Source: Nitrospira sp. | GTDB taxonomy: Bacteria > Nitrospirota > Nitrospiria > Nitrospirales > Nitrospiraceae | NCBI GenBank assembly: GCA_029194665.1 | Contig: JARFXO010000001.1 | Location: 682,001 to 746,000 of the forward strand | Reading direction: 5' to 3' | DNA: 64,000 nt | Part shown: positions 1-64,000 of the stretch, one piece after another | How the letters are laid out: each line of letters starts with the position of its first letter | Position numbering within the stretch: the first letter of the stretch is position 1 | The notes under the pieces: model-generated | The model's database searches: none | Seen by the model: the letters and a program-made list of their open reading frames with translations, nothing else | What the model was told of the DNA's origin: nothing | Translations under genes and position numbers: made by a program

Positions 1-2
1 TA

Positions 3-53
3 CAAGAACTGAAAGCCGGAACCTTTCAAGGCGCAGCGGTCCTCACGATGTGA
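3..53 (+). CDS. 3' end of a gene cut by the window, possibly a zinc-type alcohol dehydrogenase
   Basis: Only the last 16 codons are present, reading QELKAGTFQGAAVLTM and then TGA. The pattern of Leu-Lys-Ala-Gly followed by Gly-Ala-Ala-Val-Leu resembles the C-terminal tail of medium-chain, zinc-type alcohol dehydrogenases and quinone reductases. This is a weak inference from a short tail. Another frame is also open from base 2 to 229, so the assignment of this end is uncertain. Confidence 0.35.
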   Translation, partial: QELKAGTFQGAAVLTM

Positions 54-225
54 TATTGGCAGGCGCCATTCCTGATTCACTGCTCCACTCACTCGCGGCT
101 GACCCGCGTCCTCGCCAATTCCAGCGGCGTGCCGATTATGTGTTCGAGATCGAGTCCGTATCGGAGGGTAGATGTTATCGAGCCGTACGCATGAGCACAG
201 AAAAGGTTCGGGACAGTACCATGGC

Positions 226-447
226 CTAGTCCTTCCGGATAGCGGCAAGGAGTCCCGCGGCGCCCAGAAGCCCGCCCAGGATGATCAGAAACGACGCGGT
301 GTCAGGCAGGCCGGCTTCCTGCGGAGGCGGCCAATCGACGAAAAGGCCCATCGCAATGAGGACGGCACCGAGCGCTTGCATAACTTTCCAGCGGATCGAA
401 GTCCGTCGATCTGTCTCGTGAGGGGCTTCTGACTTCTTTTCCGGCAT
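226..447 (-). CDS. small two-span membrane protein
   Basis: A 73-residue protein whose charged N-terminus (MPEKKSEAPHETDRR) is followed by two hydrophobic stretches at about residues 20-38 and 52-69, and which ends in a positively charged IRKD tail. It looks like a small inner-membrane protein with both ends in the cytoplasm. I recognise no family. It stands alone, divergent from the next gene. A role in the envelope is only a guess. Confidence 0.5.
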   Translation of the reverse strand: MPEKKSEAPHETDRRTSIRWKVMQALGAVLIAMGLFVDWPPPQEAGLPDTASFLIILGGLLGAAGLLAAIRKD

Positions 448-653
448 AGATTCCCAGCGAGTCCGACAACCTTAGCATGGCGGCTTGAAGGGACGACGGT
501 CAAGGTTCGGTCATTCGTTGAGGCGAGGTTCCTGCGGCCGATGGCCCAGCGTTGGATGGGTGGCTCTGCATCTTTCCAAAGCGCCACGCCTTGCCGTTTG
601 ATCCTCGGTTTTTCTAGAATGAATCTGCTCAAAAATGAGTCAGCGAGGATTCT

Positions 654-1472
654 GTGAATATCCTGAAGCGATCGTGGGACTGGTTCTGGCGGCAAAGCCT
701 GCTCAGCAAGGTTGCCCTCGTTGGGCTGTTTGCAGCTTTCGTCCCATTCGTCCTCCCGACGATAGTGTCCTGGTTCAGGCCGACCATGATTCACGTCGGC
801 GTGGCCTTCTACACGTATGAACGGGGAGTCCAACCACAGGGAATGAATACGCTCTATTTCTTCGAAAGGCGCAATCTGGTATCCAATTGCAGCATCCGTC
901 GTGAGGAGCAATCTGTCCCGAGTGGTCGCGCGATGGCACCCGATCCGCAAGCCTGGGTGCTCATTAAGCTGTTGCTCGAAAACGTATCCGATCGCGACAT
1001 CACGCATCTTCGGGTTGGTGTGAGATCACCCGCCATTAATCAGGCGACGCAGCTGGTGACTGCCCCAACCTTGGTCGCCACGGGCAACAAGGAGGCCCCA
1101 CCTGATGTCAAGCCCCTGTATGTCATCTCGATCTCGACGGTTCCTGGTTCGAGCTCGGTGGTGGTCAGTCTAAAGACTCCCATCGACGATTATTTGCGCG
1201 AGTTCATCTATGACAAGCGACGCCCCGTCACCATTCAAGTCCCCTATGTCTCGGCGGATCAATTCAGACAGTACCCCCCGATCGTCTCACGCACGAACGC
1301 GGTCAAGATGTTGAATCGTGAAGGGGTGTTGCGCAGCGACGACGAGGCCTTCGCCGCTGAAAAACTCCAGGTGACGATGTTGCCGCCCAATGAGTCGAAG
1401 GAGCAAGAGGTGTCGTATCAAGTCCTTTCTCGGGCCAAAGCCTGCTCGGAAGCAGAAGCGGGTGTATGGTGA
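654..1472 (+). CDS. hypothetical protein with one N-terminal membrane anchor
   Basis: A 272-residue protein starting at GTG. Residues 19-40 form a hydrophobic span (VALVGLFAAFVPFVLPTIVSW) after a short basic N-terminus, so the rest (about 230 residues) should face the periplasm. The remainder is beta-rich with no motif I recognise and four scattered cysteines. It ends just before a convergently transcribed flavoprotein. The function is unknown. Confidence 0.6.
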   Translation: MNILKRSWDWFWRQSLLSKVALVGLFAAFVPFVLPTIVSWFRPTMIHVGVAFYTYERGVQPQGMNTLYFFERRNLVSNCSIRREEQSVPSGRAMAPDPQAWVLIKLLLENVSDRDITHLRVGVRSPAINQATQLVTAPTLVATGNKEAPPDVKPLYVISISTVPGSSSVVVSLKTPIDDYLREFIYDKRRPVTIQVPYVSADQFRQYPPIVSRTNAVKMLNREGVLRSDDEAFAAEKLQVTMLPPNESKEQEVSYQVLSRAKACSEAEAGVW

Positions 1473-1522
1473 TCTTCGACTCAGGAGTCGGAGTCAAAGG
1501 CGGGAACGAGGCCCCCTCTCGA

Positions 1523-2818
1523 TCATGGGCTGTGAAGCGGAACCTTCGCGGCCAGTAGGCTCCTCGCCGCCGACTGACCGGCCAGCCAGCCTGTCGTCCA
1601 AGCCCACTGAAAATTGAACCCGCCGATGCGGCCGTCGCAATCGAGCAGCTCCCCGATCAGATAGAGCCCGGAAACCAGCTTCGACTCCATGGTGCGATAG
1701 TTGATTTCTTCCAACGGCACGCCGCCTGCCGTGACTTCCGCAAAATTCCATCCACGGTCCCGCTCGATCGGAAAACGAAACCTTGCCAGGCTGCTCAGTA
1801 CCTGCTCTCGGTCGCGACGCACGACCTGAGCCACTAGTTTCTGCGGGTCGCATGAACAATGGCGGCAGAGAGATTCGGCAAGTCCTTCCGGGACCAGCAT
1901 CGACAGTATTCGTGTCAGCGAACGCCTGGGATGTTCAGCCGCTCGGGCGACAAACCACTCCTTCAATTCGTCCGATGTCCTGCCTGGAACAAAGTTGCCG
2001 TAAAGATCAACGTGTGCGCCTCGATTCGTCGACAAGGTCCAGAAGCGGCTGGCGTCCATGACCACGGGCCCGCTGATCCCAAAATGGGTCCAGAGTAGGC
2101 TACCGGTCCGTCGATCGACTGCTCTACCATCCACCACGCTGGTCAGCTCCACCTCATGCGAGAGGCCTGAGAGCGTTGCGTGAAACATGGAACGATCGAG
2201 CATCAGAGGGACGAGAGCCGGCACTGTCGGCGTCACGCGATGACCGAGGCTACGAGCCAGTTGATATCCGAATCCATCGCTGCCGGTCCTCGGCAACGAC
2301 CGGCCGCCTGTGGCGAGCACGACCCGGGATGCCTGTGTCAGGGCATGATTGTCCTGCACCAGAAATCCTGCGCGTGATGCTGAGATCTCGGTTACCCGAT
2401 GGTTCGGACGGATGATGACGCCCGCATGCCGAGCACGAGCAACCAATGCGGTGAGGACGGTTCGCGCGTCGTCCGTGGTGGGAAACAACTTGCCCGTCGA
2501 TTCACGCTTTAAGTCGACACCGAGCGAAGCAAACCACGCGATGGTCCGTTCGAGTGAAAACGTCGCAAGAATATTTCGGATAATGTTTTGATTGCCGAAG
2601 AAATCTTTTGGGGTGATCACCTCGTGCGTGACATTACACCGCCCGCCGCCCGAGACCAGAATTTTGGCTCCTATCTGCTTGGCTCCATCCAGCAAGAGCA
2701 CCCGTCCAGGGTTTCCGGCTCTTGCGAGAGTCTCCGCCGTAACGATTGCACCAGTCAGTCCTGCAGCGCCGGCTCCCACGACAGCCACGTTAACCACCTC
2801 GTCAGTCATCATCTTCAC
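1523..2818 (-). CDS. HI0933/YhiN-family FAD-dependent oxidoreductase
   Basis: A 431-residue flavoprotein of the HI0933/BaiN family. The N-terminal dinucleotide-binding motif GAGAAG lies at about residues 15-20. The family motif for the FAD region, GAKILVSGGGRCN, follows at about 50-62, and ATGGRSLPRTGSDG further on is the second FAD signature. The C-terminal GGFNFQWAWTTGW segment is also typical of the family. Members are predicted NAD(P)H- or quinone-linked oxidoreductases, and the true substrate is unknown for most. It is transcribed alone and converges on the membrane protein before it. Confidence 0.88.
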   Translation of the reverse strand: MKMMTDEVVNVAVVGAGAAGLTGAIVTAETLARAGNPGRVLLLDGAKQIGAKILVSGGGRCNVTHEVITPKDFFGNQNIIRNILATFSLERTIAWFASLGVDLKRESTGKLFPTTDDARTVLTALVARARHAGVIIRPNHRVTEISASRAGFLVQDNHALTQASRVVLATGGRSLPRTGSDGFGYQLARSLGHRVTPTVPALVPLMLDRSMFHATLSGLSHEVELTSVVDGRAVDRRTGSLLWTHFGISGPVVMDASRFWTLSTNRGAHVDLYGNFVPGRTSDELKEWFVARAAEHPRRSLTRILSMLVPEGLAESLCRHCSCDPQKLVAQVVRRDREQVLSSLARFRFPIERDRGWNFAEVTAGGVPLEEINYRTMESKLVSGLYLIGELLDCDGRIGGFNFQWAWTTGWLAGQSAARSLLAAKVPLHSP

Positions 2819-3041
2819 GGGGAACGTCGTGTCATCGCGAATCGGAGTTCGCCTGCGATTCCGTTCGGATCGAGGTGAGGAGAGATCTTATGCCAGAGTG
2901 CGCGGAGGAGGACGAAAAGTACTGTCGGCCACATAACCATAATCAGGCGGGGTTAGAGATTTCTAACTAACGGTTAACATGTCATTAATCTTGGAATGTT
3001 AGATACTGTCCGTAGTCAATATCGGCGAGGAGGAATGCCAC

Positions 3042-3197
3042 ATGACCTGTGTCAAATGCAAAGGGTTGATGATCTGCGAGCGTCAACCGTCCGCGTCATC
3101 CAGTACGATCATTCTCCGTTGTCTCAATTGCGGCCTGATCATTGATCCCTTGATTCAGCTGAATCGCTACAACCAGATGCGAGCCAAGGCCGCCTAG
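3042..3197 (+). CDS. small zinc-ribbon protein (51 aa)
   Basis: This short gene starts at ATG 3042 after a good ribosome binding site (GAGGAGGAATGCC). The 51-residue product has two CxxC knuckles, CVKC at residues 3-6 and CLNC at 27-30, with an intervening CE. It ends in a basic tail (NQMRAKAA). Paired CxxC motifs at this spacing indicate a structural zinc ribbon, perhaps for nucleic-acid or protein binding. The region just upstream (2940-3000) is AT-rich and probably holds its promoter. No specific function can be given. Confidence 0.7.
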   Translation: MTCVKCKGLMICERQPSASSSTIILRCLNCGLIIDPLIQLNRYNQMRAKAA

Positions 3198-3267
3198 GAG
3201 ACGAATCTTGGCCGGACCGGAGGCCGTGGAACCTATGGTGCTGTCGGATTGGGCGTCGCGTGCGTGG

Positions 3268-4041
3268 TCAGATCGAAAACTCGGCCCACAAAAAGGTATG
3301 GTCTGAAGGCTCTTTCGCTCGCCGCGGCTCGACGTCCACATCCGCCTTTACACACTTTGCCGCCAGCGGTGCCGTCGCCATCATATGATCGATGCGCCAT
3401 CCTTTGTTCGCTTCCAGCGAGCTCGGCGCACGGTAGTCCCAGAATGTATATTGTTGACGTGTCGGGTACAGCTTCACAAAGACATCCTGAAATCCCCAGG
3501 CGACCGTCTGTTCATAAGCTTTGCGGGCGGCCTCATGATAGCAGACATGGTTCAGATGTTTCTCCGGACTATGGACATCCATGGGGCGTGGGGCCACGTT
3601 CATATCTCCGCACCAGATTGCCGGGGATTGTGGTGAAAGATGGGCATTGAAGTAATTGCGTAGTCGCTCATACCAGGCAAGCTTGTATGCATATTTCGGC
3701 GAATCGATTTCGAACCCTTGCGGAACGTAGGTATTAATGATGGGAATTCCATCGATGAGGACTCTCAGCAAGCGAGAGTCTTCAGGGTCTCCTCCATCGT
3801 CGAATCCGTAGACAACTGCTTCCGGTTTCTTCCGGCTGAGAATCGCCACCCCGTTATAGGATTTCATTCCTCGAAAGGTCGTCTCATACCCGCTGGGTGC
3901 CAGGGCGAGCAGTGGAAACTCGCTGTCCTGGACCTTGGTTTCTTGGAGGCACAGGACATCCGGTCGATGCCGATCAAGCCACTCGAGCACGATCGGCAAA
4001 CGTTTGCGCAAGGAATTGACGTTGAACGTCGCGATTTTCAT
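3268..4041 (-). CDS. xth: exodeoxyribonuclease III (AP endonuclease)
   Basis: The start at 4041 (MKIATFNVNSLRKRL) is preferred over a longer frame because it carries a GGAG ribosome binding site and the canonical family N-terminus. The 257-residue protein has the metal-binding LQETK motif (Glu34), the GDMNVAP catalytic segment and the C-terminal SDH with its general-base histidine. The family removes 3'-blocking groups and cuts abasic sites in base excision repair. Length and motifs match single-domain ExoIII. It is a single gene, divergent from catalase. Confidence 0.95.
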   Translation of the reverse strand: MKIATFNVNSLRKRLPIVLEWLDRHRPDVLCLQETKVQDSEFPLLALAPSGYETTFRGMKSYNGVAILSRKKPEAVVYGFDDGGDPEDSRLLRVLIDGIPIINTYVPQGFEIDSPKYAYKLAWYERLRNYFNAHLSPQSPAIWCGDMNVAPRPMDVHSPEKHLNHVCYHEAARKAYEQTVAWGFQDVFVKLYPTRQQYTFWDYRAPSSLEANKGWRIDHMMATAPLAAKCVKADVDVEPRRAKEPSDHTFLWAEFSI

Positions 4042-4354
4042 TCTCACCACACTCCTATAGAATCGGCGCATCCTAACAAAAGCCGTCCCAGGCAACAAGC
4101 GGCGGGGACCTGTTGAGTCACATACGTTACTCTGTCACCATCTTGAGGCCTGGCACATTCAACGTATGAATGGCGTCCTGGATTACGTCGACGACCAGGC
4201 GCCTGTGCTGACATTTCGATTTTGCCTGTCGATTGAATCGTAAACATGAGTCTTGATCTTCCGGTGGGAGTGTGTGGTAGATCGAAAGGCTATCCGGGAG
4301 AACGTATTGTGAACGTGCATGCAGTGATCCACATCAGAGAAGGAGGGTGACATC
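4042..4354. other. intergenic region between xth and katA
   Basis: About 310 bases between divergent genes. It should contain the promoters for exonuclease III and catalase. The catalase ribosome binding site (GAGAAGGAGGGTGAC) is at the right edge. I see no convincing operator or small gene. Confidence 0.5.
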
Positions 4355-5812
4355 ATGAGTGATGAGAAAAAGCTGACCACGAACGCCGGCTGCCCAGTTT
4401 CCGAGAATCAAAACGTGATGACGGCCGGGCCGCGGGGTCCACAATTGTTGCAGGATGTTTGGTTCCTGGAGAAGCTGGCCCATTTCGACCGCGAGGTGAT
4501 CCCCGAGCGCCGCATGCACGCCAAGGGATCCGGCGCGTACGGCACGTTTACGGTCACGCACGATATCACGAAGTACACCAGCGCGAAGATCTTCGGTCAG
4601 GTCGGCAGGAAGACCGAGCTGTTCGCCCGCTTCACCACAGTAGCGGGTGAGCGAGGCGCCGCCGACGCCGAGCGTGACATTCGGGGTTTTGCGGTGAAGT
4701 TTTACACCGAGGAAGGCAATTGGGATTTGGTCGGCAACAACACGCCGGTGTTCTTCTTGCGTGACCCACTCAAATTCCCGGACTTGAATCACGCGGTCAA
4801 ACGAGATCCACGTACGAACCTGCGCAGTGCGAAAAACAACTGGGATTTTTGGACCTCGCTGCCCGAGGCTCTGCATCAAATCACGATTGTCATGAGTGAT
4901 CGCGGTATTCCGGCGACGTACCGCCACATGCACGGGTTCGGCAGTCACACATTTAGCTTCATCAACGCGAAGCGCGAGCGCCACTGGGTCAAGTTCCACT
5001 TTAAGTGTCAGCAGGGCATCAAGAATCTGACCGATGCCGAATCTGAGGCAGTGATCGGCAGGGACCGCGAGAGTCACCAGCGTGACCTGTACGACGCCAT
5101 CGAACGCGGCGACTACCCCAAGTGGAGACTCTATGTACAAATCATGTCGGAGAAGGATGCGGCGAAGGTCCCTTATAACCCGTTCGACCTCACCAAGGTC
5201 TGGCCACACAGGGATTATCCATTGATCGACGTGGGCGTCATGGAGCTCAATCGCAACCCGGAGAACTTTTTCGCCGAGGTCGAACAATCAGCGTTCAACC
5301 CGGCGAATGTTGTGCCAGGCATCGGCTTTTCACCGGACAAGATGCTGCAGGGGCGCCTGTTCAGTTATGGCGACGCCCAGCGCTATCGCCTCGGCGTCAA
5401 TCACCACCTCATACCGGTAAATGCTCCTCGCTGCCCCGCGCACAGCTACCACCGCGACGGTGCCATGCGTGTAGACGGCAACCACGGTAGCACGCTCGGC
5501 TACGAGCCCAACAGCTCCGGCGAATGGAAGGAGCAACCGGATTTCCGCGAGCCGCCTCTGTCGCTCGAAGGCGCTGCCGACCACTGGAACCACCGAGAAG
5601 ACCAGGACTATTACTCGCAGCCCGGCGCGTTGTTCCGTTTAATGACGACGGCACAACAGAAATTGCTGTTCGAAAACACTGCTCGTTCAATAGGTGCAGC
5701 GCCACGGGAAATCCAAATTCGGCACATCCGCCACTGCCTGAAAGCCGATCCGGCTTACGGCAAAGGCGTTGCTGACGCGTTGGGTATCGCGCTGACTGAT
5801 GTGTCTGCCTAG
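4355..5812 (+). CDS. katA: catalase (small-subunit, haem type)
   Basis: A 485-residue monofunctional haem catalase that dismutates hydrogen peroxide to water and oxygen. The distal histidine lies in [12 protein letters not shown] (about residues 50-60). The asparagine region [11 protein letters not shown] and the proximal haem-ligand segment [14 protein letters not shown] are all intact. The length matches small-subunit (clade 3) catalases, which usually bind NADPH. The start has a strong ribosome binding site. A cytochrome c peroxidase follows on the same strand, so this stretch handles peroxide. Confidence 0.97.
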
Positions 5813-6146
5813 ATAGGGGATGCCTAAATTGTTGGAGATCGATGCGAGCGGAAAAGCGAGGATGTCATCGAGAGCATGGGGTCTGGAGGACCTGAATCTT
5901 CTTGTGCGTCCTGTGGATCAGGCCGTGATAACCGTCTCGACAATTGAGTCCATAGCATGAGTCGTGATATGACAAGCCCGGCCGTGGACCGGATCGGGTG
6001 GATGCTCCGCAGCCAGCTGGAATGATCTGAGAGAGCTGGTAGTTTCCGCGCATCGTCGGTCCACCTGAGAAGGATCCAGAGATCATGAATGATGAAGCGG
6101 TGAGTTCCCAGAGGGAGTCACAGATATAGCCTGTAGAAGGGAGGAG
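5813..6146. other. intergenic region between katA and the cytochrome c peroxidase gene
   Basis: About 330 bases with no open frame I can support. It separates two peroxide-removing genes on the same strand and should hold the promoter of the second gene. I recognised no OxyR, Fur or PerR box by eye. Confidence 0.45.
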
Positions 6147-7202
6147 ATGAAGATGAAGAGGCGGAAGCTGACGAAGTCGATGCCCGTGCCTGTGTGTCTG
6201 GTGTTGGGACTGTTGGGGTTCTCTTTCGGTCAAGCACAAGCGGAGGACTACAAGCTCAAGATTCCCTTCGGCCTCGAAGAGACGGCTGTGGTCATTCCTG
6301 CCGACAATCCGTTGACGAAGGAGAAGGTCGAGTTAGGCCGGTTGCTGTTTTTTGACAAGCGGTTATCGCAGGACAACACCATTGCCTGCGCAAATTGCCA
6401 TATCGCGAAATTTGCATTTACGGACGGCAAGCCGGTTGCCACCGGCATCCGAGGCCAGAAGGGTGGGCGCAGCGCGCCGGTGTCCTTCAACCGGCTGTTC
6501 AGCAGCGCACAATTTTGGGACGGCCGGGCGGCGACATTGGAAGCTCAATCGGTCGGTCCGTTTATCAATCCGATCGAGCACGGCTTTGCCAACCACGATG
6601 TGATGAATGCGAAGCTGATGAAAATCCCGGGGTACCGGAAGCTCTTCAAACAAGTCTTCGGCGATGACACCATCACGACGGAGAGGGTGGGCATGGCCGT
6701 TGCCAGCTTCCAGCGCACCGTTCTGTCCGGTAACAGCCCGGCGGACCGGTTCGATCAGGGAGGGGAAGCGGGGGCCATTCCAGAAGCAGCTCAGAAGGGC
6801 CTCATCCTGTTTCGTGATAAGGCACGTTGCACCAAGTGCCACTCCGGGTTCAATTTCACCGACGAAAAGTTTCACAACCTCGGCATCGGCTGGGACGACA
6901 ATAAAGTAGACCTTGGCCGTTACATGGTCACTCAGAACCCTGAGGAACTTGGCGCATTTAAGACCCCGACCTTGCGGGAGATCGCTCGAAGCGCTCCATA
7001 CATGCACGACGGGCGCTTCAAGACGCTCGAAGAAGTCGTCAGTTTCTACAATAAGGGCGGTGTCAAGAATCCCCACCAGGACAATCTCATTATTCCGCTG
7101 GATCTGACGGAACAGGAAAAACATGACCTGGTGGAGTTTCTCCGTACGCTCAACGGCGAAGGGTGGCAACATATCACGGCGCCGAAGGCATTTCCGAAGT
7201 AA
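6147..7202 (+). CDS. di-haem cytochrome c peroxidase
   Basis: A 351-residue secreted protein with an N-terminal signal peptide (basic start, hydrophobic residues about 15-30, likely cut after AQA). It has two c-type haem motifs, CANCH at residues 81-85 and CTKCH at 228-232. This is the CcpA/MauG family, which reduces periplasmic hydrogen peroxide with electrons from cytochrome c. A second ATG at 6153 sits at better spacing from the AGGAG site and could be the true start. The gene lies downstream of catalase on the same strand and is followed by a strong hairpin. Confidence 0.93.
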   Translation: MKMKRRKLTKSMPVPVCLVLGLLGFSFGQAQAEDYKLKIPFGLEETAVVIPADNPLTKEKVELGRLLFFDKRLSQDNTIACANCHIAKFAFTDGKPVATGIRGQKGGRSAPVSFNRLFSSAQFWDGRAATLEAQSVGPFINPIEHGFANHDVMNAKLMKIPGYRKLFKQVFGDDTITTERVGMAVASFQRTVLSGNSPADRFDQGGEAGAIPEAAQKGLILFRDKARCTKCHSGFNFTDEKFHNLGIGWDDNKVDLGRYMVTQNPEELGAFKTPTLREIARSAPYMHDGRFKTLEEVVSFYNKGGVKNPHQDNLIIPLDLTEQEKHDLVEFLRTLNGEGWQHITAPKAFPK

Positions 7203-7232
7203 GCCGTTGATTTGATCGCACGAGGTCATCAG

Positions 7233-7264
7233 AGGGCTTCCTTCGTCAACGAAGGGAGCCCTCG
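7233..7264. terminator. strong hairpin, probable bidirectional terminator
   Basis: A 14-base-pair stem (GAGGGCTTCCTTCG pairing with CGAAGGGAGCCCTC, one G-U pair) closes a TCAA loop. It lies between the convergent cytochrome c peroxidase and MscS genes. There is no long T-run after it, so it may act with Rho or simply protect the 3' ends. Confidence 0.7.
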
Positions 7265-7295
7265 GCCTTTGTCGGGTTGAAACTCTATGAGCCGG

Positions 7296-8135
7296 TCAGT
7301 TGACTGTGGTCGATCCGATGAGATACCGACGCAGGATTGCTTGCTCGATACGGGAGCGTCCTCGATCCGGAGCTGGGAATCGGAGCACCAGATGGATCTT
7401 TCCGGATTCGGGCAGTTGGATCGTGATGCGCGGTTCCGGAGAAGGCGCTTCCAGTAAATTGGTCTTCTCGAGCAGCTTCATCTGCCGCACAGCTTCTTCC
7501 ATAAACGGCGCACATTCGGTTTTCGCGGCTTCCAGCAAGCTCCGCTCCTCTCGTTGCCAATGCTCGTCGTTCTTGATGGGCACCACGACTGTGTAGAGTC
7601 CGTATTCCTGCTCAGGGTTTTCTTTGATCAATGGGTTCGTGAACAACAGGCTGTTGGGAAAAATCGTCACACGGCCGGTATAGAGATGAGCGGATTGGCC
7701 GGGACCGATCTCCAGGAGTTTCGTTGCAAAGACATCGTGATCCAGCACGATTCCGCGATGGCCTGCGATTTGGATTCGATCACCGACGGCATAGACCTTG
7801 CCGCCCACTCGAAGCGCCGCGCCGCTCCAGCAGAGGAGCAGCTCTTTCGTCGCCAAAACGAACGCCGCAGCCAATGCGACGAGTGAAACGGCAAAGACTT
7901 GCAGTTCGTGAGCCCAGATGATCGCGAGACCGATGAGAAATGCGAAGACGACCGAGTTTCGGGTCGTGACGACCCAGCGGCGTTTCGACTCCATCGAGAG
8001 CGTCGGATTGTGAGCGATCCAACGCACGATCAACGATCTGACGACGATCAACGTCAGCAAGAGGATCAACGACTTCAATCCGTCCAATGCGACGGAGCTG
8101 TCGATTCCAAACCACTCGATTTGGGACGCCATCAT
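7296..8135 (-). CDS. MscS-family mechanosensitive ion channel
   Basis: A 279-residue membrane protein with hydrophobic segments at about residues 18-38, 62-80 and 82-105. They are followed by the soluble beta domain typical of MscS, with the motif GDRIQIAGHRGIVLDHDVFATKLLEI. Such channels open under membrane tension to release solutes during osmotic downshock. It is shorter than E. coli MscS-like giants and has the minimal three-helix design. It lies 3 bases after a lipoprotein gene, so the two are very likely cotranscribed. Confidence 0.85.
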   Translation of the reverse strand: MMASQIEWFGIDSSVALDGLKSLILLLTLIVVRSLIVRWIAHNPTLSMESKRRWVVTTRNSVVFAFLIGLAIIWAHELQVFAVSLVALAAAFVLATKELLLCWSGAALRVGGKVYAVGDRIQIAGHRGIVLDHDVFATKLLEIGPGQSAHLYTGRVTIFPNSLLFTNPLIKENPEQEYGLYTVVVPIKNDEHWQREERSLLEAAKTECAPFMEEAVRQMKLLEKTNLLEAPSPEPRITIQLPESGKIHLVLRFPAPDRGRSRIEQAILRRYLIGSTTVN

Positions 8136-8138
8136 CCT

Positions 8139-8585
8139 CTAGTTGACGGTCAGTGTTTCGCGGGTACCAGGAACGCACTCCTCACGTTTCCAGGTCTTGA
8201 GGATTTTGTCCTCGGAGAACGTCAATGTGTACCGATAGCAATACAACGTACGTTTGGCGCTCTCTCCTCCCTTGCCCATCAAGCTGGTGACCGAGTTGGA
8301 AGCGTCGGCGATGACCGAGGTATTCCACGGGGTGAGGTCCTGGTCGCCGAGCGCGAACCGATAGGTCCAGAGACTATCCCCGCCGAGAGCCGGGGTCTTC
8401 GCCGTGTGTGGGGGACCCAGTCGCTCCCGAATATCCTCCTGTGTCAGCCGACCAACCCCTTCCTTGAAATAGGTATCTCGCCAGGGAGCGCCACAGCCGG
8501 AAACGCCGATGGTCAGAACGGCAAGAAGGGCACCGGCAACAAGTGGAAGGCGCTTATAGATGGAGGAAAAAATCGAGACCGACAT
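8139..8585 (-). CDS. lipoprotein upstream of the MscS channel
   Basis: A 148-residue lipoprotein. The start at 8585 (MSVSIFSSIYKRLPL) gives a standard type II signal peptide with lipobox VSGC. The mature part includes LTQEDIRERLGPPHTAKTP, a pattern seen in small outer-membrane lipoproteins of the SmpA/BamE-like type, where a helix precedes a G-P-x turn. This resemblance is suggestive only. It is the first gene of a two-gene unit with the mechanosensitive channel. Confidence 0.65.
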   Translation of the reverse strand: MSVSIFSSIYKRLPLVAGALLAVLTIGVSGCGAPWRDTYFKEGVGRLTQEDIRERLGPPHTAKTPALGGDSLWTYRFALGDQDLTPWNTSVIADASNSVTSLMGKGGESAKRTLYCYRYTLTFSEDKILKTWKREECVPGTRETLTVN

Positions 8586-8751
8586 CCTGACGCCTACGCT
8601 ACACCGGACGATCGGTAAGTGCAACTCTAGACACAATCACCCGCCATCATGTTCGACGGACTGCCGTCGTCGAGCCGCAGCGGTGTTGGGTCGAGGTGGG
8701 CTGGATTTGACCAGACGTTTTCGGTACCTTATTATCGGCTGAGACCAAGGC

Positions 8752-9723
8752 ATGGATGTCCAACGAATTTTTACCGCATGTATGGCCGGTCTCGTGACCC
8801 TCTCGCTACAGGCAGGGTCTGCAGCGGCGACCGAAAACCGGGCAGCTAAACCCGAGTCTGTTCCACCAACCTCCCTCCGATCAGATCCTCCTCCCCTGCC
8901 GGCGAAACCACCTGGTTCCAACGGCGATCACAAGGTTGGAGAGAAGAGCAAGTCGCCGACCAACGGTGGCGCTCCGTATCAGGTGACTGCGGCCTCTTCC
9001 GACGTCATGGGGAAAGATGGTGCGCCGATGGTGCTGGTACCGGCCGGTGAGTTTGTGATGGGAAGCGATAAGGGTGATGAGGATGAAGCCCCTGTGCATC
9101 GTGTCTATCTCAATGCGTTCTACATGGACAAATTCGAGGTGACGAACGGGCGATTCGCCAAGTACGTCGAGGCCATCCAGAGCGAACCACCATGGGGATT
9201 CACGGACAAGGACACGCCCCTGATCCATGCGGAACATCCTGTCCGCTGGGTGAACTGGATGGATGCGATGGGGTACTGCCTCTGGGTAGGCAAGCGACTT
9301 CCCACAGAAGCCGAATGGGAAAAGGCTGCGCGTGGAACCGACGAACGAGTCTATCCATGGGGCAATGATCCACCGACTCCGGTGCATGCGGTCTATGGGC
9401 TCAAGGAAGGCGGCGCGGAGACCGTATCGGTCATCGGCGATCACCACATGGGGCAAAGTCCGTACGGTGTGCAGGATCTGGCGGGGAATCTCTACGAATG
9501 GGTGATGGACTGGTATGCCGAGGACTTTTATTCCAGCTTTATCAACGGCCCCGCCGTCAATCCGCGTGGTCCCGGAGAGGGGACGGTAAAGGTTCAGCGG
9601 GGTGGATCGTACCTCAATACCCCGTATCGGCTGCGGTCGTCGTTTCGCACCAAGAGTGATCCAACCGAGCAAGATCCGAATGTGGGCTTCCGCTGTGCCC
9701 AGGATGTTCAGAAGCAACCGTAG
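8752..9723 (+). CDS. secreted FGE-sulfatase (SUMF1) domain protein
   Basis: A 323-residue protein with a signal peptide (residues 1-26), a proline-rich linker and an FGE/SUMF1 domain from about residue 87 to the end. Hallmarks are MVLVPAGEFVMGS, KRLPTEAEWEKAARG, YPWGN, NLYEWVMDWY and GFRCAQD. In genuine formylglycine-generating enzymes two cysteines near the C-terminal RGGS motif bind copper. Here that stretch reads RGGSYLNTPYRLRSS without cysteine, so oxidase activity is doubtful. It is the first of five related FGE domains within 14 kb and probably belongs to the same system, although 3.7 kb of other genes separate it from the next member. Confidence 0.85.
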   Translation: MDVQRIFTACMAGLVTLSLQAGSAAATENRAAKPESVPPTSLRSDPPPLPAKPPGSNGDHKVGEKSKSPTNGGAPYQVTAASSDVMGKDGAPMVLVPAGEFVMGSDKGDEDEAPVHRVYLNAFYMDKFEVTNGRFAKYVEAIQSEPPWGFTDKDTPLIHAEHPVRWVNWMDAMGYCLWVGKRLPTEAEWEKAARGTDERVYPWGNDPPTPVHAVYGLKEGGAETVSVIGDHHMGQSPYGVQDLAGNLYEWVMDWYAEDFYSSFINGPAVNPRGPGEGTVKVQRGGSYLNTPYRLRSSFRTKSDPTEQDPNVGFRCAQDVQKQP

Positions 9724-10285
9724 GAGGCTGGTCGGCATCTGTTATGCCTTATGCATCGGCTCCCAGAAAAGCGCGACGTGGCTCTTGACAAGATCTCCTA
9801 ATGGGCGTAGGGAGAGAAGCCTGCGGCCCATCTATCAATCGAAGGTCGAGAGATCGGGTAGTACGCGCGGCTGCCATCCAGGTCTCTCGGTAACTTCATC
9901 GCGAGAGGAGGGTGGAGATGGACGACACGACGCCACCTGGCCCATCAGGCCCACCGGTGCAAGGGTGGGTTTCTTGTCGGTCATGCTGACCAGTTCTCCG
10001 CCGGCTGTGCCGGATCGGCACGGAGAGCCCTCATAATGCAGGGTGAAAGCCATTCTTGAGCGGAGAAACCATCGGTAGCAAGAGGAACACAGGCACCCGG
10101 GATTGACGAGGTCTCCCCCGACTGGAAACCGTGGACCACCGGAAGTATCGCGTGGGTCTTGAGGGCCGCGACAACAGACATACTAGAAATATTTGCGGCG
10201 TCCTAAGCGCCAAATCGCGGGCGACCCCCCACCGTAGTGCAAGGTCGCCCGCGCTGTTTCTAAATCCTTCCCTCTTTGTCCCTGT
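9724..10285. other. gene-poor intergenic stretch
   Basis: About 560 bases between the convergent FGE-domain and glycerophosphodiesterase genes. Several short frames exist on the minus strand but none has a convincing start, ribosome site or recognisable protein. Near its right end there is a clear hairpin (listed separately). It may contain decayed coding sequence. Confidence 0.4.
10217..10252. terminator. GC-rich hairpin with T-rich tail
   Basis: A perfect 10-base-pair stem, GCGGGCGACC pairing with GGTCGCCCGC, with a 16-base loop. On the plus strand it is followed by a pyrimidine-rich tail (GCTGTTTCTAAATCC). It lies downstream of the minus-strand glycerophosphodiesterase gene. Confidence 0.6.
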
Positions 10286-10975
10286 TCAAATGCGATCCGG
10301 GAAGTTCGAAATAATCCCATCCACGCCGAGCGTTTTCATCTCCTTGATCTTGGCAGGCTTATTGACGGTGTAGACGAACACAGTCAGCCCCGCCTTGTGG
10401 AAGGCCTTCACCCGACGTTTCGTAACAGTATTGAAACGGAGGCCTACGTGCGTGGCTTGCAGCCTGATGGCTTGTGCGACAGGGGCTTTGGAAAACCACT
10501 TGAAGAGGACCAACGTGTCGGCCTGCGGATCAATGTTTCGTACCTGTTGAAGTTCATCATGCAGGAATGAGGCATAGATAACCGAGCGGTCCTGGCCACT
10601 GGCGCGGACCATGGCACAGACATCATTGGCTAACCCTTTGGTCTTCAGCTCCAGAATCAATCCAATTCGTCCCTTGGCGGCCCTGAGAGCTTCCTCCAGC
10701 AGCGGAACCATCTGACCGTTACCGGCATCCAGCTTTCGAATATCTGAAAGAGTCAGGTCAGAAACCCGCCCGCGACCGTTCGTCGTGCGGTCTACCCGCT
10801 CGTCATGCAGGAGGACCAGTTCATCGTCGGAAGTTCGTTGGATATCCACTTCAGTAAAGGCGCATCGGAGTGCAATCGCTTGCTCGATGGAGGCCAGTGT
10901 ATTTTCCGCTGCATACCCGCAGGCGCCGCGGTGGCCGATGCGGAGAATCTTTTGGTTGGGGCTTTCATTTGCCAT
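10286..10975 (-). CDS. glycerophosphodiester phosphodiesterase
   Basis: A 229-residue cytoplasmic GDPD-family protein, a TIM barrel that hydrolyses glycerophosphodiesters to glycerol 3-phosphate and an alcohol. The catalytic HRG (His15-Arg16) with AENTLASI follows the start. The metal ligands in EVDIQRTSDDELVLLHDE and the second catalytic histidine in LLHDE are present. No signal peptide is seen, so it is probably a cytoplasmic UgpQ-like enzyme. Its start codon overlaps or abuts that of the divergent ParB-like gene. Confidence 0.92.
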   Translation of the reverse strand: MANESPNQKILRIGHRGACGYAAENTLASIEQAIALRCAFTEVDIQRTSDDELVLLHDERVDRTTNGRGRVSDLTLSDIRKLDAGNGQMVPLLEEALRAAKGRIGLILELKTKGLANDVCAMVRASGQDRSVIYASFLHDELQQVRNIDPQADTLVLFKWFSKAPVAQAIRLQATHVGLRFNTVTKRRVKAFHKAGLTVFVYTVNKPAKIKEMKTLGVDGIISNFPDRI

Positions 10976-11996
10976 GGCTCTGTCCTACCATATCGCGGTG
11001 GCCAAACAGAAAGCGAAAAAACCGCCGCTACCCAAAGGGGTGAGACGGCGTCGGAAGCCGACCGGGGCTTCAACCGGTTTGGCGGCCGGGGAGCTCCAAG
11101 CGGCTGCACCGCCTGGGACAGTGGCCGAGTTGCATCAGGCGGTCGAACAGGATAGCGGGAAGGTCCTCTCGATCTATCGCGAACCTTACGGAGGACATTG
11201 GTTGGTGCTTGCCGCCTTGCCGATCGAGCTGGTCGAGCCGACACCCTATCAACGCAATATCTCTGACATGCATGTTCGCAAGTTGGAAGCGGTCATCGGA
11301 AAAATCGGTCGCTTTCTCGACCCCATCATCACCGTGAGAATCGCAAAACCCGATCATGAAGCGAAGTACTGGACACCGAACGGCAACCATCGTCTGTCCG
11401 CCATGAGGACCCTGGGGGCGAAGAGCATCATCGCGATCGTGGTTCCAGAAGCGGCTGCCGCCTATCAGATTCTCGCGCTGAATACGGAGAAAGCGCACAA
11501 CCTGCGCGAAAAGGCGCTGGAAGTGATCCGGATGTACCGGGAGTTGGCACAACTCGATCACGCAACGGAAGATGCCTATGTCTTGGAGTTCGAGGAGCCG
11601 GCGCTGATTACGCTGGGGCTCTGTTACGAAGAACGGCCTCGCTTCAGTGGCGGCGCCTACCATCCGGTGCTGAAGCGGGTGGATGAATTTCAGAAGGAAC
11701 GGCTGCAGGCAGCTTTGAGCCTTCGCCAGCAGCGGGCGAAGACCGTCCTGGCGCTGGATGATCTCATCGTCAAACAAGTCGAGGCCCTCAAAGCCAAGGG
11801 GCTGACCAGTCCCTATCTCAAAAGCTTCGTCGTGGCCCGGGTGAATCCCATTCGCTTTCGTCCCAAAGATGCGCCGCCCTTGTCGTTCGACGACGCGCTC
11901 GATCGCATGACCCAGGCTGCGCAGAAGTTCAATCCGGATAAAATCAAGATGGACGATCTGGCGAAGTCAGGCGGCGCGCCGGACGAGAGTGAGTAG
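10974..11996 (+). CDS. ParB/sulfiredoxin-fold nuclease-like protein
   Basis: A protein of about 340 residues with a basic N-terminus rich in lysine, then a ParB-like domain. It shows the pattern PIELVEPTPYQRN ... PIITVRI ... WTPNGNHRLSAMRTLGAKSI. The GNHRL segment corresponds to the phosphate-binding GxxRxxA box of ParB-fold proteins. The C-terminal half is helical and unassigned. The start is uncertain: ATG 10974 overlaps the start of the divergent gene, and GTG 10998 gives MAKQKAKK-like N-terminus and avoids the overlap. It stands alone, not near a parA, so it is unlikely to be the chromosome-partition ParB. Its role is unknown. Confidence 0.75.
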   Translation: MALSYHIAVAKQKAKKPPLPKGVRRRRKPTGASTGLAAGELQAAAPPGTVAELHQAVEQDSGKVLSIYREPYGGHWLVLAALPIELVEPTPYQRNISDMHVRKLEAVIGKIGRFLDPIITVRIAKPDHEAKYWTPNGNHRLSAMRTLGAKSIIAIVVPEAAAAYQILALNTEKAHNLREKALEVIRMYRELAQLDHATEDAYVLEFEEPALITLGLCYEERPRFSGGAYHPVLKRVDEFQKERLQAALSLRQQRAKTVLALDDLIVKQVEALKAKGLTSPYLKSFVVARVNPIRFRPKDAPPLSFDDALDRMTQAAQKFNPDKIKMDDLAKSGGAPDESE

Positions 11997-12463
11997 GGCT
12001 ACCGATCAGAAACACCGGCAGAAGGCCCGGTATCCTAGGTCGTTGCTGGTGAAAACTCCCATCACGTACCCTGATGCTGGTACTGTGGCTGATCACCATT
12101 CCTGAGGCTTATGGAATGTCCCCTTCGAATCAACCATGCTATATTTTGTACCACTTATCCCCCCTGAGCCTTCGGGCCAGGGTGCGAGGCCAGTTTCCGC
12201 AAGGGGCTGGCCTCAGTGTTTTTACCCTCTTTTAACCAAATCCAGCCATTTTTCCTGTAGGCTCCAGAACGGTGGAGCGTTATCAATCTCGTCCATCATA
12301 GCGCAGCCGGTGTCCGCCACGAAGGTCCAGATCCGATTTCGTCTCATTCAATGAGCGCGGTTCATGGATTCCTCGCTAGACTCACTTACGTAGCTGGATT
12401 ATACTCCTTGCGAATTTGGAATCGTCACACAATCGATTCGTGCCTATTCTCTTAGGCGCTGCG
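11997..12463. other. intergenic region with a stem-loop
   Basis: About 470 bases without a supportable gene. It contains one strong hairpin (12186-12214) and AT-richer sequence before the next gene. The run of structured G/C segments around 12160-12215 could be a terminator or a small structured RNA. I could not match it to a known riboswitch. Confidence 0.4.
12186..12223 (+). terminator. intrinsic terminator candidate
   Basis: Perfect 8-base-pair stem (GAGGCCAG pairing with CTGGCCTC), 13-base loop, then AGTGTTTTT. This is a classical Rho-independent layout on the plus strand. It lies about 190 bases after the ParB-like gene, which is far for that gene's terminator, so it could end a separate short transcript. 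Confidence 0.6.
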
Positions 12464-13210
12464 ATGACTCGCATAGTCCTGCGGAATATCCTCGTGCTGG
12501 CCTGGCTGATGGCCCCCCTGCCTCTTTGGGCCGATGCCAACCTGGAGTACCAAGACCGTGGCGACCGCTCCGAGGGACAAAAACCAAAGCCGGTCTCAGG
12601 CTATGACATCGAAGTCATTTCCGTTCTGGCCGACTACCAGGAGCCCGCAACGCAACTGCCCGATCAACTCCGGATCGGATTCTATCTCCGGAGCCAGACG
12701 CCAGTTCATCTCACCGTTCGGGAGCTGGATTATCGGCTCTACTATTGGCTCGACAAGGTAAAACCAGCGAAAGGATGGCAAGCCAAGTCGATCAATGAGT
12801 TCACCTGGCCGACAGGGGCGGTGCTGCGACAGTTGGATCAAAAGCTCAACCCCTATGAGTTGGGCGTATTGATACGCCTCGGAAAGGGAACACCGACCGA
12901 CAACGAAGAGATCGCCCCGGCGATCTTCTATCATGTACAGCCTCCCGACAAGATCGGCGGGTACCTGTTCACCATGAAGACCAACGGGGATGCGCGGCTT
13001 TCCTGCAAGGTCTTTCGAGGCAGAGAGCAGGCCGAGCTCATGACGCAAGTGTTCCGCAGACTTCCCGGAGGGCGGCCGTTCACCGTACGGTGGGACGCGG
13101 GAGGCGTGCCGGAAGGCCAGTATTCTCTCGTCTGCGACGGCTATTTTCTCGATACCAACCAGCCTCTACGACAAACCGTGTGGTTCTTTCACAAGCCGAC
13201 TGTGCGGTAG
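12464..13210 (+). CDS. secreted protein of unknown function
   Basis: A 248-residue protein. The start at ATG 12464 (MTRIVLRNILVLAWL) gives a normal signal peptide likely cut after LWADA. The mature part is beta-rich (DYRLYYWLDKVKPAKGW, PFTVRWDAGGVPEGQYSLVCDG). The last segment resembles an immunoglobulin-like fold. No enzyme motif is visible. It precedes the TIR cluster but is separated from it by a palindromic repeat element, so a link is uncertain. Confidence 0.65.
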   Translation: MTRIVLRNILVLAWLMAPLPLWADANLEYQDRGDRSEGQKPKPVSGYDIEVISVLADYQEPATQLPDQLRIGFYLRSQTPVHLTVRELDYRLYYWLDKVKPAKGWQAKSINEFTWPTGAVLRQLDQKLNPYELGVLIRLGKGTPTDNEEIAPAIFYHVQPPDKIGGYLFTMKTNGDARLSCKVFRGREQAELMTQVFRRLPGGRPFTVRWDAGGVPEGQYSLVCDGYFLDTNQPLRQTVWFFHKPTVR

Positions 13211-13254
13211 CGGGCGATGCAGGCCTAGTGTTGTGTCCCAGAAGTTCTTATTGG

Positions 13255-13382
13255 CGTCCGTTCGCCCTGAGCTCGTCGAAGGGTGTGCGGTTTCAGGCAG
13301 TTCCGTTCATGCGGTTCGACCGAGCTCACCGCAGGGTTCGACTGGCCTGCCCTGAGCTGGGCGAAGGGCTCACCACGAACGT
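13255..13382. repeat. pair of REP-like palindromic repeats
   Basis: Two related copies of the motif CCCTGAGCtnGnCGAAGGG occur at about 13265-13283 and 13350-13368, flanked by CGTTCG and CACGAACG. This is the palindromic type of extragenic repeat seen in many environmental proteobacteria and Nitrospira. It sits directly upstream of the first TIR gene and could form a hairpin in the leader. Confidence 0.6.
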
Positions 13383-13411
13383 ATTGCGGGATGCAATCGT
13401 AGGTAGCGGCC

Positions 13412-15052
13412 ATGAGCGACATCTTCATCAGCTACTCCAGCAAAGATCGCCCCTGGGTCGAACGATTCGCGAAGACATTAGAGGCGCACGGCTGGTCGGT
13501 CTGGTGGGATCGCAACATACCCACCGGTGGATCCTTCAACGCTGTGATCAGACGGGAGCTTGGGACCGCCAAATGCGCGATCGTCGTGTGGTCTGAACAG
13601 TCCGTCGAGTCCGAGTGGGTCCAAGCGGAAGCTGCCGAAGCTAAGAAACAAGACAAGTATCTCCCCGTCAAGATTAATCAGAGTGATATTCCACTTGGCT
13701 TTACCCAGCGGACCTTTCAATCCCTGGTGGATTGGGAAGCCGGCGTCGAGCATGCCGGGTTCTCCCAGTTGCTCAAGGATATTGAACGACTCGTCAAGCG
13801 TCCACCGACGCAAGTTGAGTTCGGCCCTACGCCTTGGTGGAAACGCGTTCATCCCATCTGGCTTGTTGGTTCCCCGGCCATCATGGCGGCAGTGGTCGTG
13901 GTCGGACTGATGCTGTGGCCTGTGTCTGCGCATGTCCGAATAGACCTCACAACGGAGCGCATCGAGTTCGAGGTCGGTGCCAAGGAATCACAGGATTCCT
14001 TTACGCTTGCGGGGATGGTTGCGGACTCAGTCGGGATCGAGAACTTCGAGGCGATCACGTTTGCGCCTTCAACGGTTGAGGTGGCGGACCCCTCTCAATA
14101 TCAATTTGAGGAAGATACATATCCGGACAAAGCGTGGCGACAGCTGGCCCTCGCCGATTCCGAAGTCGCAATAGTTGCGAATCATCAGGCACGACGTTCA
14201 CGAGTGGTGCTTGAAGAAACAAGCGCCAGCAAACGAGAGCCGGTTAAGCTGGATTCCATCGAGGTGAAGTCAAAGTCGCGAGTCTCACTCGAAACGCGAG
14301 AGAAGGAAAAGAGAGAGAAAAAAGAGGAGAGAGACAAAAAGGATACGAAGGTGAAGACTGAGAAGAGAGAGGGTGTCACGATCAGAGTCGCTGGGCAGAA
14401 CGAGTCCATCCTGCGTCCAGGCCGACAGTTCACCTTCATCGCAGATCATGTGGAGATACACGGACTCAAAGGCTTGCCCTTTAATCAAGATGATGAGTTG
14501 ACCTATCGTATCACGTTGCCGGACCAGCGATCTCGCGTCATGGTCAAGGCGGGGTCAGATGAACTGGTCTTATTACCGACATTCGCGTTAGGGCAATCGG
14601 CGCACCAGGTGTTTGGAGGTATCCCTGTTACCACGGTCGATTTCACCCGACAAGCCAGCGAGGCCGACGGTGGTAGGCAAACTCTCGTCAAAGGTGGCGC
14701 GCGGATCAGCGCGTTGACCGGCGATGGGACGATTACCTTTCCAGGTTACGAACATCTCCTTGGTACGGTCTCGATTAAGCAGGACGAAGCCGTTGGATTG
14801 GAGCATCTCGACGGATTCACCATTCAGGAGCTCAGCCTGACGGCCAATGAGACCGGTATGCGTCTAGTGGGTGAAGGCATGGCCAAGGAGATCCGCACGA
14901 GGTCCGGCCAGGTTCCGATCCAGAAGCACAGCCTGACCGCACTGGACGCCTTATGGCATAATGCGCGGCTCGCGGTGTTTCTGACGATTATTGTCACGGT
15001 GTTTACGACCAGTCTCGGGGCCTATCGGCTGTGGAAGGAGTTTAAGCGATGA
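13412..15052 (+). CDS. TIR-domain protein with two membrane spans
   Basis: A 546-residue protein. Residues 1-130 are a TIR domain (DIFISYSSKD at 3-12, GWSVWWDRNIPTG at 27-39, SEWVQAE with Glu73). Glu73 is at the position of the catalytic glutamate in NAD-cleaving TIR proteins. Residues 149-169 form a membrane span. A highly charged segment rich in Lys/Glu/Arg lies at about residues 290-325. The long region 170-520 is otherwise beta-rich and unknown, and a second span at about 518-535 ends in a basic tail. It overlaps the next gene by 4 bases (ATGA), so the two are translationally coupled. It has no nucleotide-binding domain of its own. Confidence 0.88.
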   Translation: MSDIFISYSSKDRPWVERFAKTLEAHGWSVWWDRNIPTGGSFNAVIRRELGTAKCAIVVWSEQSVESEWVQAEAAEAKKQDKYLPVKINQSDIPLGFTQRTFQSLVDWEAGVEHAGFSQLLKDIERLVKRPPTQVEFGPTPWWKRVHPIWLVGSPAIMAAVVVVGLMLWPVSAHVRIDLTTERIEFEVGAKESQDSFTLAGMVADSVGIENFEAITFAPSTVEVADPSQYQFEEDTYPDKAWRQLALADSEVAIVANHQARRSRVVLEETSASKREPVKLDSIEVKSKSRVSLETREKEKREKKEERDKKDTKVKTEKREGVTIRVAGQNESILRPGRQFTFIADHVEIHGLKGLPFNQDDELTYRITLPDQRSRVMVKAGSDELVLLPTFALGQSAHQVFGGIPVTTVDFTRQASEADGGRQTLVKGGARISALTGDGTITFPGYEHLLGTVSIKQDEAVGLEHLDGFTIQELSLTANETGMRLVGEGMAKEIRTRSGQVPIQKHSLTALDALWHNARLAVFLTIIVTVFTTSLGAYRLWKEFKR

Positions 15053-16518
15053 TGGTCCGTGCAGTGTTCGCAGCATGTATCGTGCTCATCGGGTTCACTC
15101 ATGTGGAGTTGGTTAGTGCGGAGGATATCGCGCGGCTCCAGGCTGGGGTGGTCAAGGTTACTGCCAAACCACCACAAGGAACGACAAACGTCGGCACTGG
15201 GTTCATTGTTCGTGTGGACAAGGATGCGGCCTATATCGTGACGGCGGCTCATGTGGTGGCCGGAGACCAACAACCCAAAGTGGAATTCTTCACCAAGCGA
15301 AACATGCCGGTGATGGCTGAGGTGCTGGGGTTGGAAGGTGATGATGAGGTGAGAGGCTTGGCGTTGTTGGTCGTAAAGGGAGCGGAGAATATTCCGAAAG
15401 GTCTTACCTCGTTGTCGCTTGTCGGAGCTGCGCGACTGACGGGCGGCGAAGATATCCTGGTGATTGGCTTCCCTCGCAATGCTGGGCCTTGGGCGATCGT
15501 GAAAGGCAATATCTCATCGCGGCAAGGGCGAGACATCTTCTTTTCTCCTTCCGTCGAGTCAGGCCATTCCGGTGGGCCGATCTTTCAAGGCGGGAAGGTT
15601 GTTGGTGTCGTCGGTTCGGGAGGCCAGTCAGTTGGGCGAGGGGTTACTGTCGGAAGTGTCGAGGATTATCTTGAGGGCTTTGGGATCACAGCGCAAGAAA
15701 GCGCAGGCAGCTCGTCCGCATCCACGACTCCTGCACCCTCACCACCACCGCCCGCAGCCACGGCCAAACCGGAGGTACAGTCCATAACACTGGCACGCGA
15801 GATCACCGGCAAGGACGGTGCGCCGATGGTGCTCATTCCGGCTGGGGAATTCTGGATGGGCTCACCGGACAGCGAAGGGAGGAAAGACGAACACCCGCGT
15901 CATCAGATCTATCTGGACGGGTTTTACATGGACAAGTTCGAAGTGACGGTTGCGAGATATACCGAATTCGTGCGGGCGAAGAACAGGCCGAAACCTGGCT
16001 ATTGGGATCAGGTGGACAGCAGCAAGCATTGGAATCTTCCGGTCGTGGGGGTCAATTGGGATGATGCAAAAGCCTATTGCGAGTGGGCTGGGAAACGATT
16101 ACCTACAGAGGCGGAGTGGGAGAAGGCTGCTCGGGGAACGGATGGACGAACATACTCATGGGGTAATGAAGGACCGACAGCAAGGTTGGCCAACTTTGCG
16201 AAAGGTCTCACGACGCGCGCCTATAAGGAAGGCCTTGCACCGGTTGACAGCTACGAAGCGGGCAACAGTCCGTATGGACTCCACCATATGGCTGGCAACG
16301 TCTGGGAGTGGACGGCGGACTGGTATGACGAGACCTATTACATCAAGAGTCCGGCACGCAATCCGACCGGGCCTGCGAGCGGCCTATTTCGTGTGGTCCG
16401 CGGTGGGTCCTGGAGCTATGAACCGGACGTCCTACGGTCCGCCTACCGGCACAAGGATTTACCGACGAGCCGGTCCGACTCTATCGGGTTCCGGTGCGCC
16501 CAGGACGTTCCGAAGTAA
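15049..16518 (+). CDS. secreted trypsin-like protease / FGE-domain fusion
   Basis: A 489-residue protein. It has a signal peptide (1-24), a chymotrypsin-fold protease domain (about 26-210), a Ser/Pro/Ala-rich linker (218-245) and an FGE/SUMF1 domain (255-487). Protease His68 (VTAAHVV) and Ser174 (SGHSGGP) are present. Where most HtrA-like proteases have Asp in DLALL, this one has Gly103 (RGLALL), so the third triad residue is missing or moved. The FGE domain lacks the two copper cysteines after RGGSW. Its start overlaps the TIR gene stop by 4 bases, which ties protease/FGE and TIR into one functional unit. Confidence 0.87.
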   Translation: MMVRAVFAACIVLIGFTHVELVSAEDIARLQAGVVKVTAKPPQGTTNVGTGFIVRVDKDAAYIVTAAHVVAGDQQPKVEFFTKRNMPVMAEVLGLEGDDEVRGLALLVVKGAENIPKGLTSLSLVGAARLTGGEDILVIGFPRNAGPWAIVKGNISSRQGRDIFFSPSVESGHSGGPIFQGGKVVGVVGSGGQSVGRGVTVGSVEDYLEGFGITAQESAGSSSASTTPAPSPPPPAATAKPEVQSITLAREITGKDGAPMVLIPAGEFWMGSPDSEGRKDEHPRHQIYLDGFYMDKFEVTVARYTEFVRAKNRPKPGYWDQVDSSKHWNLPVVGVNWDDAKAYCEWAGKRLPTEAEWEKAARGTDGRTYSWGNEGPTARLANFAKGLTTRAYKEGLAPVDSYEAGNSPYGLHHMAGNVWEWTADWYDETYYIKSPARNPTGPASGLFRVVRGGSWSYEPDVLRSAYRHKDLPTSRSDSIGFRCAQDVPK

Positions 16519-16736
16519 CCTTTACACTTTGACTCTATTTCCTTTTCTCCGGTCTTCGCTCTTGGTTTCTCGGCACGAGACATTGAGTGTCAGTCGAGAA
16601 TTCTCATGACGGGGGAAGAGACCGGTAGCCTTCCAGTCGCCGTCACGAAAGCTAAGATCCAGGGCTCTTTTCATCGGCCGGGCGGAGAATTGCAAGGATG
16701 AATAGGCTGATCTATTCTCGATATGGTATCTGATTA

Positions 16737-17048
16737 ATGAGTGATATCCTTGTTCGCATCAAGCGCGCTGTGTTGGCGGGGCATTATGTGTTCAGCGAAA
16801 AAGCGCGTTTGGAGATGGAAGCGGACTGTCTCACTGAGCTGGATATTGCCGAATCAATTCTCAATGCTGTGGCCATCACAAAAACGATTCGTTCGACTAA
16901 TCCGTTTCGGCAGAGCAAAAGGGAACGTCTCTAAATTATTCACAGCACAAACCTGACTGGATTTCCCATTTAGACGAAGGGTAGACTGGTCTTCGAAGCC
17001 GGCGTCGAAACCTACTACTTTCTGATCTCTTCGAAGCGAAGTTTGTAG
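16737..17048 (+). pseudogene. DUF4258 toxin-like gene with two nonsense mutations
   Basis: The reading frame continues for 103 codons but is broken by TAA at 16932-16934 and TAG at 16974-16976. Reading through gives RERL*IIHSTNLTGFPI*TKGRLVF and then ETYYFLISSKRSL. In DUF4258 proteins both stops fall where tyrosine (TAC/TAT) is expected, so each is a single-base change. DUF4258 is a RelE/ParE-like toxin family. The next gene is a YgiT-type zinc-finger antitoxin, the usual partner. The toxin seems inactivated while the antitoxin survives. Confidence 0.75.
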
Positions 17049-17067
17049 GGAGGCCACGGTCGTTTCA

Positions 17068-17277
17068 ATGCTCAAGATCACCAAGTGTCCTCGTTGTGGC
17101 AGTGCCAAAATAAAGCGAGTCAAGCGGAATTGGACCGGCCACTTCCAGGGGCAGGTCTATACGGTGCCTGGGCTGGAGCTTTATGAGTGTCCCACATGCG
17201 GTGAGAAAATCTACGATCGCCAAGCCATGCAAAAAATTGAGGCTCACTCTCCAGCCTTCGTGAAAATTCAGGCGTAG
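17068..17277 (+). CDS. YgiT-type zinc-finger antitoxin
   Basis: A 69-residue protein with two CxxC pairs, CPRC at residues 7-10 and CPTCGEKIYD at about 42-51. This is the YgiT/MqsA N-terminal zinc-finger type found as antitoxin beside DUF4258 toxins. It lacks the longer C-terminal HTH of MqsA. It follows the broken toxin by 19 bases on the same strand. It may now be an orphan antitoxin kept by chance or still acting on another toxin. Confidence 0.8.
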   Translation: MLKITKCPRCGSAKIKRVKRNWTGHFQGQVYTVPGLELYECPTCGEKIYDRQAMQKIEAHSPAFVKIQA

Positions 17278-17351
17278 TGTCCGGATGGCCAGGCTCGCGT
17301 CCTTGATCTGTGACTCCACGCTTCCGTCCAATCGTACTGCGGTAGATTCGT

Positions 17352-17522
17352 TCATCGTTGGGTAACTTTTGGGGTTGGCGCGAGTGCCATGTCGCCGGAA
17401 AGGTCGGCGTTGTCGTTGAGCAGGTTGGAGAGGGCAGGCCGGGAAACGCCAAGCGCCTCGGCGGCCACTTTGACCGAAAGTCCGTTCGGCGCAATGATCT
17501 CCCTCAGTGACCGTACGTGATC
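17352..17522 (-). pseudogene. HigA-type antitoxin fragment
   Basis: An uninterrupted minus-strand frame of 56 codons with no start codon reads VRSLREIIAPNGLSVKVAAE and then ALGVSRPALSNLLNDNADLS. This is the helix-turn-helix core of HigA/VapI antitoxins. It begins right after an in-frame TAG and ends at TGA soon after the HTH, so both the N-terminal start and the C-terminal end of the family are missing. It overlaps the region just before the next protease gene. With the DUF4258/YgiT pair it marks a toxin-antitoxin graveyard. Confidence 0.6.
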
Positions 17523-17524
17523 CT

Positions 17525-18796
17525 ATGTCCATCGTAAGAATTACTTTCTTCCCGGTAGCCTTTTTCCTGCTGTCCACATTCCTGCTTCCGGATCATCTCT
17601 TGGCGCAAGACAGTAATGACCTCAAGCGCGGCGTGGTGAAGATCACTGCGCGGGGAGAGGGCCAGCAGCCCAAGGTCGGGACAGGGATTGTCGTGCGAGT
17701 AGACAGAGACGCCGCGTATATCGTCACGGCGGCGCATGTGGTTGAAGGAGATCCTAAGCCCACCGTGACCTTTTTCCCCAACCCCCAGCAACCACTTGTC
17801 GCCCACGTGGTCGGGATTGAAGGCGGAGATCCTCATGGGCTCGCCGCCCTGCATGTGGCTGGGCCTATCCCAGACGGCGTGGTGGCGCTGCCGCTGGATC
17901 TGACAACGAAGGTGATCGGCGGCGAGGCGCTCACGTTCATCGGCTTTCCACGGACGTTACCGCCTTGGACTGTCTCGACTGGCAGTCTGAGTGGGATGAG
18001 CGGGCCGACCCTCGCGTTTCAGGCTCTGGTGGAAGAAGGCCATTCCGGTGGCCCACTCTTGCTGAACGGGCAGGTGATCGGCGTTGTAAGCGATGCCAGA
18101 GGTCGGCAGGGGTATGCCGTTCCCGCGTCGATCCTTGCCGTCGCTCTTCGTGGATGGCGGATTGAAGCGCGTGCGAGCGACTCGATGGCGCCGCAGGAAA
18201 AAATCGGCGCGGACGGCGTCCCCATGGTGCTGATCCGGTCAGGGCGCATCCCGAGCAAGATGGTGGAGGTCTATGGCGGGGGGAGGGCGGAAGAGGTTCA
18301 AGGTCCTGCACGGTCTGTGTATTTGACTGACGATCTGTATGTCGAGAAAACGCTGGTCACGAACGCGCGCTATCGCCGATTTGTTGAGGCCACCGGCGTA
18401 ACGCTTCCTCCAGACCTGATGGAGCAATCCGCGTCGCTCGATCTCGATGGACCGGTGGAAGGTGTGACATGGCACAATGCCGTAGCCTACTGCCGATGGG
18501 CTCGGAAGCGGCTCCCGACGGAAGATGAGTGGGAGAAGGCGGCACGTGACACGCAGGGCCGGATCTTGAACGACCAGGTGTATGAGTGGACGGCCACCAC
18601 GTACCAAGAAGGCCGATGGAATCCCTCGCCACCGGAGGACGAGACGCGCAAGGTACTTCGGGGGAATCTTCAGGCTCTCGGCATTCGTGAGGCTATCGGC
18701 GAGCTCGATTATCAGGTGCGCATGTACGCGAGTGCCTACGATGGAGCGCCCGGCAGAGGCTTTCGCTGCGTACAGGATCTCGCGAAGGAACGATAG
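17525..18796 (+). CDS. secreted trypsin-like protease / shortened FGE-domain fusion
   Basis: A 423-residue paralogue of the protein at 15049. The ATG at 17525 (MSIVRITFFPVAFFLL) gives the signal peptide, likely cut after LLAQ. The protease part has His71 (VTAAHVV) and Ser174 (EGHSGGP). As in its paralogue, Gly105 (HGLAAL) replaces the usual Asp. The FGE part is degenerate: KRLPTEDEWEKAARDT is kept but the YPWGN and SPYG segments are lost and the C-terminus RGNLQALG lacks the RGGS box. The protease therefore seems the conserved component. It lies downstream of the antitoxin remnants on the same strand. Confidence 0.83.
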   Translation: MSIVRITFFPVAFFLLSTFLLPDHLLAQDSNDLKRGVVKITARGEGQQPKVGTGIVVRVDRDAAYIVTAAHVVEGDPKPTVTFFPNPQQPLVAHVVGIEGGDPHGLAALHVAGPIPDGVVALPLDLTTKVIGGEALTFIGFPRTLPPWTVSTGSLSGMSGPTLAFQALVEEGHSGGPLLLNGQVIGVVSDARGRQGYAVPASILAVALRGWRIEARASDSMAPQEKIGADGVPMVLIRSGRIPSKMVEVYGGGRAEEVQGPARSVYLTDDLYVEKTLVTNARYRRFVEATGVTLPPDLMEQSASLDLDGPVEGVTWHNAVAYCRWARKRLPTEDEWEKAARDTQGRILNDQVYEWTATTYQEGRWNPSPPEDETRKVLRGNLQALGIREAIGELDYQVRMYASAYDGAPGRGFRCVQDLAKER

Positions 18797-18879
18797 GCTT
18801 TCTCCACCTTGCCCTTCCGCTCAATGCCCCTTTAGAATATCCCTGAGATAAACTGATTCGCACTGATGAGGAGGCTCAA

Positions 18880-19230
18880 ATGGGTCTTGCAGACAATAAA
18901 TGTGTTCCCTGTCGTGGCGGGGTGCCGCCGCTACCGAATGATCGAACTCAGGCGTTATTGAAGGAGCTGGGCCAAGGTTGGACGCTCAATGGGCAAGGAC
19001 ATCTTGAGCGGTTGTATACGTTCAAGGACTTTGCGCAGGCGCTGGCTTTCGTGAACAAGGTCGGTGCGGTTGCTGAGGCAGAAGGTCATCATCCTGATCT
19101 GTATCTGGCCTGGGGGAAAACCAAGGTGGAGATCTGGACACACAAGATCAATGGCTTGACTGAGAGCGACTTCTACTTGGCAGCCAAGGCGGATCGGGAA
19201 TTTGAACCGTTCCGATCCGCTGCCGGTTAG
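18880..19230 (+). CDS. phhB: pterin-4a-carbinolamine dehydratase
   Basis: A 116-residue protein of the PCD/DCoH family, which dehydrates 4a-hydroxytetrahydropterin and recycles the pterin cofactor. The active-site motif GHHPDLYLAWGKTKVEIWTH carries His70, His71, Pro72 and His88. It starts after a strong ribosome site (GAGGAGGCTCAA). The N-terminal NKCVPCRGG, a CxxC, is typical of many bacterial members. It sits inside the TIR/FGE cluster but is a common housekeeping gene, so a link to the cluster is not assumed. Confidence 0.93.
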   Translation: MGLADNKCVPCRGGVPPLPNDRTQALLKELGQGWTLNGQGHLERLYTFKDFAQALAFVNKVGAVAEAEGHHPDLYLAWGKTKVEIWTHKINGLTESDFYLAAKADREFEPFRSAAG

Positions 19231-19276
19231 CCGGCAACATAACTCCCTGCCATGAACGATCGAGGGGGGCATCGGG

Positions 19277-20248
19277 ATGCCTTCGAAATCTGAGGGTGAA
19301 CAACCTTCTTCCGTGCCTGACCGGCAGCCACCCCTCACAGGCGCCAGTACTGATACGCAGCAGCCTGGTGCCTCGACCAGGGCAGCACAATCAAAGCAGT
19401 CACCACCATACCTCATCATCGGAGCGGGCCTGCTCGTGGTCGTGGGAGCATTTGTGGGGCAATGGATCTTGTCACCTATCCCTACTTCTATTCTCACGAG
19501 GAATCCGTCAACCCAGAGCGAGGGGAGTACGCAGGACCTTGGGCTTGCGCCGATGGTCCTGGTGCCGGCTGGGGAGTTCATGATGGGGGCCCGCCAGGAT
19601 GACACCATGGCGGCCAAGGATGAGCGGACCGCCCATGCGGTGCAACTGGATGCCTTCCATATCGACCAATATGAGGTCACCACCGCTCGCTACGCCAGAT
19701 TTCTTCAAGAGACGAAACGAGGCGCGCCAAAGTACTGGTCAGACCAGATTCCCCAGAGGTATGGAAACAAGCCTGTGATCGGGGTGGACTGGAATGACGC
19801 AGCCGACTACTGTGTCTGGGCTGGGAAACGCCTACCGACCGAAGCTGAGTGGGAGAAGGCTGCGCGAGGGACGGACCAACGTCTGTATCCATGGGGGAAT
19901 GCGGAACCCAGTCAACAACGGGCAAATTTCGACCACTGTTGTGATTTTAACGCCTATGAGGTCTTGAGCGACGTCGGCTCGTTTGAAGAAGAGAAGAGCC
20001 CCTACGGTGCCTCTGATATGGCCGGCAATGTGTGGGAATGGGTGGCGGACTGGTACGATGGGGGCTATTACGGCAAGAGCCCGGAGCGCAATCCGACAGG
20101 GCCTTCGAGTGGTGAAAAACGCGTGCTCCGTGGTGGGGCCTGGGACTCGACTCCGGCCTACGTTCGCTCCGCGGACCGCCTCAAGCTCTCACCCACGTTT
20201 CGGCACGACAATATCGGCTTCCGCTGCGCCCAGGACGTTCCGAAATGA
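19277..20248 (+). CDS. membrane-anchored FGE-sulfatase domain protein
   Basis: A 323-residue protein. A polar, Pro/Ser/Thr-rich cytoplasmic N-terminus (1-43) precedes one membrane span (about 45-66), then the FGE domain (92-322) in the periplasm. Motifs are MVLVPAGEFMMGA, KRLPTEAEWEKAARG, YPWGN, NVWEWVADWY, RVLRGGAW and GFRCAQDVPK. The copper cysteines of true FGE are absent, but a neighbouring pair HCCDF is present at about residue 222 and is shared only with the next FGE protein. The two are near neighbours in sequence and look like a recent duplication. The start follows GAGGGGGGCATCGGG. Confidence 0.86.
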   Translation: MPSKSEGEQPSSVPDRQPPLTGASTDTQQPGASTRAAQSKQSPPYLIIGAGLLVVVGAFVGQWILSPIPTSILTRNPSTQSEGSTQDLGLAPMVLVPAGEFMMGARQDDTMAAKDERTAHAVQLDAFHIDQYEVTTARYARFLQETKRGAPKYWSDQIPQRYGNKPVIGVDWNDAADYCVWAGKRLPTEAEWEKAARGTDQRLYPWGNAEPSQQRANFDHCCDFNAYEVLSDVGSFEEEKSPYGASDMAGNVWEWVADWYDGGYYGKSPERNPTGPSSGEKRVLRGGAWDSTPAYVRSADRLKLSPTFRHDNIGFRCAQDVPK

Positions 20249-20405
20249 TCTTTCTTTGAGGATTCTGCAAGACCCCTCGACTCCCGAACGGCCTCATTCC
20301 GTCTAGACAGCCTTACGTACAAGCGATACACTGGAATACTTCTTGTTCCTAGGCGATGCTTCGTGTTGACGGAACCGCTTCGGTGTGAGCTACAAGGGCA
20401 GCCCC

Positions 20406-21953
20406 ATGAGTCACATCTTCATCAGCTACGCCAGTGAAGATCGGAAACGTGTTCAGCCGCTGGCACAGGCTCTGGCGAAAAAAGGCTGGTCGGTCTGGTG
20501 GGATCGTCGTATTTTTCCGGGCAAGTCCTATGACGAGGCCATCCACGAAGCCTTGAAAGCAGCCAAGTCCGTGGTGGTGGTATGGACCAAAACCTCGGTG
20601 AAAAGCACTTGGGTCAAGAACGAATCGAGGAGCGGCTTGCGACGGGGCATCTTGTTTCCGGTGATGCTCGCGGATGAGGTCGAGATCCCTTTGGAATTCG
20701 AGCATGTGCAAACCGCTCAATTAGTGGATTGGCAGCCGGATCAGGATCACCCCGAGTTCGACCAATTTATAGAGGCTCTGGCCGGGGTCATCGGTCCACC
20801 CCCTGATGGTCCACTATCTGACGTGAAACCGGTCCCGCCCTGGCCGAAATACCTCTCCGGTGGACTTGGTCTCCTGGCGATAATTGGAGCGTTGTTCTAT
20901 TTTGTGTTCTTTACGCCTACGACTATACAGCCCCCTGGGGTGATCAAAACGCTCCCTCTACAAGAGCAGCCCAAGCCACCCACTGTAGCGCAAAAGAAAC
21001 CGAAGCCACCCGTGAAAGGCGAGAGCGCTCCACTGAGCGCAGCACCCAGCGTAGGCTTGAGTAAGGAATCGCCGCAGGCCGCAAGCCAAGAGAAGCCGCC
21101 CTCACCCTGTCCAGAACCACCGGAGAAGCCTGTGTTGCCTACAACCGAGGGAACATCAGCTGCCACGGGAGAGGTAACAGCCGGCAACAATCCGGCAGCC
21201 GGGTCAGGATCGACGGCTAGCCCGACGAAGATCATCACGGGCAAGGACTGTGCGTCGATGGTGCTGGTGTCGGCTGGAGAATTCACCATGGGCTCACGTG
21301 AAGAGGACGAGAGTGCTAAGAGCGACGAGCGACCGACCCATTCAGTGTATCTCGATGCCTATTATCTCGATCAATATGAAGTGACAACCGCTCGCTACGC
21401 CACATTCTTTCAGGAGACAAAGCGGGCTGCGCCGAAGTATTGGTCTGAACAGGTCCTGAAGCACCATGGGTATAAGCCGGTGGTTGGAGTGGATTGGAAC
21501 GATGCCGCTGTCTACTGCTCCTGGGCGGGGAAACGCTTGCCCACCGAGGCTGAATGGGAAAAGGGCGCGCGAGGAACTGATCAGCGGTCTTATCCCTGGG
21601 GGAACGAGGCATCAAGCGAGCAGCGAGCGAACATTAGTCACTGCTGCGATTTTAGAGATTATGGTGTTCTGACCGATGTGGGGTCGTTTAAGCAGGGGAC
21701 GAGTCCTTACGGCGCGCATGACATGGCCGGCAATGTCTTGGAATGGGTGGCGGACTGGTACGACCCGAACTATTACAGCAAGGGTCCGGAGCGCAATCCA
21801 AAAGGTCCTTCGCGTGGCGAGTATCGGGTGCGCCGCGGTGGGTCCTGGACCAGTGCTCCGGACGACGTACGATCCGCAGACCGGTACGGGGACACACCCT
21901 CGGCTCGGGGCGACGCTCTCGGGTTCCGTTGCGCCCAAGACGCTCCGAAGTAG
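20406..21953 (+). CDS. TIR / membrane span / FGE-domain fusion protein
   Basis: A 515-residue protein joining the two halves of the cluster in one chain. It has a TIR domain (1-130, HIFISYASED, GWSVWWDRRIFPG, STWVKNE with Glu73), a membrane span (149-169), a Pro/Lys/Ser-rich linker (170-270) and an FGE domain (275-513). The probable catalytic Glu73 is at exactly the same residue as in the first TIR protein, and the span is at the same distance. ATG 20406 is chosen because the TIR motif follows directly. The topology places TIR in the cytoplasm and FGE outside. Confidence 0.9.
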   Translation: MSHIFISYASEDRKRVQPLAQALAKKGWSVWWDRRIFPGKSYDEAIHEALKAAKSVVVVWTKTSVKSTWVKNESRSGLRRGILFPVMLADEVEIPLEFEHVQTAQLVDWQPDQDHPEFDQFIEALAGVIGPPPDGPLSDVKPVPPWPKYLSGGLGLLAIIGALFYFVFFTPTTIQPPGVIKTLPLQEQPKPPTVAQKKPKPPVKGESAPLSAAPSVGLSKESPQAASQEKPPSPCPEPPEKPVLPTTEGTSAATGEVTAGNNPAAGSGSTASPTKIITGKDCASMVLVSAGEFTMGSREEDESAKSDERPTHSVYLDAYYLDQYEVTTARYATFFQETKRAAPKYWSEQVLKHHGYKPVVGVDWNDAAVYCSWAGKRLPTEAEWEKGARGTDQRSYPWGNEASSEQRANISHCCDFRDYGVLTDVGSFKQGTSPYGAHDMAGNVLEWVADWYDPNYYSKGPERNPKGPSRGEYRVRRGGSWTSAPDDVRSADRYGDTPSARGDALGFRCAQDAPK

Positions 21954-21999
21954 TCCGTACACTGTGACACTGTTTTCTTACATTTCAAAGGGGGACGTT

Positions 22000-22503
22000 A
22001 TGGCAACTGACGACTACTTCCTCAAAATCGATGGGATTCAAGGTGAGAGCACCGATGATAGGCATCGAGGAGAAATTGAACTAGATGCCTGGTCGTTCGG
22101 AAGGGCGGTATCAGGTGCTCTCCAGCCGGGAGGCGCCGGCGCCGGAAGATTCAATGCGCCGGACTTTCACTTTACGGCGAAGATCAGTCAGGCTTCGCCG
22201 ATGCTCTTTCTAGCATGTGCTACCGGTAAGCACATGCTGAAAGCGACCATGACCGGAAGGAGAGCCGGCGACCGGACACAGGACTATTTGAAGGTCACGC
22301 TGACGGATGTGGTGGTCTCTTCCTATCAACAGAGTGGATCGGGCGGATCCGGTGTAGTTCCTCTTGACCAAGTCTCGTTGAACTACGCCAAGATTGAACT
22401 GGAGTATAGGAGGATCAATCCGGATGGCTCGCTTGGAGGCCCAGTCATGGTGAGTTTCGACGTGAAAAAGAAAACAGGACCCTCTCGAAGAAGGCGCCGG
22501 TGA
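22000..22503 (+). CDS. Hcp-like protein (type VI secretion tube family)
   Basis: A 167-residue protein starting at ATG 22000 after AAAGGGGGACGTT. The N-terminus MATDDYFLKIDGIQGES, the segment GEIELDAWSFG, the FTAKISQASPMLF stretch and the VTLTDVVVSSYQQSG segment are characteristic of Hcp1. In type VI secretion Hcp hexamers form the inner tube. The C-terminus has a basic tail (KKKTGPSRRRRR). No VgrG, TssB/C or ClpV gene is present in the window, so this is an orphan Hcp. It lies 46 bases after the TIR-FGE gene on the same strand, so it is likely the last gene of the cluster. Confidence 0.88.
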   Translation: MATDDYFLKIDGIQGESTDDRHRGEIELDAWSFGRAVSGALQPGGAGAGRFNAPDFHFTAKISQASPMLFLACATGKHMLKATMTGRRAGDRTQDYLKVTLTDVVVSSYQQSGSGGSGVVPLDQVSLNYAKIELEYRRINPDGSLGGPVMVSFDVKKKTGPSRRRRR

Positions 22504-22586
22504 GGCTCCGGGAAAGTGGACGGTCTCCAAGCGATCTGGAAACGTTCTCCTGGTAGGGTTTGCCCGCGGATGGCAGCGGAAAGCAT

Positions 22587-22919
22587 CTACATCGATAGCT
22601 TCTCTGCCACGTTTCGCATCTGCACGCCATGGATGAGTGAGGCTCCGCCGCGGATGGCACAGGCGACGTGGACTGCTTCGGTCATCTCTTCGACATTCGA
22701 CCCCTTTTCCAGCGATGCCTGGGTGTAGGCATCGATGCAGTAGGGGCATTGCACGGTATGGGCGACGGCGAGGGCGATGAGCGCCTTCTCTCGCTCGGTC
22801 AACGCCCCTTCCGCGAAGACCGCATCGTAATACGCCGCAAACTTTTCCCACAGTGCCTTGTTGCCTTTCCCCATATCGGAAAACTTGTCGAGATCATGCG
22901 CGTGATAATACGAGTCCAT
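22587..22919 (-). CDS. AhpD/carboxymuconolactone decarboxylase-like protein
   Basis: A 110-residue protein. The start at 22919 (MDSYYHAHDLDKFSDMG) has a GGGAGG ribosome site. The peroxidase-like CxxC is Cys58-Cys61 in VQCPYCIDAYTQ. This motif and size fit the AhpD superfamily, including the small peroxidase-like proteins found near arsenosugar or radical-SAM genes. The protein probably acts in thiol-dependent peroxide or alkylhydroperoxide reduction. A short hypothetical gene lies upstream on the same strand. Confidence 0.82.
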   Translation of the reverse strand: MDSYYHAHDLDKFSDMGKGNKALWEKFAAYYDAVFAEGALTEREKALIALAVAHTVQCPYCIDAYTQASLEKGSNVEEMTEAVHVACAIRGGASLIHGVQMRNVAEKLSM

Positions 22920-22974
22920 ACGAACCTCCCATGTCGACTTTAACGTGAAAAAGTGGAATAGAGCGGTGGAGCAA

Positions 22975-23256
22975 TCAGGCATTGCCCGGAGGTATGGGGT
23001 CGGCTTCAGCCAGGGCTTTGGAGAAGCGACCACCGACGATGTCGGTGGCTTTCGCCATGAGGTCCACCACTTCGTGCCATTCATTGGGCAGCAAGTCTTG
23101 CTTCAGCTGTGGATGGATAGCCCATTGGGCTTCGACCTGTGTTCCCTTGCGGATTACCAGCACGCGGAGCAGTTCCACATCCCAGGTCGGATCGGGAGCG
23201 TTGTCGCCGGGAGGAGTCTTGTCCGGTTGTTCAGAAGGAGGGACCGTGCGTGCCAT
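22975..23256 (-). CDS. conserved hypothetical protein (93 aa)
   Basis: A 93-residue protein starting at ATG 23256 (MARTVPPSEQPDK) behind a GAGGGTTGCCT ribosome site. The N-terminal 25 residues are Pro-rich and polar. The rest is a compact alpha/beta stretch (VELLRVLVIRKGTQVEAQW, EWHEVVDLMAKATDIVG). No family recognised. It lies between the inositol monophosphatase and the AhpD-like gene on the same strand and may be cotranscribed with them. Confidence 0.7.
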   Translation of the reverse strand: MARTVPPSEQPDKTPPGDNAPDPTWDVELLRVLVIRKGTQVEAQWAIHPQLKQDLLPNEWHEVVDLMAKATDIVGGRFSKALAEADPIPPGNA

Positions 23257-23315
23257 AGGCAACCCTCAAGGCAAATCGTTCATGCGGCATACTGTATTCG
23301 GAGCTATCGTATATA

Positions 23316-24155
23316 TCAAGGGTTCTCTTGGTTGAGGACCGCGAGCATTGCGTCGTGGATCTGTCCGTTGGTTGCCACGAGTTCCTGACCATAAATTGAA
23401 AGGTCTTTTCCGCTGAAATTGCTCAGCCGTCCGCCGGCCTCCCGCACGATCACCGACCCAGCCGCCATATCCCATGGATTGAGCCGGACTTCCCAGAACC
23501 CATCGAAGCGTCCTGCCGCCACGTAACAGAGGTCCAAGGCTGCGGATCCGGTTCGCCTGAGCCCCTGCGCCTTGAGAGCAAAGCTGGAAAAATGATTGAG
23601 GTTATTGTGCGGCGTTTCTCTGATGTCGTAGGCAAAGCCCGTCACTAATAGACTGCGGTCGAGGGTCATCGTGCGTGACACATGGATGGGGCGACCGTTC
23701 AACCACGCACCTCGATCTTCAATGGCCGTGAACAGTTCATTCCGTGATGGATCGAAGATCGCACCAAGCACACAGCGCCCCTCGTATTCGAGGCCGATGG
23801 AAACGCAGTAGGCTGGATAGCCATGCGCAAAATTGGTAGTCCCATCCAGCGGATCGATGATCCACAAATAGGGCGACTGCGCCTCCTCAAGACGACCCTG
23901 CTCCTCGGCCAAGAACCGATGGGCAGGAAAACGAGCCTTGATACAGTCGATGATGCGCTGCTCGGCAGCGCGGTCTGCATCAGTGACAAGATTGATCGGG
24001 TTCTTATACTCGATGTGAAAACCGGCTCCGGCATATTCAAGCAGCAGGGCTCCGGCTTCTTGACCGGCGGCGACCGCCGCTTCGAGGAGACTGTCACGCG
24101 AGATTGGTTCGTGAGGAAAGGACACGTCTGATTGTAGCATGTCCGAATGGTCCAC
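23316..24155 (-). CDS. suhB: inositol monophosphatase family protein
   Basis: A 279-residue member of the IMPase family, a magnesium-dependent phosphatase acting on inositol phosphates. The metal-binding motifs are FLAEEQGR (Glu84-Glu85), IIDPLDGTTNF (101-111) and the C-terminal NPWDMAAG. All catalytic ligands are present. In many bacteria SuhB also affects rRNA antitermination. The start could be ATG 24155 or 24140. It begins the minus-strand unit with two small genes. Confidence 0.92.
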   Translation of the reverse strand: MDHSDMLQSDVSFPHEPISRDSLLEAAVAAGQEAGALLLEYAGAGFHIEYKNPINLVTDADRAAEQRIIDCIKARFPAHRFLAEEQGRLEEAQSPYLWIIDPLDGTTNFAHGYPAYCVSIGLEYEGRCVLGAIFDPSRNELFTAIEDRGAWLNGRPIHVSRTMTLDRSLLVTGFAYDIRETPHNNLNHFSSFALKAQGLRRTGSAALDLCYVAAGRFDGFWEVRLNPWDMAAGSVIVREAGGRLSNFSGKDLSIYGQELVATNGQIHDAMLAVLNQENP

Positions 24156-24271
24156 TTGAAAAGATCATGAGCCTTGTATAGGTACAAGGCTTATCAACAT
24201 GATCTAGAAAAGGATTACTTGCTTGCAACACACCAAACATTGATGTCAATGTATGATTCGAATAATAAGTC

Positions 24272-24300
24272 TTGACATAATGTACAAGCAATGCTATAAA
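24272..24300 (+). promoter_or_regulatory. near-consensus sigma-70 promoter
   Basis: TTGACA (24272-24277), a 17-base spacer, and TATAAA (24295-24300). This is a near-perfect sigma-70 promoter in an AT-rich gap, only about 27 bases before the GTG start of the HARE-HTH gene. The mRNA leader would be about 20 bases. Such a close match is unusual in this GC-rich window and implies strong expression. Confidence 0.8.
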
Positions 24301-24326
24301 GCAAGCATGCTTTTCAAGGTGATCAT

Positions 24327-24842
24327 GTGGAGGAATTAACAGACATTCTCGTTGGTCTAGAGCAACGGATCAACGCGTATAAGAGCCGGTTCCACGAACT
24401 AGAGAAGAAGCGTCGCCGACTCGATGACGAAATCGCCACCATTAAGAAATATCTGGAGCTCGCTGAAACCCTCTATCGTGTCGAGGCCGACAAGGCCAAG
24501 CTGGCCAGCCTCTCCAACCAGATCATTACAACGGATGATTCCAAGGGGATCCGGCCTGCGCCGGTTATGGACGTCACCGACCAATCACGCGAGATTCTCC
24601 TCGGACGGAGTAAGTATGTAGGGAAAAGCGTCCCTCAAGCAGCCTATGAAATCCTCCGCGAATCGAATCGTGCGATGCACGCAAAAGAGCTGGTGCAGCG
24701 TTTGATCGAAGGCGGGTTGCAGATCAAAGGGAAGACGCCGCTCACGTCGATCGCGACGTCGCTCAAGCGTGACAAGCGGTTCAGAAAGGTCGGCCCCAAT
24801 ACGTTCGAAGCCTTGGACGATATGCTGATTCAAGCCGTGTAG
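24327..24842 (+). CDS. HARE-HTH domain protein
   Basis: A 171-residue protein starting at GTG. Residues 1-65 are a coiled coil (LEQRINAYKSRFHELEKKRR). Residues about 105-165 form a HARE-HTH domain (SVPQAAYEILRESNRAMHAK, LIEGGLQIKGKTPLTSIATS), a winged-helix module found in restriction, ASXL and RNA-polymerase delta-subunit proteins. It probably binds nucleic acid or a chromatin-type partner as a coiled-coil dimer. It is expressed from the strong promoter just upstream. Confidence 0.82.
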   Translation: MEELTDILVGLEQRINAYKSRFHELEKKRRRLDDEIATIKKYLELAETLYRVEADKAKLASLSNQIITTDDSKGIRPAPVMDVTDQSREILLGRSKYVGKSVPQAAYEILRESNRAMHAKELVQRLIEGGLQIKGKTPLTSIATSLKRDKRFRKVGPNTFEALDDMLIQAV

Positions 24843-24890
24843 TGGTTCGTCAACGGGCTCAACTCGACAGTCCGAAGGGGGGTGAGAATC

Positions 24891-24929
24891 TTGGCAACAA
24901 AGAAGGCAGCGAAGAAGAAGAAGAAGTAA
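24891..24929 (+). CDS. 12-residue lysine-rich micro-ORF
   Basis: TTG start, then ATKKAAKKKKK and TAA. It follows a strong purine-rich ribosome site (AAGGGGGGTGAGAATC) 49 bases after the HARE-HTH stop, and is followed by a very strong hairpin. A basic peptide of this kind could bind nucleic acid or be the tail of a decayed histone-like gene. The evidence is only the arrangement of ribosome site, frame and terminator. Translation is unproven. Confidence 0.35.
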   Translation: MATKKAAKKKKK

Positions 24930-24942
24930 TCCCCGCCATGTG

Positions 24943-24982
24943 TGATACGCCGGGGGTAAGGCCACTTACCTCCGGCGTATCA
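24943..24982. terminator. very strong 18-bp hairpin
   Basis: TGATACGCCGG pairs with CCGGCGTATCA and the stem continues inward (GGTAAG with CTTACC, one G-U pair) to a GCCA loop. The 40 bases are almost a perfect palindrome. It ends the HARE-HTH transcript and may also act in the other direction for lpxC, which converges on it. Confidence 0.75.
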
Positions 24983-25058
24983 CCCTGCGATGTTCTGGAG
25001 TGAGAAGATCGTCCCGCCTAGAACGACCACAAACAGGATACAGACAACCTGTTATAAC

Positions 25059-26006
25059 CTAAGAGGCCTGAAGTGCAACGGCTGGCTCAAGGTAAGCCGT
25101 GTGTGCGAACGCTGGCTTCCTGTCTCCTGAGGGCTCCACGTTCAGCAGCACCCACTTCTCCGGCTGCGTCAGGATCTGTTGAACCAACCGAGTGTGAAGT
25201 GCATGCCCCGACCGATCCGCGACAATGTGACCGATGAAGGGTGCTCCCAAAAGGGACAAGTCACCGATCAGATCGAGAATCTTGTGGCGGACAAACTCGT
25301 CGCCGAATCGGAGGCCGGAATCATTGACGACCCCGTCATCCGACAACACAATGGTGTTGTCCAGGGTCCCGCCTTTGCCGAGTCCCCGAGCCCACAATGC
25401 TTGAACTTCATACAGAAATCCGAATGTCCTGGCTTCGGCAATCTCATTCTCAAACGTACTGACGGAACAATCATACGTATAGGTTTGTGTCTTGATCAAA
25501 GGATGCTCATAGTGAATGGAGTACGTGATCCTCGGGGTGGAGGACGGTTCGATCCGAACGCGCTTTGATCCCTCGGTCACTTCAATCGGAGCCATAATTT
25601 TGAGAAACGGCTGCTTCCGCTCCTGCGGGACGAGGCCGACGGATTGAATCAGCCGGACAAACGGCGCTGCGCTTCCATCCATGACCGGAACTTCGCTTGC
25701 CGTGACATCGATGAAAACATTGTCGACATGAAGCCCGGACAACGCCGATAGCAGATGCTCAATGGTCTGAACGTGGAAGCCATTGCCGCTGACGGCCGTG
25801 CACAATTCGGTCGGGACTCGATGTTCAATGGAGGCGGAAAGATACGTATCACCGTCTGCCTTACGATTGACAAAAACCACACCGGTGTCAGGAGGAGCGG
25901 GTCGCAGCGTGATCGACGCCGATTGGCCGGAGTGGAGTCCCACGCCCGAACAAGTTACTGCCGATGCCAGAGTTTGTTGGTTGCGCACAAGCCCTCCCTC
26001 ATACAT
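25059..26006 (-). CDS. lpxC: UDP-3-O-acyl-N-acetylglucosamine deacetylase
   Basis: A 315-residue zinc hydrolase carrying out the first committed step of lipid A synthesis. The N-terminus LASAVTCSGVGLHSGQS and the first zinc-ligand region TIEHLLSALSGL are diagnostic. The second metal motif DEFVRHKILDLIGDL and a late HALHTRLV segment are also present. The length matches the family (about 300). The presence of lpxC shows the organism makes lipopolysaccharide. It is a single gene on this strand with no other lpx gene nearby. Confidence 0.96.
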   Translation of the reverse strand: MYEGGLVRNQQTLASAVTCSGVGLHSGQSASITLRPAPPDTGVVFVNRKADGDTYLSASIEHRVPTELCTAVSGNGFHVQTIEHLLSALSGLHVDNVFIDVTASEVPVMDGSAAPFVRLIQSVGLVPQERKQPFLKIMAPIEVTEGSKRVRIEPSSTPRITYSIHYEHPLIKTQTYTYDCSVSTFENEIAEARTFGFLYEVQALWARGLGKGGTLDNTIVLSDDGVVNDSGLRFGDEFVRHKILDLIGDLSLLGAPFIGHIVADRSGHALHTRLVQQILTQPEKWVLLNVEPSGDRKPAFAHTAYLEPAVALQAS

Positions 26007-26632
26007 ACAGACAAATGCCTAAACACCACCAGCCGTATCCTAGCCAAGCAATCAATGTGCCAAAACGATACATCCAGAACTAGTTGATACTACGATTAAA
26101 TACTGCGAATAGGTAAAAATATACCTGTATCTTAAAAAACACAACTGTGTTCTTCAAGAAAAGGCCCCGCAAGAGGAATGTAGGCTGTCGCGACTTGGGT
26201 TGCACCAGAGTCAGGGACATGACACAGGGTAGCGGGCGAACAGCATCAACACCGTGGGAAGGCGAAGTGATCAGCCTCGACCCAAGACGTGGCGGCCGAG
26301 AGATTTTATACGTAAGCACCAACCAAGGATGAAGCGGCTCTTTGAGCAGGATGTTGACTATCGGGTAAATGGGCGGGCGGAACTGTGTCGCGACGCTCAA
26401 CCTGCTGGTCTCAGAGATGAATCCTTCCGAGCACCTGGCGATCCAAGTCGAGCGAGTAACGCCACTCCTCGGATTGCCTTCTGCCAGGTAACGCCCTCAT
26501 TGGGCGCAACAAATCAGCGAGCACGAACCGACAAACGCCTCTGTTCCATCGTTCACAACGCCAGTTCCTAACGACATGTCTCGAACGTTCTCATGATTCG
26601 TCGTGAGTTCCAGCGGTGTATAATGCTCGCGG
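26007..26632. other. AT-richer gap before the decayed sdh genes
   Basis: About 625 bases without a convincing gene. The left part (26040-26150) is distinctly AT-rich and should hold the lpxC promoter. The rest has only short frames with no recognisable product. It looks like old, decaying sequence. Confidence 0.4.
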
Positions 26633-27230
26633 ATGGCACTCCCGTCTAACCATTTCCTGTCCTCAGTCGGCAGTAAAGTTGTCATGGCTCTGCGCGGGTT
26701 AGGGCTCGTGCTCTATGCTAGTCTTCACATGTTGGGAAACCTTCAGGTGTTCGAAGGACCCCTTGCGGTCAATCCCTATGCGGCGCTTCTCCGAGACATG
26801 CCGAACCTCCTCTAGGCAGCCCGAATTGGGTTGCTGAGCCTTGCGGCCCTCCATGTCGTGCTGGCGATCCGGTTGACCTTGCGAAATCGCCGTGCTCGTC
26901 CGATCGCCTAGGCGGTCCGCGAATATCGTCAGGCATCTTTTGCGTCTCGCACGATGGTTACCTCCAGTTGTGTGCTCTTGCTCTTCCTCATATTTCACCT
27001 CCTGCATCTGACGGCCGGCATGATTGATCCCTCTTCTGTCGATCGTCTCGACGTCGAAGGACATCGTGATGTCTATGGGAAGCTCGTCCATACCTTTCAG
27101 AATCCGTTCATCGTGGCGTTCTACTTGGCGGGTCAGTTGGGGCTAGGCTTGCATCTGAACCCTGCCGTCACCAGCAGTTTCCAGACATTGGGGCTGGAAT
27201 ATGCCTCATTCAATCGCCTCTTCAAGGCCG
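26633..27230 (+). pseudogene. sdhC: decayed succinate dehydrogenase cytochrome b subunit
   Basis: One reading frame translates through two in-frame TAG stops (26813-26815 and 26909-26911) to give a membrane protein. Segments are NHFLSSVGSKVVMALRGLGL, SLHMLGNLQVFEG, LFLIFHLLHLTAG, HTFQNPFIVAFYLAGQLG and SSFQTLG. These are the helices and haem-ligand histidines of the b558-type SdhC/FrdC of menaquinone-linked complexes. The C-terminal helix is missing or frame-shifted after about 27230. An intact copy elsewhere in the genome is likely but not shown here. Confidence 0.75.
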
Positions 27231-27272
27231 ACGATGCGGGCGGATCACCGGTGTCCAGGCGACATTCCAGCG

Positions 27273-27562
27273 GGTGAACGCGACTATTTTCTGGAACGCC
27301 GATACCCACGTTTCGGCGATCTCTTCCCACGAGATCTTGCATCCCGTGCCGTGAAAGCCGTGTGCGACGATGACCGTGGCGTCGGGCTGTGCGGTCCGTC
27401 GTGCACTTGGATTTTGCCGATGTCATCGCCCAGCAGGGTCTTGAGGTGGTCCGCGAGCGCTATGGCAACCTCTTCGACATGTATCAGCGGATCACAGGAG
27501 AGGATGCCTACCAGGCACCCATGCGCATTTACCCGGCGCCGCACGATACGATGGGAGGGCTC
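27273..27562 (+). pseudogene. sdhA: decayed succinate dehydrogenase flavoprotein fragment
   Basis: The frame starting at 27273 reads [20 protein letters not shown] and [11 protein letters not shown] different frame from about 27400 continues [39 protein letters not shown] and [15 protein letters not shown]. Both parts belong to the middle of an SdhA/FrdA-type flavoprotein, joined by a frameshift near 27390-27400. The FAD-binding N-terminus and the C-terminal domain are absent, so large deletions have occurred. It follows the decayed sdhC in the normal sdhC-sdhA order. No homology was recognised in the 300 bases after it. Confidence 0.75.
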
Positions 27563-27859
27563 GCCATTCTCAATCGCGAATACCTCCGAGCCGGAGTCGT
27601 CGAATCGGGTCTTCCCGCTGAGCCGGAATCTCCTCATGCAGAGTCCACTTCGCGGACAGGCCAACGGCACGGTCTTCTCTCCTTTCGATTCGTAACCAAG
27701 CGCGATCCCGAGTATCAGCCGCCGACCTCTCCCTACTGCAAAATGTTGATGGAGGCTGATTTGCGCCGGATGGCAATCATCTTGACTGTGGGGGAAAGGC
27801 CTTTATAGTGCGATCATAGATTGGTTGTGGGGCTAGATTATGTGGGAGATGCTCATCGA

Positions 27860-28384
27860 ATGAGTCGGCAGGTGGCTTGTCCGTGCTGTCACAAGCAGGG
27901 TGCATTGCGGGTATGGCCGCAGACCCCGCGAGAACTGATTGCGGCGCTGATTTGGATTGTGCCGTTCCAGTGCCGACATTGCCGCCATCGTTTCCTTGCA
28001 CGTCGCGTGAGCGTGGCGGGATCCTCTCATCCAATCGAGCGCCGCGAACACCTCCGTATCCCTGTTCGTCTGTGCCTGTCGTTTTCCGGGGGAAAAGTGA
28101 GGGGCGAGGGCACGGTGCTGGACCTCTCGTTAGGCGGCTGCATCATCAAGAGCCAGGCCCACGTGCGGGTTGACGATATTTTTTACCTGGAGATCGTTAT
28201 CGCCGAAGATGAAGCTCCCGTCGAAGTAGCAGCCATGGTGCGGTCAGTGAGTACGCGCGGTATCGCCTTTAAGTTTCTCCGCAAGGCCCAAGAGAACAAC
28301 CGCCTTCTGACGTTCATCCAATCCCATTCGGGCTCCACTTCCAACGTCCTCTCCAAGGCCGTCGAGCCGACAGTTACCGGCTAG
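27860..28384 (+). CDS. zinc-ribbon / PilZ-domain protein
   Basis: A 174-residue protein. The start at ATG 27860 (MSRQVACPCCHKQG) puts two zinc-binding pairs up front: CPCC, and CRHCRHRF at about residues 39-46. A PilZ domain follows (ERREHLRIPVRLCLSF, VLDLSLGGCIIKS). PilZ domains bind cyclic di-GMP through RxxxR (RREHLR) and DxSxxG (DLSLGG), both present here. The protein is probably a c-di-GMP-responsive regulator with a zinc-ribbon partner-binding module. Confidence 0.85.
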   Translation: MSRQVACPCCHKQGALRVWPQTPRELIAALIWIVPFQCRHCRHRFLARRVSVAGSSHPIERREHLRIPVRLCLSFSGGKVRGEGTVLDLSLGGCIIKSQAHVRVDDIFYLEIVIAEDEAPVEVAAMVRSVSTRGIAFKFLRKAQENNRLLTFIQSHSGSTSNVLSKAVEPTVTG

Positions 28385-28399
28385 TCTCAAGCTTTTCGT

Positions 28400-28705
28400 T
28401 TAGGTGGGTGTCTCCCAGACAGACGGTAGTGGGTATTCGCTGATCAATCGGTCATGTTCGACTATATCGTACGGCTCAATGGTCAGATCGTTTGGATCCA
28501 TCGGTTCCGTGCAGGCGGAGGAGGAGAGCACATCGATCAACGCTTGTGCCTTGTCTCTTGTCGAAAAGCGGCAGAGCCCATGTTCGGGCATGCCTGACGA
28601 CGGGTGCCAGAAAGCGAGGTCGATCGCACTGCCTTGATAGATGCCGAGGGTGCGGTGTCGTACTTGAAACCCACCAGGTTTACGAATCGACTGCTCCCGT
28701 GGCAT
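28400..28705 (-). CDS. hypothetical protein (101 aa)
   Basis: A 101-residue protein starting at ATG 28705 (MPREQSIRKPGGFQVRH) behind AAGAGGACCT. It has a pattern of beta strands, AIDLAFWHPSSG, then HGLCRFSTRDKAQALIDVLS. No family recognised. It converges on the PilZ gene and is divergent from lemA. The good ribosome site and codon use support a real gene. Confidence 0.65.
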   Translation of the reverse strand: MPREQSIRKPGGFQVRHRTLGIYQGSAIDLAFWHPSSGMPEHGLCRFSTRDKAQALIDVLSSSACTEPMDPNDLTIEPYDIVEHDRLISEYPLPSVWETPT

Positions 28706-28805
28706 AGGTCCTCTTGACCGACATATCTTAATGATTATGCCCATGGTAGCATGATCGCGAGATCTGGGGACACTGCGTTCTGCTCGTCTGCTGAAGGAGG
28801 AACCG

Positions 28806-29408
28806 ATGGGGCGTACTTGGCGGCAAAAGATGGTGATCAGCATAGCGATGATCGTCGTATTGTCTATGTCCGGTTGCGGTTACAACGACCTTCAAGGCTT
28901 GGACGAAGATACAAAGGCTGCGTGGAGCGAAGTGATCAATCAATACCAGCGCCGTGCCGATCTCATTCCGAACCTTGTTGCGACGGTCAAGGGGTACGCA
29001 GCGCACGAAAAAGAGACCCTTGAAGGTGTTGTGAACGCCAGAGCCAAGGCGACAGGGATGCAGATGACGCCCGAGGTGCTCAAAGATCCAGCCGCATTCG
29101 AGACATTTCAAAAGGCCCAAGCCGGTCTGACCTCGGCGCTAGGCCGGCTGATCGCCATTGCCGAAAATTACCCCAACCTGAAAGCCGATCAAAATTTCAG
29201 GGACCTCCAAAGCCAGCTGGAGGGGACGGAAAATCGGATCACGGTGGCGCGCAAGCGGTACATCGACCGTGTGGCGGAATATAACAAGATGGTCCGATTT
29301 TTCCCGACCAACCTCACAGCGAAGCTTCTGCTGCACCTGGAAGAGCGCCCCAACTTTACGGTCGCCGATGAGAAAGCCGTGGCGAAACCACCCGAAGTGA
29401 ACTTCTGA
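28806..29408 (+). CDS. lemA: LemA family lipoprotein
   Basis: A 200-residue LemA protein with a ribosome site AAGGAGGAACCG. The N-terminus is a signal with lipobox-like MSGCGYN. The LemA hallmark AWSEVINQYQRRADLIPNLV and the helical core with YNKMVRFFPTNL are intact. LemA proteins are membrane-attached helical bundles of unknown mechanism, often paired with TPM/YgcG proteins, as here: two TPM genes follow in one operon. Confidence 0.92.
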   Translation: MGRTWRQKMVISIAMIVVLSMSGCGYNDLQGLDEDTKAAWSEVINQYQRRADLIPNLVATVKGYAAHEKETLEGVVNARAKATGMQMTPEVLKDPAAFETFQKAQAGLTSALGRLIAIAENYPNLKADQNFRDLQSQLEGTENRITVARKRYIDRVAEYNKMVRFFPTNLTAKLLLHLEERPNFTVADEKAVAKPPEVNF

Positions 29409-29442
29409 ATCGAGGTTGAGGTGAAGGTTGAAAGGATTCGGA

Positions 29443-30312
29443 ATGAGCCGCCTCGCGTTCTGCTGCTGCCTGGCAGCCGCAACCCTCTTCCTCACCACAG
29501 CTGCCGTTGCACTTGATGTTCCTCCGCTGACAGGGCGGATCGTCGATCTCACCCATGTCTTGCCGAACTCCACGACTGAGTCGCTGACGGCGCAGCTGGC
29601 GACGCATGAAACTCAGTCGAGCAACCAAGTGGCTGTCCTGATAGTTCCCTCCCTCGAAGGCGAACCGCTCGAAGAATTCTCTCATCGTGTTGCGACGAGC
29701 TGGAAACTCGGTCAAAAAGGCTCCGACAACGGCGTTCTGTTGCTCGTGGCGATGAAGGAGCGAAAAGTTCGCATCGAAGTCGGATACGGCCTGGAGGGGG
29801 TCTTGACCGACATTCGCTCGGCACAAATCATCAGGAATGAAATTGTTCCTCGGTTTCGGGCCGGTGACATACCCGGTGGGGTGACTGGAGGCATCAATGC
29901 GATCGTAAAGACCATTGAAGGAACCTATCAGCCGTCCGAGAAGGCAGTGCCTCGGGAGGAAACCGATATCATTGGGCAAGCCGTGGTTGCTGTCGTTGTC
30001 GGACTACTTGTTGGACTCCTGTTCATGAACCTATATCGATTCATCGGGCCGGTCGCGGGAGCAGGGATCACCGCCCTGCTGGCTCCTTGGGTGGTTCCGG
30101 CAATCCTGGCAGGCGGTATCACCCTGCTTCTGTTGCTGGCGATCGGTGCTTCTGGTACCGGGGGAAGGAGAAGTCGGCCCAGCGGTATGGATGATTGGGT
30201 TTGGTACAGTAGCCGTGGCGGCGGGTGGGGCGGAGGTTCATTTGGTGGTGGAGGTGGGTTCAGTGGTGGCGGAGGCGATTTCGGAGGAGGCGGGGCCAGT
30301 GGAAACTGGTAA
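29443..30312 (+). CDS. TPM-domain (YgcG-like) membrane protein
   Basis: A 289-residue protein. The start at ATG 29443 (MSRLAFCCCLAAATLF) gives a signal peptide. A TPM domain follows (GRIVDLTHVLPNSTTESLTA, LQKG-like KLGQKGSDNGVLLLV, KVRIEVGYGLEGVLTD). Two membrane spans lie at about residues 185-205 and 215-240. The C-terminus is a glycine-rich tail with many Gly-Gly-Gly runs (SFGGGGGFSGGGGDFGGGG). It lies 34 bases after lemA and overlaps the next TPM gene by 14 bases. It is probably part of a membrane complex with LemA. Confidence 0.9.
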   Translation: MSRLAFCCCLAAATLFLTTAAVALDVPPLTGRIVDLTHVLPNSTTESLTAQLATHETQSSNQVAVLIVPSLEGEPLEEFSHRVATSWKLGQKGSDNGVLLLVAMKERKVRIEVGYGLEGVLTDIRSAQIIRNEIVPRFRAGDIPGGVTGGINAIVKTIEGTYQPSEKAVPREETDIIGQAVVAVVVGLLVGLLFMNLYRFIGPVAGAGITALLAPWVVPAILAGGITLLLLLAIGASGTGGRRSRPSGMDDWVWYSSRGGGWGGGSFGGGGGFSGGGGDFGGGGASGNW

Positions 30313-30961
30313 AGGGCTGCGACTCACAGCCGAGGAACGGGAGCGAATCAGGCTGGCTGTGCATGCAGCGGAACAACACACGAATGCGGAGATCGTCCCC
30401 ATGATCGTAAGCCGATCCGGGCTCTATCGCGAAGCGCAACATCGCGCCGGATTAGCCCTCGCGCTGTCGGTACTTACGATCTTCCTGACCACTGAATTTC
30501 TGTGGCTGCCATGGGGCTGGCATGCCTCCAATGCGGCTTGGCTGGTACTGGCGACAATCCTGGCCTATGGTGGAGGAGTCTGGCTTGGCACCTTTGTCCC
30601 TATTATTCGCCTGCTCACATCGACCGATCGGATGCAGGGCAAGGTGAAGCTCAAGGCTGAACGTGCCTTCACACAGCATGCCGTCTCTCAGACTCGTGAG
30701 CGTATCGGTGTGCTGATTATGGTCTCTCTCTTAGAGCATCAGATCTACGTGCTTCCGGATCAATGTTTGTTTCGACGAGTCACGATAGAACGGTGGTCCC
30801 AGGTCGCCCAAGCTGCTTTCGACCGAATGGAAACGGGCGATATCGTCGGCGGGTTGTGCCAGAGCATCGATAGGTGCGGCATGCTCCTTGCCGAGGTTTG
30901 TCCTGGTCGTCCGGGGGACAATCCCGATGAATTGCCGAATGACTTGGTACAGGAACCGTGA
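30299..30961 (+). CDS. second TPM-domain membrane protein
   Basis: A 220-residue protein. GTG 30299 is chosen because a GGAGGAGG ribosome site lies 8-9 bases upstream, inside the Gly-rich coding end of the previous gene. The sequence LTAEERERIRLAVHAAEQHT begins a TPM domain (NAEIVPMIVSRSG), interrupted by two membrane spans at about residues 50-70 and 76-100. The TPM part then continues (AVSQTRERIGVLIMVSLLEH, IYVLPDQ). This is the usual partner of YgcG/LemA in three-gene operons. Confidence 0.85.
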   Translation: METGKGLRLTAEERERIRLAVHAAEQHTNAEIVPMIVSRSGLYREAQHRAGLALALSVLTIFLTTEFLWLPWGWHASNAAWLVLATILAYGGGVWLGTFVPIIRLLTSTDRMQGKVKLKAERAFTQHAVSQTRERIGVLIMVSLLEHQIYVLPDQCLFRRVTIERWSQVAQAAFDRMETGDIVGGLCQSIDRCGMLLAEVCPGRPGDNPDELPNDLVQEP

Positions 30962-31091
30962 GGCCCCCCTCCATATCTTGAAGACTCAATAAAATATCGT
31001 TGCCGACCGATAGATAAGAGGTCGGGCGGGCCCGATCGGCAGGCTCGATCTTTGTATAGTGAAATACTACGGAGAAGGAGGGAGCGTCATT

Positions 31092-31622
31092 ATGTGGAAG
31101 CAGGGAGATGGGGAAGGAGGAGAGGGAGAACGGGCGGAAGGAGAACAGACAGCAGGAGAACGGGCAAGGGAGCGGTGGGTGGAGGACAGGCGCAGCCCAT
31201 CAAAGAACGGTCCGACCCTTCCGGACGAGGTCGCCTTCGTCGGCAAAGATGTCGAGTTCAAGGGCATCATCACCTATTCCGGTACAGTCAGGATCGATGG
31301 ATCCTTGGACGGCGAAATTCACACCGACGGTGGCTTACTCGTCGGCCCTGATGCGGTGCTCAAGGCCAAGATTACGGCTGGAACCGTGGTGTGTCACGGA
31401 AACATCACAGGTGATATCCACGCGAAGAACCAAATTCTCCTCCGTGCTCCGGCCGTGGTTCAAGGCAGCCTGACCACACCGGTGCTTTCGATGGAAGAAG
31501 GGGTGGTGTTCAATGGGACGTTGGAGATGAAGCCCCAGGCCAAGGCCGGGGTGACAAGGGACATGGGGGCGAACGTCGTCAATATCACGAGCCGGCCACC
31601 GGTTCAACGACTCGCGGCGTGA
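31092..31622 (+). CDS. bactofilin (polymer-forming cytoskeletal protein)
   Basis: A 176-residue bactofilin. ATG 31092 follows GAAGGAGGGAGCG. Residues 1-45 are polar and Glu/Gly/Arg-rich and disordered. The beta-helical bactofilin domain follows: VGKDVEFKGIITYSGTVRID, GSLDGEI, KAKITAGTVVCHGNITGDIH and GSLTTPVLSMEEGVVFNGTL. Bactofilins polymerise without nucleotides and scaffold cell-shape or envelope machinery. The gene stands alone before murJ. Confidence 0.93.
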   Translation: MWKQGDGEGGEGERAEGEQTAGERARERWVEDRRSPSKNGPTLPDEVAFVGKDVEFKGIITYSGTVRIDGSLDGEIHTDGGLLVGPDAVLKAKITAGTVVCHGNITGDIHAKNQILLRAPAVVQGSLTTPVLSMEEGVVFNGTLEMKPQAKAGVTRDMGANVVNITSRPPVQRLAA

Positions 31623-31796
31623 TACATCATCAACAGGTCTCCTGGCGCGAATCTACAACACGCGCTAGGAGCCTGGCTCCGCAAGAACTCAACCTACCTT
31701 CTTTCCTTATTTCTGAATCGCCCTGCTGTTAAGAAAGTACCTAGAAATCTCAGGTTCGATAGACGCCTCGCGATCGTTCCGCTAGAATCCGGGTCC

Positions 31797-33410
31797 ATGT
31801 CAGAGCCCACCCTTTCGACCAGCGCTCCAGTCAAACTCCAGGACGAAAATCGATCAGTCGTCAAAGCGGCTGGGGTGATCGGTGTCGCCACGTTTTCCAG
31901 TCGTATCCTCGGCTTCATTCGCGACATGGTGCTGGCCAGATTGTTCGGGGCGACGCCGGCGGCGGACGCCTTTTTCATCGCGTTCCGCATCCCCAGCCTT
32001 CTTCGCGAGCTATTTGCCGAAGGTTCGATGTCATCGGCCTTCATTCCTGTGTACACGGAATACCGGACGACGCGGAGCAAACAGGAGGCCTGGGAACTGG
32101 CCAGCGCGGTCTTCACGACGCTCCTGGCCATCGTCACACTGGTGACGATGGTCGGGATTCTGGCCGCTCCTTGGCTTGTCCAGCTGCTCGCTCCGGGATT
32201 TCAGGACCACCCCGATAAACTCGAGCTCACGACGCTGCTCGCCCGCGTCATGTTTCCCTACCTTCTGTTCATCAGCTTGGCGGCGTTGGCCATGGGCATT
32301 CTGAACTCGGTACGAGCCTTTGCAGCGCCGGCCTTTTCACCGCTGTTCCTCAATGTCTTCATCATCATCGGCGCCGTGTGGCTGGCTCCGCTTCTGTCGG
32401 AACCGATCATCGGGGTGGCGATCGGCGTGGTGGCGGGAGGTGCGGCCCAGTTCGTCATGCAGCTTCCGAGCCTGAAACTGCGGGGATTGTTGTTCGGCTT
32501 CCGATTGGAGCCTGACCATCCTGGCCTGCGGCGGATCGGCATGTTGATACTGCCCACGCTGCTCGGCTTGTCTGTGACGCAGATCAACCTGACGGTGAGC
32601 ACGGTCTTGGCGTCCTTCTTCGCCGGTGGACCGACCTATTTGTTTTACGGCATGCGGCTGATCCAATTTCCACTGGGTATCTTCGGGGTTGCGTTGGCGA
32701 CGGCGATTCTGCCGACATTATCGTCACAAGCGGCAAGAGGTGCCTTGGAGGAACTCCGCATCACGCTCGGGTTCGGTCTGCGCATGATCCTCTTCATCAT
32801 CGTGCCGGCGATGGTGGGGTTAATCTTGTTACGCACTCCGATCGTGCATCTCTTTTTTGAGCACGGCACATTCACTGCGCAAGATACGGCTGAAACGGCG
32901 ATGACGGTCCTCTGCTACGCCATCGGCTTGTGGGCATTCGGAGGGGTTCGAATCATCGTCACGGCGTTCTACTCACTGCAAGATACCAAGACGCCGGCCA
33001 TCTCGGCGGCGGTCGCGCTGGCTGCGAATATCCTCTTCTCGCTGGTGTTGATGTCTGTAATAGGTGCGGCGGGGTTGGCACTCGCCACCGCATTGGCGGC
33101 TATGGTAAATGGAATCATTCTGGTGGCGGTATTGAACCGGAGACTAGGCGGAGTTGACTGGAAAGCGGTGGGACGGTCTTCCCTGCGGGTTCTGGGCGCA
33201 TGTATTCCGCTGGTGATCGCCTGCTGGTGGACAGCTGGAGCAGAGGTATGGACGCATCCTGCCGAATGGGTCACCAAATCCGCGATGCTCGTTGCCACTA
33301 TTGGTCTGAGTGTCGGTGGATATCTCGCGGTCCACGCGTTGTTTCGGTCCGAGGAACTCGGGGTGGTGTGGGGGATGGTGAGCAGAAAATTGGGTCGATT
33401 GACGGCATGA
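31797..33410 (+). CDS. murJ: lipid II flippase MurJ
   Basis: A 537-residue integral membrane protein of the MviN/MurJ family with about 14 transmembrane helices. The N-terminal FSRILGFIRDMVLARLFGA and the SMSSAFIPVYTEY segment are diagnostic. It flips lipid II across the inner membrane for peptidoglycan synthesis. It opens a same-strand run with ogt, dtd, a conserved unknown, iaaA and a WYL regulator. Confidence 0.95.
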   Translation: MSEPTLSTSAPVKLQDENRSVVKAAGVIGVATFSSRILGFIRDMVLARLFGATPAADAFFIAFRIPSLLRELFAEGSMSSAFIPVYTEYRTTRSKQEAWELASAVFTTLLAIVTLVTMVGILAAPWLVQLLAPGFQDHPDKLELTTLLARVMFPYLLFISLAALAMGILNSVRAFAAPAFSPLFLNVFIIIGAVWLAPLLSEPIIGVAIGVVAGGAAQFVMQLPSLKLRGLLFGFRLEPDHPGLRRIGMLILPTLLGLSVTQINLTVSTVLASFFAGGPTYLFYGMRLIQFPLGIFGVALATAILPTLSSQAARGALEELRITLGFGLRMILFIIVPAMVGLILLRTPIVHLFFEHGTFTAQDTAETAMTVLCYAIGLWAFGGVRIIVTAFYSLQDTKTPAISAAVALAANILFSLVLMSVIGAAGLALATALAAMVNGIILVAVLNRRLGGVDWKAVGRSSLRVLGACIPLVIACWWTAGAEVWTHPAEWVTKSAMLVATIGLSVGGYLAVHALFRSEELGVVWGMVSRKLGRLTA

Positions 33411-33423
33411 CAGGGAGCGAGCT

Positions 33424-33942
33424 GTGCGACGTGCGGTGATCTTTCATTCGCCCTGGGGCTGGATGGGAATCGTGGAATCGCTGAAAGGGATTCAAGCGAT
33501 TGTATTGCCGAAACGGTCGAAACGGGCCGTCGAGTCCGATCTCAGGGCACAGTCGGACGGATCGTTGCAACAAGAAGAATCTGCTCGACTGGAAGCGGCT
33601 CGTCGGCAGTTGCTCGACTATATTGCGGGGAGACGGAACACATTTGATGTCTCGCTCGATCTCTCGGAAGGAACATCGTTCCAACGGAAAGTCTGGCGGA
33701 CACTGCGACGGGTCCCATACGGCAAGCTCCGTTCATATCAATGGATTGCCTCACGGGTTGGAGGGAAGCACTACGCTCGAGCGGTCGGCAACGCGGTTGG
33801 TGCGAATCCGATTCCGATCGTTATACCCTGTCACCGGATCGTCGCTCACGACGCGTCGCTCGGTGGGTTCTCCGGTGGACTGTCCATGAAACGCAAGTTG
33901 CTGGCTCTCGAAGGGACATTGACTCAATTGCAACGAGGGTGA
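33424..33942 (+). CDS. ogt: methylated-DNA-protein-cysteine methyltransferase
   Basis: A 172-residue single-domain alkyltransferase starting at GTG. The active-site PCHRI (IVIPCHRIVAHDASLGGFSG) holds the acceptor cysteine. GTSFQRKVWRTLRRVPYGKL is the DNA-binding helix-turn-helix region. It repairs O6-alkylguanine by suicide transfer to Cys. It follows murJ by 13 bases and precedes dtd by 9. Confidence 0.94.
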   Translation: MRRAVIFHSPWGWMGIVESLKGIQAIVLPKRSKRAVESDLRAQSDGSLQQEESARLEAARRQLLDYIAGRRNTFDVSLDLSEGTSFQRKVWRTLRRVPYGKLRSYQWIASRVGGKHYARAVGNAVGANPIPIVIPCHRIVAHDASLGGFSGGLSMKRKLLALEGTLTQLQRG

Positions 33943-33951
33943 CGCGAATCG

Positions 33952-34401
33952 ATGAGAGCCGTTCTTCAACGCGTCACGAATGCTTCGGTAGAGGTCGAGA
34001 GAAAGGTGGTAGGTCAAATCCAGGAAGGCCTCATGGTCCTGTTGGGAGTCGCCAAAGGTGATGATGAGACGGATGTGCGATATCTGGTCGAGAAGATTCG
34101 AAGCCTCCGTATTTTTGCGGATGAACAAGGCAAGATGAACCGATCGCTGATGGACGTGGGCGGCGCGGTGCTGTTGGTCTCCCAATTCACTCTGTTGGGC
34201 CGGACCACCAACGGGCGTCGCCCCAGCTTTGATGAGGCTGCTCCTCCCGACCTGGCCAGGTGCCTCTATGAGCAGGTTGCGGCTGATTTGCAGGCAGGCG
34301 GAACGTCGGTTGAAACCGGTGTGTTTGCCGCGCATATGCAGGTGGCCTTGGTGAACGACGGACCAGTGACGTTCGTGGTAGACAGCAGAGAAGGGCGTTA
34401 G
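33952..34401 (+). CDS. dtd: D-aminoacyl-tRNA deacylase
   Basis: A 149-residue DTD protein. [15 protein letters not shown] at the start and the signature [17 protein letters not shown] (Gly-cis-Pro-type active site region with the threonine) are canonical. It removes D-amino acids wrongly attached to tRNA. It is directly downstream of ogt in the same operon. Confidence 0.95.
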
Positions 34402-34518
34402 TTTGGACTCAAGGTCGGCCGTCGGAGATCCGATAGCATCGACAAGACTGAGAAGCGGTTCGTCATCGAGATCTGATATACTGAGCTCAAGTCTCATCGG
34501 CCTTCGCAGGAGGTGGAG

Positions 34519-35085
34519 ATGGGCACTCAAGTTCCTCCACGACACCCGCTCCGGCAACTCTTCGGCGCGTTAACCGAAAAGAGCTTTACGGAACACCTTG
34601 GTTGGCCTGACGCCAAAGTCACATCGTACGTCTCCAATCTCCTCGTCGATTTCACCCATACGGATCAACTCTACAAGATCAAGAATCGACAGAACCAGCC
34701 GGTCGATAACGTCGTTGATTTGCTCTTTGAATCGGAAGTCATGTTCGAAGCCCAGTCGCTGGACCGTGAACGGGATGTTCATCGCCACATTGGGGATTTC
34801 ACTCTGTTCATGGCCGGACTCTTCCCAGAGTATCTTCGACGGCTCAAGTCGGCCGGCCCGATCTATCACAAGGACTTCCTCGTGGACTATGTGAAAACGG
34901 GGAAACGGTCCTACGGGATCGTCGCGCAAATCGGCCGTGATGATGCCGAAACCAATTTGCCCTTGTTTCAAAAATTATCCGAGAACTTCGAGCTCTGCGT
35001 AACAGGTCTGGGGTTTGTGCGGTCCGATCTGGAACGCATGCAAAATCCTGCCTATCAGAAGACCCGGGATCTGCTCTTAAATTGA
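34519..35085 (+). CDS. conserved hypothetical protein (188 aa)
   Basis: A 188-residue soluble protein. ATG 34519 is preferred to GTG 34513, although the AGGAGGT site is close to both. Features are HPLRQLFGALTEKSFTEHLG near the N-terminus and DVHRHIGDFTLFMAGLFPEY in the middle, which look helical. I do not recognise a family. Its stop overlaps the TTG start of iaaA by 4 bases, so the two are translationally coupled. Confidence 0.8.
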   Translation: MGTQVPPRHPLRQLFGALTEKSFTEHLGWPDAKVTSYVSNLLVDFTHTDQLYKIKNRQNQPVDNVVDLLFESEVMFEAQSLDRERDVHRHIGDFTLFMAGLFPEYLRRLKSAGPIYHKDFLVDYVKTGKRSYGIVAQIGRDDAETNLPLFQKLSENFELCVTGLGFVRSDLERMQNPAYQKTRDLLLN

Positions 35086-35966
35086 AAGCTGTCCGTCCCA
35101 TCATTCTCGCGCACGGGGGTGCCGGCTCCCGTGTAATGACCTCATCACAAGTCGCCTGCCTGCATGCCGCTTTGCAGGTCGGCTATCATTTGCTGGATCG
35201 CGGAAGCTCGTCACTTATTGCCGTTGAACACACTATTCGTGTACTCGAACGCAGCGGGCTTTTCAATGCCGGGAAAGGATCGCGCCTCCAGTTGGATGGC
35301 GTACAGCGGATGGATGCCTCCATCATGGAAGGGAATAGCCTCCGCGCTGGGGCGGTGGCTTCCGTCGAAGGCATCATTCATCCCATTACGGCTGCACGCC
35401 ATGTGATGGAAGAAACGGATCATGTGTTGCTGGTGGGACCTCTGGCGACAAAGTTCGCCGGGTATTTCAAGATGGAGCGCCACCGGCTTTGGACTCCGTC
35501 TAGACGCCTTTCCTATGGTTCGATGCTCAAGCGGAAGAGGGCTTCGCAAGATCGGCATGGGACAGTTGGAGCAGTCGCGCTCGATCGAACCGGAACGATC
35601 GCTGCTGGCGCCTCGACCGGTGGGATCGATCGCATGTTGCCTGGGCGAGTCGGGGACACGCCGATCATCGGCTGCGGCGTGTATGCTGATAATGAGACCG
35701 GCGCCGTCTCAATGACAGGATGGGGCGAGAGCATCATGCGCCTGGCCGTGGCCAAAGGAATTTGCGACCGCTTGGCCCAAGGAACCACACCAGCCACCGC
35801 GGCAAGACTTGTGTTGCAGAAACTGGTCGCTCGGATCGACGGATCTGCGGGATGCCTGGTCGTCACGCCTCAGGGACGATTCACCATTCGTCATTCCACC
35901 CCTCACATGATGGCTGGCTACTGGGCCGGACGCGGAATCCCGGTGGTCAAAGATACCTTCCGATAG
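35082..35966 (+). CDS. iaaA: isoaspartyl peptidase / L-asparaginase
   Basis: A 294-residue Ntn-hydrolase of the plant-type asparaginase family. The mature enzyme arises by self-cleavage before the nucleophilic threonine in RHGTVGAVALD. The AAGASTGG that follows is typical, although most relatives have GGxTNK-like variants there. Substrates are beta-aspartyl dipeptides and L-asparagine. It begins with a rare TTG, overlapping the previous gene's stop. The length is slightly shorter than E. coli IaaA (321). Confidence 0.88.
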   Translation: MKAVRPIILAHGGAGSRVMTSSQVACLHAALQVGYHLLDRGSSSLIAVEHTIRVLERSGLFNAGKGSRLQLDGVQRMDASIMEGNSLRAGAVASVEGIIHPITAARHVMEETDHVLLVGPLATKFAGYFKMERHRLWTPSRRLSYGSMLKRKRASQDRHGTVGAVALDRTGTIAAGASTGGIDRMLPGRVGDTPIIGCGVYADNETGAVSMTGWGESIMRLAVAKGICDRLAQGTTPATAARLVLQKLVARIDGSAGCLVVTPQGRFTIRHSTPHMMAGYWAGRGIPVVKDTFR

Positions 35967-35979
35967 AAGAGGACTTGCC

Positions 35980-36957
35980 GTGGCCCATCGCAAGGGACGG
36001 AAACCCAAACGCTATAGCCAAGTCGCGCGTATCAGCGTCATGCTTCGTCGGCTCATTGGCGGAGCGACGGTGGGAGAGTTGGCCGAAGAGTTCCAAGTCA
36101 CGAAGCGTCAGGTTCACCGTGATCTTCAGCAGCTCGAAGATTCTGGTTATCCGTTGGAACGGGATGATGGGAGGTGGAGACTTCCTTCGGGCTTCAAGGG
36201 GTTGGAAGTCGCCGTGTCACCGTATGAACTCATGTCGCTCTATCTTGCCCAGAGCCATCTGGCGTACTTGAAAGGAACGCCGTTTGTTGAGGCTTTGGAA
36301 GCCGTCATCAGGAAAGTCGAAGCGGGGCTTCCCGATAAAGTCAGAAATCATCTTGAACGGATCGTAACAACCTTTGCGCCCCTGCAGCGACCCGTGCGAG
36401 CCTACGTTTCTCAAAGACAAGTCATAGAATCCGTTCGAAGGGCATTACTACGTCAACTTACCATTGTCTTGCACGGTTACCGGAAGCCTGGAGAGGATCC
36501 TCAGGATTATTTGGTAGATCCCTATCAATTGATTCTGTACCAGTACGGGCTGTATCTCAGCGGGTATTCCCATCAAGCGGGAGCGCTGAGAATGTTCGCG
36601 CTGGAGCGGATCAAGAGCGTCACGGTCACGGAGGACATGTTCGAGCTGCCCAAGGTTCCCCTTGCGAAACGCCTTGATCGAGCCTTCGGCCTGATCGAGG
36701 AGCCGCCGCAGGAAGTGAAGATCTGGATTGCGCCTGAGTGGGTTTATTTCGTCAAAGAACGAAGCTGGCATCTAACGCAGATGCTCAAACTCCAGAAGGA
36801 CGGTTCCGTCATTCTGACCATGCAGTGCGGCGGCCTCGACGAACTGACCGCGTGGGTTCTTTCCTTCGGGCCTGGTGCGAAGGTGCTTGGTCCTCAATCA
36901 CTCATCAATCAGGTGTCAGGTCAACTGACAGCCGCCGCCCAATCGTATCGATCTTAA
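35980..36957 (+). CDS. WYL-domain transcriptional regulator
   Basis: A 325-residue protein starting at GTG, 13 bases after iaaA. The N-terminus has a basic HTH (RRLIGGATVGELAEEFQVTK then RQVHRDLQQLEDSGYPLERD), a winged-helix DeoR-like reader. The middle is a WYL domain (TIVLHGYRKPGEDPQDYLVD then PYQLILYQYGLYLSGY) followed by the WCX extension at the C-terminus. WYL domains bind nucleic-acid or nucleotide ligands and regulate DNA-damage or phage-defence genes. Its target is unknown; nothing here resembles a defence operon. Confidence 0.88.
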   Translation: MAHRKGRKPKRYSQVARISVMLRRLIGGATVGELAEEFQVTKRQVHRDLQQLEDSGYPLERDDGRWRLPSGFKGLEVAVSPYELMSLYLAQSHLAYLKGTPFVEALEAVIRKVEAGLPDKVRNHLERIVTTFAPLQRPVRAYVSQRQVIESVRRALLRQLTIVLHGYRKPGEDPQDYLVDPYQLILYQYGLYLSGYSHQAGALRMFALERIKSVTVTEDMFELPKVPLAKRLDRAFGLIEEPPQEVKIWIAPEWVYFVKERSWHLTQMLKLQKDGSVILTMQCGGLDELTAWVLSFGPGAKVLGPQSLINQVSGQLTAAAQSYRS

Positions 36958-37033
36958 CCGCTTCCAACTTCCAGGGACCTATTCTGTCACACCTCCATGC
37001 TAGGGTTCCCTTGGCACATCAAGGAGGAAAGCC

Positions 37034-38272
37034 ATGAGTGAGTCCCTGTATCTGCAGAGAGTAAGCGACCGATTTCTTGACGCGCACCCACGCGAGGCAG
37101 GCTGGGTCGTTCATCAAATCGATGGAGACTCAGCTCGGGAGATGTCGCTGAACTATCTATTGGATTCTCTGGGAGAGTGGCACCCGGCGGCAATAACACG
37201 TCGCATGGCTTTCCCGCTCGTTGCGGCAGGAGTATTCCGGGATTGGAACGCTGTTTCCAATGAGGCGAACGCCTATAGCTGGCGAGGAACCATTGAATTG
37301 GTCTGGAACGGTCACGACATCCACTGTCACAAGTTTTCGCTCGCGATAGGCAATGGCTTAGCCGAGATCTATTTCGTTGCAACCAAGTCTCTTGTAGCCT
37401 TTCGAGACTTGCTTCTCGTGCTGGACCGGTATGGCCAAGCCAGACATAAAGAGAAGAAAGAAATTCATGTCGTCAATGGCGACAACATTCCAGTAACCGC
37501 ACACTCATGGGATGATCTGGTGCTGCCGACTCAGATGGCGCGGGATATCAGAGTGAATGTTGATGGCTTTTTTGCCGGTTCAGAGCGGTACGCGTCGCTT
37601 GGCATCCCGCACCGCCGGGGATTTCTCTTTGCCGGACCGCCAGGTTGCGGGAAAACGCTGACGCTCAAGACGCTGGCTTCCAACACATCGGCGAAATTCA
37701 TCTCCGTGCTGGGAACGGCCGATGTGGACGATGGCATGCTCCGCTACGCCATGGATCTGGCCGAGAAGTATACTCCGGCAGTCGTCTTGTTGGAGGATTT
37801 GGACCGGATCGTGCAGACCAAAGAGATTTCGCTATCCCACTTTCTGAACTTACTGGATGGACTCAAAGTGCTGAACGGCGTGCTGGTGATCGCAACCTGC
37901 AACGAGCCGGATAAGTTGGACCCAGCGTTGATTCATCGTCCCAGCCGGTTCGACCGGGTCTGGAGATTTGAATTGCCCAAGTACGACCAGCGTCTGGTTC
38001 TCCTGCGCAAGCGGGGTGGGAAGTTTTTTTCAGATCCTGCCCTTGAAACGGCAGCCAGACGATCGGATGGCTTCTCGATGGCCTATGTCCAGGAAATCAT
38101 CGTGAGCGCACTGCTCGAATGCACACACGACGACCAGCCACCGAACGACGACCATCTGCTCAAGAGCCTGGATACCCTACGGCTGCAGCGCAAGGAGGCC
38201 TCGAAGCCAGGAGAATCGATGGAGGAACGAGAGCGCGTGGGGTTTGGTTTGTTGAGTAATAGAAGCCAATAG
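37034..38272 (+). CDS. AAA+ ATPase
   Basis: A 412-residue protein. The AAA+ core has Walker A GPPGCGKT (about residue 200), Walker B VVLLEDLD (about 255), sensor-1 region VIATCNEPDKLD and a second-region RPSRFDRV arginine finger. The N-terminal 160 residues hold a domain of unknown fold (WRGTIELVWNGHDIHCHKFS). The core resembles Bcs1/FtsH-type ATPases that unfold or remodel proteins. No protease or membrane segment is seen. The ribosome site is AAGGAGGAAAGCC. It is the last chromosomal gene before the mobile region. Confidence 0.87.
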   Translation: MSESLYLQRVSDRFLDAHPREAGWVVHQIDGDSAREMSLNYLLDSLGEWHPAAITRRMAFPLVAAGVFRDWNAVSNEANAYSWRGTIELVWNGHDIHCHKFSLAIGNGLAEIYFVATKSLVAFRDLLLVLDRYGQARHKEKKEIHVVNGDNIPVTAHSWDDLVLPTQMARDIRVNVDGFFAGSERYASLGIPHRRGFLFAGPPGCGKTLTLKTLASNTSAKFISVLGTADVDDGMLRYAMDLAEKYTPAVVLLEDLDRIVQTKEISLSHFLNLLDGLKVLNGVLVIATCNEPDKLDPALIHRPSRFDRVWRFELPKYDQRLVLLRKRGGKFFSDPALETAARRSDGFSMAYVQEIIVSALLECTHDDQPPNDDHLLKSLDTLRLQRKEASKPGESMEERERVGFGLLSNRSQ

Positions 38273-38286
38273 GCTCAATATGGTTA

Positions 38287-38454
38287 AACCTAAAAACGGC
38301 AGTTGAGGTAGTTGCAAACGAGCGATCGCCACATTATCCAACTATTTGACGCTATTGATCAATTCACCATTTTGGTGAACTGCGGAGCAGTAGAAAAATC
38401 ACTCGATTCCGTACCTTATGCTTGAACGTGAGCGTCAATTGCCGTTTTTAGGTT
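38287..38454. repeat. MITE-like element with 20-bp inverted repeats
   Basis: Left end AACCTAAAAACGGCAGTTGA (38287-38306) and the inverted right end TCAATTGCCGTTTTTAGGTT (38435-38454) differ at one base. They enclose 128 bases that have no gene. The size, terminal repeats and AT-richer interior fit a miniature inverted-repeat transposable element. It lies directly beside an IS5-family element, which inserted 6 bases after its right end. Confidence 0.7.
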
Positions 38455-38789
38455 AAACTAGGGCGTGTCATCAATTAATTTTCTCGATTCACAGAGCCAT
38501 CGTGTTGTGATTTACTCCGTCCCAGACCAAAGGAGGGGTCTGCGGATGGTGAGACGGTATGGATTGCGTGATGACCAATGGGAGAAGATCGAGCATCTGC
38601 TGCCTGGTCGTGAAGAGACGGTGGGCGTGACGGCGAAGGACAACCGGCTGTTTGTGGAAGCGGTGTTGTACCGGTATCGCGCGGGGATCCCGTGGCGGGA
38701 TCTGCCGGAGCGGTTCGGAGATTTCCGAGTGATCTGTCAAGGGTCATCCAAATTGCCCCAGTTATGGTCATCGAAAATTCCCCACCCCG

Positions 38790-39572
38790 TTAGGTTGTCG
38801 TTGACGCTTCTTCGACCCGCACAAGTCCGGCTTTGAGTTTCTCCTTCAGCCGGTAGGAATGGCCCCGGATGTTGATGGTGATCGCGTGGTGGAGCACCCG
38901 ATCCAGGATCGCAGTCGCCAGCACCCGGTCGCCAAACACCTCGCCCCAAGCCCCGAAACTCTGGTTACTGGTCAAAATCATCGGCCCCTTCTCATAGCGG
39001 CGTGAGATGAGCTGAAAGAACAAGTTGGCCCCGGTGCGGTCAATGGGCAGATAGCCGATCTCATCAATGATCAGCAACCGGGGAATGGTATAGAGCTTCA
39101 GCTTGTCCTCCAGCCGATTCTCCGTGAGCGCCCGAGTCAGCGTAGCGATCATGGCGGCGGCTGTCGTGAACAACACCCGATAGCCCTGGGCAATGGCTTG
39201 CAGCCCTAGCCCGATGGCCAGGTGGCTTTTGCCCACACCGGGCGGCCCCAAGATCACGACATTCTCGCCGTGCTCGATGAAGTGGCAGGTCGCCACCTGC
39301 TGAATCTGCTTCTTATCCAACGAAGGCTGGTAGCTGAAGTCGAAGACCTCCAGACTCTTGACGAATGGAAATCGCGCCAAACTCGTCCGCATCGCAATGT
39401 TCTTCGCGGTCTTGGACGCGACTTCTTCGCCGAGCACCTGGTCGAGGAAGTCGGCATAGGGCAGCTCCTTGACGGCCGCTTCTTGTAAGAGGGCCTCCAG
39501 CCGCTCCCGACTCTTCAAGAGCCGTAGGCGCGTGAGTTGGTCACGGAGCCGTTCCAGTTGCGCCGCGTTCAT
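38790..39572 (-). CDS. istB: IS21 transposition helper ATPase IstB
   Basis: A 260-residue AAA+ helper that loads the IstA transposase on target DNA. Walker A GPPGVGKS lies within VVILGPPGVGKSHLAIGLGL. Walker B LLIIDEIGYLPIDRTGANLF and the sensor segment LTSNQSFGAWGEVFGDRVLA are the IstB signature. Its start overlaps the istA stop by 4 bases (ATGA), so they are translationally coupled. Confidence 0.95.
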   Translation of the reverse strand: MNAAQLERLRDQLTRLRLLKSRERLEALLQEAAVKELPYADFLDQVLGEEVASKTAKNIAMRTSLARFPFVKSLEVFDFSYQPSLDKKQIQQVATCHFIEHGENVVILGPPGVGKSHLAIGLGLQAIAQGYRVLFTTAAAMIATLTRALTENRLEDKLKLYTIPRLLIIDEIGYLPIDRTGANLFFQLISRRYEKGPMILTSNQSFGAWGEVFGDRVLATAILDRVLHHAITINIRGHSYRLKEKLKAGLVRVEEASTTT

Positions 39573-40837
39573 GGCCGCCCCTCCTGCGACGCCGTGCGCT
39601 CACACACCGCCTCGTACCAGGCCAGATCCCGCACTTCGACCTCCGGCAAGGCATCGGGGCGAGGGGACCGATCGCTCACCGTGGACCGACGGTGGCGGGC
39701 GAGACGCGCACTGGCTCCAGGGCCGTGCTCGGGCTGGATTCGGAATTGGTGCTGGCCCGGGAGCACCGGGTGCGTCGCGATCTCTTGGTCACGGTGAAAG
39801 ATGTGGACCGTGTCCCCCCGTCGTTGCACTTCAACCCGCTGACCAATGAGCCGGAAGGGCACGGAGTAGCGGTTCGTCGCCAGGCTGACCAAATAGTCCT
39901 CGGCCACGATCCGTGAGACGCGCGCCTCCTGCTGGAAGGCGCGCTGGTCCGCCAGCGGGACCAGGTGGTTGCGTTCTCGCGCAAACCGGACGAGTGGCTC
40001 CTCATGCGTCGTGCCATGGATGCGGCGGTCGGCAATTGTCGCGGTCCATTCGTCAAGTTGGGTTTGAAAGTCCACCAGATCGACAAACGTTCGTCCCGGC
40101 AGAAAGTTCCGTTTCAGATATTTCACGCCGGATTCGACCTTACCCTTGGTCTGGGCCCGATAGGGCCGACACACGCGCGGCTCAAAGCCCCAATAGTCGG
40201 CGAAGGCTTTGAAGGTGGGATTCCAGAGCCGCCGCCCCGTCTCATCCGCATAACAGACGGTTCGCGGTCGGTCATACAGATGCTCTCGCGTGTGGCCACC
40301 GAAATGCGCAAAAGCCCGTTCATGGGCCTCGAGAAACTGCGCCAGCCGCTCATCGGCACAGGCGTAATAGAACCCACGTCGGCTGAACCCCAACGTCAAC
40401 ACGAACACGTGCACCACCGTCGGGCCGGCGCGGAAGGGCACGGTGGCTTGGCCCCAATCAATCTGACTCTGCTGGCCCGGCGGTGTCTCAAAGCGGAGGA
40501 GGGCCCGCTCCGCCTGCAGCTGACCCTCACGCAGCGGCGCCACCCCTCGCTTCACCGTCTCATAACTGCCGATGTACTCGTGGCTCGCTCGCAGTTCCTG
40601 ATAGAGAATCCGCGCCGAATAATTAACCTGCGACGCACGGGTCCGCACAAAGTCGGCATGGGCGGTCAGCAGCGTCTCCGTCATCGCCGCTCGGCGATAG
40701 GGTTGCCACGTCGTCTGCTGCAGACTGCGCCGCACGGTCTTCCGATCCAGGTCCAACCGCCGCGCAATCCCTGAAATGGATCCCCGCTCTTCATGACGCA
40801 ACCGTCGAATCTCCGCCCACCGCTCTTGATCCACCAT
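39569..40837 (-). CDS. istA: IS21 transposase IstA
   Basis: A 422-residue DDE transposase. ATG 40837 (MVDQERWAEIRRLRHEERGS) has a GGGAGGT ribosome site and is preferred to a longer frame. An HTH (ISGIARRLDLDRKTVRRSLQ) is followed by the integrase core: QIDWGQATVPF with the first Asp, YACADERLAQFLEAHERAFA, and CRPYRAQTKGKVESGVKYLK with the catalytic Glu. The Mu-type C-terminal domain is present. It appears intact. Confidence 0.93.
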   Translation of the reverse strand: MVDQERWAEIRRLRHEERGSISGIARRLDLDRKTVRRSLQQTTWQPYRRAAMTETLLTAHADFVRTRASQVNYSARILYQELRASHEYIGSYETVKRGVAPLREGQLQAERALLRFETPPGQQSQIDWGQATVPFRAGPTVVHVFVLTLGFSRRGFYYACADERLAQFLEAHERAFAHFGGHTREHLYDRPRTVCYADETGRRLWNPTFKAFADYWGFEPRVCRPYRAQTKGKVESGVKYLKRNFLPGRTFVDLVDFQTQLDEWTATIADRRIHGTTHEEPLVRFARERNHLVPLADQRAFQQEARVSRIVAEDYLVSLATNRYSVPFRLIGQRVEVQRRGDTVHIFHRDQEIATHPVLPGQHQFRIQPEHGPGASARLARHRRSTVSDRSPRPDALPEVEVRDLAWYEAVCERTASQEGRP

Positions 40838-41644
40838 ACATACCTCCCGAGTGTGGTCTACCTGGGACGGTATGATCGTTGTCTCCTTGCTATCGTCAAG
40901 TTCCATCACATCCCTCCTTCGGTGAGAGGGTGGGGAGAATTCATTGACCACATCTGGGGATTATTGCATGACCGCTGACAGTGATCCACACACGCCATAC
41001 GCGCTGGAGTCGACGCGGCGTCTGGAAGCGGGTGTTTGAACGTCTTGCTGACGATCCTGACAACGAATACGCGATGATCGATTCCACCATCGTTCGTGCC
41101 CACCAGCACAGCGCTGGTGCAAAAGGGGGCACCACGCGCAGGAAGCCATCGGACGCAGCAAGGGTGGCCTGACCACCAAAATCCACGCCACCTGTGATGC
41201 GTTGGGTAACCCAACGGGGTTTCATCTCACCCCAGGGCAGGCGCATGACCTGGAGGGCGCCGATGTCTTGCTACCCGGCATTGACGCGGATACCATCATT
41301 GCCGATAAGGCCTTTGATGCCGATGAACGGGTGATCCAGCCGCTGCAACGAGCGGGCAAGGTCGTGGTCATTCCCCCCAAAGCCAACAGAACCACCCCCC
41401 GCGAATACGATCAAGACCTCTACCGAGCCCGGCATCTGATTGAGAACTTCTTCGCCAGACTCAAGCAATTCCGCGCCATCGCCACCCGCTACGACAAACG
41501 CGCCGCCAATTTCCTCGGTGCCATCTATCTCGCTGCTTCAATGACATGGCTTAATTGATGACACGCCCTAATATGGGTTGATTCTATAAATTGAGCACTC
41601 TTATGGGTGCTGTGTATGAAACGATTGGCAAAGGAGGTGTCATC

Positions 41645-42331
41645 GTGAATACCGATGATTGCGATAATTATCTAGTCCAGCAAGGTGTCAGATTTTTACC
41701 ATGGATTGGCAAGAGGTACGAGCAAGGTTTCTCCAATCAGCGCCTTCTCATCTTGGGCGAGAGCCATTACGATGAATGGAATGGCGAAAGACACGTTTTA
41801 GATAAAAACATTACGAGGCAGTGTGTACAAGAAGTCGTTGATAGAAAGGACTGTATCGACTTCTGGAAGTATATTGAGCAAGCCTTACTTAATGAAGTTC
41901 GTAGTGATGGACGGTGTCTAAGTGGTGGCATGCCATTTTGGGAAAAAGTAGCGTTCTACAACTTCGTGCAAGAGGCTATTCCTGGTGGCCCACGAGAGGC
42001 GCCTCCTCAGAAGAGTTTATTCCAAAAATCACATGCTCCATTCCGAATAGTTCTAGAACAACTTCGCCCTGATCGGGTGATAGTTTGCGGCAAAAGACTG
42101 TGGAGAAATATGGAGAACAGATACGATAATGATTGCTATCACGATGATGTTCAAGCATATCGTTTAAGGGATGGAACCAAAGTGTGGTGCCTTGCCACCG
42201 TACATCCCTCCAGCGGGGGCTATAGTTGGAAACGGGTGCATCGTCTTATCATGAGGTTTCTTGATCAGCCAGAAAGCGTAGCTGCATTTATGAGTGATAA
42301 AATAGAAAACGAGGCCGATCTAGCTTCATAG
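41645..42331 (+). CDS. uncharacterised protein, possibly uracil-DNA glycosylase-like fold
   Basis: A 228-residue protein. GTG 41645 is preferred because AAAGGAGGTGTCATC gives a perfect ribosome site just ahead. Two features hint at a uracil-DNA glycosylase superfamily fold: a strand-loop LLILGESHYDEWNG near residue 34 and a late ATVHPSSGGYSW. This is a tentative resemblance. The gene is clearly AT-richer than its neighbours and abuts the IS elements, so it was probably acquired with or beside them. Confidence 0.6.
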   Translation: MNTDDCDNYLVQQGVRFLPWIGKRYEQGFSNQRLLILGESHYDEWNGERHVLDKNITRQCVQEVVDRKDCIDFWKYIEQALLNEVRSDGRCLSGGMPFWEKVAFYNFVQEAIPGGPREAPPQKSLFQKSHAPFRIVLEQLRPDRVIVCGKRLWRNMENRYDNDCYHDDVQAYRLRDGTKVWCLATVHPSSGGYSWKRVHRLIMRFLDQPESVAAFMSDKIENEADLAS

Positions 42332-42340
42332 AACCCAAAT

Positions 42341-42778
42341 ATGTCGAACATCCTCTTCCATCTCGCCTTTCCAATTCACGACATTGACGCCACGCTTCGG
42401 TTCTACGTGGACGGTCTAGGCTGTGTCGTCGGGCGTCGATCGAAACAGGCCGTTACGCTAGGTCTCGCCGGTCATCAACTCGTGGCGCATGTCGTTTCAG
42501 ATCAGCCCTCGAAACAGAAAGGTATCTATCCCAACCATTTCGGGTTGACCTTTCTTTCCCAGGAAGACTGGCAGGCGCTGGTGGATCGGGCCAAGGCAAA
42601 GGGCCTTGCTTTCTATCAACAGCCGCGCGTGCGATTTCCAGGAACACGCATCGAGCACCGTACGTTCTTTCTTGAGGATCCATCTCACAACCTGCTCGAA
42701 TTCAAACACTACACCTACGAATCGGCCATCTTTGGAGAAGCAGCTCACGGCCAGGTCGGCGACGCCGAGGAAATGTAG
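42341..42778 (+). CDS. VOC-family (glyoxalase-like) protein
   Basis: A 145-residue single-domain protein of the vicinal oxygen chelate fold. LFHLAFPIHDIDATLRFYVD is the first betaalphabetabetabeta unit, with metal-binding His7 (HLAFP). The second unit has HRTFFLEDPSHNLLEFKHY with a likely metal-binding Glu. Members include fosfomycin-resistance and glyoxalase-like enzymes. The substrate cannot be inferred. It follows the previous gene by 9 bases but is GC-richer. Confidence 0.88.
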   Translation: MSNILFHLAFPIHDIDATLRFYVDGLGCVVGRRSKQAVTLGLAGHQLVAHVVSDQPSKQKGIYPNHFGLTFLSQEDWQALVDRAKAKGLAFYQQPRVRFPGTRIEHRTFFLEDPSHNLLEFKHYTYESAIFGEAAHGQVGDAEEM

Positions 42779-42785
42779 TCGAGTC

Positions 42786-43592
42786 TCACTGAAGGCGTTT
42801 GTGGGATGACATGGCGACCTTCTCCATCCAACCAAGGATACGTTGGTGTCGGCGCGTGAGGAAGGCGGTTTTGCGCAGGGGGTCGTATCGTTGCGGACTG
42901 GGTAGGATGGCGGCCAGCCAAGCCGCTTCGTCCGCGGTCAAGTCGGAGGCGGATTTCCCGAAGTGATGACGAGCTGCGGCTTCCGCCCCATACACGCCGC
43001 GTCCCCATTCCGCGACATTCAAGTACAGTTCGAGGATCCGTGTCTTGGTCAGCCGGTGTTCGAGCGAGCGCGTGATCAAGGCTTCACGGGCCTTGCGGAA
43101 CAGCGACCGTTCTGACGATAGATAAAGATTCTTCGCCAGCTGTTGCGTAATGGTGCTCCCGCCCCGTTTGAGTTCTCCTGCTTCCAGATTGTACAGCGCG
43201 GCGTCGCGGATGCCCTCCCAATCGAATCCTTCATGGACAAAGAACGAAGCGTCCTCCGCCACGATCACGGCACGTTGTAACTCCGGTGCGATTCGGCTCA
43301 GGGGTGTCCAGATCCATTGTCGCTTGTCGGTGCGTCCCTGCTCGGCCGCTCTTGCCAGGCGATGGTCCATGAGCGCGGTCGATGTCGGGTTGGTTCTGGC
43401 CAGGAGGTCTGTGTCGGGAAGAGTGCTGAGCCAGCTCAGCGCAAGGATGCTTGAAGGAAGTGCAATGATCACGGCGCTCCAGAGAAGAACAGGGGTCGCT
43501 CTGCGTCGGCCGGTTGACTTGGGCAAAGGAGGATCGTATGTGTAGGGACGCAGAAAGGTCGGACGGTAATTTGCTTTCCGTCTTGCATCCAT
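42786..43592 (-). CDS. mtgA: monofunctional peptidoglycan glycosyltransferase
   Basis: A 268-residue GT51 enzyme that polymerises lipid II glycan chains. One N-terminal span (about residues 33-55) anchors it. The catalytic EDASFFVHEGFDWEGI (Glu in the EDxxFxxHxG box) and KRGGSTITQQLAKNLYLSSE are diagnostic. There is no transpeptidase domain. Its start is 16 bases from that of the divergent engB gene, so their promoters must overlap or lie inside the coding starts. Confidence 0.95.
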   Translation of the reverse strand: MDARRKANYRPTFLRPYTYDPPLPKSTGRRRATPVLLWSAVIIALPSSILALSWLSTLPDTDLLARTNPTSTALMDHRLARAAEQGRTDKRQWIWTPLSRIAPELQRAVIVAEDASFFVHEGFDWEGIRDAALYNLEAGELKRGGSTITQQLAKNLYLSSERSLFRKAREALITRSLEHRLTKTRILELYLNVAEWGRGVYGAEAAARHHFGKSASDLTADEAAWLAAILPSPQRYDPLRKTAFLTRRHQRILGWMEKVAMSSHKRLQ

Positions 43593-43608
43593 TGATCAGC
43601 CTGTCGGC

Positions 43609-44229
43609 ATGAAAATCTTCGCAGCTGAGTTTATCAAAAGTTGCGTCACTCCAGAACAATTTCCGTCCGGTCAGCTTCGAGAAATTGCCTTTGTGGGACG
43701 CTCCAATGTGGGCAAGTCATCGTTGATCAATTCGTTGCTGAATCGTCGGGACCTGGCCAAGGTCAGTCGGACTCCTGGAAAGACGAGAGCCGTGAATGTA
43801 TTCCTCGTCTCGACTTCCGCCCCGAGCCTGTCGCAATTCCACCTCGTGGACCTGCCTGGCTATGGGTTTGCCAGAGTGTCGAAATCTGTCCGCACCCAGT
43901 GGGGACCGTTGCTCGAAGACTATCTCGTCGAGCGAGCCTCGCTCCTCCGGGTCGTGATGTTGGTGGACAGCCGGGTCGTGACCGATCAGGATCGTCAGAC
44001 TATCGCGTGGCTCCGTTCAATCCGTCGGAATCTCCTCGTCGTTGCGACTAAGGTGGACAAGGTGAGGTCGAGCGAGCGGATTCGTACTCTGAGGCAGATA
44101 CATCGGGTCTTAGGACTCGCCGAGGAGGAAATGTTGATTCCTTATTCCTCGGTGACCGGGGATGGACGGGATCGAGTGTGGAGAGTCTTATGTGATGCGG
44201 CAGGCAACCTGCGCAAGGACCCGGTTTGA
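43609..44229 (+). CDS. engB: ribosome-biogenesis GTPase EngB (YsxC/YihA)
   Basis: A 206-residue TRAFAC GTPase. G1 GRSNVGKSSLINSLLNR, G3 DLPGYGFARV and G4 TKVDK are all in order, and the N-terminal KIFAAEFIKSCVTPEQFP is typical. It is needed for assembly of the large ribosomal subunit. It is divergent from mtgA and converges on surA. Confidence 0.95.
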   Translation: MKIFAAEFIKSCVTPEQFPSGQLREIAFVGRSNVGKSSLINSLLNRRDLAKVSRTPGKTRAVNVFLVSTSAPSLSQFHLVDLPGYGFARVSKSVRTQWGPLLEDYLVERASLLRVVMLVDSRVVTDQDRQTIAWLRSIRRNLLVVATKVDKVRSSERIRTLRQIHRVLGLAEEEMLIPYSSVTGDGRDRVWRVLCDAAGNLRKDPV

Positions 44230-44256
44230 TCTCGGTTCAGATACAGGCGGCCACGG

Positions 44257-45240
44257 CTATCGATGGACCGTGCCCGCATCTAGTTGGAACTTAATCTCGA
44301 TGTAGGCTTTGTTCTTGAGATCAGCGAGCCAAGATTGATACATGGCATCGCTCTTTTGTTGATAGACCAGTTCCTGAATCTCCCGCCGTGCATCTTCGTA
44401 TCGACGAAACTGTTTCGGTCTCCTGTCGTCCATGCGGATAATCTGGATCCCCTCAGGGCTCTCGATGATCTCCGAGATTCCTCCCTGCACGAGGTGAGCG
44501 ACTGCTTGTTCGATGACGGGTATGAGTTCCCCCTGTCGGACCCATCCGAGTCGTCCGCCTTGCAAGGCATTGGCGCCGTCGGAATGCAGCATGGCGACAT
44601 CCTCAAATTTCTCTCCTCGCTTCAAGTCGTCCATGGCTCGGTGGGCTTTGGTCAAGGCCTCGGCCAGTCCATCCGAGGAGCGCGGATGGAAGATGATCTG
44701 GCTCAGTTGGTACTCTTCGGGAACGGCGAACCGGTCACGATGCTCTTGGTAGAACCGCTTGAGCTCGGAGTCACCGACGGTTATGTTGCCCCGAATATGC
44801 ATGTCCACGACTCTCATGAGGAGGAGCTGATCGCGTACGGCCTGTACATGATTCGCATTGGCGATGTTGAAGGGGCTGCCTTGCCGCTGCATCTGTTCAA
44901 GGGCTTGTTTTACTTCAAGGTCTGAGACCTCAACTTTTTTGGCCTTGGCTTCCTGCAGTTGCAACCGCCGCTCGATGAGCTTGGTCAAGGCCATGTACTC
45001 CGCTGTTTTCAACCGCAGGGGGAGGTCGTTTCCACGGCGCTCGCGGGAAAGCCGCTCTTGCTCCATTTCAAGTTCGCGCTTCACATCAGACAACATGATC
45101 AATTCGGAATTGACGATGGCGACGATGCGATCTTGCAGATGAGCCGCTGAAAAGGCCGGCGGCCAGGACCAGATGACCAACAAGACCAACGGCAACTTGA
45201 ATCGGACCAGCCTGTCCGATCGGTGCGAAACGCGTTTCAT
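44257..45240 (-). CDS. SurA-like periplasmic peptidylprolyl isomerase
   Basis: A 327-residue secreted protein. ATG 45240 with ribosome site GGTGGAAGGATC replaces a longer frame. A signal peptide (cut near FSAAH) is followed by a SurA N-terminal domain (RIVAIVNSELIMLSDVKREL). A parvulin domain (YQLSQIIFHPRSSDGLAEAL, SDGANALQGGRLGWVRQGEL, ESPEGIQIIRMDDR) follows. SurA chaperones fold outer-membrane proteins. It lies after a second parvulin protein in the rfaE2-mfd operon. Confidence 0.9.
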   Translation of the reverse strand: MKRVSHRSDRLVRFKLPLVLLVIWSWPPAFSAAHLQDRIVAIVNSELIMLSDVKRELEMEQERLSRERRGNDLPLRLKTAEYMALTKLIERRLQLQEAKAKKVEVSDLEVKQALEQMQRQGSPFNIANANHVQAVRDQLLLMRVVDMHIRGNITVGDSELKRFYQEHRDRFAVPEEYQLSQIIFHPRSSDGLAEALTKAHRAMDDLKRGEKFEDVAMLHSDGANALQGGRLGWVRQGELIPVIEQAVAHLVQGGISEIIESPEGIQIIRMDDRRPKQFRRYEDARREIQELVYQQKSDAMYQSWLADLKNKAYIEIKFQLDAGTVHR

Positions 45241-45312
45241 GATCCTTCCACCTGATGGCGCCGGAGCCGACAATTCTACACGAAATAGATACGTCTGTGG
45301 AATCGAGCCAGG

Positions 45313-46206
45313 CTAGCGTTTACCGGTGTCCTCGGTGATATGGCGAGAGGCCCCGGCGAAGCGAATCACGGCATTTGCCCGAATATCGGCGATGACCTCG
45401 TCGAATCGCTTGCGGCGCTTATCGGACAGTAATTCTTGTCGGAGCCGTTCCTGCGTCGCCAGATCCACTTGAAGAATGGCTTCGTCAAGCGGGCTCAGCA
45501 TGACCAAGTAATAGCCGTGATCGGTCTTAATCGGTGCACTGACCATCCCGATTTTGAGGGTGTGGATGACGGCATCGACTTCGGGGGGGACCAGCCCTTT
45601 TCGGTAGGGTCCGAGCTCGCCGCCCTTGGATTTCGTCTTGTCATCGATTGAGTATCGCAGCGCGAACTTGGAAAAACTTCCGCCTCGATGCACCTGTGCT
45701 TCAAGGTCTCTGGCGGCATACACATTAAGGAGGAGCATCACCGAGACATTGGCCTTCAAGGGGTCCAATAGTTGGTTGGCGTGCTTTTCGTAGTAGGCAT
45801 CGAGTTCTGCCTGGGTGACCTCGACCTTGGATTGCAGCTTGTCTTTCAACAGTTCGTCGAGGATCAGCTGTTCTTTATATCGCTGGGTCTTGTCCCGAAT
45901 CGTATCGTCCTGATCAAGGCCTCGCCGACGGGCCTCCTGCATCAGCAACTCTCGGGTGATGAGTTCCTCCAGGAATTGTCGCCGACCACCCTCCTTCTCA
46001 TAGCGGGACCGCGTGGCCTTGGAGAGTTCATCCCAGCGAAGGTCGAATTCGGTTTGAGTAATGGCTCGACCGTTCACCAAGGCGACGACCGGTTCTTCCT
46101 GTCGCTCGGCGCATCCTGAAACCACCGGCCCCAAACCGGCCAATATGCCGACAAATAGCCAAGATAGACAATATGTCTTGGGGAAGATCAGCAACCGGAA
46201 GGGCAT
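45313..46206 (-). CDS. parvulin-type peptidylprolyl isomerase lipoprotein
   Basis: A 297-residue protein. The start is MPFRLLIF at 46206 (or 46209). The signal ends in lipobox VVSGC, so it is a lipoprotein. A SurA-N-like segment (ALVNGRAITQTEFDLRWDEL) precedes a parvulin domain (FSKFALRYSIDDKTKSKGGE, GMVSAPIKTDHGYYLVML). It is the PrsA/SurA type of envelope folding factor. It begins 29 bases after the mfd stop and leads into the SurA-like gene, so the two probably work together. Confidence 0.9.
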   Translation of the reverse strand: MPFRLLIFPKTYCLSWLFVGILAGLGPVVSGCAERQEEPVVALVNGRAITQTEFDLRWDELSKATRSRYEKEGGRRQFLEELITRELLMQEARRRGLDQDDTIRDKTQRYKEQLILDELLKDKLQSKVEVTQAELDAYYEKHANQLLDPLKANVSVMLLLNVYAARDLEAQVHRGGSFSKFALRYSIDDKTKSKGGELGPYRKGLVPPEVDAVIHTLKIGMVSAPIKTDHGYYLVMLSPLDEAILQVDLATQERLRQELLSDKRRKRFDEVIADIRANAVIRFAGASRHITEDTGKR

Positions 46207-46234
46207 CATAAGCCGTGGCACTGGTAGATCGCGA

Positions 46235-49200
46235 TTAAGAGGCAGTCGCTCCCTCTTGGATGGTCTTGGTATCACAGAGATGGAGGCTTTGCAAGATTGC
46301 ATTGAGTTCCGAAAAAAGCGCCGGCCAATCGTCATGACGCATCTGGATCTCGAAGGAGACCGGGCTCAGGAACCGTAGCCGCTTCTTGAGCTGGTCCATC
46401 AATCGGTGGACGGAGGCCTCAGGGATGATCGACTTCTGATGGAACACGATCTTGGTCGTCTGGTCGTGTACCTCGATCGAGGCCAGGCGCAGACGTTTGG
46501 CGTGAGTTCGGAGTTGCATCACTTCAAGCAGTCGTTCGACCGGCTCCGGAGGAGGGCCGTAACGGTCCTGAATCTCCCCATGCAACAGGGCCAGCTCACC
46601 GACTTGGCCGCAAGCCGTCAGTCGTTTATAGAGGGACAGACGTTGGTGCGGATCGGCCACATACTGCTCAGGAATGAAGGCCGAAACGGGGAGTTGCAAA
46701 GTCGGGTCCGGCTCTTCCTCCATCACATGCCCCTTCAACCGCTGGACGGCCTGCTCCACCATTTGCATGTAGAGATCCAAGCCGATCGCGGCGATATGGC
46801 CCGACTGTTGTTTGCCCAACAGATTCCCTGCTCCTCGAATCTCAAGGTCTGCCGCAGCGATACGGAAGCCCGATCCGAGCTCCGTGAATTGCTGAATCGC
46901 GATCAACCGTTTCTGAGCATCGCCGGTGAGCGTACCTTCATCGGGGATGAGGAAGTAGGCGTAAGCCTGCTCCCCGCCGCGTCCGACCCGTCCACGCAAC
47001 TGGTAGAGTTGCGCGAGGCCGAATAGATCCGCTCGATTGACGATGATGGTGTTGGCGTTGGGAACGTCGAGTCCGGATTGAATGATGGCTGAGGCGATCA
47101 AGACGTCTGCCTCGCGCTTCACGAATTTCAGCATCACGGCTTCCAGCGGTCTGGCATCCATCTGGCCGTGCGCCATGACCATACGCGCTTCGGGAACCAA
47201 CTGGTGCAGCCAGGCTCCGATCCGCTCCATGGTTTCGACACGATTGTGGACAAAATAGACTTGTCCCCCCCGCCCGAGTTCACGCAGGATGGCGTCTCGT
47301 ACGGCCTTGTCACTGAACCGGATGACCTCCGTCTTGATCGCCAATCGTCCAGCCGGCGGGGTATCGATGATGGAGAGATCACGGACGCTCGACATGGCCA
47401 TCTGAAGGGTGCGTGGAATGGGGGTCGCGGTAAGGGTCACCACATCGACCTGTGTGCGAAGTTGCTTGAGCCTTTCTTTATGTTTGACGCCGAACCATTG
47501 CTCCTCGTCGATGATGACGAGGCCGAGATGGCGGAACGTCACATCCTGCTGCAAGAGCCGGTGCGTGCCGATTACGATATCGACAGTTCCTGCGGCAACA
47601 TCTTTGAGGATGGTTTTCGTGTCTTTGGTCGATTGAAATCGTGAGAGCAGCGCCACCCGCATGGGAAACGGGGCGAATCGTTCAGCGAAGTTCTCATAAT
47701 GCTGGTGGGCCAGCAGGGTGGTCGGTACCAGTACCGCAACTTGTCGATCATGCTCGACGGCTTTGAACGCGGCGCGCATGGCGACCTCCGTCTTCCCGTA
47801 TCCCACGTCTCCGCAGACGAGTCGGTCCATGGGCTTGGTGGATTCCATGTCCTTGCCGATATCTTCGATGGCTTTGAGCTGATCCGGCGTTTCCTCGTAT
47901 TCGAAGGCCGCTTCGAATTCGTGATAGAGAGTCGTGGTCGCGCCGTACGCATTTCGTTTCACCAGCTCACGGTTTGCGTAGAGGTCGATCAATTCTTGGG
48001 CCATCTCTTCGATGTCCTTCTTCACGCGCGCGGTGGTCCTGGCCCAACTGGTGCCGCCCAGACGATCGAGCCGAGGGACATGGCTTTCGGCTCCGCTGTA
48101 TCGCTGGACCTGGTTCAACCGATCGAGAGGAACATAAAGAGTATCTCCGCCGGAAAACTCGAGAATCAGGAAGTCGCTCTCGAAATCTTGAACCGAGAGG
48201 CGCTTGAGCCCTCGATATTTGGCGATGCCGTGTTGCACATGCACGACGTAGTCGCCCACGCTCAGGTCCTCCAAGGAGGAGAGGAAGGTCGCCGTTCTGC
48301 TTTTCGGCTGTGGTTTGTGGCGCGCTCCCTTCGCGAATAGCTCTTCTTCCGTCAGGAGCGCGACTGGAAGCTCTGTGGAGAGAAATCCAGCCGACAGGTC
48401 GCCGTGCAGGACATAGAACGGCAGCTTACCGGTCCTGTGGCCGGACCAGGCTGTCGGATTCCATGGGTCGGCGGGCAAATCGTGCTCTCGGAACAGCGCG
48501 AGCAAGCGGTCAACCTGCCCGCGGCTTCGCGCCACCAAGACGACCCGATGTTCGTTCCGGAGTCCATCCAACAGGGTCAGGGTTTGGCTGAAGGCAGTAC
48601 CCCTGATACCGAGTCCGATACTCCCCGGTGCCTGAGTCGAAAACAAAAAAATCTCCTTCCACGTTGAGTCCGGCGCGGCCAGCGGCTCCAGAGCCAACAT
48701 GGGCCACGTCGCGATCCGCTGTTGGAGGCCCTGCCAGGTCAGAAAGAGTCGCTCGGGGGAGGGATACGGCTGCGTGGCATCACGGTCGACATGACGGAGG
48801 TAACCATCGTCGATCTTTTCCCATGCCGTCTCACAGGCCCTTTTCAGGGTTTCCGGTTGATCGAGCGCCAGACAGGGAGTCGCGCTGAGATAGTCGAATA
48901 GGGTGTCCATTGAATCATACAGGTCAGGGCTTCGCCATTCAGCATCCGCTTGGATCGGCATGATCGCATCCGGGGCCTGTGGTGGACGAACGAACTCCCG
49001 TGCAGGCAAGACCAAGCCGTCGTTCAAGTTCTTGATCGACGTTTGGGTTGCCGGGTCAAACAACCGAATCGATTCAACTTGATCACCCAGGAATTCCACA
49101 CGAACCGGGTTGGCATAGGCCGTCGAGAAGATATCCACGATGCCGCCGCGAATGCTGAATTCACCAGGGATTTCCACGACGGACACTCGTCGGTATCCCA

Positions 49201-49705
49201 GGCGAAGGAGGTTGGTGATGAGCGAGTCCCGTTCGAAGGCCTCCGCCGTCTTGAATCGAATGACCGCCTGTTCGAATGTCGAGCGCGGAACGACAAGATG
49301 CATGGCAGCGGCGACGGAGGTGACGAGAATGGTGGGCGGGTTGACCAACAGGCGATGGAGCGTGGTCATCCGGTGTGCGATCAACCCGACATGCGGCGCC
49401 GTCGCTTCATAGGGAAGCGTTTCCCATTCTGGAAACCAGGCGAGATCCTCGACTGGACGGCCCATGAGTTCGTGGAAGAAACACAAGTCATTGAACATTC
49501 TTTCGGCGGACTCATCGTTCGAAGTCACAACAACCCAGGGACGAGCGCGGTCTGGAGTGCATTGGCCTGTGTCGTTCAGCAGGGTCAGGGCGCAGGCAGC
49601 AGTTGAGCCATGGGTCCCAAGCAGACAGATACGGGCTTGGTCTTGCTTCAGTGCCGAGCGAACCGGAGCCAGCCAGGATGGAGTTTGGGGATTGGTTTCA
49701 GACAC
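46235..49705 (-). CDS. mfd: transcription-repair coupling factor Mfd
   Basis: A 1156-residue protein of normal Mfd length. It has the UvrB-homology N-terminus ([20 protein letters not shown]), an RNA-polymerase-binding CarD-like domain ([20 protein letters not shown]) and an SF2 helicase with Walker [19 protein letters not shown]. The Walker B box is DEEQ. The TRCF C-terminal domain is present. Mfd displaces stalled RNA polymerase and recruits UvrA. It starts 3 bases after rfaE2. Confidence 0.97.
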
Positions 49706-49708
49706 GCA

Positions 49709-50191
49709 TTACTTCGCGGTTGATCGGATACGTTGAAGAAGTCCCGTGGTCGACATGCCGGGAACCAGCGGGATCGTCTTGACCACCCCTCCACGAGCTT
49801 CGACAATGTCGCGGCCGACGATCCGGTCGATCATCCAATCTCCGCCCTTGACCAGGACGTCCGGCTGCACGGCGGTGATGAGCTGAAGGGGGTCCGATTC
49901 GTCGAACAGGACCACAAAATCCACACAGCCTAAGGCTGCGATCACCTCCGCCCGTTGTGCCTGAGGCACAATCGGTCGGTCAGGCGCCTTGTCCAGCATA
50001 CGGACCGAGGCGTCGCTATTGACACCAACGACCAGAATATCGCCGAGGGCCCTGGCTGCCTGCAGATAGCGGGTATGTCCGATATGCATCAGGTCGAAAC
50101 AGCCGTTTGTGAACACGATCCGCTTGCGCTTTGCCCGTTCATCGGCAAGCGAGGAGAGCAGTTGCTCGTGGGGCAACACCTTTGTCGCCAT
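49709..50191 (-). CDS. rfaE2: heptose-1-phosphate adenylyltransferase (HldE C-terminal type)
   Basis: A 160-residue nucleotidyltransferase. The HIGH-type motif [18 protein letters not shown] and the late [11 protein letters not shown] are typical. It adds AMP to D-glycero-beta-D-manno-heptose 1-phosphate in ADP-heptose synthesis for LPS core. The kinase half found in HldE is absent, so it is the split RfaE2 form. gmhA, which makes the heptose backbone, lies 5 kb away in the same window. Confidence 0.93.
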
Positions 50192-50404
50192 GGCTCATCA
50201 TACCTTGCATACCGTGCTGTCGGCTACATGGAAAGAGCGCCGAACTGGACGGAGCCCGTTGCTTCGTCCTGGGGCTATTCCGTGAATCAAACGGTCCTTC
50301 CTGTCGTTGCTCTCAAGTCATCAGCTAATAGACCGATACCGCACATAACGGACTCGAAGGCCTGAGAAGTGATATGGCCTATCATATGTCCGAGGCCGTG
50401 GACG

Positions 50405-53170
50405 ATGACTGAGGATGGGATGGGTATATTCTGGCTCATTGCAGCGGCTAATGTTCTGCTCGTCGTTCTCTTGGTTGGCTTCCTTGTACAGACAGCTCGA
50501 CGAGCAGGGACCGAAAGAATTCTGGCCGAGGCCGAGAGAGTCCGATTCCAAGAAAATGAGCAAAGGCTTCGGAGTCTCTTGGAGCGTCGGCAAGCGCTCC
50601 AGCATGCTGTGGCCAAAGTGCTCGCAGGTGCCTCCACTGTCGAGCAAGCGGTCCCTGACCTCCTCCAGGCGGTTGTCGTGAATCTCGGTTGGCAGGTCGG
50701 TTTGTTTTGGCTGGTGCAGGACGACCGTCGGACCGTCATCTGTACGCAAGGCTGGTCGATCGGAACAACGGGGGCGCAGGAGTTTCTGAGAAGAAGGCTT
50801 CAGGATGCCCACACTGCCGGGTCCGATCTGCCCGGGCATTGTTGGGCTCGCGGCGAGCCGCTGTGGGTGGAGGATGTGGCAAGAAACTCCATGTGTCCGC
50901 CCGGGTCTGTCGAAGCGACGGGGATGTCGCGCGCGGCCTGTGCCTTTCCGATTTGGCTGAGGGCAAACGTCTACGGCGTCATGGAGCTCTTCAGCAGTGA
51001 GCCTCAGGCCGAGGAAGAGGATTTACTGAGAACCTTGGGCACAGTCGGAAGACAGATCGGGCTTTTCGTCGAACGAACGGAAGTGGAAGCGGCGTTGCAT
51101 GAAAACGAAGCACGTACCGGCCTGATCATTGACACGGCCCTCGACGCCGTGACGACGATGGACCATACAGGTCGAATTACCGAGTGGAATGCTCAGGCGG
51201 AACGGGTGTTTGGTTGGGCTGCGCATGAGGTGATCGGGCGCGATGCAGCCGACACTATCTTTCCGTCGTCCCATCGCCCCAGCTATCGCGAGTATGTTCA
51301 GCGGCTCCTTGAACCCAAGGACGCGTCTCTCTCAAACAGACTGGTCGAAATGATCGGTCTCAAGCGAGACGGCAGCGAATTCCCCATTGAAATCGCCATG
51401 ACGCGATTAGCCGTCGAAGGATCCGTCATCTTCAGCGCATTCATCCGAGACATCACGAGCCGGAAAGCGGCGGAACAAACGCTGAAGGACCATGCTCGGC
51501 AGTTGGAGCACATCAATCAGCAGCTGGATGCCGCGTTGAGGCAAGCGAAAGCCGCCACCGAGGCGAAGTCGTCGTTCCTATCGACCATGAGTCACGAAAT
51601 CCGGACGCCGATGAATGGTGTGATCGGGATGACCGGTCTCCTCCTGGAGACCACACTGACGGATGAACAACGCGAATATGCCGAAACGGTTCGGACCTGC
51701 GGCAATCATCTATTGACGATCATCGACGATATTCTAGATTTTTCCAAGATTGAAGCGGGAAAACTGGACTTGGAGGTGATTGAGTTCGATCTTCGTCTTG
51801 CCATCGAGGAGTCTTTGGACCTCGTGGCGGAACGCGCGTCATCCAAAGGACTCAATCTGGCCTGTCTCTTTCACGCCGATGTGCCGCAACATCTGCTTGG
51901 TGATCCGAGTCGCCTCCGACAGATCGTGATGAACTTGACGGCGAACGCCATCAAATTTACCGATAGTGGTGATGTGGTGGTGGAGGTGACGGTTGATGCT
52001 CAATCGAAGGAGGAAGCGACGATTCGAGTCTCGGTTACGGACACAGGGATCGGGATCTCCGAGGCATCCCGCGAACGGTTGTTTCAGTCGTTCAGCCAGG
52101 CCGATGGATCCACGACGAGGAAATATGGTGGGACCGGCCTCGGCCTTGCGATTTGTAAACGTCTTGTCGAGATGATGGGAGGAACGATCGAAGTGATGAG
52201 CCGGGTTGGAGAGGGGAGCTGTTTCTGGTTTACGGTGAATCTGCGCAAACAGGCCGATGCCTCCACCAGCGCCGATGCCTCTACCCCCCCGTTGACTGGT
52301 CTTCGCATCTTGATCGTGGATGATAAGGCCGTCAATCGAAGGATCTTGGAGCTGTTGACGAAGAAATGGGGAATGCAACCGACGCTGATCTCCAGCGGTT
52401 CCGCGGCCTTGGATGTCCTGAGGGGGCAGCATGGGCAACCGCGGTTCGATCTTGCACTGCTGGATGTGGATATGAGTCCGACGGATGGGATCGAATTGGC
52501 ACGTGCGATCAAGACACGAGCTGAAGGAGGCGATACCAAACTCGTGCTGCTCACGTCGTTCGGTCGGCGAGGAGATGCAAAGGCAGCCAAAGAGGCGGGA
52601 CTGGCAGCCTATCTGACCAAGCCGATTCGCGAGCGACAGTTGCATGATTGTCTCGTCGCGGTCATGCAACGCCCGGTCGCTTTACGTCCGCCGGCCGCGA
52701 GGGAATCGTCGCCGCTCATCACTCGGCACACCCTGGCGGAAACCAAGGCCAAGAGGGATCTTCGTATTCTCCTGGCCGAGGATAACATCATGAATCAGAA
52801 GGTGGCCGCTCGCATGTTCCAGCGGCTGGGCTATCGAATTGATGTCGTGGTCAATGGACGTGAGGCGGTCGAGGCGATGTCTCGCATCAGCTATGACGTG
52901 GTGTTCATGGATTGCCAGATGCCGGACATGGATGGTTTCGAAGCGACAAGCCTCATTCGGGAACAAGAGGCCTCCGGACCTTCCCATCGTGTGCTGATCA
53001 TCGCCATGACGGCCAACGTCATGCAGGGAGACCGTGAACGATGTCTGGCATCGGGAATGGACGACTATCTCTCAAAACCTATTTCGGTAGACGCGCTGGC
53101 CTCTGTCCTGGATCGAGTCAATCCGCAGCACGAACCTTCGGAGCCGGACAACAACCACGAGGCAGCGTAG
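50405..53170 (+). CDS. hybrid sensor histidine kinase with two receiver domains
   Basis: A 921-residue membrane kinase. One N-terminal span (about residues 7-28) and a short coiled coil are followed by a GAF-like domain (LGWQVGLFWLVQDDRRTVIC), a PAS domain (IIDTALDAVTTMDHTGRITE) and the HisKA box FLSTMSHEIRTPMNGVIGM. A HATPase domain follows (NAIKFTDSGDVVVEV, GTGLGLAICKRLVEMM). Two receivers come next: LLDVDMSPTDG, and FMDCQMPDMDG with phospho-acceptor Asp. There is no Hpt domain, so a separate one is needed. The start could also be ATG 50420. The input signal is unknown. Confidence 0.93.
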   Translation: MTEDGMGIFWLIAAANVLLVVLLVGFLVQTARRAGTERILAEAERVRFQENEQRLRSLLERRQALQHAVAKVLAGASTVEQAVPDLLQAVVVNLGWQVGLFWLVQDDRRTVICTQGWSIGTTGAQEFLRRRLQDAHTAGSDLPGHCWARGEPLWVEDVARNSMCPPGSVEATGMSRAACAFPIWLRANVYGVMELFSSEPQAEEEDLLRTLGTVGRQIGLFVERTEVEAALHENEARTGLIIDTALDAVTTMDHTGRITEWNAQAERVFGWAAHEVIGRDAADTIFPSSHRPSYREYVQRLLEPKDASLSNRLVEMIGLKRDGSEFPIEIAMTRLAVEGSVIFSAFIRDITSRKAAEQTLKDHARQLEHINQQLDAALRQAKAATEAKSSFLSTMSHEIRTPMNGVIGMTGLLLETTLTDEQREYAETVRTCGNHLLTIIDDILDFSKIEAGKLDLEVIEFDLRLAIEESLDLVAERASSKGLNLACLFHADVPQHLLGDPSRLRQIVMNLTANAIKFTDSGDVVVEVTVDAQSKEEATIRVSVTDTGIGISEASRERLFQSFSQADGSTTRKYGGTGLGLAICKRLVEMMGGTIEVMSRVGEGSCFWFTVNLRKQADASTSADASTPPLTGLRILIVDDKAVNRRILELLTKKWGMQPTLISSGSAALDVLRGQHGQPRFDLALLDVDMSPTDGIELARAIKTRAEGGDTKLVLLTSFGRRGDAKAAKEAGLAAYLTKPIRERQLHDCLVAVMQRPVALRPPAARESSPLITRHTLAETKAKRDLRILLAEDNIMNQKVAARMFQRLGYRIDVVVNGREAVEAMSRISYDVVFMDCQMPDMDGFEATSLIREQEASGPSHRVLIIAMTANVMQGDRERCLASGMDDYLSKPISVDALASVLDRVNPQHEPSEPDNNHEAA

Positions 53171-53208
53171 CTCCTCCGATCTCCCCCATCAGAACCTTCT
53201 TTCCACCA

Positions 53209-53904
53209 TCATGTCAATTTAAGTGTCAGTTGCTCGGGCGCTCTGTCGGATCCAGTCGGTCTAGCTGATGAGGGTGATGGGTCTAAGGAAGGAGCCAGGT
53301 ATGGCTTGGGACGATCCTCGATCAGTTGTGTCGGCGACACGAGCTCTTGCAACGGGCCCCGACAGGATCCGCAGTGGTGGTGCTCGGGTTGGATCGTTCT
53401 TCGGTGCCGTCGATAGAGACGCCCACAGTCTCGGCATCGCCATGTGAATTTCGACAGGGCAATCACTTCCTTCTCCAGCGAGTGGTACGTCGTAACAGCC
53501 ACCTCCCCAGACCGGTTGATCTGCGTCATCTTTCGCAAAAACTCCAAGCCATGATCCGGCCGATGCTTCAGCACATCGAACTGCCACTGATGGATCATTT
53601 CATGAGCCAAGGTGTTGAGCAGTTCCTGTTCCGCATACGGTGTCCCTGCGGCGAGCTGTTCAAACAACGGGAGAGAAAGGCGAATTTCACGATGACGGTT
53701 AGTCATGGCGAGGGATGAGAATGTCCTTGGTCCCTGACGACAGGCAAACATCCCGACCGAGGCGGTCAGGCGCTGACTCCAGACGACCTCGATCGGCCTG
53801 AGTGAGCAGGCAAAGTAGCGCGCGTTCAGGTGCTGCCACCGAGCCTGTAATTCTTCGGAAGAAAGGAGTACCGGAAGGCTCGGGCCTGCCGAAGTCGAGG
53901 TCAT
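53209..53904 (-). CDS. SprT-family zinc metalloprotease-like protein
   Basis: A 231-residue protein. The zinc-binding HEMIHQW in LNTLAHEMIHQWQ is the SprT/Spartan active site. A C-terminal zinc ribbon holds CRDCGRLYRRHRR and CGSCRGPLQEL. SprT-like proteases are linked to DNA-protein crosslink repair or metalloprotein turnover, though function in bacteria is unclear. It overlaps the gene upstream by 4 bases. Confidence 0.9.
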   Translation of the reverse strand: MTSTSAGPSLPVLLSSEELQARWQHLNARYFACSLRPIEVVWSQRLTASVGMFACRQGPRTFSSLAMTNRHREIRLSLPLFEQLAAGTPYAEQELLNTLAHEMIHQWQFDVLKHRPDHGLEFLRKMTQINRSGEVAVTTYHSLEKEVIALSKFTWRCRDCGRLYRRHRRTIQPEHHHCGSCRGPLQELVSPTQLIEDRPKPYLAPSLDPSPSSARPTGSDRAPEQLTLKLT

Positions 53905-54893
53905 CCCAATTCCTCCAGCACAGCCGCCGCGAGCAACGGTAGCATGATCTCATGATGACCGGTCAAGGAATAGCCTTGCCCGCCTTTTTGCGTCGGGCGC
54001 CGCACCACGTTGGTCTGTGGCCGGTAATGGGGGAGAAAGTCCATGTTCACGGTCGTAATGTCGGCGATCGGATGGCCGAGATTTCTTCCCAACGACAAAG
54101 TTTTCAGAAAGACTTCGGGAAGAATCACGGCCGAGCCGATGTTCAGATAAACACCGTTTTCCATCCCGGCGACGACGGCGGTCAGACGCCTGAAGTCCAG
54201 GAGAGAAGTGGCTCCGATGGCAGCACCGTCCGCCGAGGGGTGCATGTGGATAATGTCGGTCCCGATCGCGACATGCACGGTTACCGGGATACCGAGTCGA
54301 GCACCAGTCGACAGAATACTACCAGCGCGATTCGGGAATTGATCGGCCACCTGGTTCATGTAGCGGCCAATGGCCTCACCCAACCCATGGGCGTCTTTCG
54401 CGCCTCGCGTGATGGCCTCATTCAGCATCCGTCCCGTTTCCTCCGCCATGCCGAAGCGCCCCTCGTCGATCTCGGCATCAACTTCTTCGGAGGTATGGCC
54501 CATGAAGGCCAATTCGAAGTCGTGAATAATCCCTGCTCCGTTCATGGCGACTGCCGTGATGATCCGTCGTTCCATCAAGTCCGTAATAATCGGAGCCAGC
54601 CCCACCTTGATCACATGGGCGCCGATTCCGACAATGATCGGACGGCGTTTCCGATGAGCCTTCACGATGGCGCGGGTGATGGCCCGCAGGGTCTTGACCG
54701 CCAAAATATCGGGAAGCGTTTCGTAGAACCTTGTGAACGATCCGCGGGGCTTCCAGGGGGTGGCGAAGTTCGAAAGCTGCACTAGGCTCGGGCGTTTCTT
54801 CAGTGGATAGGTCTTAAGGGCCGAGACATCGATCGGCTGAATCAGTCGAGGAGCAGGCCGACGCCGAGAAGTCTGATCAGGACGCTTTCCCAA
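53901..54893 (-). CDS. conserved protein with possible deoxyhypusine-synthase-like fold
   Basis: A 330-residue soluble protein. It is rich in glycine turns (IVGIGAHVIKVGLAPI, VAMNGAGIIHDFELAFMGHT, GMAEETG, TVHVAIGTDIIHMHPSADGA, YLNIGSAVILPEVFLK). The pattern fits a Rossmann/DHS-like NAD-binding fold, which is my inference, not a clear match. It overlaps gmhA upstream by 17 bases and sprT downstream by 4, so the three are an operon. The substrate is unknown. Confidence 0.65.
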   Translation of the reverse strand: MGKRPDQTSRRRPAPRLIQPIDVSALKTYPLKKRPSLVQLSNFATPWKPRGSFTRFYETLPDILAVKTLRAITRAIVKAHRKRRPIIVGIGAHVIKVGLAPIITDLMERRIITAVAMNGAGIIHDFELAFMGHTSEEVDAEIDEGRFGMAEETGRMLNEAITRGAKDAHGLGEAIGRYMNQVADQFPNRAGSILSTGARLGIPVTVHVAIGTDIIHMHPSADGAAIGATSLLDFRRLTAVVAGMENGVYLNIGSAVILPEVFLKTLSLGRNLGHPIADITTVNMDFLPHYRPQTNVVRRPTQKGGQGYSLTGHHEIMLPLLAAAVLEELG

Positions 54894-55455
54894 GAAGATG
54901 ATCCTCTACCAGTTCGCACAAGACGTGGCCGAGCGTGATGTGACTTTCTTGAATCCGAGACGTGACCGTAGAGGGGACGATGAAGGGATATTCGACCAAC
55001 CCAGCCAGCTTTCCGCCGTTGGCGCCGGTCCAGGCAATCGTGGTCAAACCACAGTCGCGGGCTGCCTCGACGCCTTTCAGCACGTTTGGAGAGTTTCCAC
55101 TCGTGCTGATGCCGATGGCGATGTCGCCTTGGCGGCCGTGCGCCCGCACCTGACGGGCAAACAATTCCTCATATCCATAGTCGTTCGCGATGCAGGTGAT
55201 CGCGGCAATGTCCGTCGCGAGGGCGATCGCAGGCAGAGGCATCCGTTCGCGCTGGTATCGCCCCACGAACTCCGCTGCGATATGTGCCGCGTCGGTCGAG
55301 CTTCCGCCGTTGCCGAAGAGGAGGACTTTATTACCGTTTTGGAAGGCCTTTGCGATAAGCGTCGCGACCTGCACGATGCGATCGGCGTGATCGCGCGCGA
55401 ACTGCTGTTTGACCCGAGCACTGTCCGCGAAGGCCGTCAAAACAATTGCTTGCAT
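54877..55455 (-). CDS. gmhA: D-sedoheptulose-7-phosphate isomerase
   Basis: A 192-residue SIS-domain enzyme. The sugar-phosphate loop LLFGNGGSSTDAAHIAAEFV and GISTSGNSPNVLKGVEAARD are diagnostic of GmhA. It converts sedoheptulose 7-phosphate to heptose 7-phosphate, the first step to the LPS inner-core heptose. It begins a three-gene minus-strand operon. Confidence 0.95.
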   Translation of the reverse strand: MQAIVLTAFADSARVKQQFARDHADRIVQVATLIAKAFQNGNKVLLFGNGGSSTDAAHIAAEFVGRYQRERMPLPAIALATDIAAITCIANDYGYEELFARQVRAHGRQGDIAIGISTSGNSPNVLKGVEAARDCGLTTIAWTGANGGKLAGLVEYPFIVPSTVTSRIQESHITLGHVLCELVEDHLLGKAS

Positions 55456-55508
55456 GGCGGGATTCTAGGATGATGCCTACAAGGCTGTCAAACAGCACAG
55501 CCTTATCG

Positions 55509-56453
55509 TCATGGCTTTGCCGAAACCGAAGTTCCGGTCTGTTTTACGGCGTTCATCGCCAGCGCGATCATCGAACCGACATCAGAAATACTGGCAGGAA
55601 GCACCAATGTGTTGCTCGACTTTGCAAGTTCGCCGAACTTGTCAATGTACTGCTCGGCGACGCGAAGTTGCACGGCTTCTTGGCCTCCGGGAACTTTGGT
55701 GGATTCTGCGACCTTGCGGAGTCCGTCGGCGGTAGCCTGCGCAATGGCGAGTATGGCAGCCGCAGCGCCTTCCGCCTCGTTGATCTGTTGCTGCTTCTTG
55801 GCTTCAGACGCCTTAATCACTTGTTGCTTTTCACCTTCCGCCTGATTGATCGCGGCGTCGCGCGCTCCTTCCGACGTCAGAATCAGTGCGCGTTTTTCCC
55901 GTTCGGCGCGCATCTGTTTTTCCATTGCGTTGAGCACATCGTTCGGTGGAGTGATGTTCTTGATCTCGTATCGAAGGACTTTCACGCCCCAGGGTTCCGA
56001 CGCCTTGTCTAATTCATTGACGATCTGAGCGTTGATGGTGGTTCTTGCCTCAAAGGTCTTATCCAACTCGATCTTGCCGATCTCGCTTCGCAGCGACGTC
56101 TGTGCCAATTGCGTGAGCGCAAACTGGTAGTTGCTGATCCCATAAGACGCACGCTCAGGATTAAGAACCCGCATGTACAGAACCCCATCGACATGCACCT
56201 GGACATTGTCGCGCGTAATGCACACTTGTTCGGGAATATCCACGGCATTTTCCTTCAGCACGTGCCTATATCGAATTGCGTCGACGAAGGGCACAAGAAT
56301 GTGTAATCCCGCATCAAGCGTGGAACTGTATTTCCCCAAACGTTCCACGACGTAGGCGTTCTGTTGAGGGACGACGACAGCGGTTTTCGCGATCGCGATG
56401 ACCACGATCAGCGCCAGTAGGATAACAACGAATGTTCCACCTTCCATGCCCAC
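55509..56453 (-). CDS. SPFH/stomatin-family membrane protein
   Basis: A 314-residue protein with one N-terminal span (about residues 8-28) and an SPFH domain (VVPQQNAYVVERLGKYSSTL, DAGLHILVPFVDAIRYRHVL). A long Ala/Glu/Lys helical region follows (INQAEGEKQQVIKASEAKKQ). This is the QmcA/stomatin type, which forms ring-like membrane microdomains. It lies 20 bases after an NfeD gene, the usual partner, so they are one operon. Confidence 0.93.
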   Translation of the reverse strand: MGMEGGTFVVILLALIVVIAIAKTAVVVPQQNAYVVERLGKYSSTLDAGLHILVPFVDAIRYRHVLKENAVDIPEQVCITRDNVQVHVDGVLYMRVLNPERASYGISNYQFALTQLAQTSLRSEIGKIELDKTFEARTTINAQIVNELDKASEPWGVKVLRYEIKNITPPNDVLNAMEKQMRAEREKRALILTSEGARDAAINQAEGEKQQVIKASEAKKQQQINEAEGAAAAILAIAQATADGLRKVAESTKVPGGQEAVQLRVAEQYIDKFGELAKSSNTLVLPASISDVGSMIALAMNAVKQTGTSVSAKP

Positions 56454-56473
56454 ACCTCGTTTAATAACAGTCG

Positions 56474-56902
56474 TTATTCTGATCTCACACAGAGCATTAA
56501 CCCGTCCACTTTTGTCACGATTGCGCGCTGGCCCTTGGTCAGCGAAGAGGGTCCGTCGTTACGCGTAGTCCACGTCGTGCCGCGCAATTCTGCCTTGCCC
56601 GTGTGCCCCGAAGGAAGATCGTCAAGGAGAACGGCGGATTCTCCTACCATGCTGTCTACGACATGGGCCGGTGTAGTTCTGGTCATTCGCAGCAAGGGGC
56701 CACGGAAAAGCAGGAGCGAAACGACAGCCAGAATGGAGAACAGCAGCCATTCCAGCCACGCAGTCTGTACAATTCCCAGACCGGCCAGTGCACCAACGAT
56801 CAGTGCCGCAATGCCGAAGAACAGGAGATAGAATCCCCCCGGCGCAATCATTTCTGCGCCCGCAAGGACTAATCCCATGAACAACCAGTACGACCAGCTC
56901 AT
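56474..56902 (-). CDS. NfeD-family protein
   Basis: A 142-residue NfeD protein. Two or three membrane spans (residues 5-35, 40-62) precede the OB-fold end (VGESAVLLDDLPSGHTGKAE then LRGTTW). NfeD proteins work with SPFH proteins in membrane quality control. It is first in the operon with the stomatin homologue. Confidence 0.92.
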   Translation of the reverse strand: MSWSYWLFMGLVLAGAEMIAPGGFYLLFFGIAALIVGALAGLGIVQTAWLEWLLFSILAVVSLLLFRGPLLRMTRTTPAHVVDSMVGESAVLLDDLPSGHTGKAELRGTTWTTRNDGPSSLTKGQRAIVTKVDGLMLCVRSE

Positions 56903-57051
56903 TCAAACACCTCGTTGCTGTGCAAGAGACTGAGACGAGATACCGGGAATCCTTGCGAAGTCTAAGGATCATTCGAATAGCCGTCAAGCGGAGTACGGTT
57001 GAACGGCAGCGAATTGAACCGGCCAGAATGCGATGGTATAGTCGTCCCGCC

Positions 57052-58308
57052 ATGGGACAAGATCAACCCATCAAGACGCTCGTGATCGCCTTGGTCGATG
57101 ACGCGGCGTCGGCGGTCTACTCAATCAACCGGCTCAACCCGGATATCTTGTGTTTCGTGTTGCCTGAAGGAAGCAAGGCCTTGGTGGAATCGGAGGTCCA
57201 ACCGAAGATCCAACAGATGCCGAGACGGTGGGATTGGATCGTGCTGGCGGACGCTGGGGAGTTTCCATCCACTTATCAGACTATTGCGCGATCCCTACCG
57301 GACCTCTTACGGACATGGGAGGTACAGCCGGGAGAGCTGGTCGTGGATCTCAGTGGAGCGACCGCGGCGATGGCGGGCGCGTTCGCCTTGGTGGCGCTCC
57401 CGTGGACTTCTCGGGTGATCGAGCTGGTTCAGGCGCGGGAAGGTCTGGAGGGTGATCGTGTCGAGTTGGGCTCTAAGACGCTGGTCTGGACGCAGACGAA
57501 TCCATGGGATGAGCAGGGAACGGTGTCGCGGCGAGAAGGATGTGAGTTGTTCAACCGAGGCCGGTTTCACGCTGCCGCGAAACTGTTCCACGACATAGAG
57601 CTATTGGTGAGTGGTGGACAGAAGCCGTTGTATCGGGCATTGAGGGATTTGGCCGAGGGCTATGACTTGTGGGAACGGTTTCACTACCGCCAGGCTTGGG
57701 ACAAAGTGAAGACCGCGATCAAGGCGCTTGAGATGGCTTCGCTGTGGGGCGGGCCGCCGGGGTTAAAGGCCGTCCTGCCTCCCCTGAAGGCCAACGCGGG
57801 TTTCCTTGAGAAGCTTGTCCTCGACCCTGCTGAGGTTAAAGAGTCCATGACGCTAGACTTGTTGGCCCACGCAGAGAGGCGACTCCATGGAGGGCACGAT
57901 CCCGAAGCGGCCATGACCGCACTTATTCGCGCGCTGGAGGCGTTCGCGCAAGTCCGGCTCTATAAGTCGCACAAGATCAAAAGCTGGGATGTGTCGCCGG
58001 GACAGCTTCCTCAAGCGCTTCAAGAGACCTGTCGCACCTGTTACCTCGAAGACATCGATGGCAAGTACAAGCTGCCTCTTCAAGCCCAGTTCCGCGTGCT
58101 GGCCGGGTTAGGCGATCAGTTGGGCCAGGCCTTCCTCAGAGAATGGCAGAAGATGAAGCCGTTGCTGGATGCCGCAAACCACGCGGTGTTGGGGCACGGT
58201 TTCGAGCCGATCAAGGCAGAGCGAGTGCAGCAGCTCTATGAGGTGGTCGTCAAGCTGTCGGGCGTCAATGAGACCTCGCTGCCGAAGTTTCCGGTGTTGC
58301 ATCTGTAG
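57052..58308 (+). CDS. orphan CARF-domain protein of the TIGR02710 type, apparently degenerate
   Basis: A 418-residue protein starting at ATG 57052. The N-terminal Rossmann-like half (residues 1-150) resembles the CARF ligand-binding domain of Csm6/Csx1-type proteins. The C-terminal helical half resembles their HEPN RNase. The key CARF segment reads DLSGATAAMAG (99-109), with Ala in place of the usual Lys of DxTGGTK. The HEPN segment reads ANHAVLGHG (375-383), with Ala instead of Arg in R-N-x-S-x-L-x-H-G. It therefore looks ligand- and catalysis-defective, or it has a changed function. No cas gene or CRISPR array is in the window. Confidence 0.75.
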   Translation: MGQDQPIKTLVIALVDDAASAVYSINRLNPDILCFVLPEGSKALVESEVQPKIQQMPRRWDWIVLADAGEFPSTYQTIARSLPDLLRTWEVQPGELVVDLSGATAAMAGAFALVALPWTSRVIELVQAREGLEGDRVELGSKTLVWTQTNPWDEQGTVSRREGCELFNRGRFHAAAKLFHDIELLVSGGQKPLYRALRDLAEGYDLWERFHYRQAWDKVKTAIKALEMASLWGGPPGLKAVLPPLKANAGFLEKLVLDPAEVKESMTLDLLAHAERRLHGGHDPEAAMTALIRALEAFAQVRLYKSHKIKSWDVSPGQLPQALQETCRTCYLEDIDGKYKLPLQAQFRVLAGLGDQLGQAFLREWQKMKPLLDAANHAVLGHGFEPIKAERVQQLYEVVVKLSGVNETSLPKFPVLHL

Positions 58309-58423
58309 TGCCTTCGTGCGTGAAGTGTGATGTTGAGCAATCTCACCAAACGACTCCGAACAGTCCTGGTTTTCGGGATACGAGTTCCGCCGCCTGCGAG
58401 ATACGTTTCACGAACGGGGAGAG

Positions 58424-58840
58424 ATGATCGAAGTCAAAATTTATTACGAAGACACTGATTGCGGCGGGGTCGTCTATTACGCCAATTATCTGAAGTATTT
58501 TGAGCGGGCTCGTACCGAATATCTGGAAATGCAAGGGTATTCGGTTGCCGCCTTAATGAAACAGGGGATCCTCTTCGTGGTCGTGCATGCCGAAGTGGAC
58601 TATTGCTCGCCCGGTCGCTACGGCGAAACGCTGATCATCGAAACGGACGTCAGCGATATCACGAGGGCTGCGTTGACCTTTTCACATGTCGTGCGCGAGA
58701 AGGTGAGCAGCCGCGTGGTGGTGAAAGGCTCGGCTCGGTTGGCGGCGACGGACGGGAACGGAAAAGTTAAGCGTCTGGACAGAGTCATGGTCGCCGCGCT
58801 TCAGTCGGCAGACCACCATTCTGAACTGCCTCGATCCTAA
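58424..58840 (+). CDS. ybgC: YbgC-type acyl-CoA thioesterase
   Basis: A 138-residue hot-dog-fold protein. YYEDTDCGGVVYYANYLKYF with the catalytic Asp12 is the 4-hydroxybenzoyl-CoA/YbgC signature. It hydrolyses acyl-CoA thioesters and is linked to the Tol-Pal envelope system in other bacteria; no tol gene is seen here. It stands alone after the CARF gene. Confidence 0.92.
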   Translation: MIEVKIYYEDTDCGGVVYYANYLKYFERARTEYLEMQGYSVAALMKQGILFVVVHAEVDYCSPGRYGETLIIETDVSDITRAALTFSHVVREKVSSRVVVKGSARLAATDGNGKVKRLDRVMVAALQSADHHSELPRS

Positions 58841-58848
58841 AGCGAGGC

Positions 58849-59706
58849 TCAGGAGAATCCGCGTTGGCCCCAACAAGCATGGATGAGCGCGTTGAGAAAC
58901 CAAAAAGATGGATCGGTCAACGGGGCGGTGAGCACTCCGTACTCTTGATCTCGTTCCTCAGTCAGGTTCCCATCGGCTTCTTCAGAGGCACGTATCCCTT
59001 CCAGGCTTTGCAACCACCAACGTCCCCATGGGCTGCCTCCACGAACTACCGTTGCGCTCGCTTCGTGACGGATATTCACCAAGCCGCAGCGTTCGAACAA
59101 CATCGGTAGCGTTCGTCCAAACGTAGGGTCGTATCCACGCGACACCCACCATTCGCCGTTCTTCCAGACGCGATGGTAGAGGGCGTAGTGTGAATGAGAA
59201 GGGTCTACCGGGGCGACCATGCCCCAGTCGCCATCCTCGTCGATCAGCCATCCTCCCGGTCGCAAACACTCCACCATGCGGCGGATGGCGATCTCCTGTT
59301 TGCCCGCAAGCCAAAATAACATGAGTCGTGTACAGACAAGATCGAATGAACCGGGACCCAACGTATCCAGTGAATCGCTGAGGATGTTGTGCCGACGGAC
59401 TTCGAGATTCGGGAGGTCAAGCCGATTGAGATACGCGATATTGACATCGGTGGCCACGACTCGGCCGTCGGCCCCGACTTGTTGGGCAAGCCACACAGCC
59501 ATAGACCCGCGGCCTGCGCCGACTTCGAGACAGCGCCAGCCTGGTTGAACAATGGCACGCCGTTGACGAGAAAGCGGATCGAAGATGTCTTCGAGAAGAC
59601 TGAGCCGCTCATCTTCAGCCTCCTGGCGTCCCGTTGCAGCAAGGCGATACCGCGGTTCAGATGTATGGATGCCCTCGCGGTTCGTTCCATCTCGCTGTTG
59701 CGCCAC
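58849..59706 (-). CDS. class I SAM-dependent methyltransferase
   Basis: A 285-residue protein. CLEVGAGRGSMAVWLAQQVG is motif I for S-adenosylmethionine. VVATDVNIAYLNRLDL is the acidic loop, and CTRLMLFWLAGKQEIAIRRM with CLRPGGWLIDEDGDWGMV are motifs II and III. The C-terminal part is Trp-rich (WGRWWLQSLEGI). The target is unknown. It converges on the ybgC gene. Confidence 0.85.
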   Translation of the reverse strand: MAQQRDGTNREGIHTSEPRYRLAATGRQEAEDERLSLLEDIFDPLSRQRRAIVQPGWRCLEVGAGRGSMAVWLAQQVGADGRVVATDVNIAYLNRLDLPNLEVRRHNILSDSLDTLGPGSFDLVCTRLMLFWLAGKQEIAIRRMVECLRPGGWLIDEDGDWGMVAPVDPSHSHYALYHRVWKNGEWWVSRGYDPTFGRTLPMLFERCGLVNIRHEASATVVRGGSPWGRWWLQSLEGIRASEEADGNLTEERDQEYGVLTAPLTDPSFWFLNALIHACWGQRGFS

Positions 59707-59867
59707 GCCTGCTACCGTAATTCCCCGCCCATCGGCCTGTCAACGCCGTGTCCTTCTTTACTCACTGCTCTCTGGGAATGACCAAATCTCTAAATATAAT
59801 CCAAGACTTAAGATGACAATCCTGGCTGCTACACTTCAGAAAGACTGGTTAATGGCTGAAATCATAC

Positions 59868-61094
59868 ATGAAGCATCCACTATTGGTCGCGAGCCTAGTG
59901 GCGTTGTTCTTGGGCATCGTCTCTCAGACCTGGTGCAGCGATGGCTTTTTTCTGAACCCACCACTCTCGCATCGGTCCATCGAATTTCCGACTCCGCAAG
60001 CTGGTGACCTCATGTCTGCTCAAGCCGAAGGGCTCCGGATCATCTTCATCTCGCATGTTCAGTACCCCTCGGTTGTGAGTCCTCGCTTGCGAGATCTGAC
60101 TCCGGAGACCACGCGTCCGCGGATCGAACAACTACTGGCGACAACGACATGGTTCAGCGGGAAGTTAGGGACTGAGGCAGAGGTCGCATACAGTCCGAAC
60201 GGAGTGGGTGGGACGATCCCGTCGATCATTGGAAATACACAAACCGATGCGTCGGCACGCATGTTCAGGATTGGGCTCAGCGGCGTGGAGGGAAGGCTTC
60301 GATATGGAATGACATTTCGTCATGCAGGACAAGGTTTCCTTCTCTCCCCTGATCGAGCCAGCCGCGAAATTTGGAGCGAGTGGAAAACCGAATGGATCAC
60401 ATTCCGGCATGCCGTTGGTCAAACCTGGAACAACGTCGAAGGAGAAGTGACGCGGTCTCGATTGGAGCAAACGTACGGGCAAGTCGGCCTGTTTCTTAGC
60501 AAGCCCCTATGGCCGGAACTCAGCGTCACCTATTCGAGAAATTCCCTCAATAGCGCGTTCGAACCGATAGGAGTGGCTCGGCAGCGATCCTCGAACCACA
60601 CGATTGAAGGTGCCGTGACTCTCCAGCGTCCCGGCTGGGATCTCAGAGTCGCGTCGAGTTATATCCTGGCCAGCGATCTCCTCAGCAGCAACGCCGACAG
60701 CAACATCAGGGCTCAATCGATCTTGGTGATTCTTCGGCCGGTCAACCAGCTGACCATCACACCGGTTCTTGCCTATCGCCAAGAGTTTCAACTCTGGTCC
60801 GGCGTACGCATCGACAATCCAACCGCTTCTCTTGCGCTCAGTTACCAGCAGAGCCCTCAGCTCCTTCTTAGCGCCGTGGGTAACTATTCGAGCTCTCGTT
60901 CCTCTGATGGATTGCTCCACAACGAACACCTCAGGTGGAGAGGCGCGCTGGATTGGTCGTTGCACTCCTCAACCAGGTGGGTGACCAAAATTGGATTTGA
61001 AGGCGGTTACAATCGCGTGATCAATCGAGTCGCTCGTCCCGCCGACAGCGAGGATATCTCCGGGCTTATCCGGTTGGGGATTGTGGCTCGCTGA
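59868..61094 (+). CDS. putative outer-membrane beta-barrel protein
   Basis: A 408-residue protein with a signal peptide (MKHPLLVASLVALFLGIVSQ, cut near WCS). The mature part is built of alternating short strands ending in aromatic or hydrophobic residues (e.g. QTYGQVGLFLSKPLWPELSV, ITPVLAYRQEFQLW), as in outer-membrane barrels. Five or more paired strands are visible. No family is recognised. It stands between a methyltransferase and the OmpA-like repeat protein. Confidence 0.65.
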   Translation: MKHPLLVASLVALFLGIVSQTWCSDGFFLNPPLSHRSIEFPTPQAGDLMSAQAEGLRIIFISHVQYPSVVSPRLRDLTPETTRPRIEQLLATTTWFSGKLGTEAEVAYSPNGVGGTIPSIIGNTQTDASARMFRIGLSGVEGRLRYGMTFRHAGQGFLLSPDRASREIWSEWKTEWITFRHAVGQTWNNVEGEVTRSRLEQTYGQVGLFLSKPLWPELSVTYSRNSLNSAFEPIGVARQRSSNHTIEGAVTLQRPGWDLRVASSYILASDLLSSNADSNIRAQSILVILRPVNQLTITPVLAYRQEFQLWSGVRIDNPTASLALSYQQSPQLLLSAVGNYSSSRSSDGLLHNEHLRWRGALDWSLHSSTRWVTKIGFEGGYNRVINRVARPADSEDISGLIRLGIVAR

Positions 61095-61191
61095 TTGCTC
61101 GTCATGAGAACACCGGCCCGCTATGGTGAAGAGCTTCTGAAGGACCCTTCCCGGCCCCGATTACGGAGGAACACGATCGGTTCTGTTCCTG

Positions 61192-63195
61192 TCAATGATG
61201 GGTCACCGCCTGAGTGGAGAATCCCCGGAGTTTCTTGCCGGCTTGTGGTTTCGCATCACCTGAATCGCCGCCTTGTTCCGACCATTGAGTAATCACGATT
61301 TCCATTCGTCGGTTCTTACTCCGCCCCTTTTCGGTGTCATTCGTCGCGAGAGGTTTAGTGTCCGCGTAGCCAACCGCCGTAACTCGATCGGCCTCAAGCC
61401 CTCCAGTGACCAGCGCGTGACTCGTACGTTCGGCCCTTGCACGGGAGAGTTCGCTGTTATCCCGAAAGCCTTTCCGAGAAACGTTTCGGAGGGGCGTGTT
61501 GTCGGTATGCCCAGCAACCTCTATGCTCTGGTAACGAAAACCATGCAAGACGGTTCCGACGCGCTCAAGCAACGAGGTGCCTCCCAGCGTGACTGTGGCG
61601 TCACCAGGGGTGAATAGTTCACTAGCCGCAAACGCAAGGGTCAATTTGTTGCCTCGCTGTCTCAAGGCCACATTGCCCTTCTTGAGTTCGGGCTGTAACA
61701 GGTTCGCAAGGCTATCACTCATCTTGCCGAGGTCGCTGCTTAATAAGGCTTCTGCATCCTCTGCGACCGAGGGGTTAGACGGCGGCAGACTGGCCACCGA
61801 GAGGTTATCCTCGATCGATTGCGGAGGAAATGAGTTTTTCTCGACAAGGCTCTCCTCTTGAGGGTGAGTGGGCTCGGCCGGTTTGGAGGATTTGCGCTCG
61901 AGGTCCGCCAACAATTGCTTCGTATGTGCGAGTTCCGCCTCTCTCGCCATGAGTTGGGGATTGAGGGCTGCCAGCTTTTGTGTGACTTGCTTGAGGTCGT
62001 CCTTGGCCTGGGCGAGTTCCTGGTCTTTCCCCGCCGTCTGTTGTTCAGCCTCGGTGACGCGACGTTTGGCCTGGGCGAGTTCCTGGTCTTTCCCCGCCAG
62101 CTGTTGTTCAACTTCAGCTACACGCCGCTTGCTCTGGTCCAGCTCTCGTTCTTTCCCCACCGTCTGCTGTTCAGCTTCGGTGGCCCGGCGTTTGGCCTGG
62201 GCCGGTTCCTGGTCTTTTCCCGCTGTCTGTTGTTCCGCCTCGGCGGCGCGACGTTTGGTCTGGGCGAGTTCCTGGTCTTTCCCCGCCAGCTGTTGTTCCG
62301 CCTCGGTGACGCGACGTTTGGCCTGGGCGAGTTCCTGGTCTTTCCCCGTCGTCTGTTGCTCAGCTTCGGTGATGCGGCGTTTGGCCTGGGCGAGTTCCTG
62401 GTCTTTCCCCGTCGTCTGTTGCTCAGCTTCGGTGATGCGGCGTTTGGTCTGGGCGAGTTCCTGGTCTTTCCCCGCCAGCTGTTGTTCAACTTCAGCTATA
62501 CGCCGCTTGCTCTGGTCCAGCTCTCGTTCTTTCCTCGCCGTCTGTTGTTCCGCCTCGGTGGCGCGACGTTTGGCCTGGGCGAGTTCCTGGTCTTTCCCCG
62601 TCGTCTGTTGCTCAGCTTCGGTGATGCGACGTTTGGTCTGGGCGAGTTCCTGGTCTTTCCCCGCCAGCTGTTGTTCAACTTCAGCTACACGCCGCTTGCT
62701 CTGGTCCAGCTCTCGTTCTTTCCTCGCCGTCTGTTGTTCAGCTTCGGCGACGCGACGTTTGGCCTGATTCAATTCGTGCCCTTTCCCGGCCGCCATGTGT
62801 TGTTCGATTTCAGAGATACGGTGCTTGGCTTGGTTGAGCTCCTCGGTTTGTGCTGCAAGATCTTCGCGAAACTTCTTGGAGTTCTCGTGGGCGCTGGATC
62901 TCAGGGCCGCGATCTCATTTTCCTTGGCATGGAGCTGGAGAATGAGCTCACCGATCCGTCGCTTTGCATTCTCCAGATTGCCGGCAGCAAGTTGCTGCTC
63001 AAGCTCATCGATTCTTTGGTAGGCCTGCTGGAGTTGGTTCCTCACCACGCGCAATTCTTCTTGTGACGACCGGCCTTCTGAATCCGAGTTCAGAGCGATC
63101 GACTGAATCGACTGAACAGTCGCGATCGAAACCGGCACGGTTTCGCATAACATGACGATGAATACGAGAGCGAAGGCGGATACCTTGATGATCAT
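61192..63195 (-). CDS. OmpA-like protein with long tandem-repeat coiled coil
   Basis: A 667-residue secreted protein with a signal peptide (about 1-26). A long coiled coil (about 45-430) is followed by a linker and an OmpA/MotB-type peptidoglycan-binding domain at the C-terminus (GHTDNTPLR, GYADTKPLATNDTEKGRSKN, RRMEIVI). The coiled coil contains about 13 tandem 21-residue units of the form KDQELAQAKRRVTEAEQQTAG. Two heptad triplets per unit keep the register. It probably spans the periplasm from peptidoglycan to the outer or inner membrane. Confidence 0.9.
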   Translation of the reverse strand: MIIKVSAFALVFIVMLCETVPVSIATVQSIQSIALNSDSEGRSSQEELRVVRNQLQQAYQRIDELEQQLAAGNLENAKRRIGELILQLHAKENEIAALRSSAHENSKKFREDLAAQTEELNQAKHRISEIEQHMAAGKGHELNQAKRRVAEAEQQTARKERELDQSKRRVAEVEQQLAGKDQELAQTKRRITEAEQQTTGKDQELAQAKRRATEAEQQTARKERELDQSKRRIAEVEQQLAGKDQELAQTKRRITEAEQQTTGKDQELAQAKRRITEAEQQTTGKDQELAQAKRRVTEAEQQLAGKDQELAQTKRRAAEAEQQTAGKDQEPAQAKRRATEAEQQTVGKERELDQSKRRVAEVEQQLAGKDQELAQAKRRVTEAEQQTAGKDQELAQAKDDLKQVTQKLAALNPQLMAREAELAHTKQLLADLERKSSKPAEPTHPQEESLVEKNSFPPQSIEDNLSVASLPPSNPSVAEDAEALLSSDLGKMSDSLANLLQPELKKGNVALRQRGNKLTLAFAASELFTPGDATVTLGGTSLLERVGTVLHGFRYQSIEVAGHTDNTPLRNVSRKGFRDNSELSRARAERTSHALVTGGLEADRVTAVGYADTKPLATNDTEKGRSKNRRMEIVITQWSEQGGDSGDAKPQAGKKLRGFSTQAVTHH
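61990..62800 (-). repeat. 63-bp tandem repeats within the OmpA-like gene
   Basis: About 13 copies of a 63-base unit (21 codons) run almost without spacing. Some neighbours form larger 126-189-base blocks, for example RKERELDQSKRR-VAEVEQQLAGK followed by DQELAQTKRRITEAEQQTT. Near-identical units suggest slippage or recombination, so length may vary between strains. Confidence 0.85.
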
Positions 63196-63517
63196 GTCTC
63201 ACTCACAAGTAAGGTGCGGTGGCCATTCGATAAATTCCCCCACGCCATCGGACTTCAATAGGCCTGTGTGTATTTGAAATCCGTCAATGAAGCACAGGCG
63301 GAAACACCTGAGTTGAACCCTAACCCGATGTCGGCGCTTTCCCCTCTTCATGAATGGAAAAAGACAAGGAGAAGAGGATCCTATCGTCTTCCTGATTCAC
63401 TTTGCAACGGGGCAGTGAAGCTGTTCGCTCTTATACCGATCGTTGTCTGCGTGTGCCGCATGGCGGCGGCGAGATCCAGCACAGCGGCGAACCGAACGAG
63501 ATGAGTCGCTGCCCGCG
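63196..63517. other. intergenic region upstream of the OmpA-like gene
   Basis: About 320 bases between the start of the OmpA-like gene and the end of a small lipoprotein gene, both on the minus strand. A short plus-strand frame (63268-63504) has no ribosome site or recognisable product. I see no clear terminator. Confidence 0.4.
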
Positions 63518-63847
63518 TTACTCGAAGGGATAGAGCGGATCTTTGCTCAAGGGCCGTTTCTCTCGTTCGATGAAACTTGCCGAACAATGATAGCCTTCAT
63601 GATTCAAGAATGGGAAAATAAACATCAAGATATTCGCTTCTACCTGTAAGTCGTCGGGCACCAATCGCACGTTTTTCTCGCGCGCAGCCAGTTTCAGATT
63701 GAGCAGACAGCCCTCTTCCGAGTATCCACTTGCGGTAATCCTTCGAGAAGCGTCGGGTCCTCCTCCGGGAGGCTTATCAACGTGAGAAGTGCAGGCGACG
63801 AGAAACAGGGGAACGACGACGGTAAGCACTACGAAAAAGCGTTTCAC
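63518..63847 (-). CDS. small lipoprotein
   Basis: A 109-residue protein starting at GTG 63847 (VKRFFVVLTVVVPLFLVAC) with a GAGGTGGTC ribosome site. The lipobox LVAC gives a type II signal. The mature chain has a glycine-rich start and Cys-containing segments (EEGCLLNLKLAAREKNVRLV, HYCSASFIERE). No known family recognised. It is probably an envelope protein of the OmpA-like neighbour's strand. Confidence 0.65.
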   Translation of the reverse strand: MKRFFVVLTVVVPLFLVACTSHVDKPPGGGPDASRRITASGYSEEGCLLNLKLAAREKNVRLVPDDLQVEANILMFIFPFLNHEGYHCSASFIEREKRPLSKDPLYPFE

Positions 63848-64000
63848 GACCACCTCGAGAAATCTGTAGGTGCCGATCGGATTACAGATTTCAAGGAACG
63901 AGACGCGTGCGATTTGATGAAGCACCTCATCGTGGTTGAACGGTCTGCGTTCAAAGGTGATTGAATTCGCCGGATTGTCGAGGAAAGGCGAGAAGGGTGT

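Follow-up and report, generated by a model that had tools for sequence, protein, structure and literature searches.

A TIR-bearing membrane protein of Nitrospira with a predicted outer domain of FGE fold, and evidence that its loop was written by a diversity-generating retroelement

Sensors of the C-type-lectin fold (FGE/FGS subtype) that are diversified by diversity-generating retroelements (DGRs) have been described by Dore et al. 2024 (PMC10907252) in multicellular bacteria, among them Thiohalocapsa PB-PSB1, and DGR-diversified FGE-fold sensors in multicellular bacteria have been linked to TIR and trypsin effectors (PMC10907252, PMC7159879, PMC8195603). STAND-FGS conflict systems (PMC8195603, PMC7159879) show the combination also found in Nitrospira, namely an FGS sensor, a TIR effector and a link to a DGR. 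Cyanobacterial multidomain DGR variable proteins (PMC7517822) likewise carry a C-terminal lectin variable domain on signalling domains, including TIR-like ones, and they include targets remote from the DGR. A further likeness is to variable protein 1 (TvpA) of Treponema denticola (2y3c), which has the same FGE-type lectin fold and a C-terminal DGR variable region, and which works outside the cytoplasm. TvpA is a surface lipoprotein without a TIR domain or signalling span, unlike the protein described here. We know of no cellular DGR target with a proven function; a leading idea is that such targets are hypermutating immune sensors.

The Nitrospira proteins share with the PB-PSB1-type sensors (PMC10907252) the FGE-subtype lectin fold, a C-terminal variable region (VR), an accessory protein Avd, reverse transcriptase (RT) and template (TR), targets in trans, TIR and trypsin-like partners, and a proposed role in antigen sensing, and some of the PB-PSB1-type targets are predicted to be periplasmic. 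The PB-PSB1-type targets, however, act via STAND NTPases or MoxR/vWA, whereas in the protein under study the TIR is connected to the variable domain by a single span plus a disordered linker, and no NTPase is present; a Pfam scan of the protein under study and of eight other proteins around it detected no NTPase. Nitrospira also has TIR-STAND-span-FGE proteins (G002, and contig C47 of G075), which resemble the STAND-FGS systems, while the gene under study lacks a STAND module. The cyanobacterial proteins differ in being mostly cytosolic kinases, only 13 of them being predicted membrane or secreted proteins, and in the part of PMC7517822 consulted no TIR-span-lectin receptor was found. Toll-like receptors also combine an outer ligand-binding domain, a single span and an inner TIR, but the likeness is one of analogy only, because their outer domain is unrelated, their N-to-C order is reversed, and loop diversity in Nitrospira comes from a retroelement. 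What sets the Nitrospira protein apart is the one-chain, NTPase-free, membrane-spanning layout; our search of the open-licence literature found no description of Nitrospira DGRs with TIR-span targets.

The gene occupies positions 20406-21953 of the window (the whole 64,000-nucleotide stretch of Nitrospira sp. DNA that was analysed; all window features given below lie on its forward strand) as a single uninterrupted frame that encodes 515 aa. The original prediction, that a TIR domain with Glu73, a span at residues 149-169 and an FGE domain are joined in one chain, is borne out by the reading frame, Pfam and hydropathy. The TIR domain (residues 4-119, positions 20415-20762; Pfam TIR_2, E 3e-23) matches TIR structures in fold, and its putative catalytic glutamate, Glu73 (20622-20624), aligns in or beside the motif that carries the glutamate in NAD hydrolases of the AbTIR type. 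It is followed by the single span (20850-20912), by a linker rich in Pro, Ala, Thr and Lys (20913-21248), and by a domain of the FGE-sulfatase family with a C-type-lectin-type fold and no catalytic cysteine pair (21249-21935; residues 282-510, Pfam E 3e-59). Structure prediction, which had been proposed as a check on the fusion, recovers all of these parts: the AlphaFold model, for which 52 aligned sequences were the input, contains the TIR fold with a pLDDT of about 60-84, helical structure at residues 153-169, a disordered linker at 170-272 (pLDDT below 50 across most of it) and an FGE domain that is modelled with confidence, for the most part above 90. The predicted topology of the chain, with the TIR domain inside and the FGE-fold domain outside, agrees with the presence of only one span, with the lysines that immediately precede it, and with the signal-peptide-like or N-terminal spans of nearby FGE-fold proteins.

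If the fusion were a misassembly or a frameshift, then the same layout would not be expected in other genomes, yet the domain order recurs. Independent Nitrospira assemblies encode TIR-span-FGE proteins in one frame, with lengths of 654 aa in G012, 636 aa in G018 and 595 aa in L107, so this explanation is rejected; broken frames occur only in G001 and G003, both of which are fragmented assemblies. The TIR modules of these proteins are 69-78% identical to the TIR of the window protein while their FGE modules come from differing sub-families, which indicates that the TIR has been combined with outer modules of more than one kind; in G007 a TIR is followed by in-frame repeats and not by FGE, and two Anaerolineae genomes (L139 and L153) also contain TIR-span-FGE frames, the TIR of L153 being seen only weakly. 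Contig C5 of the window's own genome encodes a TIR-FGE protein of 393 aa without a span, so that the two domains are not always separated by a membrane. The claim that FGE and TIR act on opposite sides of the membrane thus fits the predicted topology of the present protein and is no rule for the domain pair. Similarly, the fusion supports the claim that the two act in the same complex insofar as both modules work in one protein, and it is no evidence of a complex between the separate FGE and TIR proteins encoded nearby.

The identity of the outer domain can be judged from its active-site region. Alignment to solved FGEs extends through the active-site loop, and by alignment to 1y1e and the list of cysteines there is no cysteine at residues 415-508, the place of the FGE copper-binding pair (human Cys336/Cys341); the candidate function of active formylglycine-generating enzyme was rejected on this ground. 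The fold match to FGE 2q17 (Z 29.9, 228 aligned residues, rmsd 2.4) reflects a shared fold only, and the domain is close to TvpA as well (Z 27.1, 222 aligned, rmsd 2.7). With the catalytic cysteines missing and the C-terminal loop coinciding with a DGR variable region, the domain is, as judged from sequence, not a formylglycine-generating enzyme, and it is most likely a C-type-lectin-fold ligand binder. A reading in line with the original prediction, a membrane complex with an active FGE-type enzyme outside and TIR inside, draws on the strength of the FGE-family fold and on the abundance of FGE-family genes and TIR genes in the same genome, but the cysteine-free loop is template-randomised and hypervariable between orthologues, and we regard such an enzyme as extremely improbable. 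Annotations of “FGE-sulfatase” beside TIR or trypsin genes may denote hypervariable sensors and not enzymes.

The DGR itself was found by an RT search of the genome, which located an intact RT with the motifs IGNQTSQ and YVDD on contig C10, beside an Avd gene (NCBIfam DivGenRetAVD, E 3e-30). The 114-bp TR lies 3' of the RT at C10:1584-1697 (loci L027/L073); it is A-rich, encodes RGGSWNNEPDNVRSANRNRNIPTKRNDNIGFRCAQD, and has the appearance of a typical DGR template. Its counterpart in the window gene is the VR formed by the last 114 bases of the FGE domain (21829-21942), which is changed at 19 of the 33 template adenines and at 7 of the 81 other bases (p=9e-8). The same bias is found in a trypsin-FGE target on C5, the closest target (16/33 adenines against 1/81 others), in an FGE target on C7 (21/33 against 4/81) and in a trypsin-FGE target at 15049 in the window (17/33 against 9/81). 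For two further FGE genes of the genome, set against the same TR, p was 0.17 and 0.005, and 24-25 non-adenine bases differed. The window gene and five other targets are old paralogues, with upstream third-codon identities of 43-60%, while within the VR their third positions agree at 73-88% where the template base is not adenine and at 33-45% of template-adenine sites. Agreement above the upstream identity at the former sites together with low agreement at the latter is the pattern expected from copying of one template with randomised adenines. It is therefore strongly supported, on these comparisons, that the loop was DGR-written; the number of loop sequences possible from the template was computed as up to about 1e15.

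No target of this DGR is visible in cis because C10 begins just before Avd. The end of C7, where the target VR lies 126 bases from the contig end, and the start of C10 at Avd were compared, and no sequence overlap was found. The same genome has a second RT in a 572-aa frame (L026, G000:C3:74310). Two of its FGE genes, L091 (C1:284125 region) and L092 (C1:1016646 region), match the G002-type TR, with changes at 12/32 adenines against 8/78 other bases and at 18/32 against 7/78 respectively, which suggests that they were once targeted by another DGR lineage, a second one, that was not found in this genome.

Comparison with a sister genome separates variation of the loop from general divergence. 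In Nitrospira sp. 4_1_May_SF_Bin59 (L107) the TIR-span-FGE orthologue is followed directly by Avd, RT and TR, and its VR differs from its own TR at 18 of 34 adenines and 2 of 78 other bases (p=1e-9). Between the window gene and this orthologue the upstream FGE sequence is 76% identical, the 16 variable codons 14% and the constant codons 100%; for the G001 orthologue against that of L107 the corresponding values are 82%, 29% and 94%. The control is the window's span-FGE gene (19277-20248), whose VR-like tail (20124-20237) is frozen across species: its closest orthologues share 87-90% identity upstream of the tail and 94-100% at the corresponding codons. The hypervariation is thus specific to the TIR-span-FGE orthologues, where it is confined to template-adenine codons, and is no general property of the loop. 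Chance or selection alone as the cause of the adenine bias was rejected on the two further FGE genes set against the TR and on the frozen gene, which shows that variation between orthologues is not inevitable. At about 7670-7680 of L107, close to where the VR ends, one inserted base puts the final codons of the target out of frame; possible readings are a real loss, a retrohoming error, or a collapsed assembly of a variable site.

The wider genus contains the same association. Complete DGR cassettes stand beside TIR-STAND-span-FGE targets in G002 (VR against TR, 21/32 adenines and 0/78 others, p=7e-15), in G022 and on C47 of G075 (18/29 against 0/61), beside a STAND-FGE target on C100 of G075 (18/31 against 0/59), and beside a trypsin-FGE target in G082 (10/29 against 0/61). 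G075 has three complete cassettes in all, on C47, C100 and C135 (L196, L197 and L107), with TIR-STAND-span-FGE, STAND-FGE and TIR-span-FGE targets respectively. What follows the TIR-bearing FGE gene in G001, G018, G057, G049, G012 (two loci) and G004 is a shortened Avd, limited to roughly its first 45-57 codons. Given these cassettes and Avd remnants across the genus, TIR-span-FGE proteins are, on the evidence of gene order and template comparison, recurrent DGR targets in Nitrospira. The truncated Avd genes, which have no RT (L237:2384-2581, L082:9866-10084, L231:5945-6163, L232:6510-6689, L234:2734-2895, L235:2311-2523 and L236:2472-2669), look like remnants of cassettes, and their similar cut point may mean that the stretch is copied as a unit or that its sequence is required in cis.

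Whether the window copy is still being rewritten is a separate question from whether it was once written. Inspection of aligned codons shows that 5 of its 7 non-adenine changes are silent, and its VR carries the TR-like sequence GCCCAAGAC, with a CAAGAC homing site, while nearly all other targets carry GCCCAGGAC (CAGGAC). No inverted repeat with arms of at least 6 bp was found directly 3' of the VR. A 41-base sequence, CCTTTACGCTTTGACCCTGTTTCCTTTTCTCCGGGTCTTGG, is conserved across species after the stop codons of target genes, and is a candidate for a DGR element that acts in cis; it shows no clear hairpin. Most targets match it at 32-39 of 41 positions, whereas the copy after the window gene (21954-21994) is decayed, at 22/41, where the 99th percentile of random scores is 21. 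The element also occurs at 16519-16559 of the window and after the targets of L074, L075, L076, L081, L083, L098, L107, L109 and L229; after frozen span-FGE genes the match is 18-27/41, and after the TIR-span-FGE gene of G012 it is 24/41. The non-adenine changes, the TR-like homing site and the decayed element together make current rewriting doubtful, and the loop, written by a DGR in the past, is now probably fixed or rarely rewritten, in a gene that is itself intact. The same three features could be taken further, to a retired target that is now an ordinary single-specificity TIR receptor or is slowly decaying. However, the open frame is intact, the constant residues are kept, the genome still has a DGR with an intact RT, and DGRs that act in trans have been described (PMC10907252), so that we consider full retirement rather improbable. 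It would in any case concern only the window copy and would leave the preferred reading of the family as it stands.

In the proposed mechanism, template RNA is copied by an error-prone RT with its adenines randomised, and the copy replaces the VR; the outer domain, predicted to be periplasmic and of C-type-lectin fold, would then bind a ligand such as a phage particle, another cell or a surface molecule; binding would cluster the receptors via the span and bring the TIR domains together; and the clustered TIR domains would carry out an NAD-consuming or signal-making reaction by which the cell is halted or killed. That the protein is a DGR-written TIR-span-lectin receptor is, taken alone, very probable. 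The full chain, which includes TIR signalling in defence, is moderately probable, since we infer how the receptor is oriented, what it binds, that it clusters, that its TIR is active and that it serves in defence; the TIR domain, for example, is a putative NAD hydrolase or immune effector by virtue of one aligned glutamate. More tentatively still, the NTPase-free single-pass TIR receptors of Nitrospira, with their DGR-hypermutated outer loops, might be outside-in, Toll-like immune receptors in which the TIR has been shuffled onto different lectin modules between species. PADLOC returned no full-length match to a model of a known anti-phage system, only partial TIR matches.

The genus grows as dense microcolonies, a habit that would suit a DGR-written receptor sensing neighbours, surfaces or particles in adhesion, aggregation or kin recognition, with the TIR as a scaffold or regulator and not as a killing effector. 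Roux et al. (PMC8144416) place most cellular DGR targets in a class of membrane-anchored binders whose domains serve adhesion or the binding of carbohydrates. Lectins written by a DGR could suit adhesion or recognition between cells just as well as defence. We nevertheless regard this reading as the less likely one, because the TIR retains the Glu-bearing motif of NAD-hydrolysing TIRs and because related targets elsewhere in Nitrospira are TIR-STAND proteins of antiviral-STAND layout. A one-chain TIR-span-lectin target dispenses with the NTPase middlemen and ties the sequence of the loop directly to the TIR readout, and this direct link, in a genus with cultured members, would make the immune-sensor idea testable.

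The neighbourhood of the gene contains further proteins of the same families. The companion TIR protein (13412-15052; Pfam, hydropathy) has a TIR domain, a span, an outer part without known fold and a second span; as originally noted, its Glu73 and the start of its span near residue 149 match the fused protein, and the outer parts differ. Two secreted trypsin-like proteins follow: that at 15049-16518, with an FGE domain, is the second DGR target in the window (VR 16394-16507; 3' element 33/41), and that at 17507-18796, with a partial FGE domain, showed no VR match in the TR search. Both may share ligands with the receptor. An Hcp-like gene (T6SS tube protein family; 22000-22503) starts 46 bases past the stop codon of the receptor gene on the same strand, and was not seen as a conserved partner beside the TIR-span-FGE gene in the relatives examined. 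The island at 8752-20248 comprises an FGE-family gene at its edge (8752-9723; genome search), two families without Pfam matches (10785 and 12416), the TIR-span-outer gene, the trypsin-FGE genes and the span-FGE gene, with a pterin-4a-carbinolamine dehydratase gene (18880-19230) among them, and is kept in other Nitrospira (L081, L084, and in part L109).
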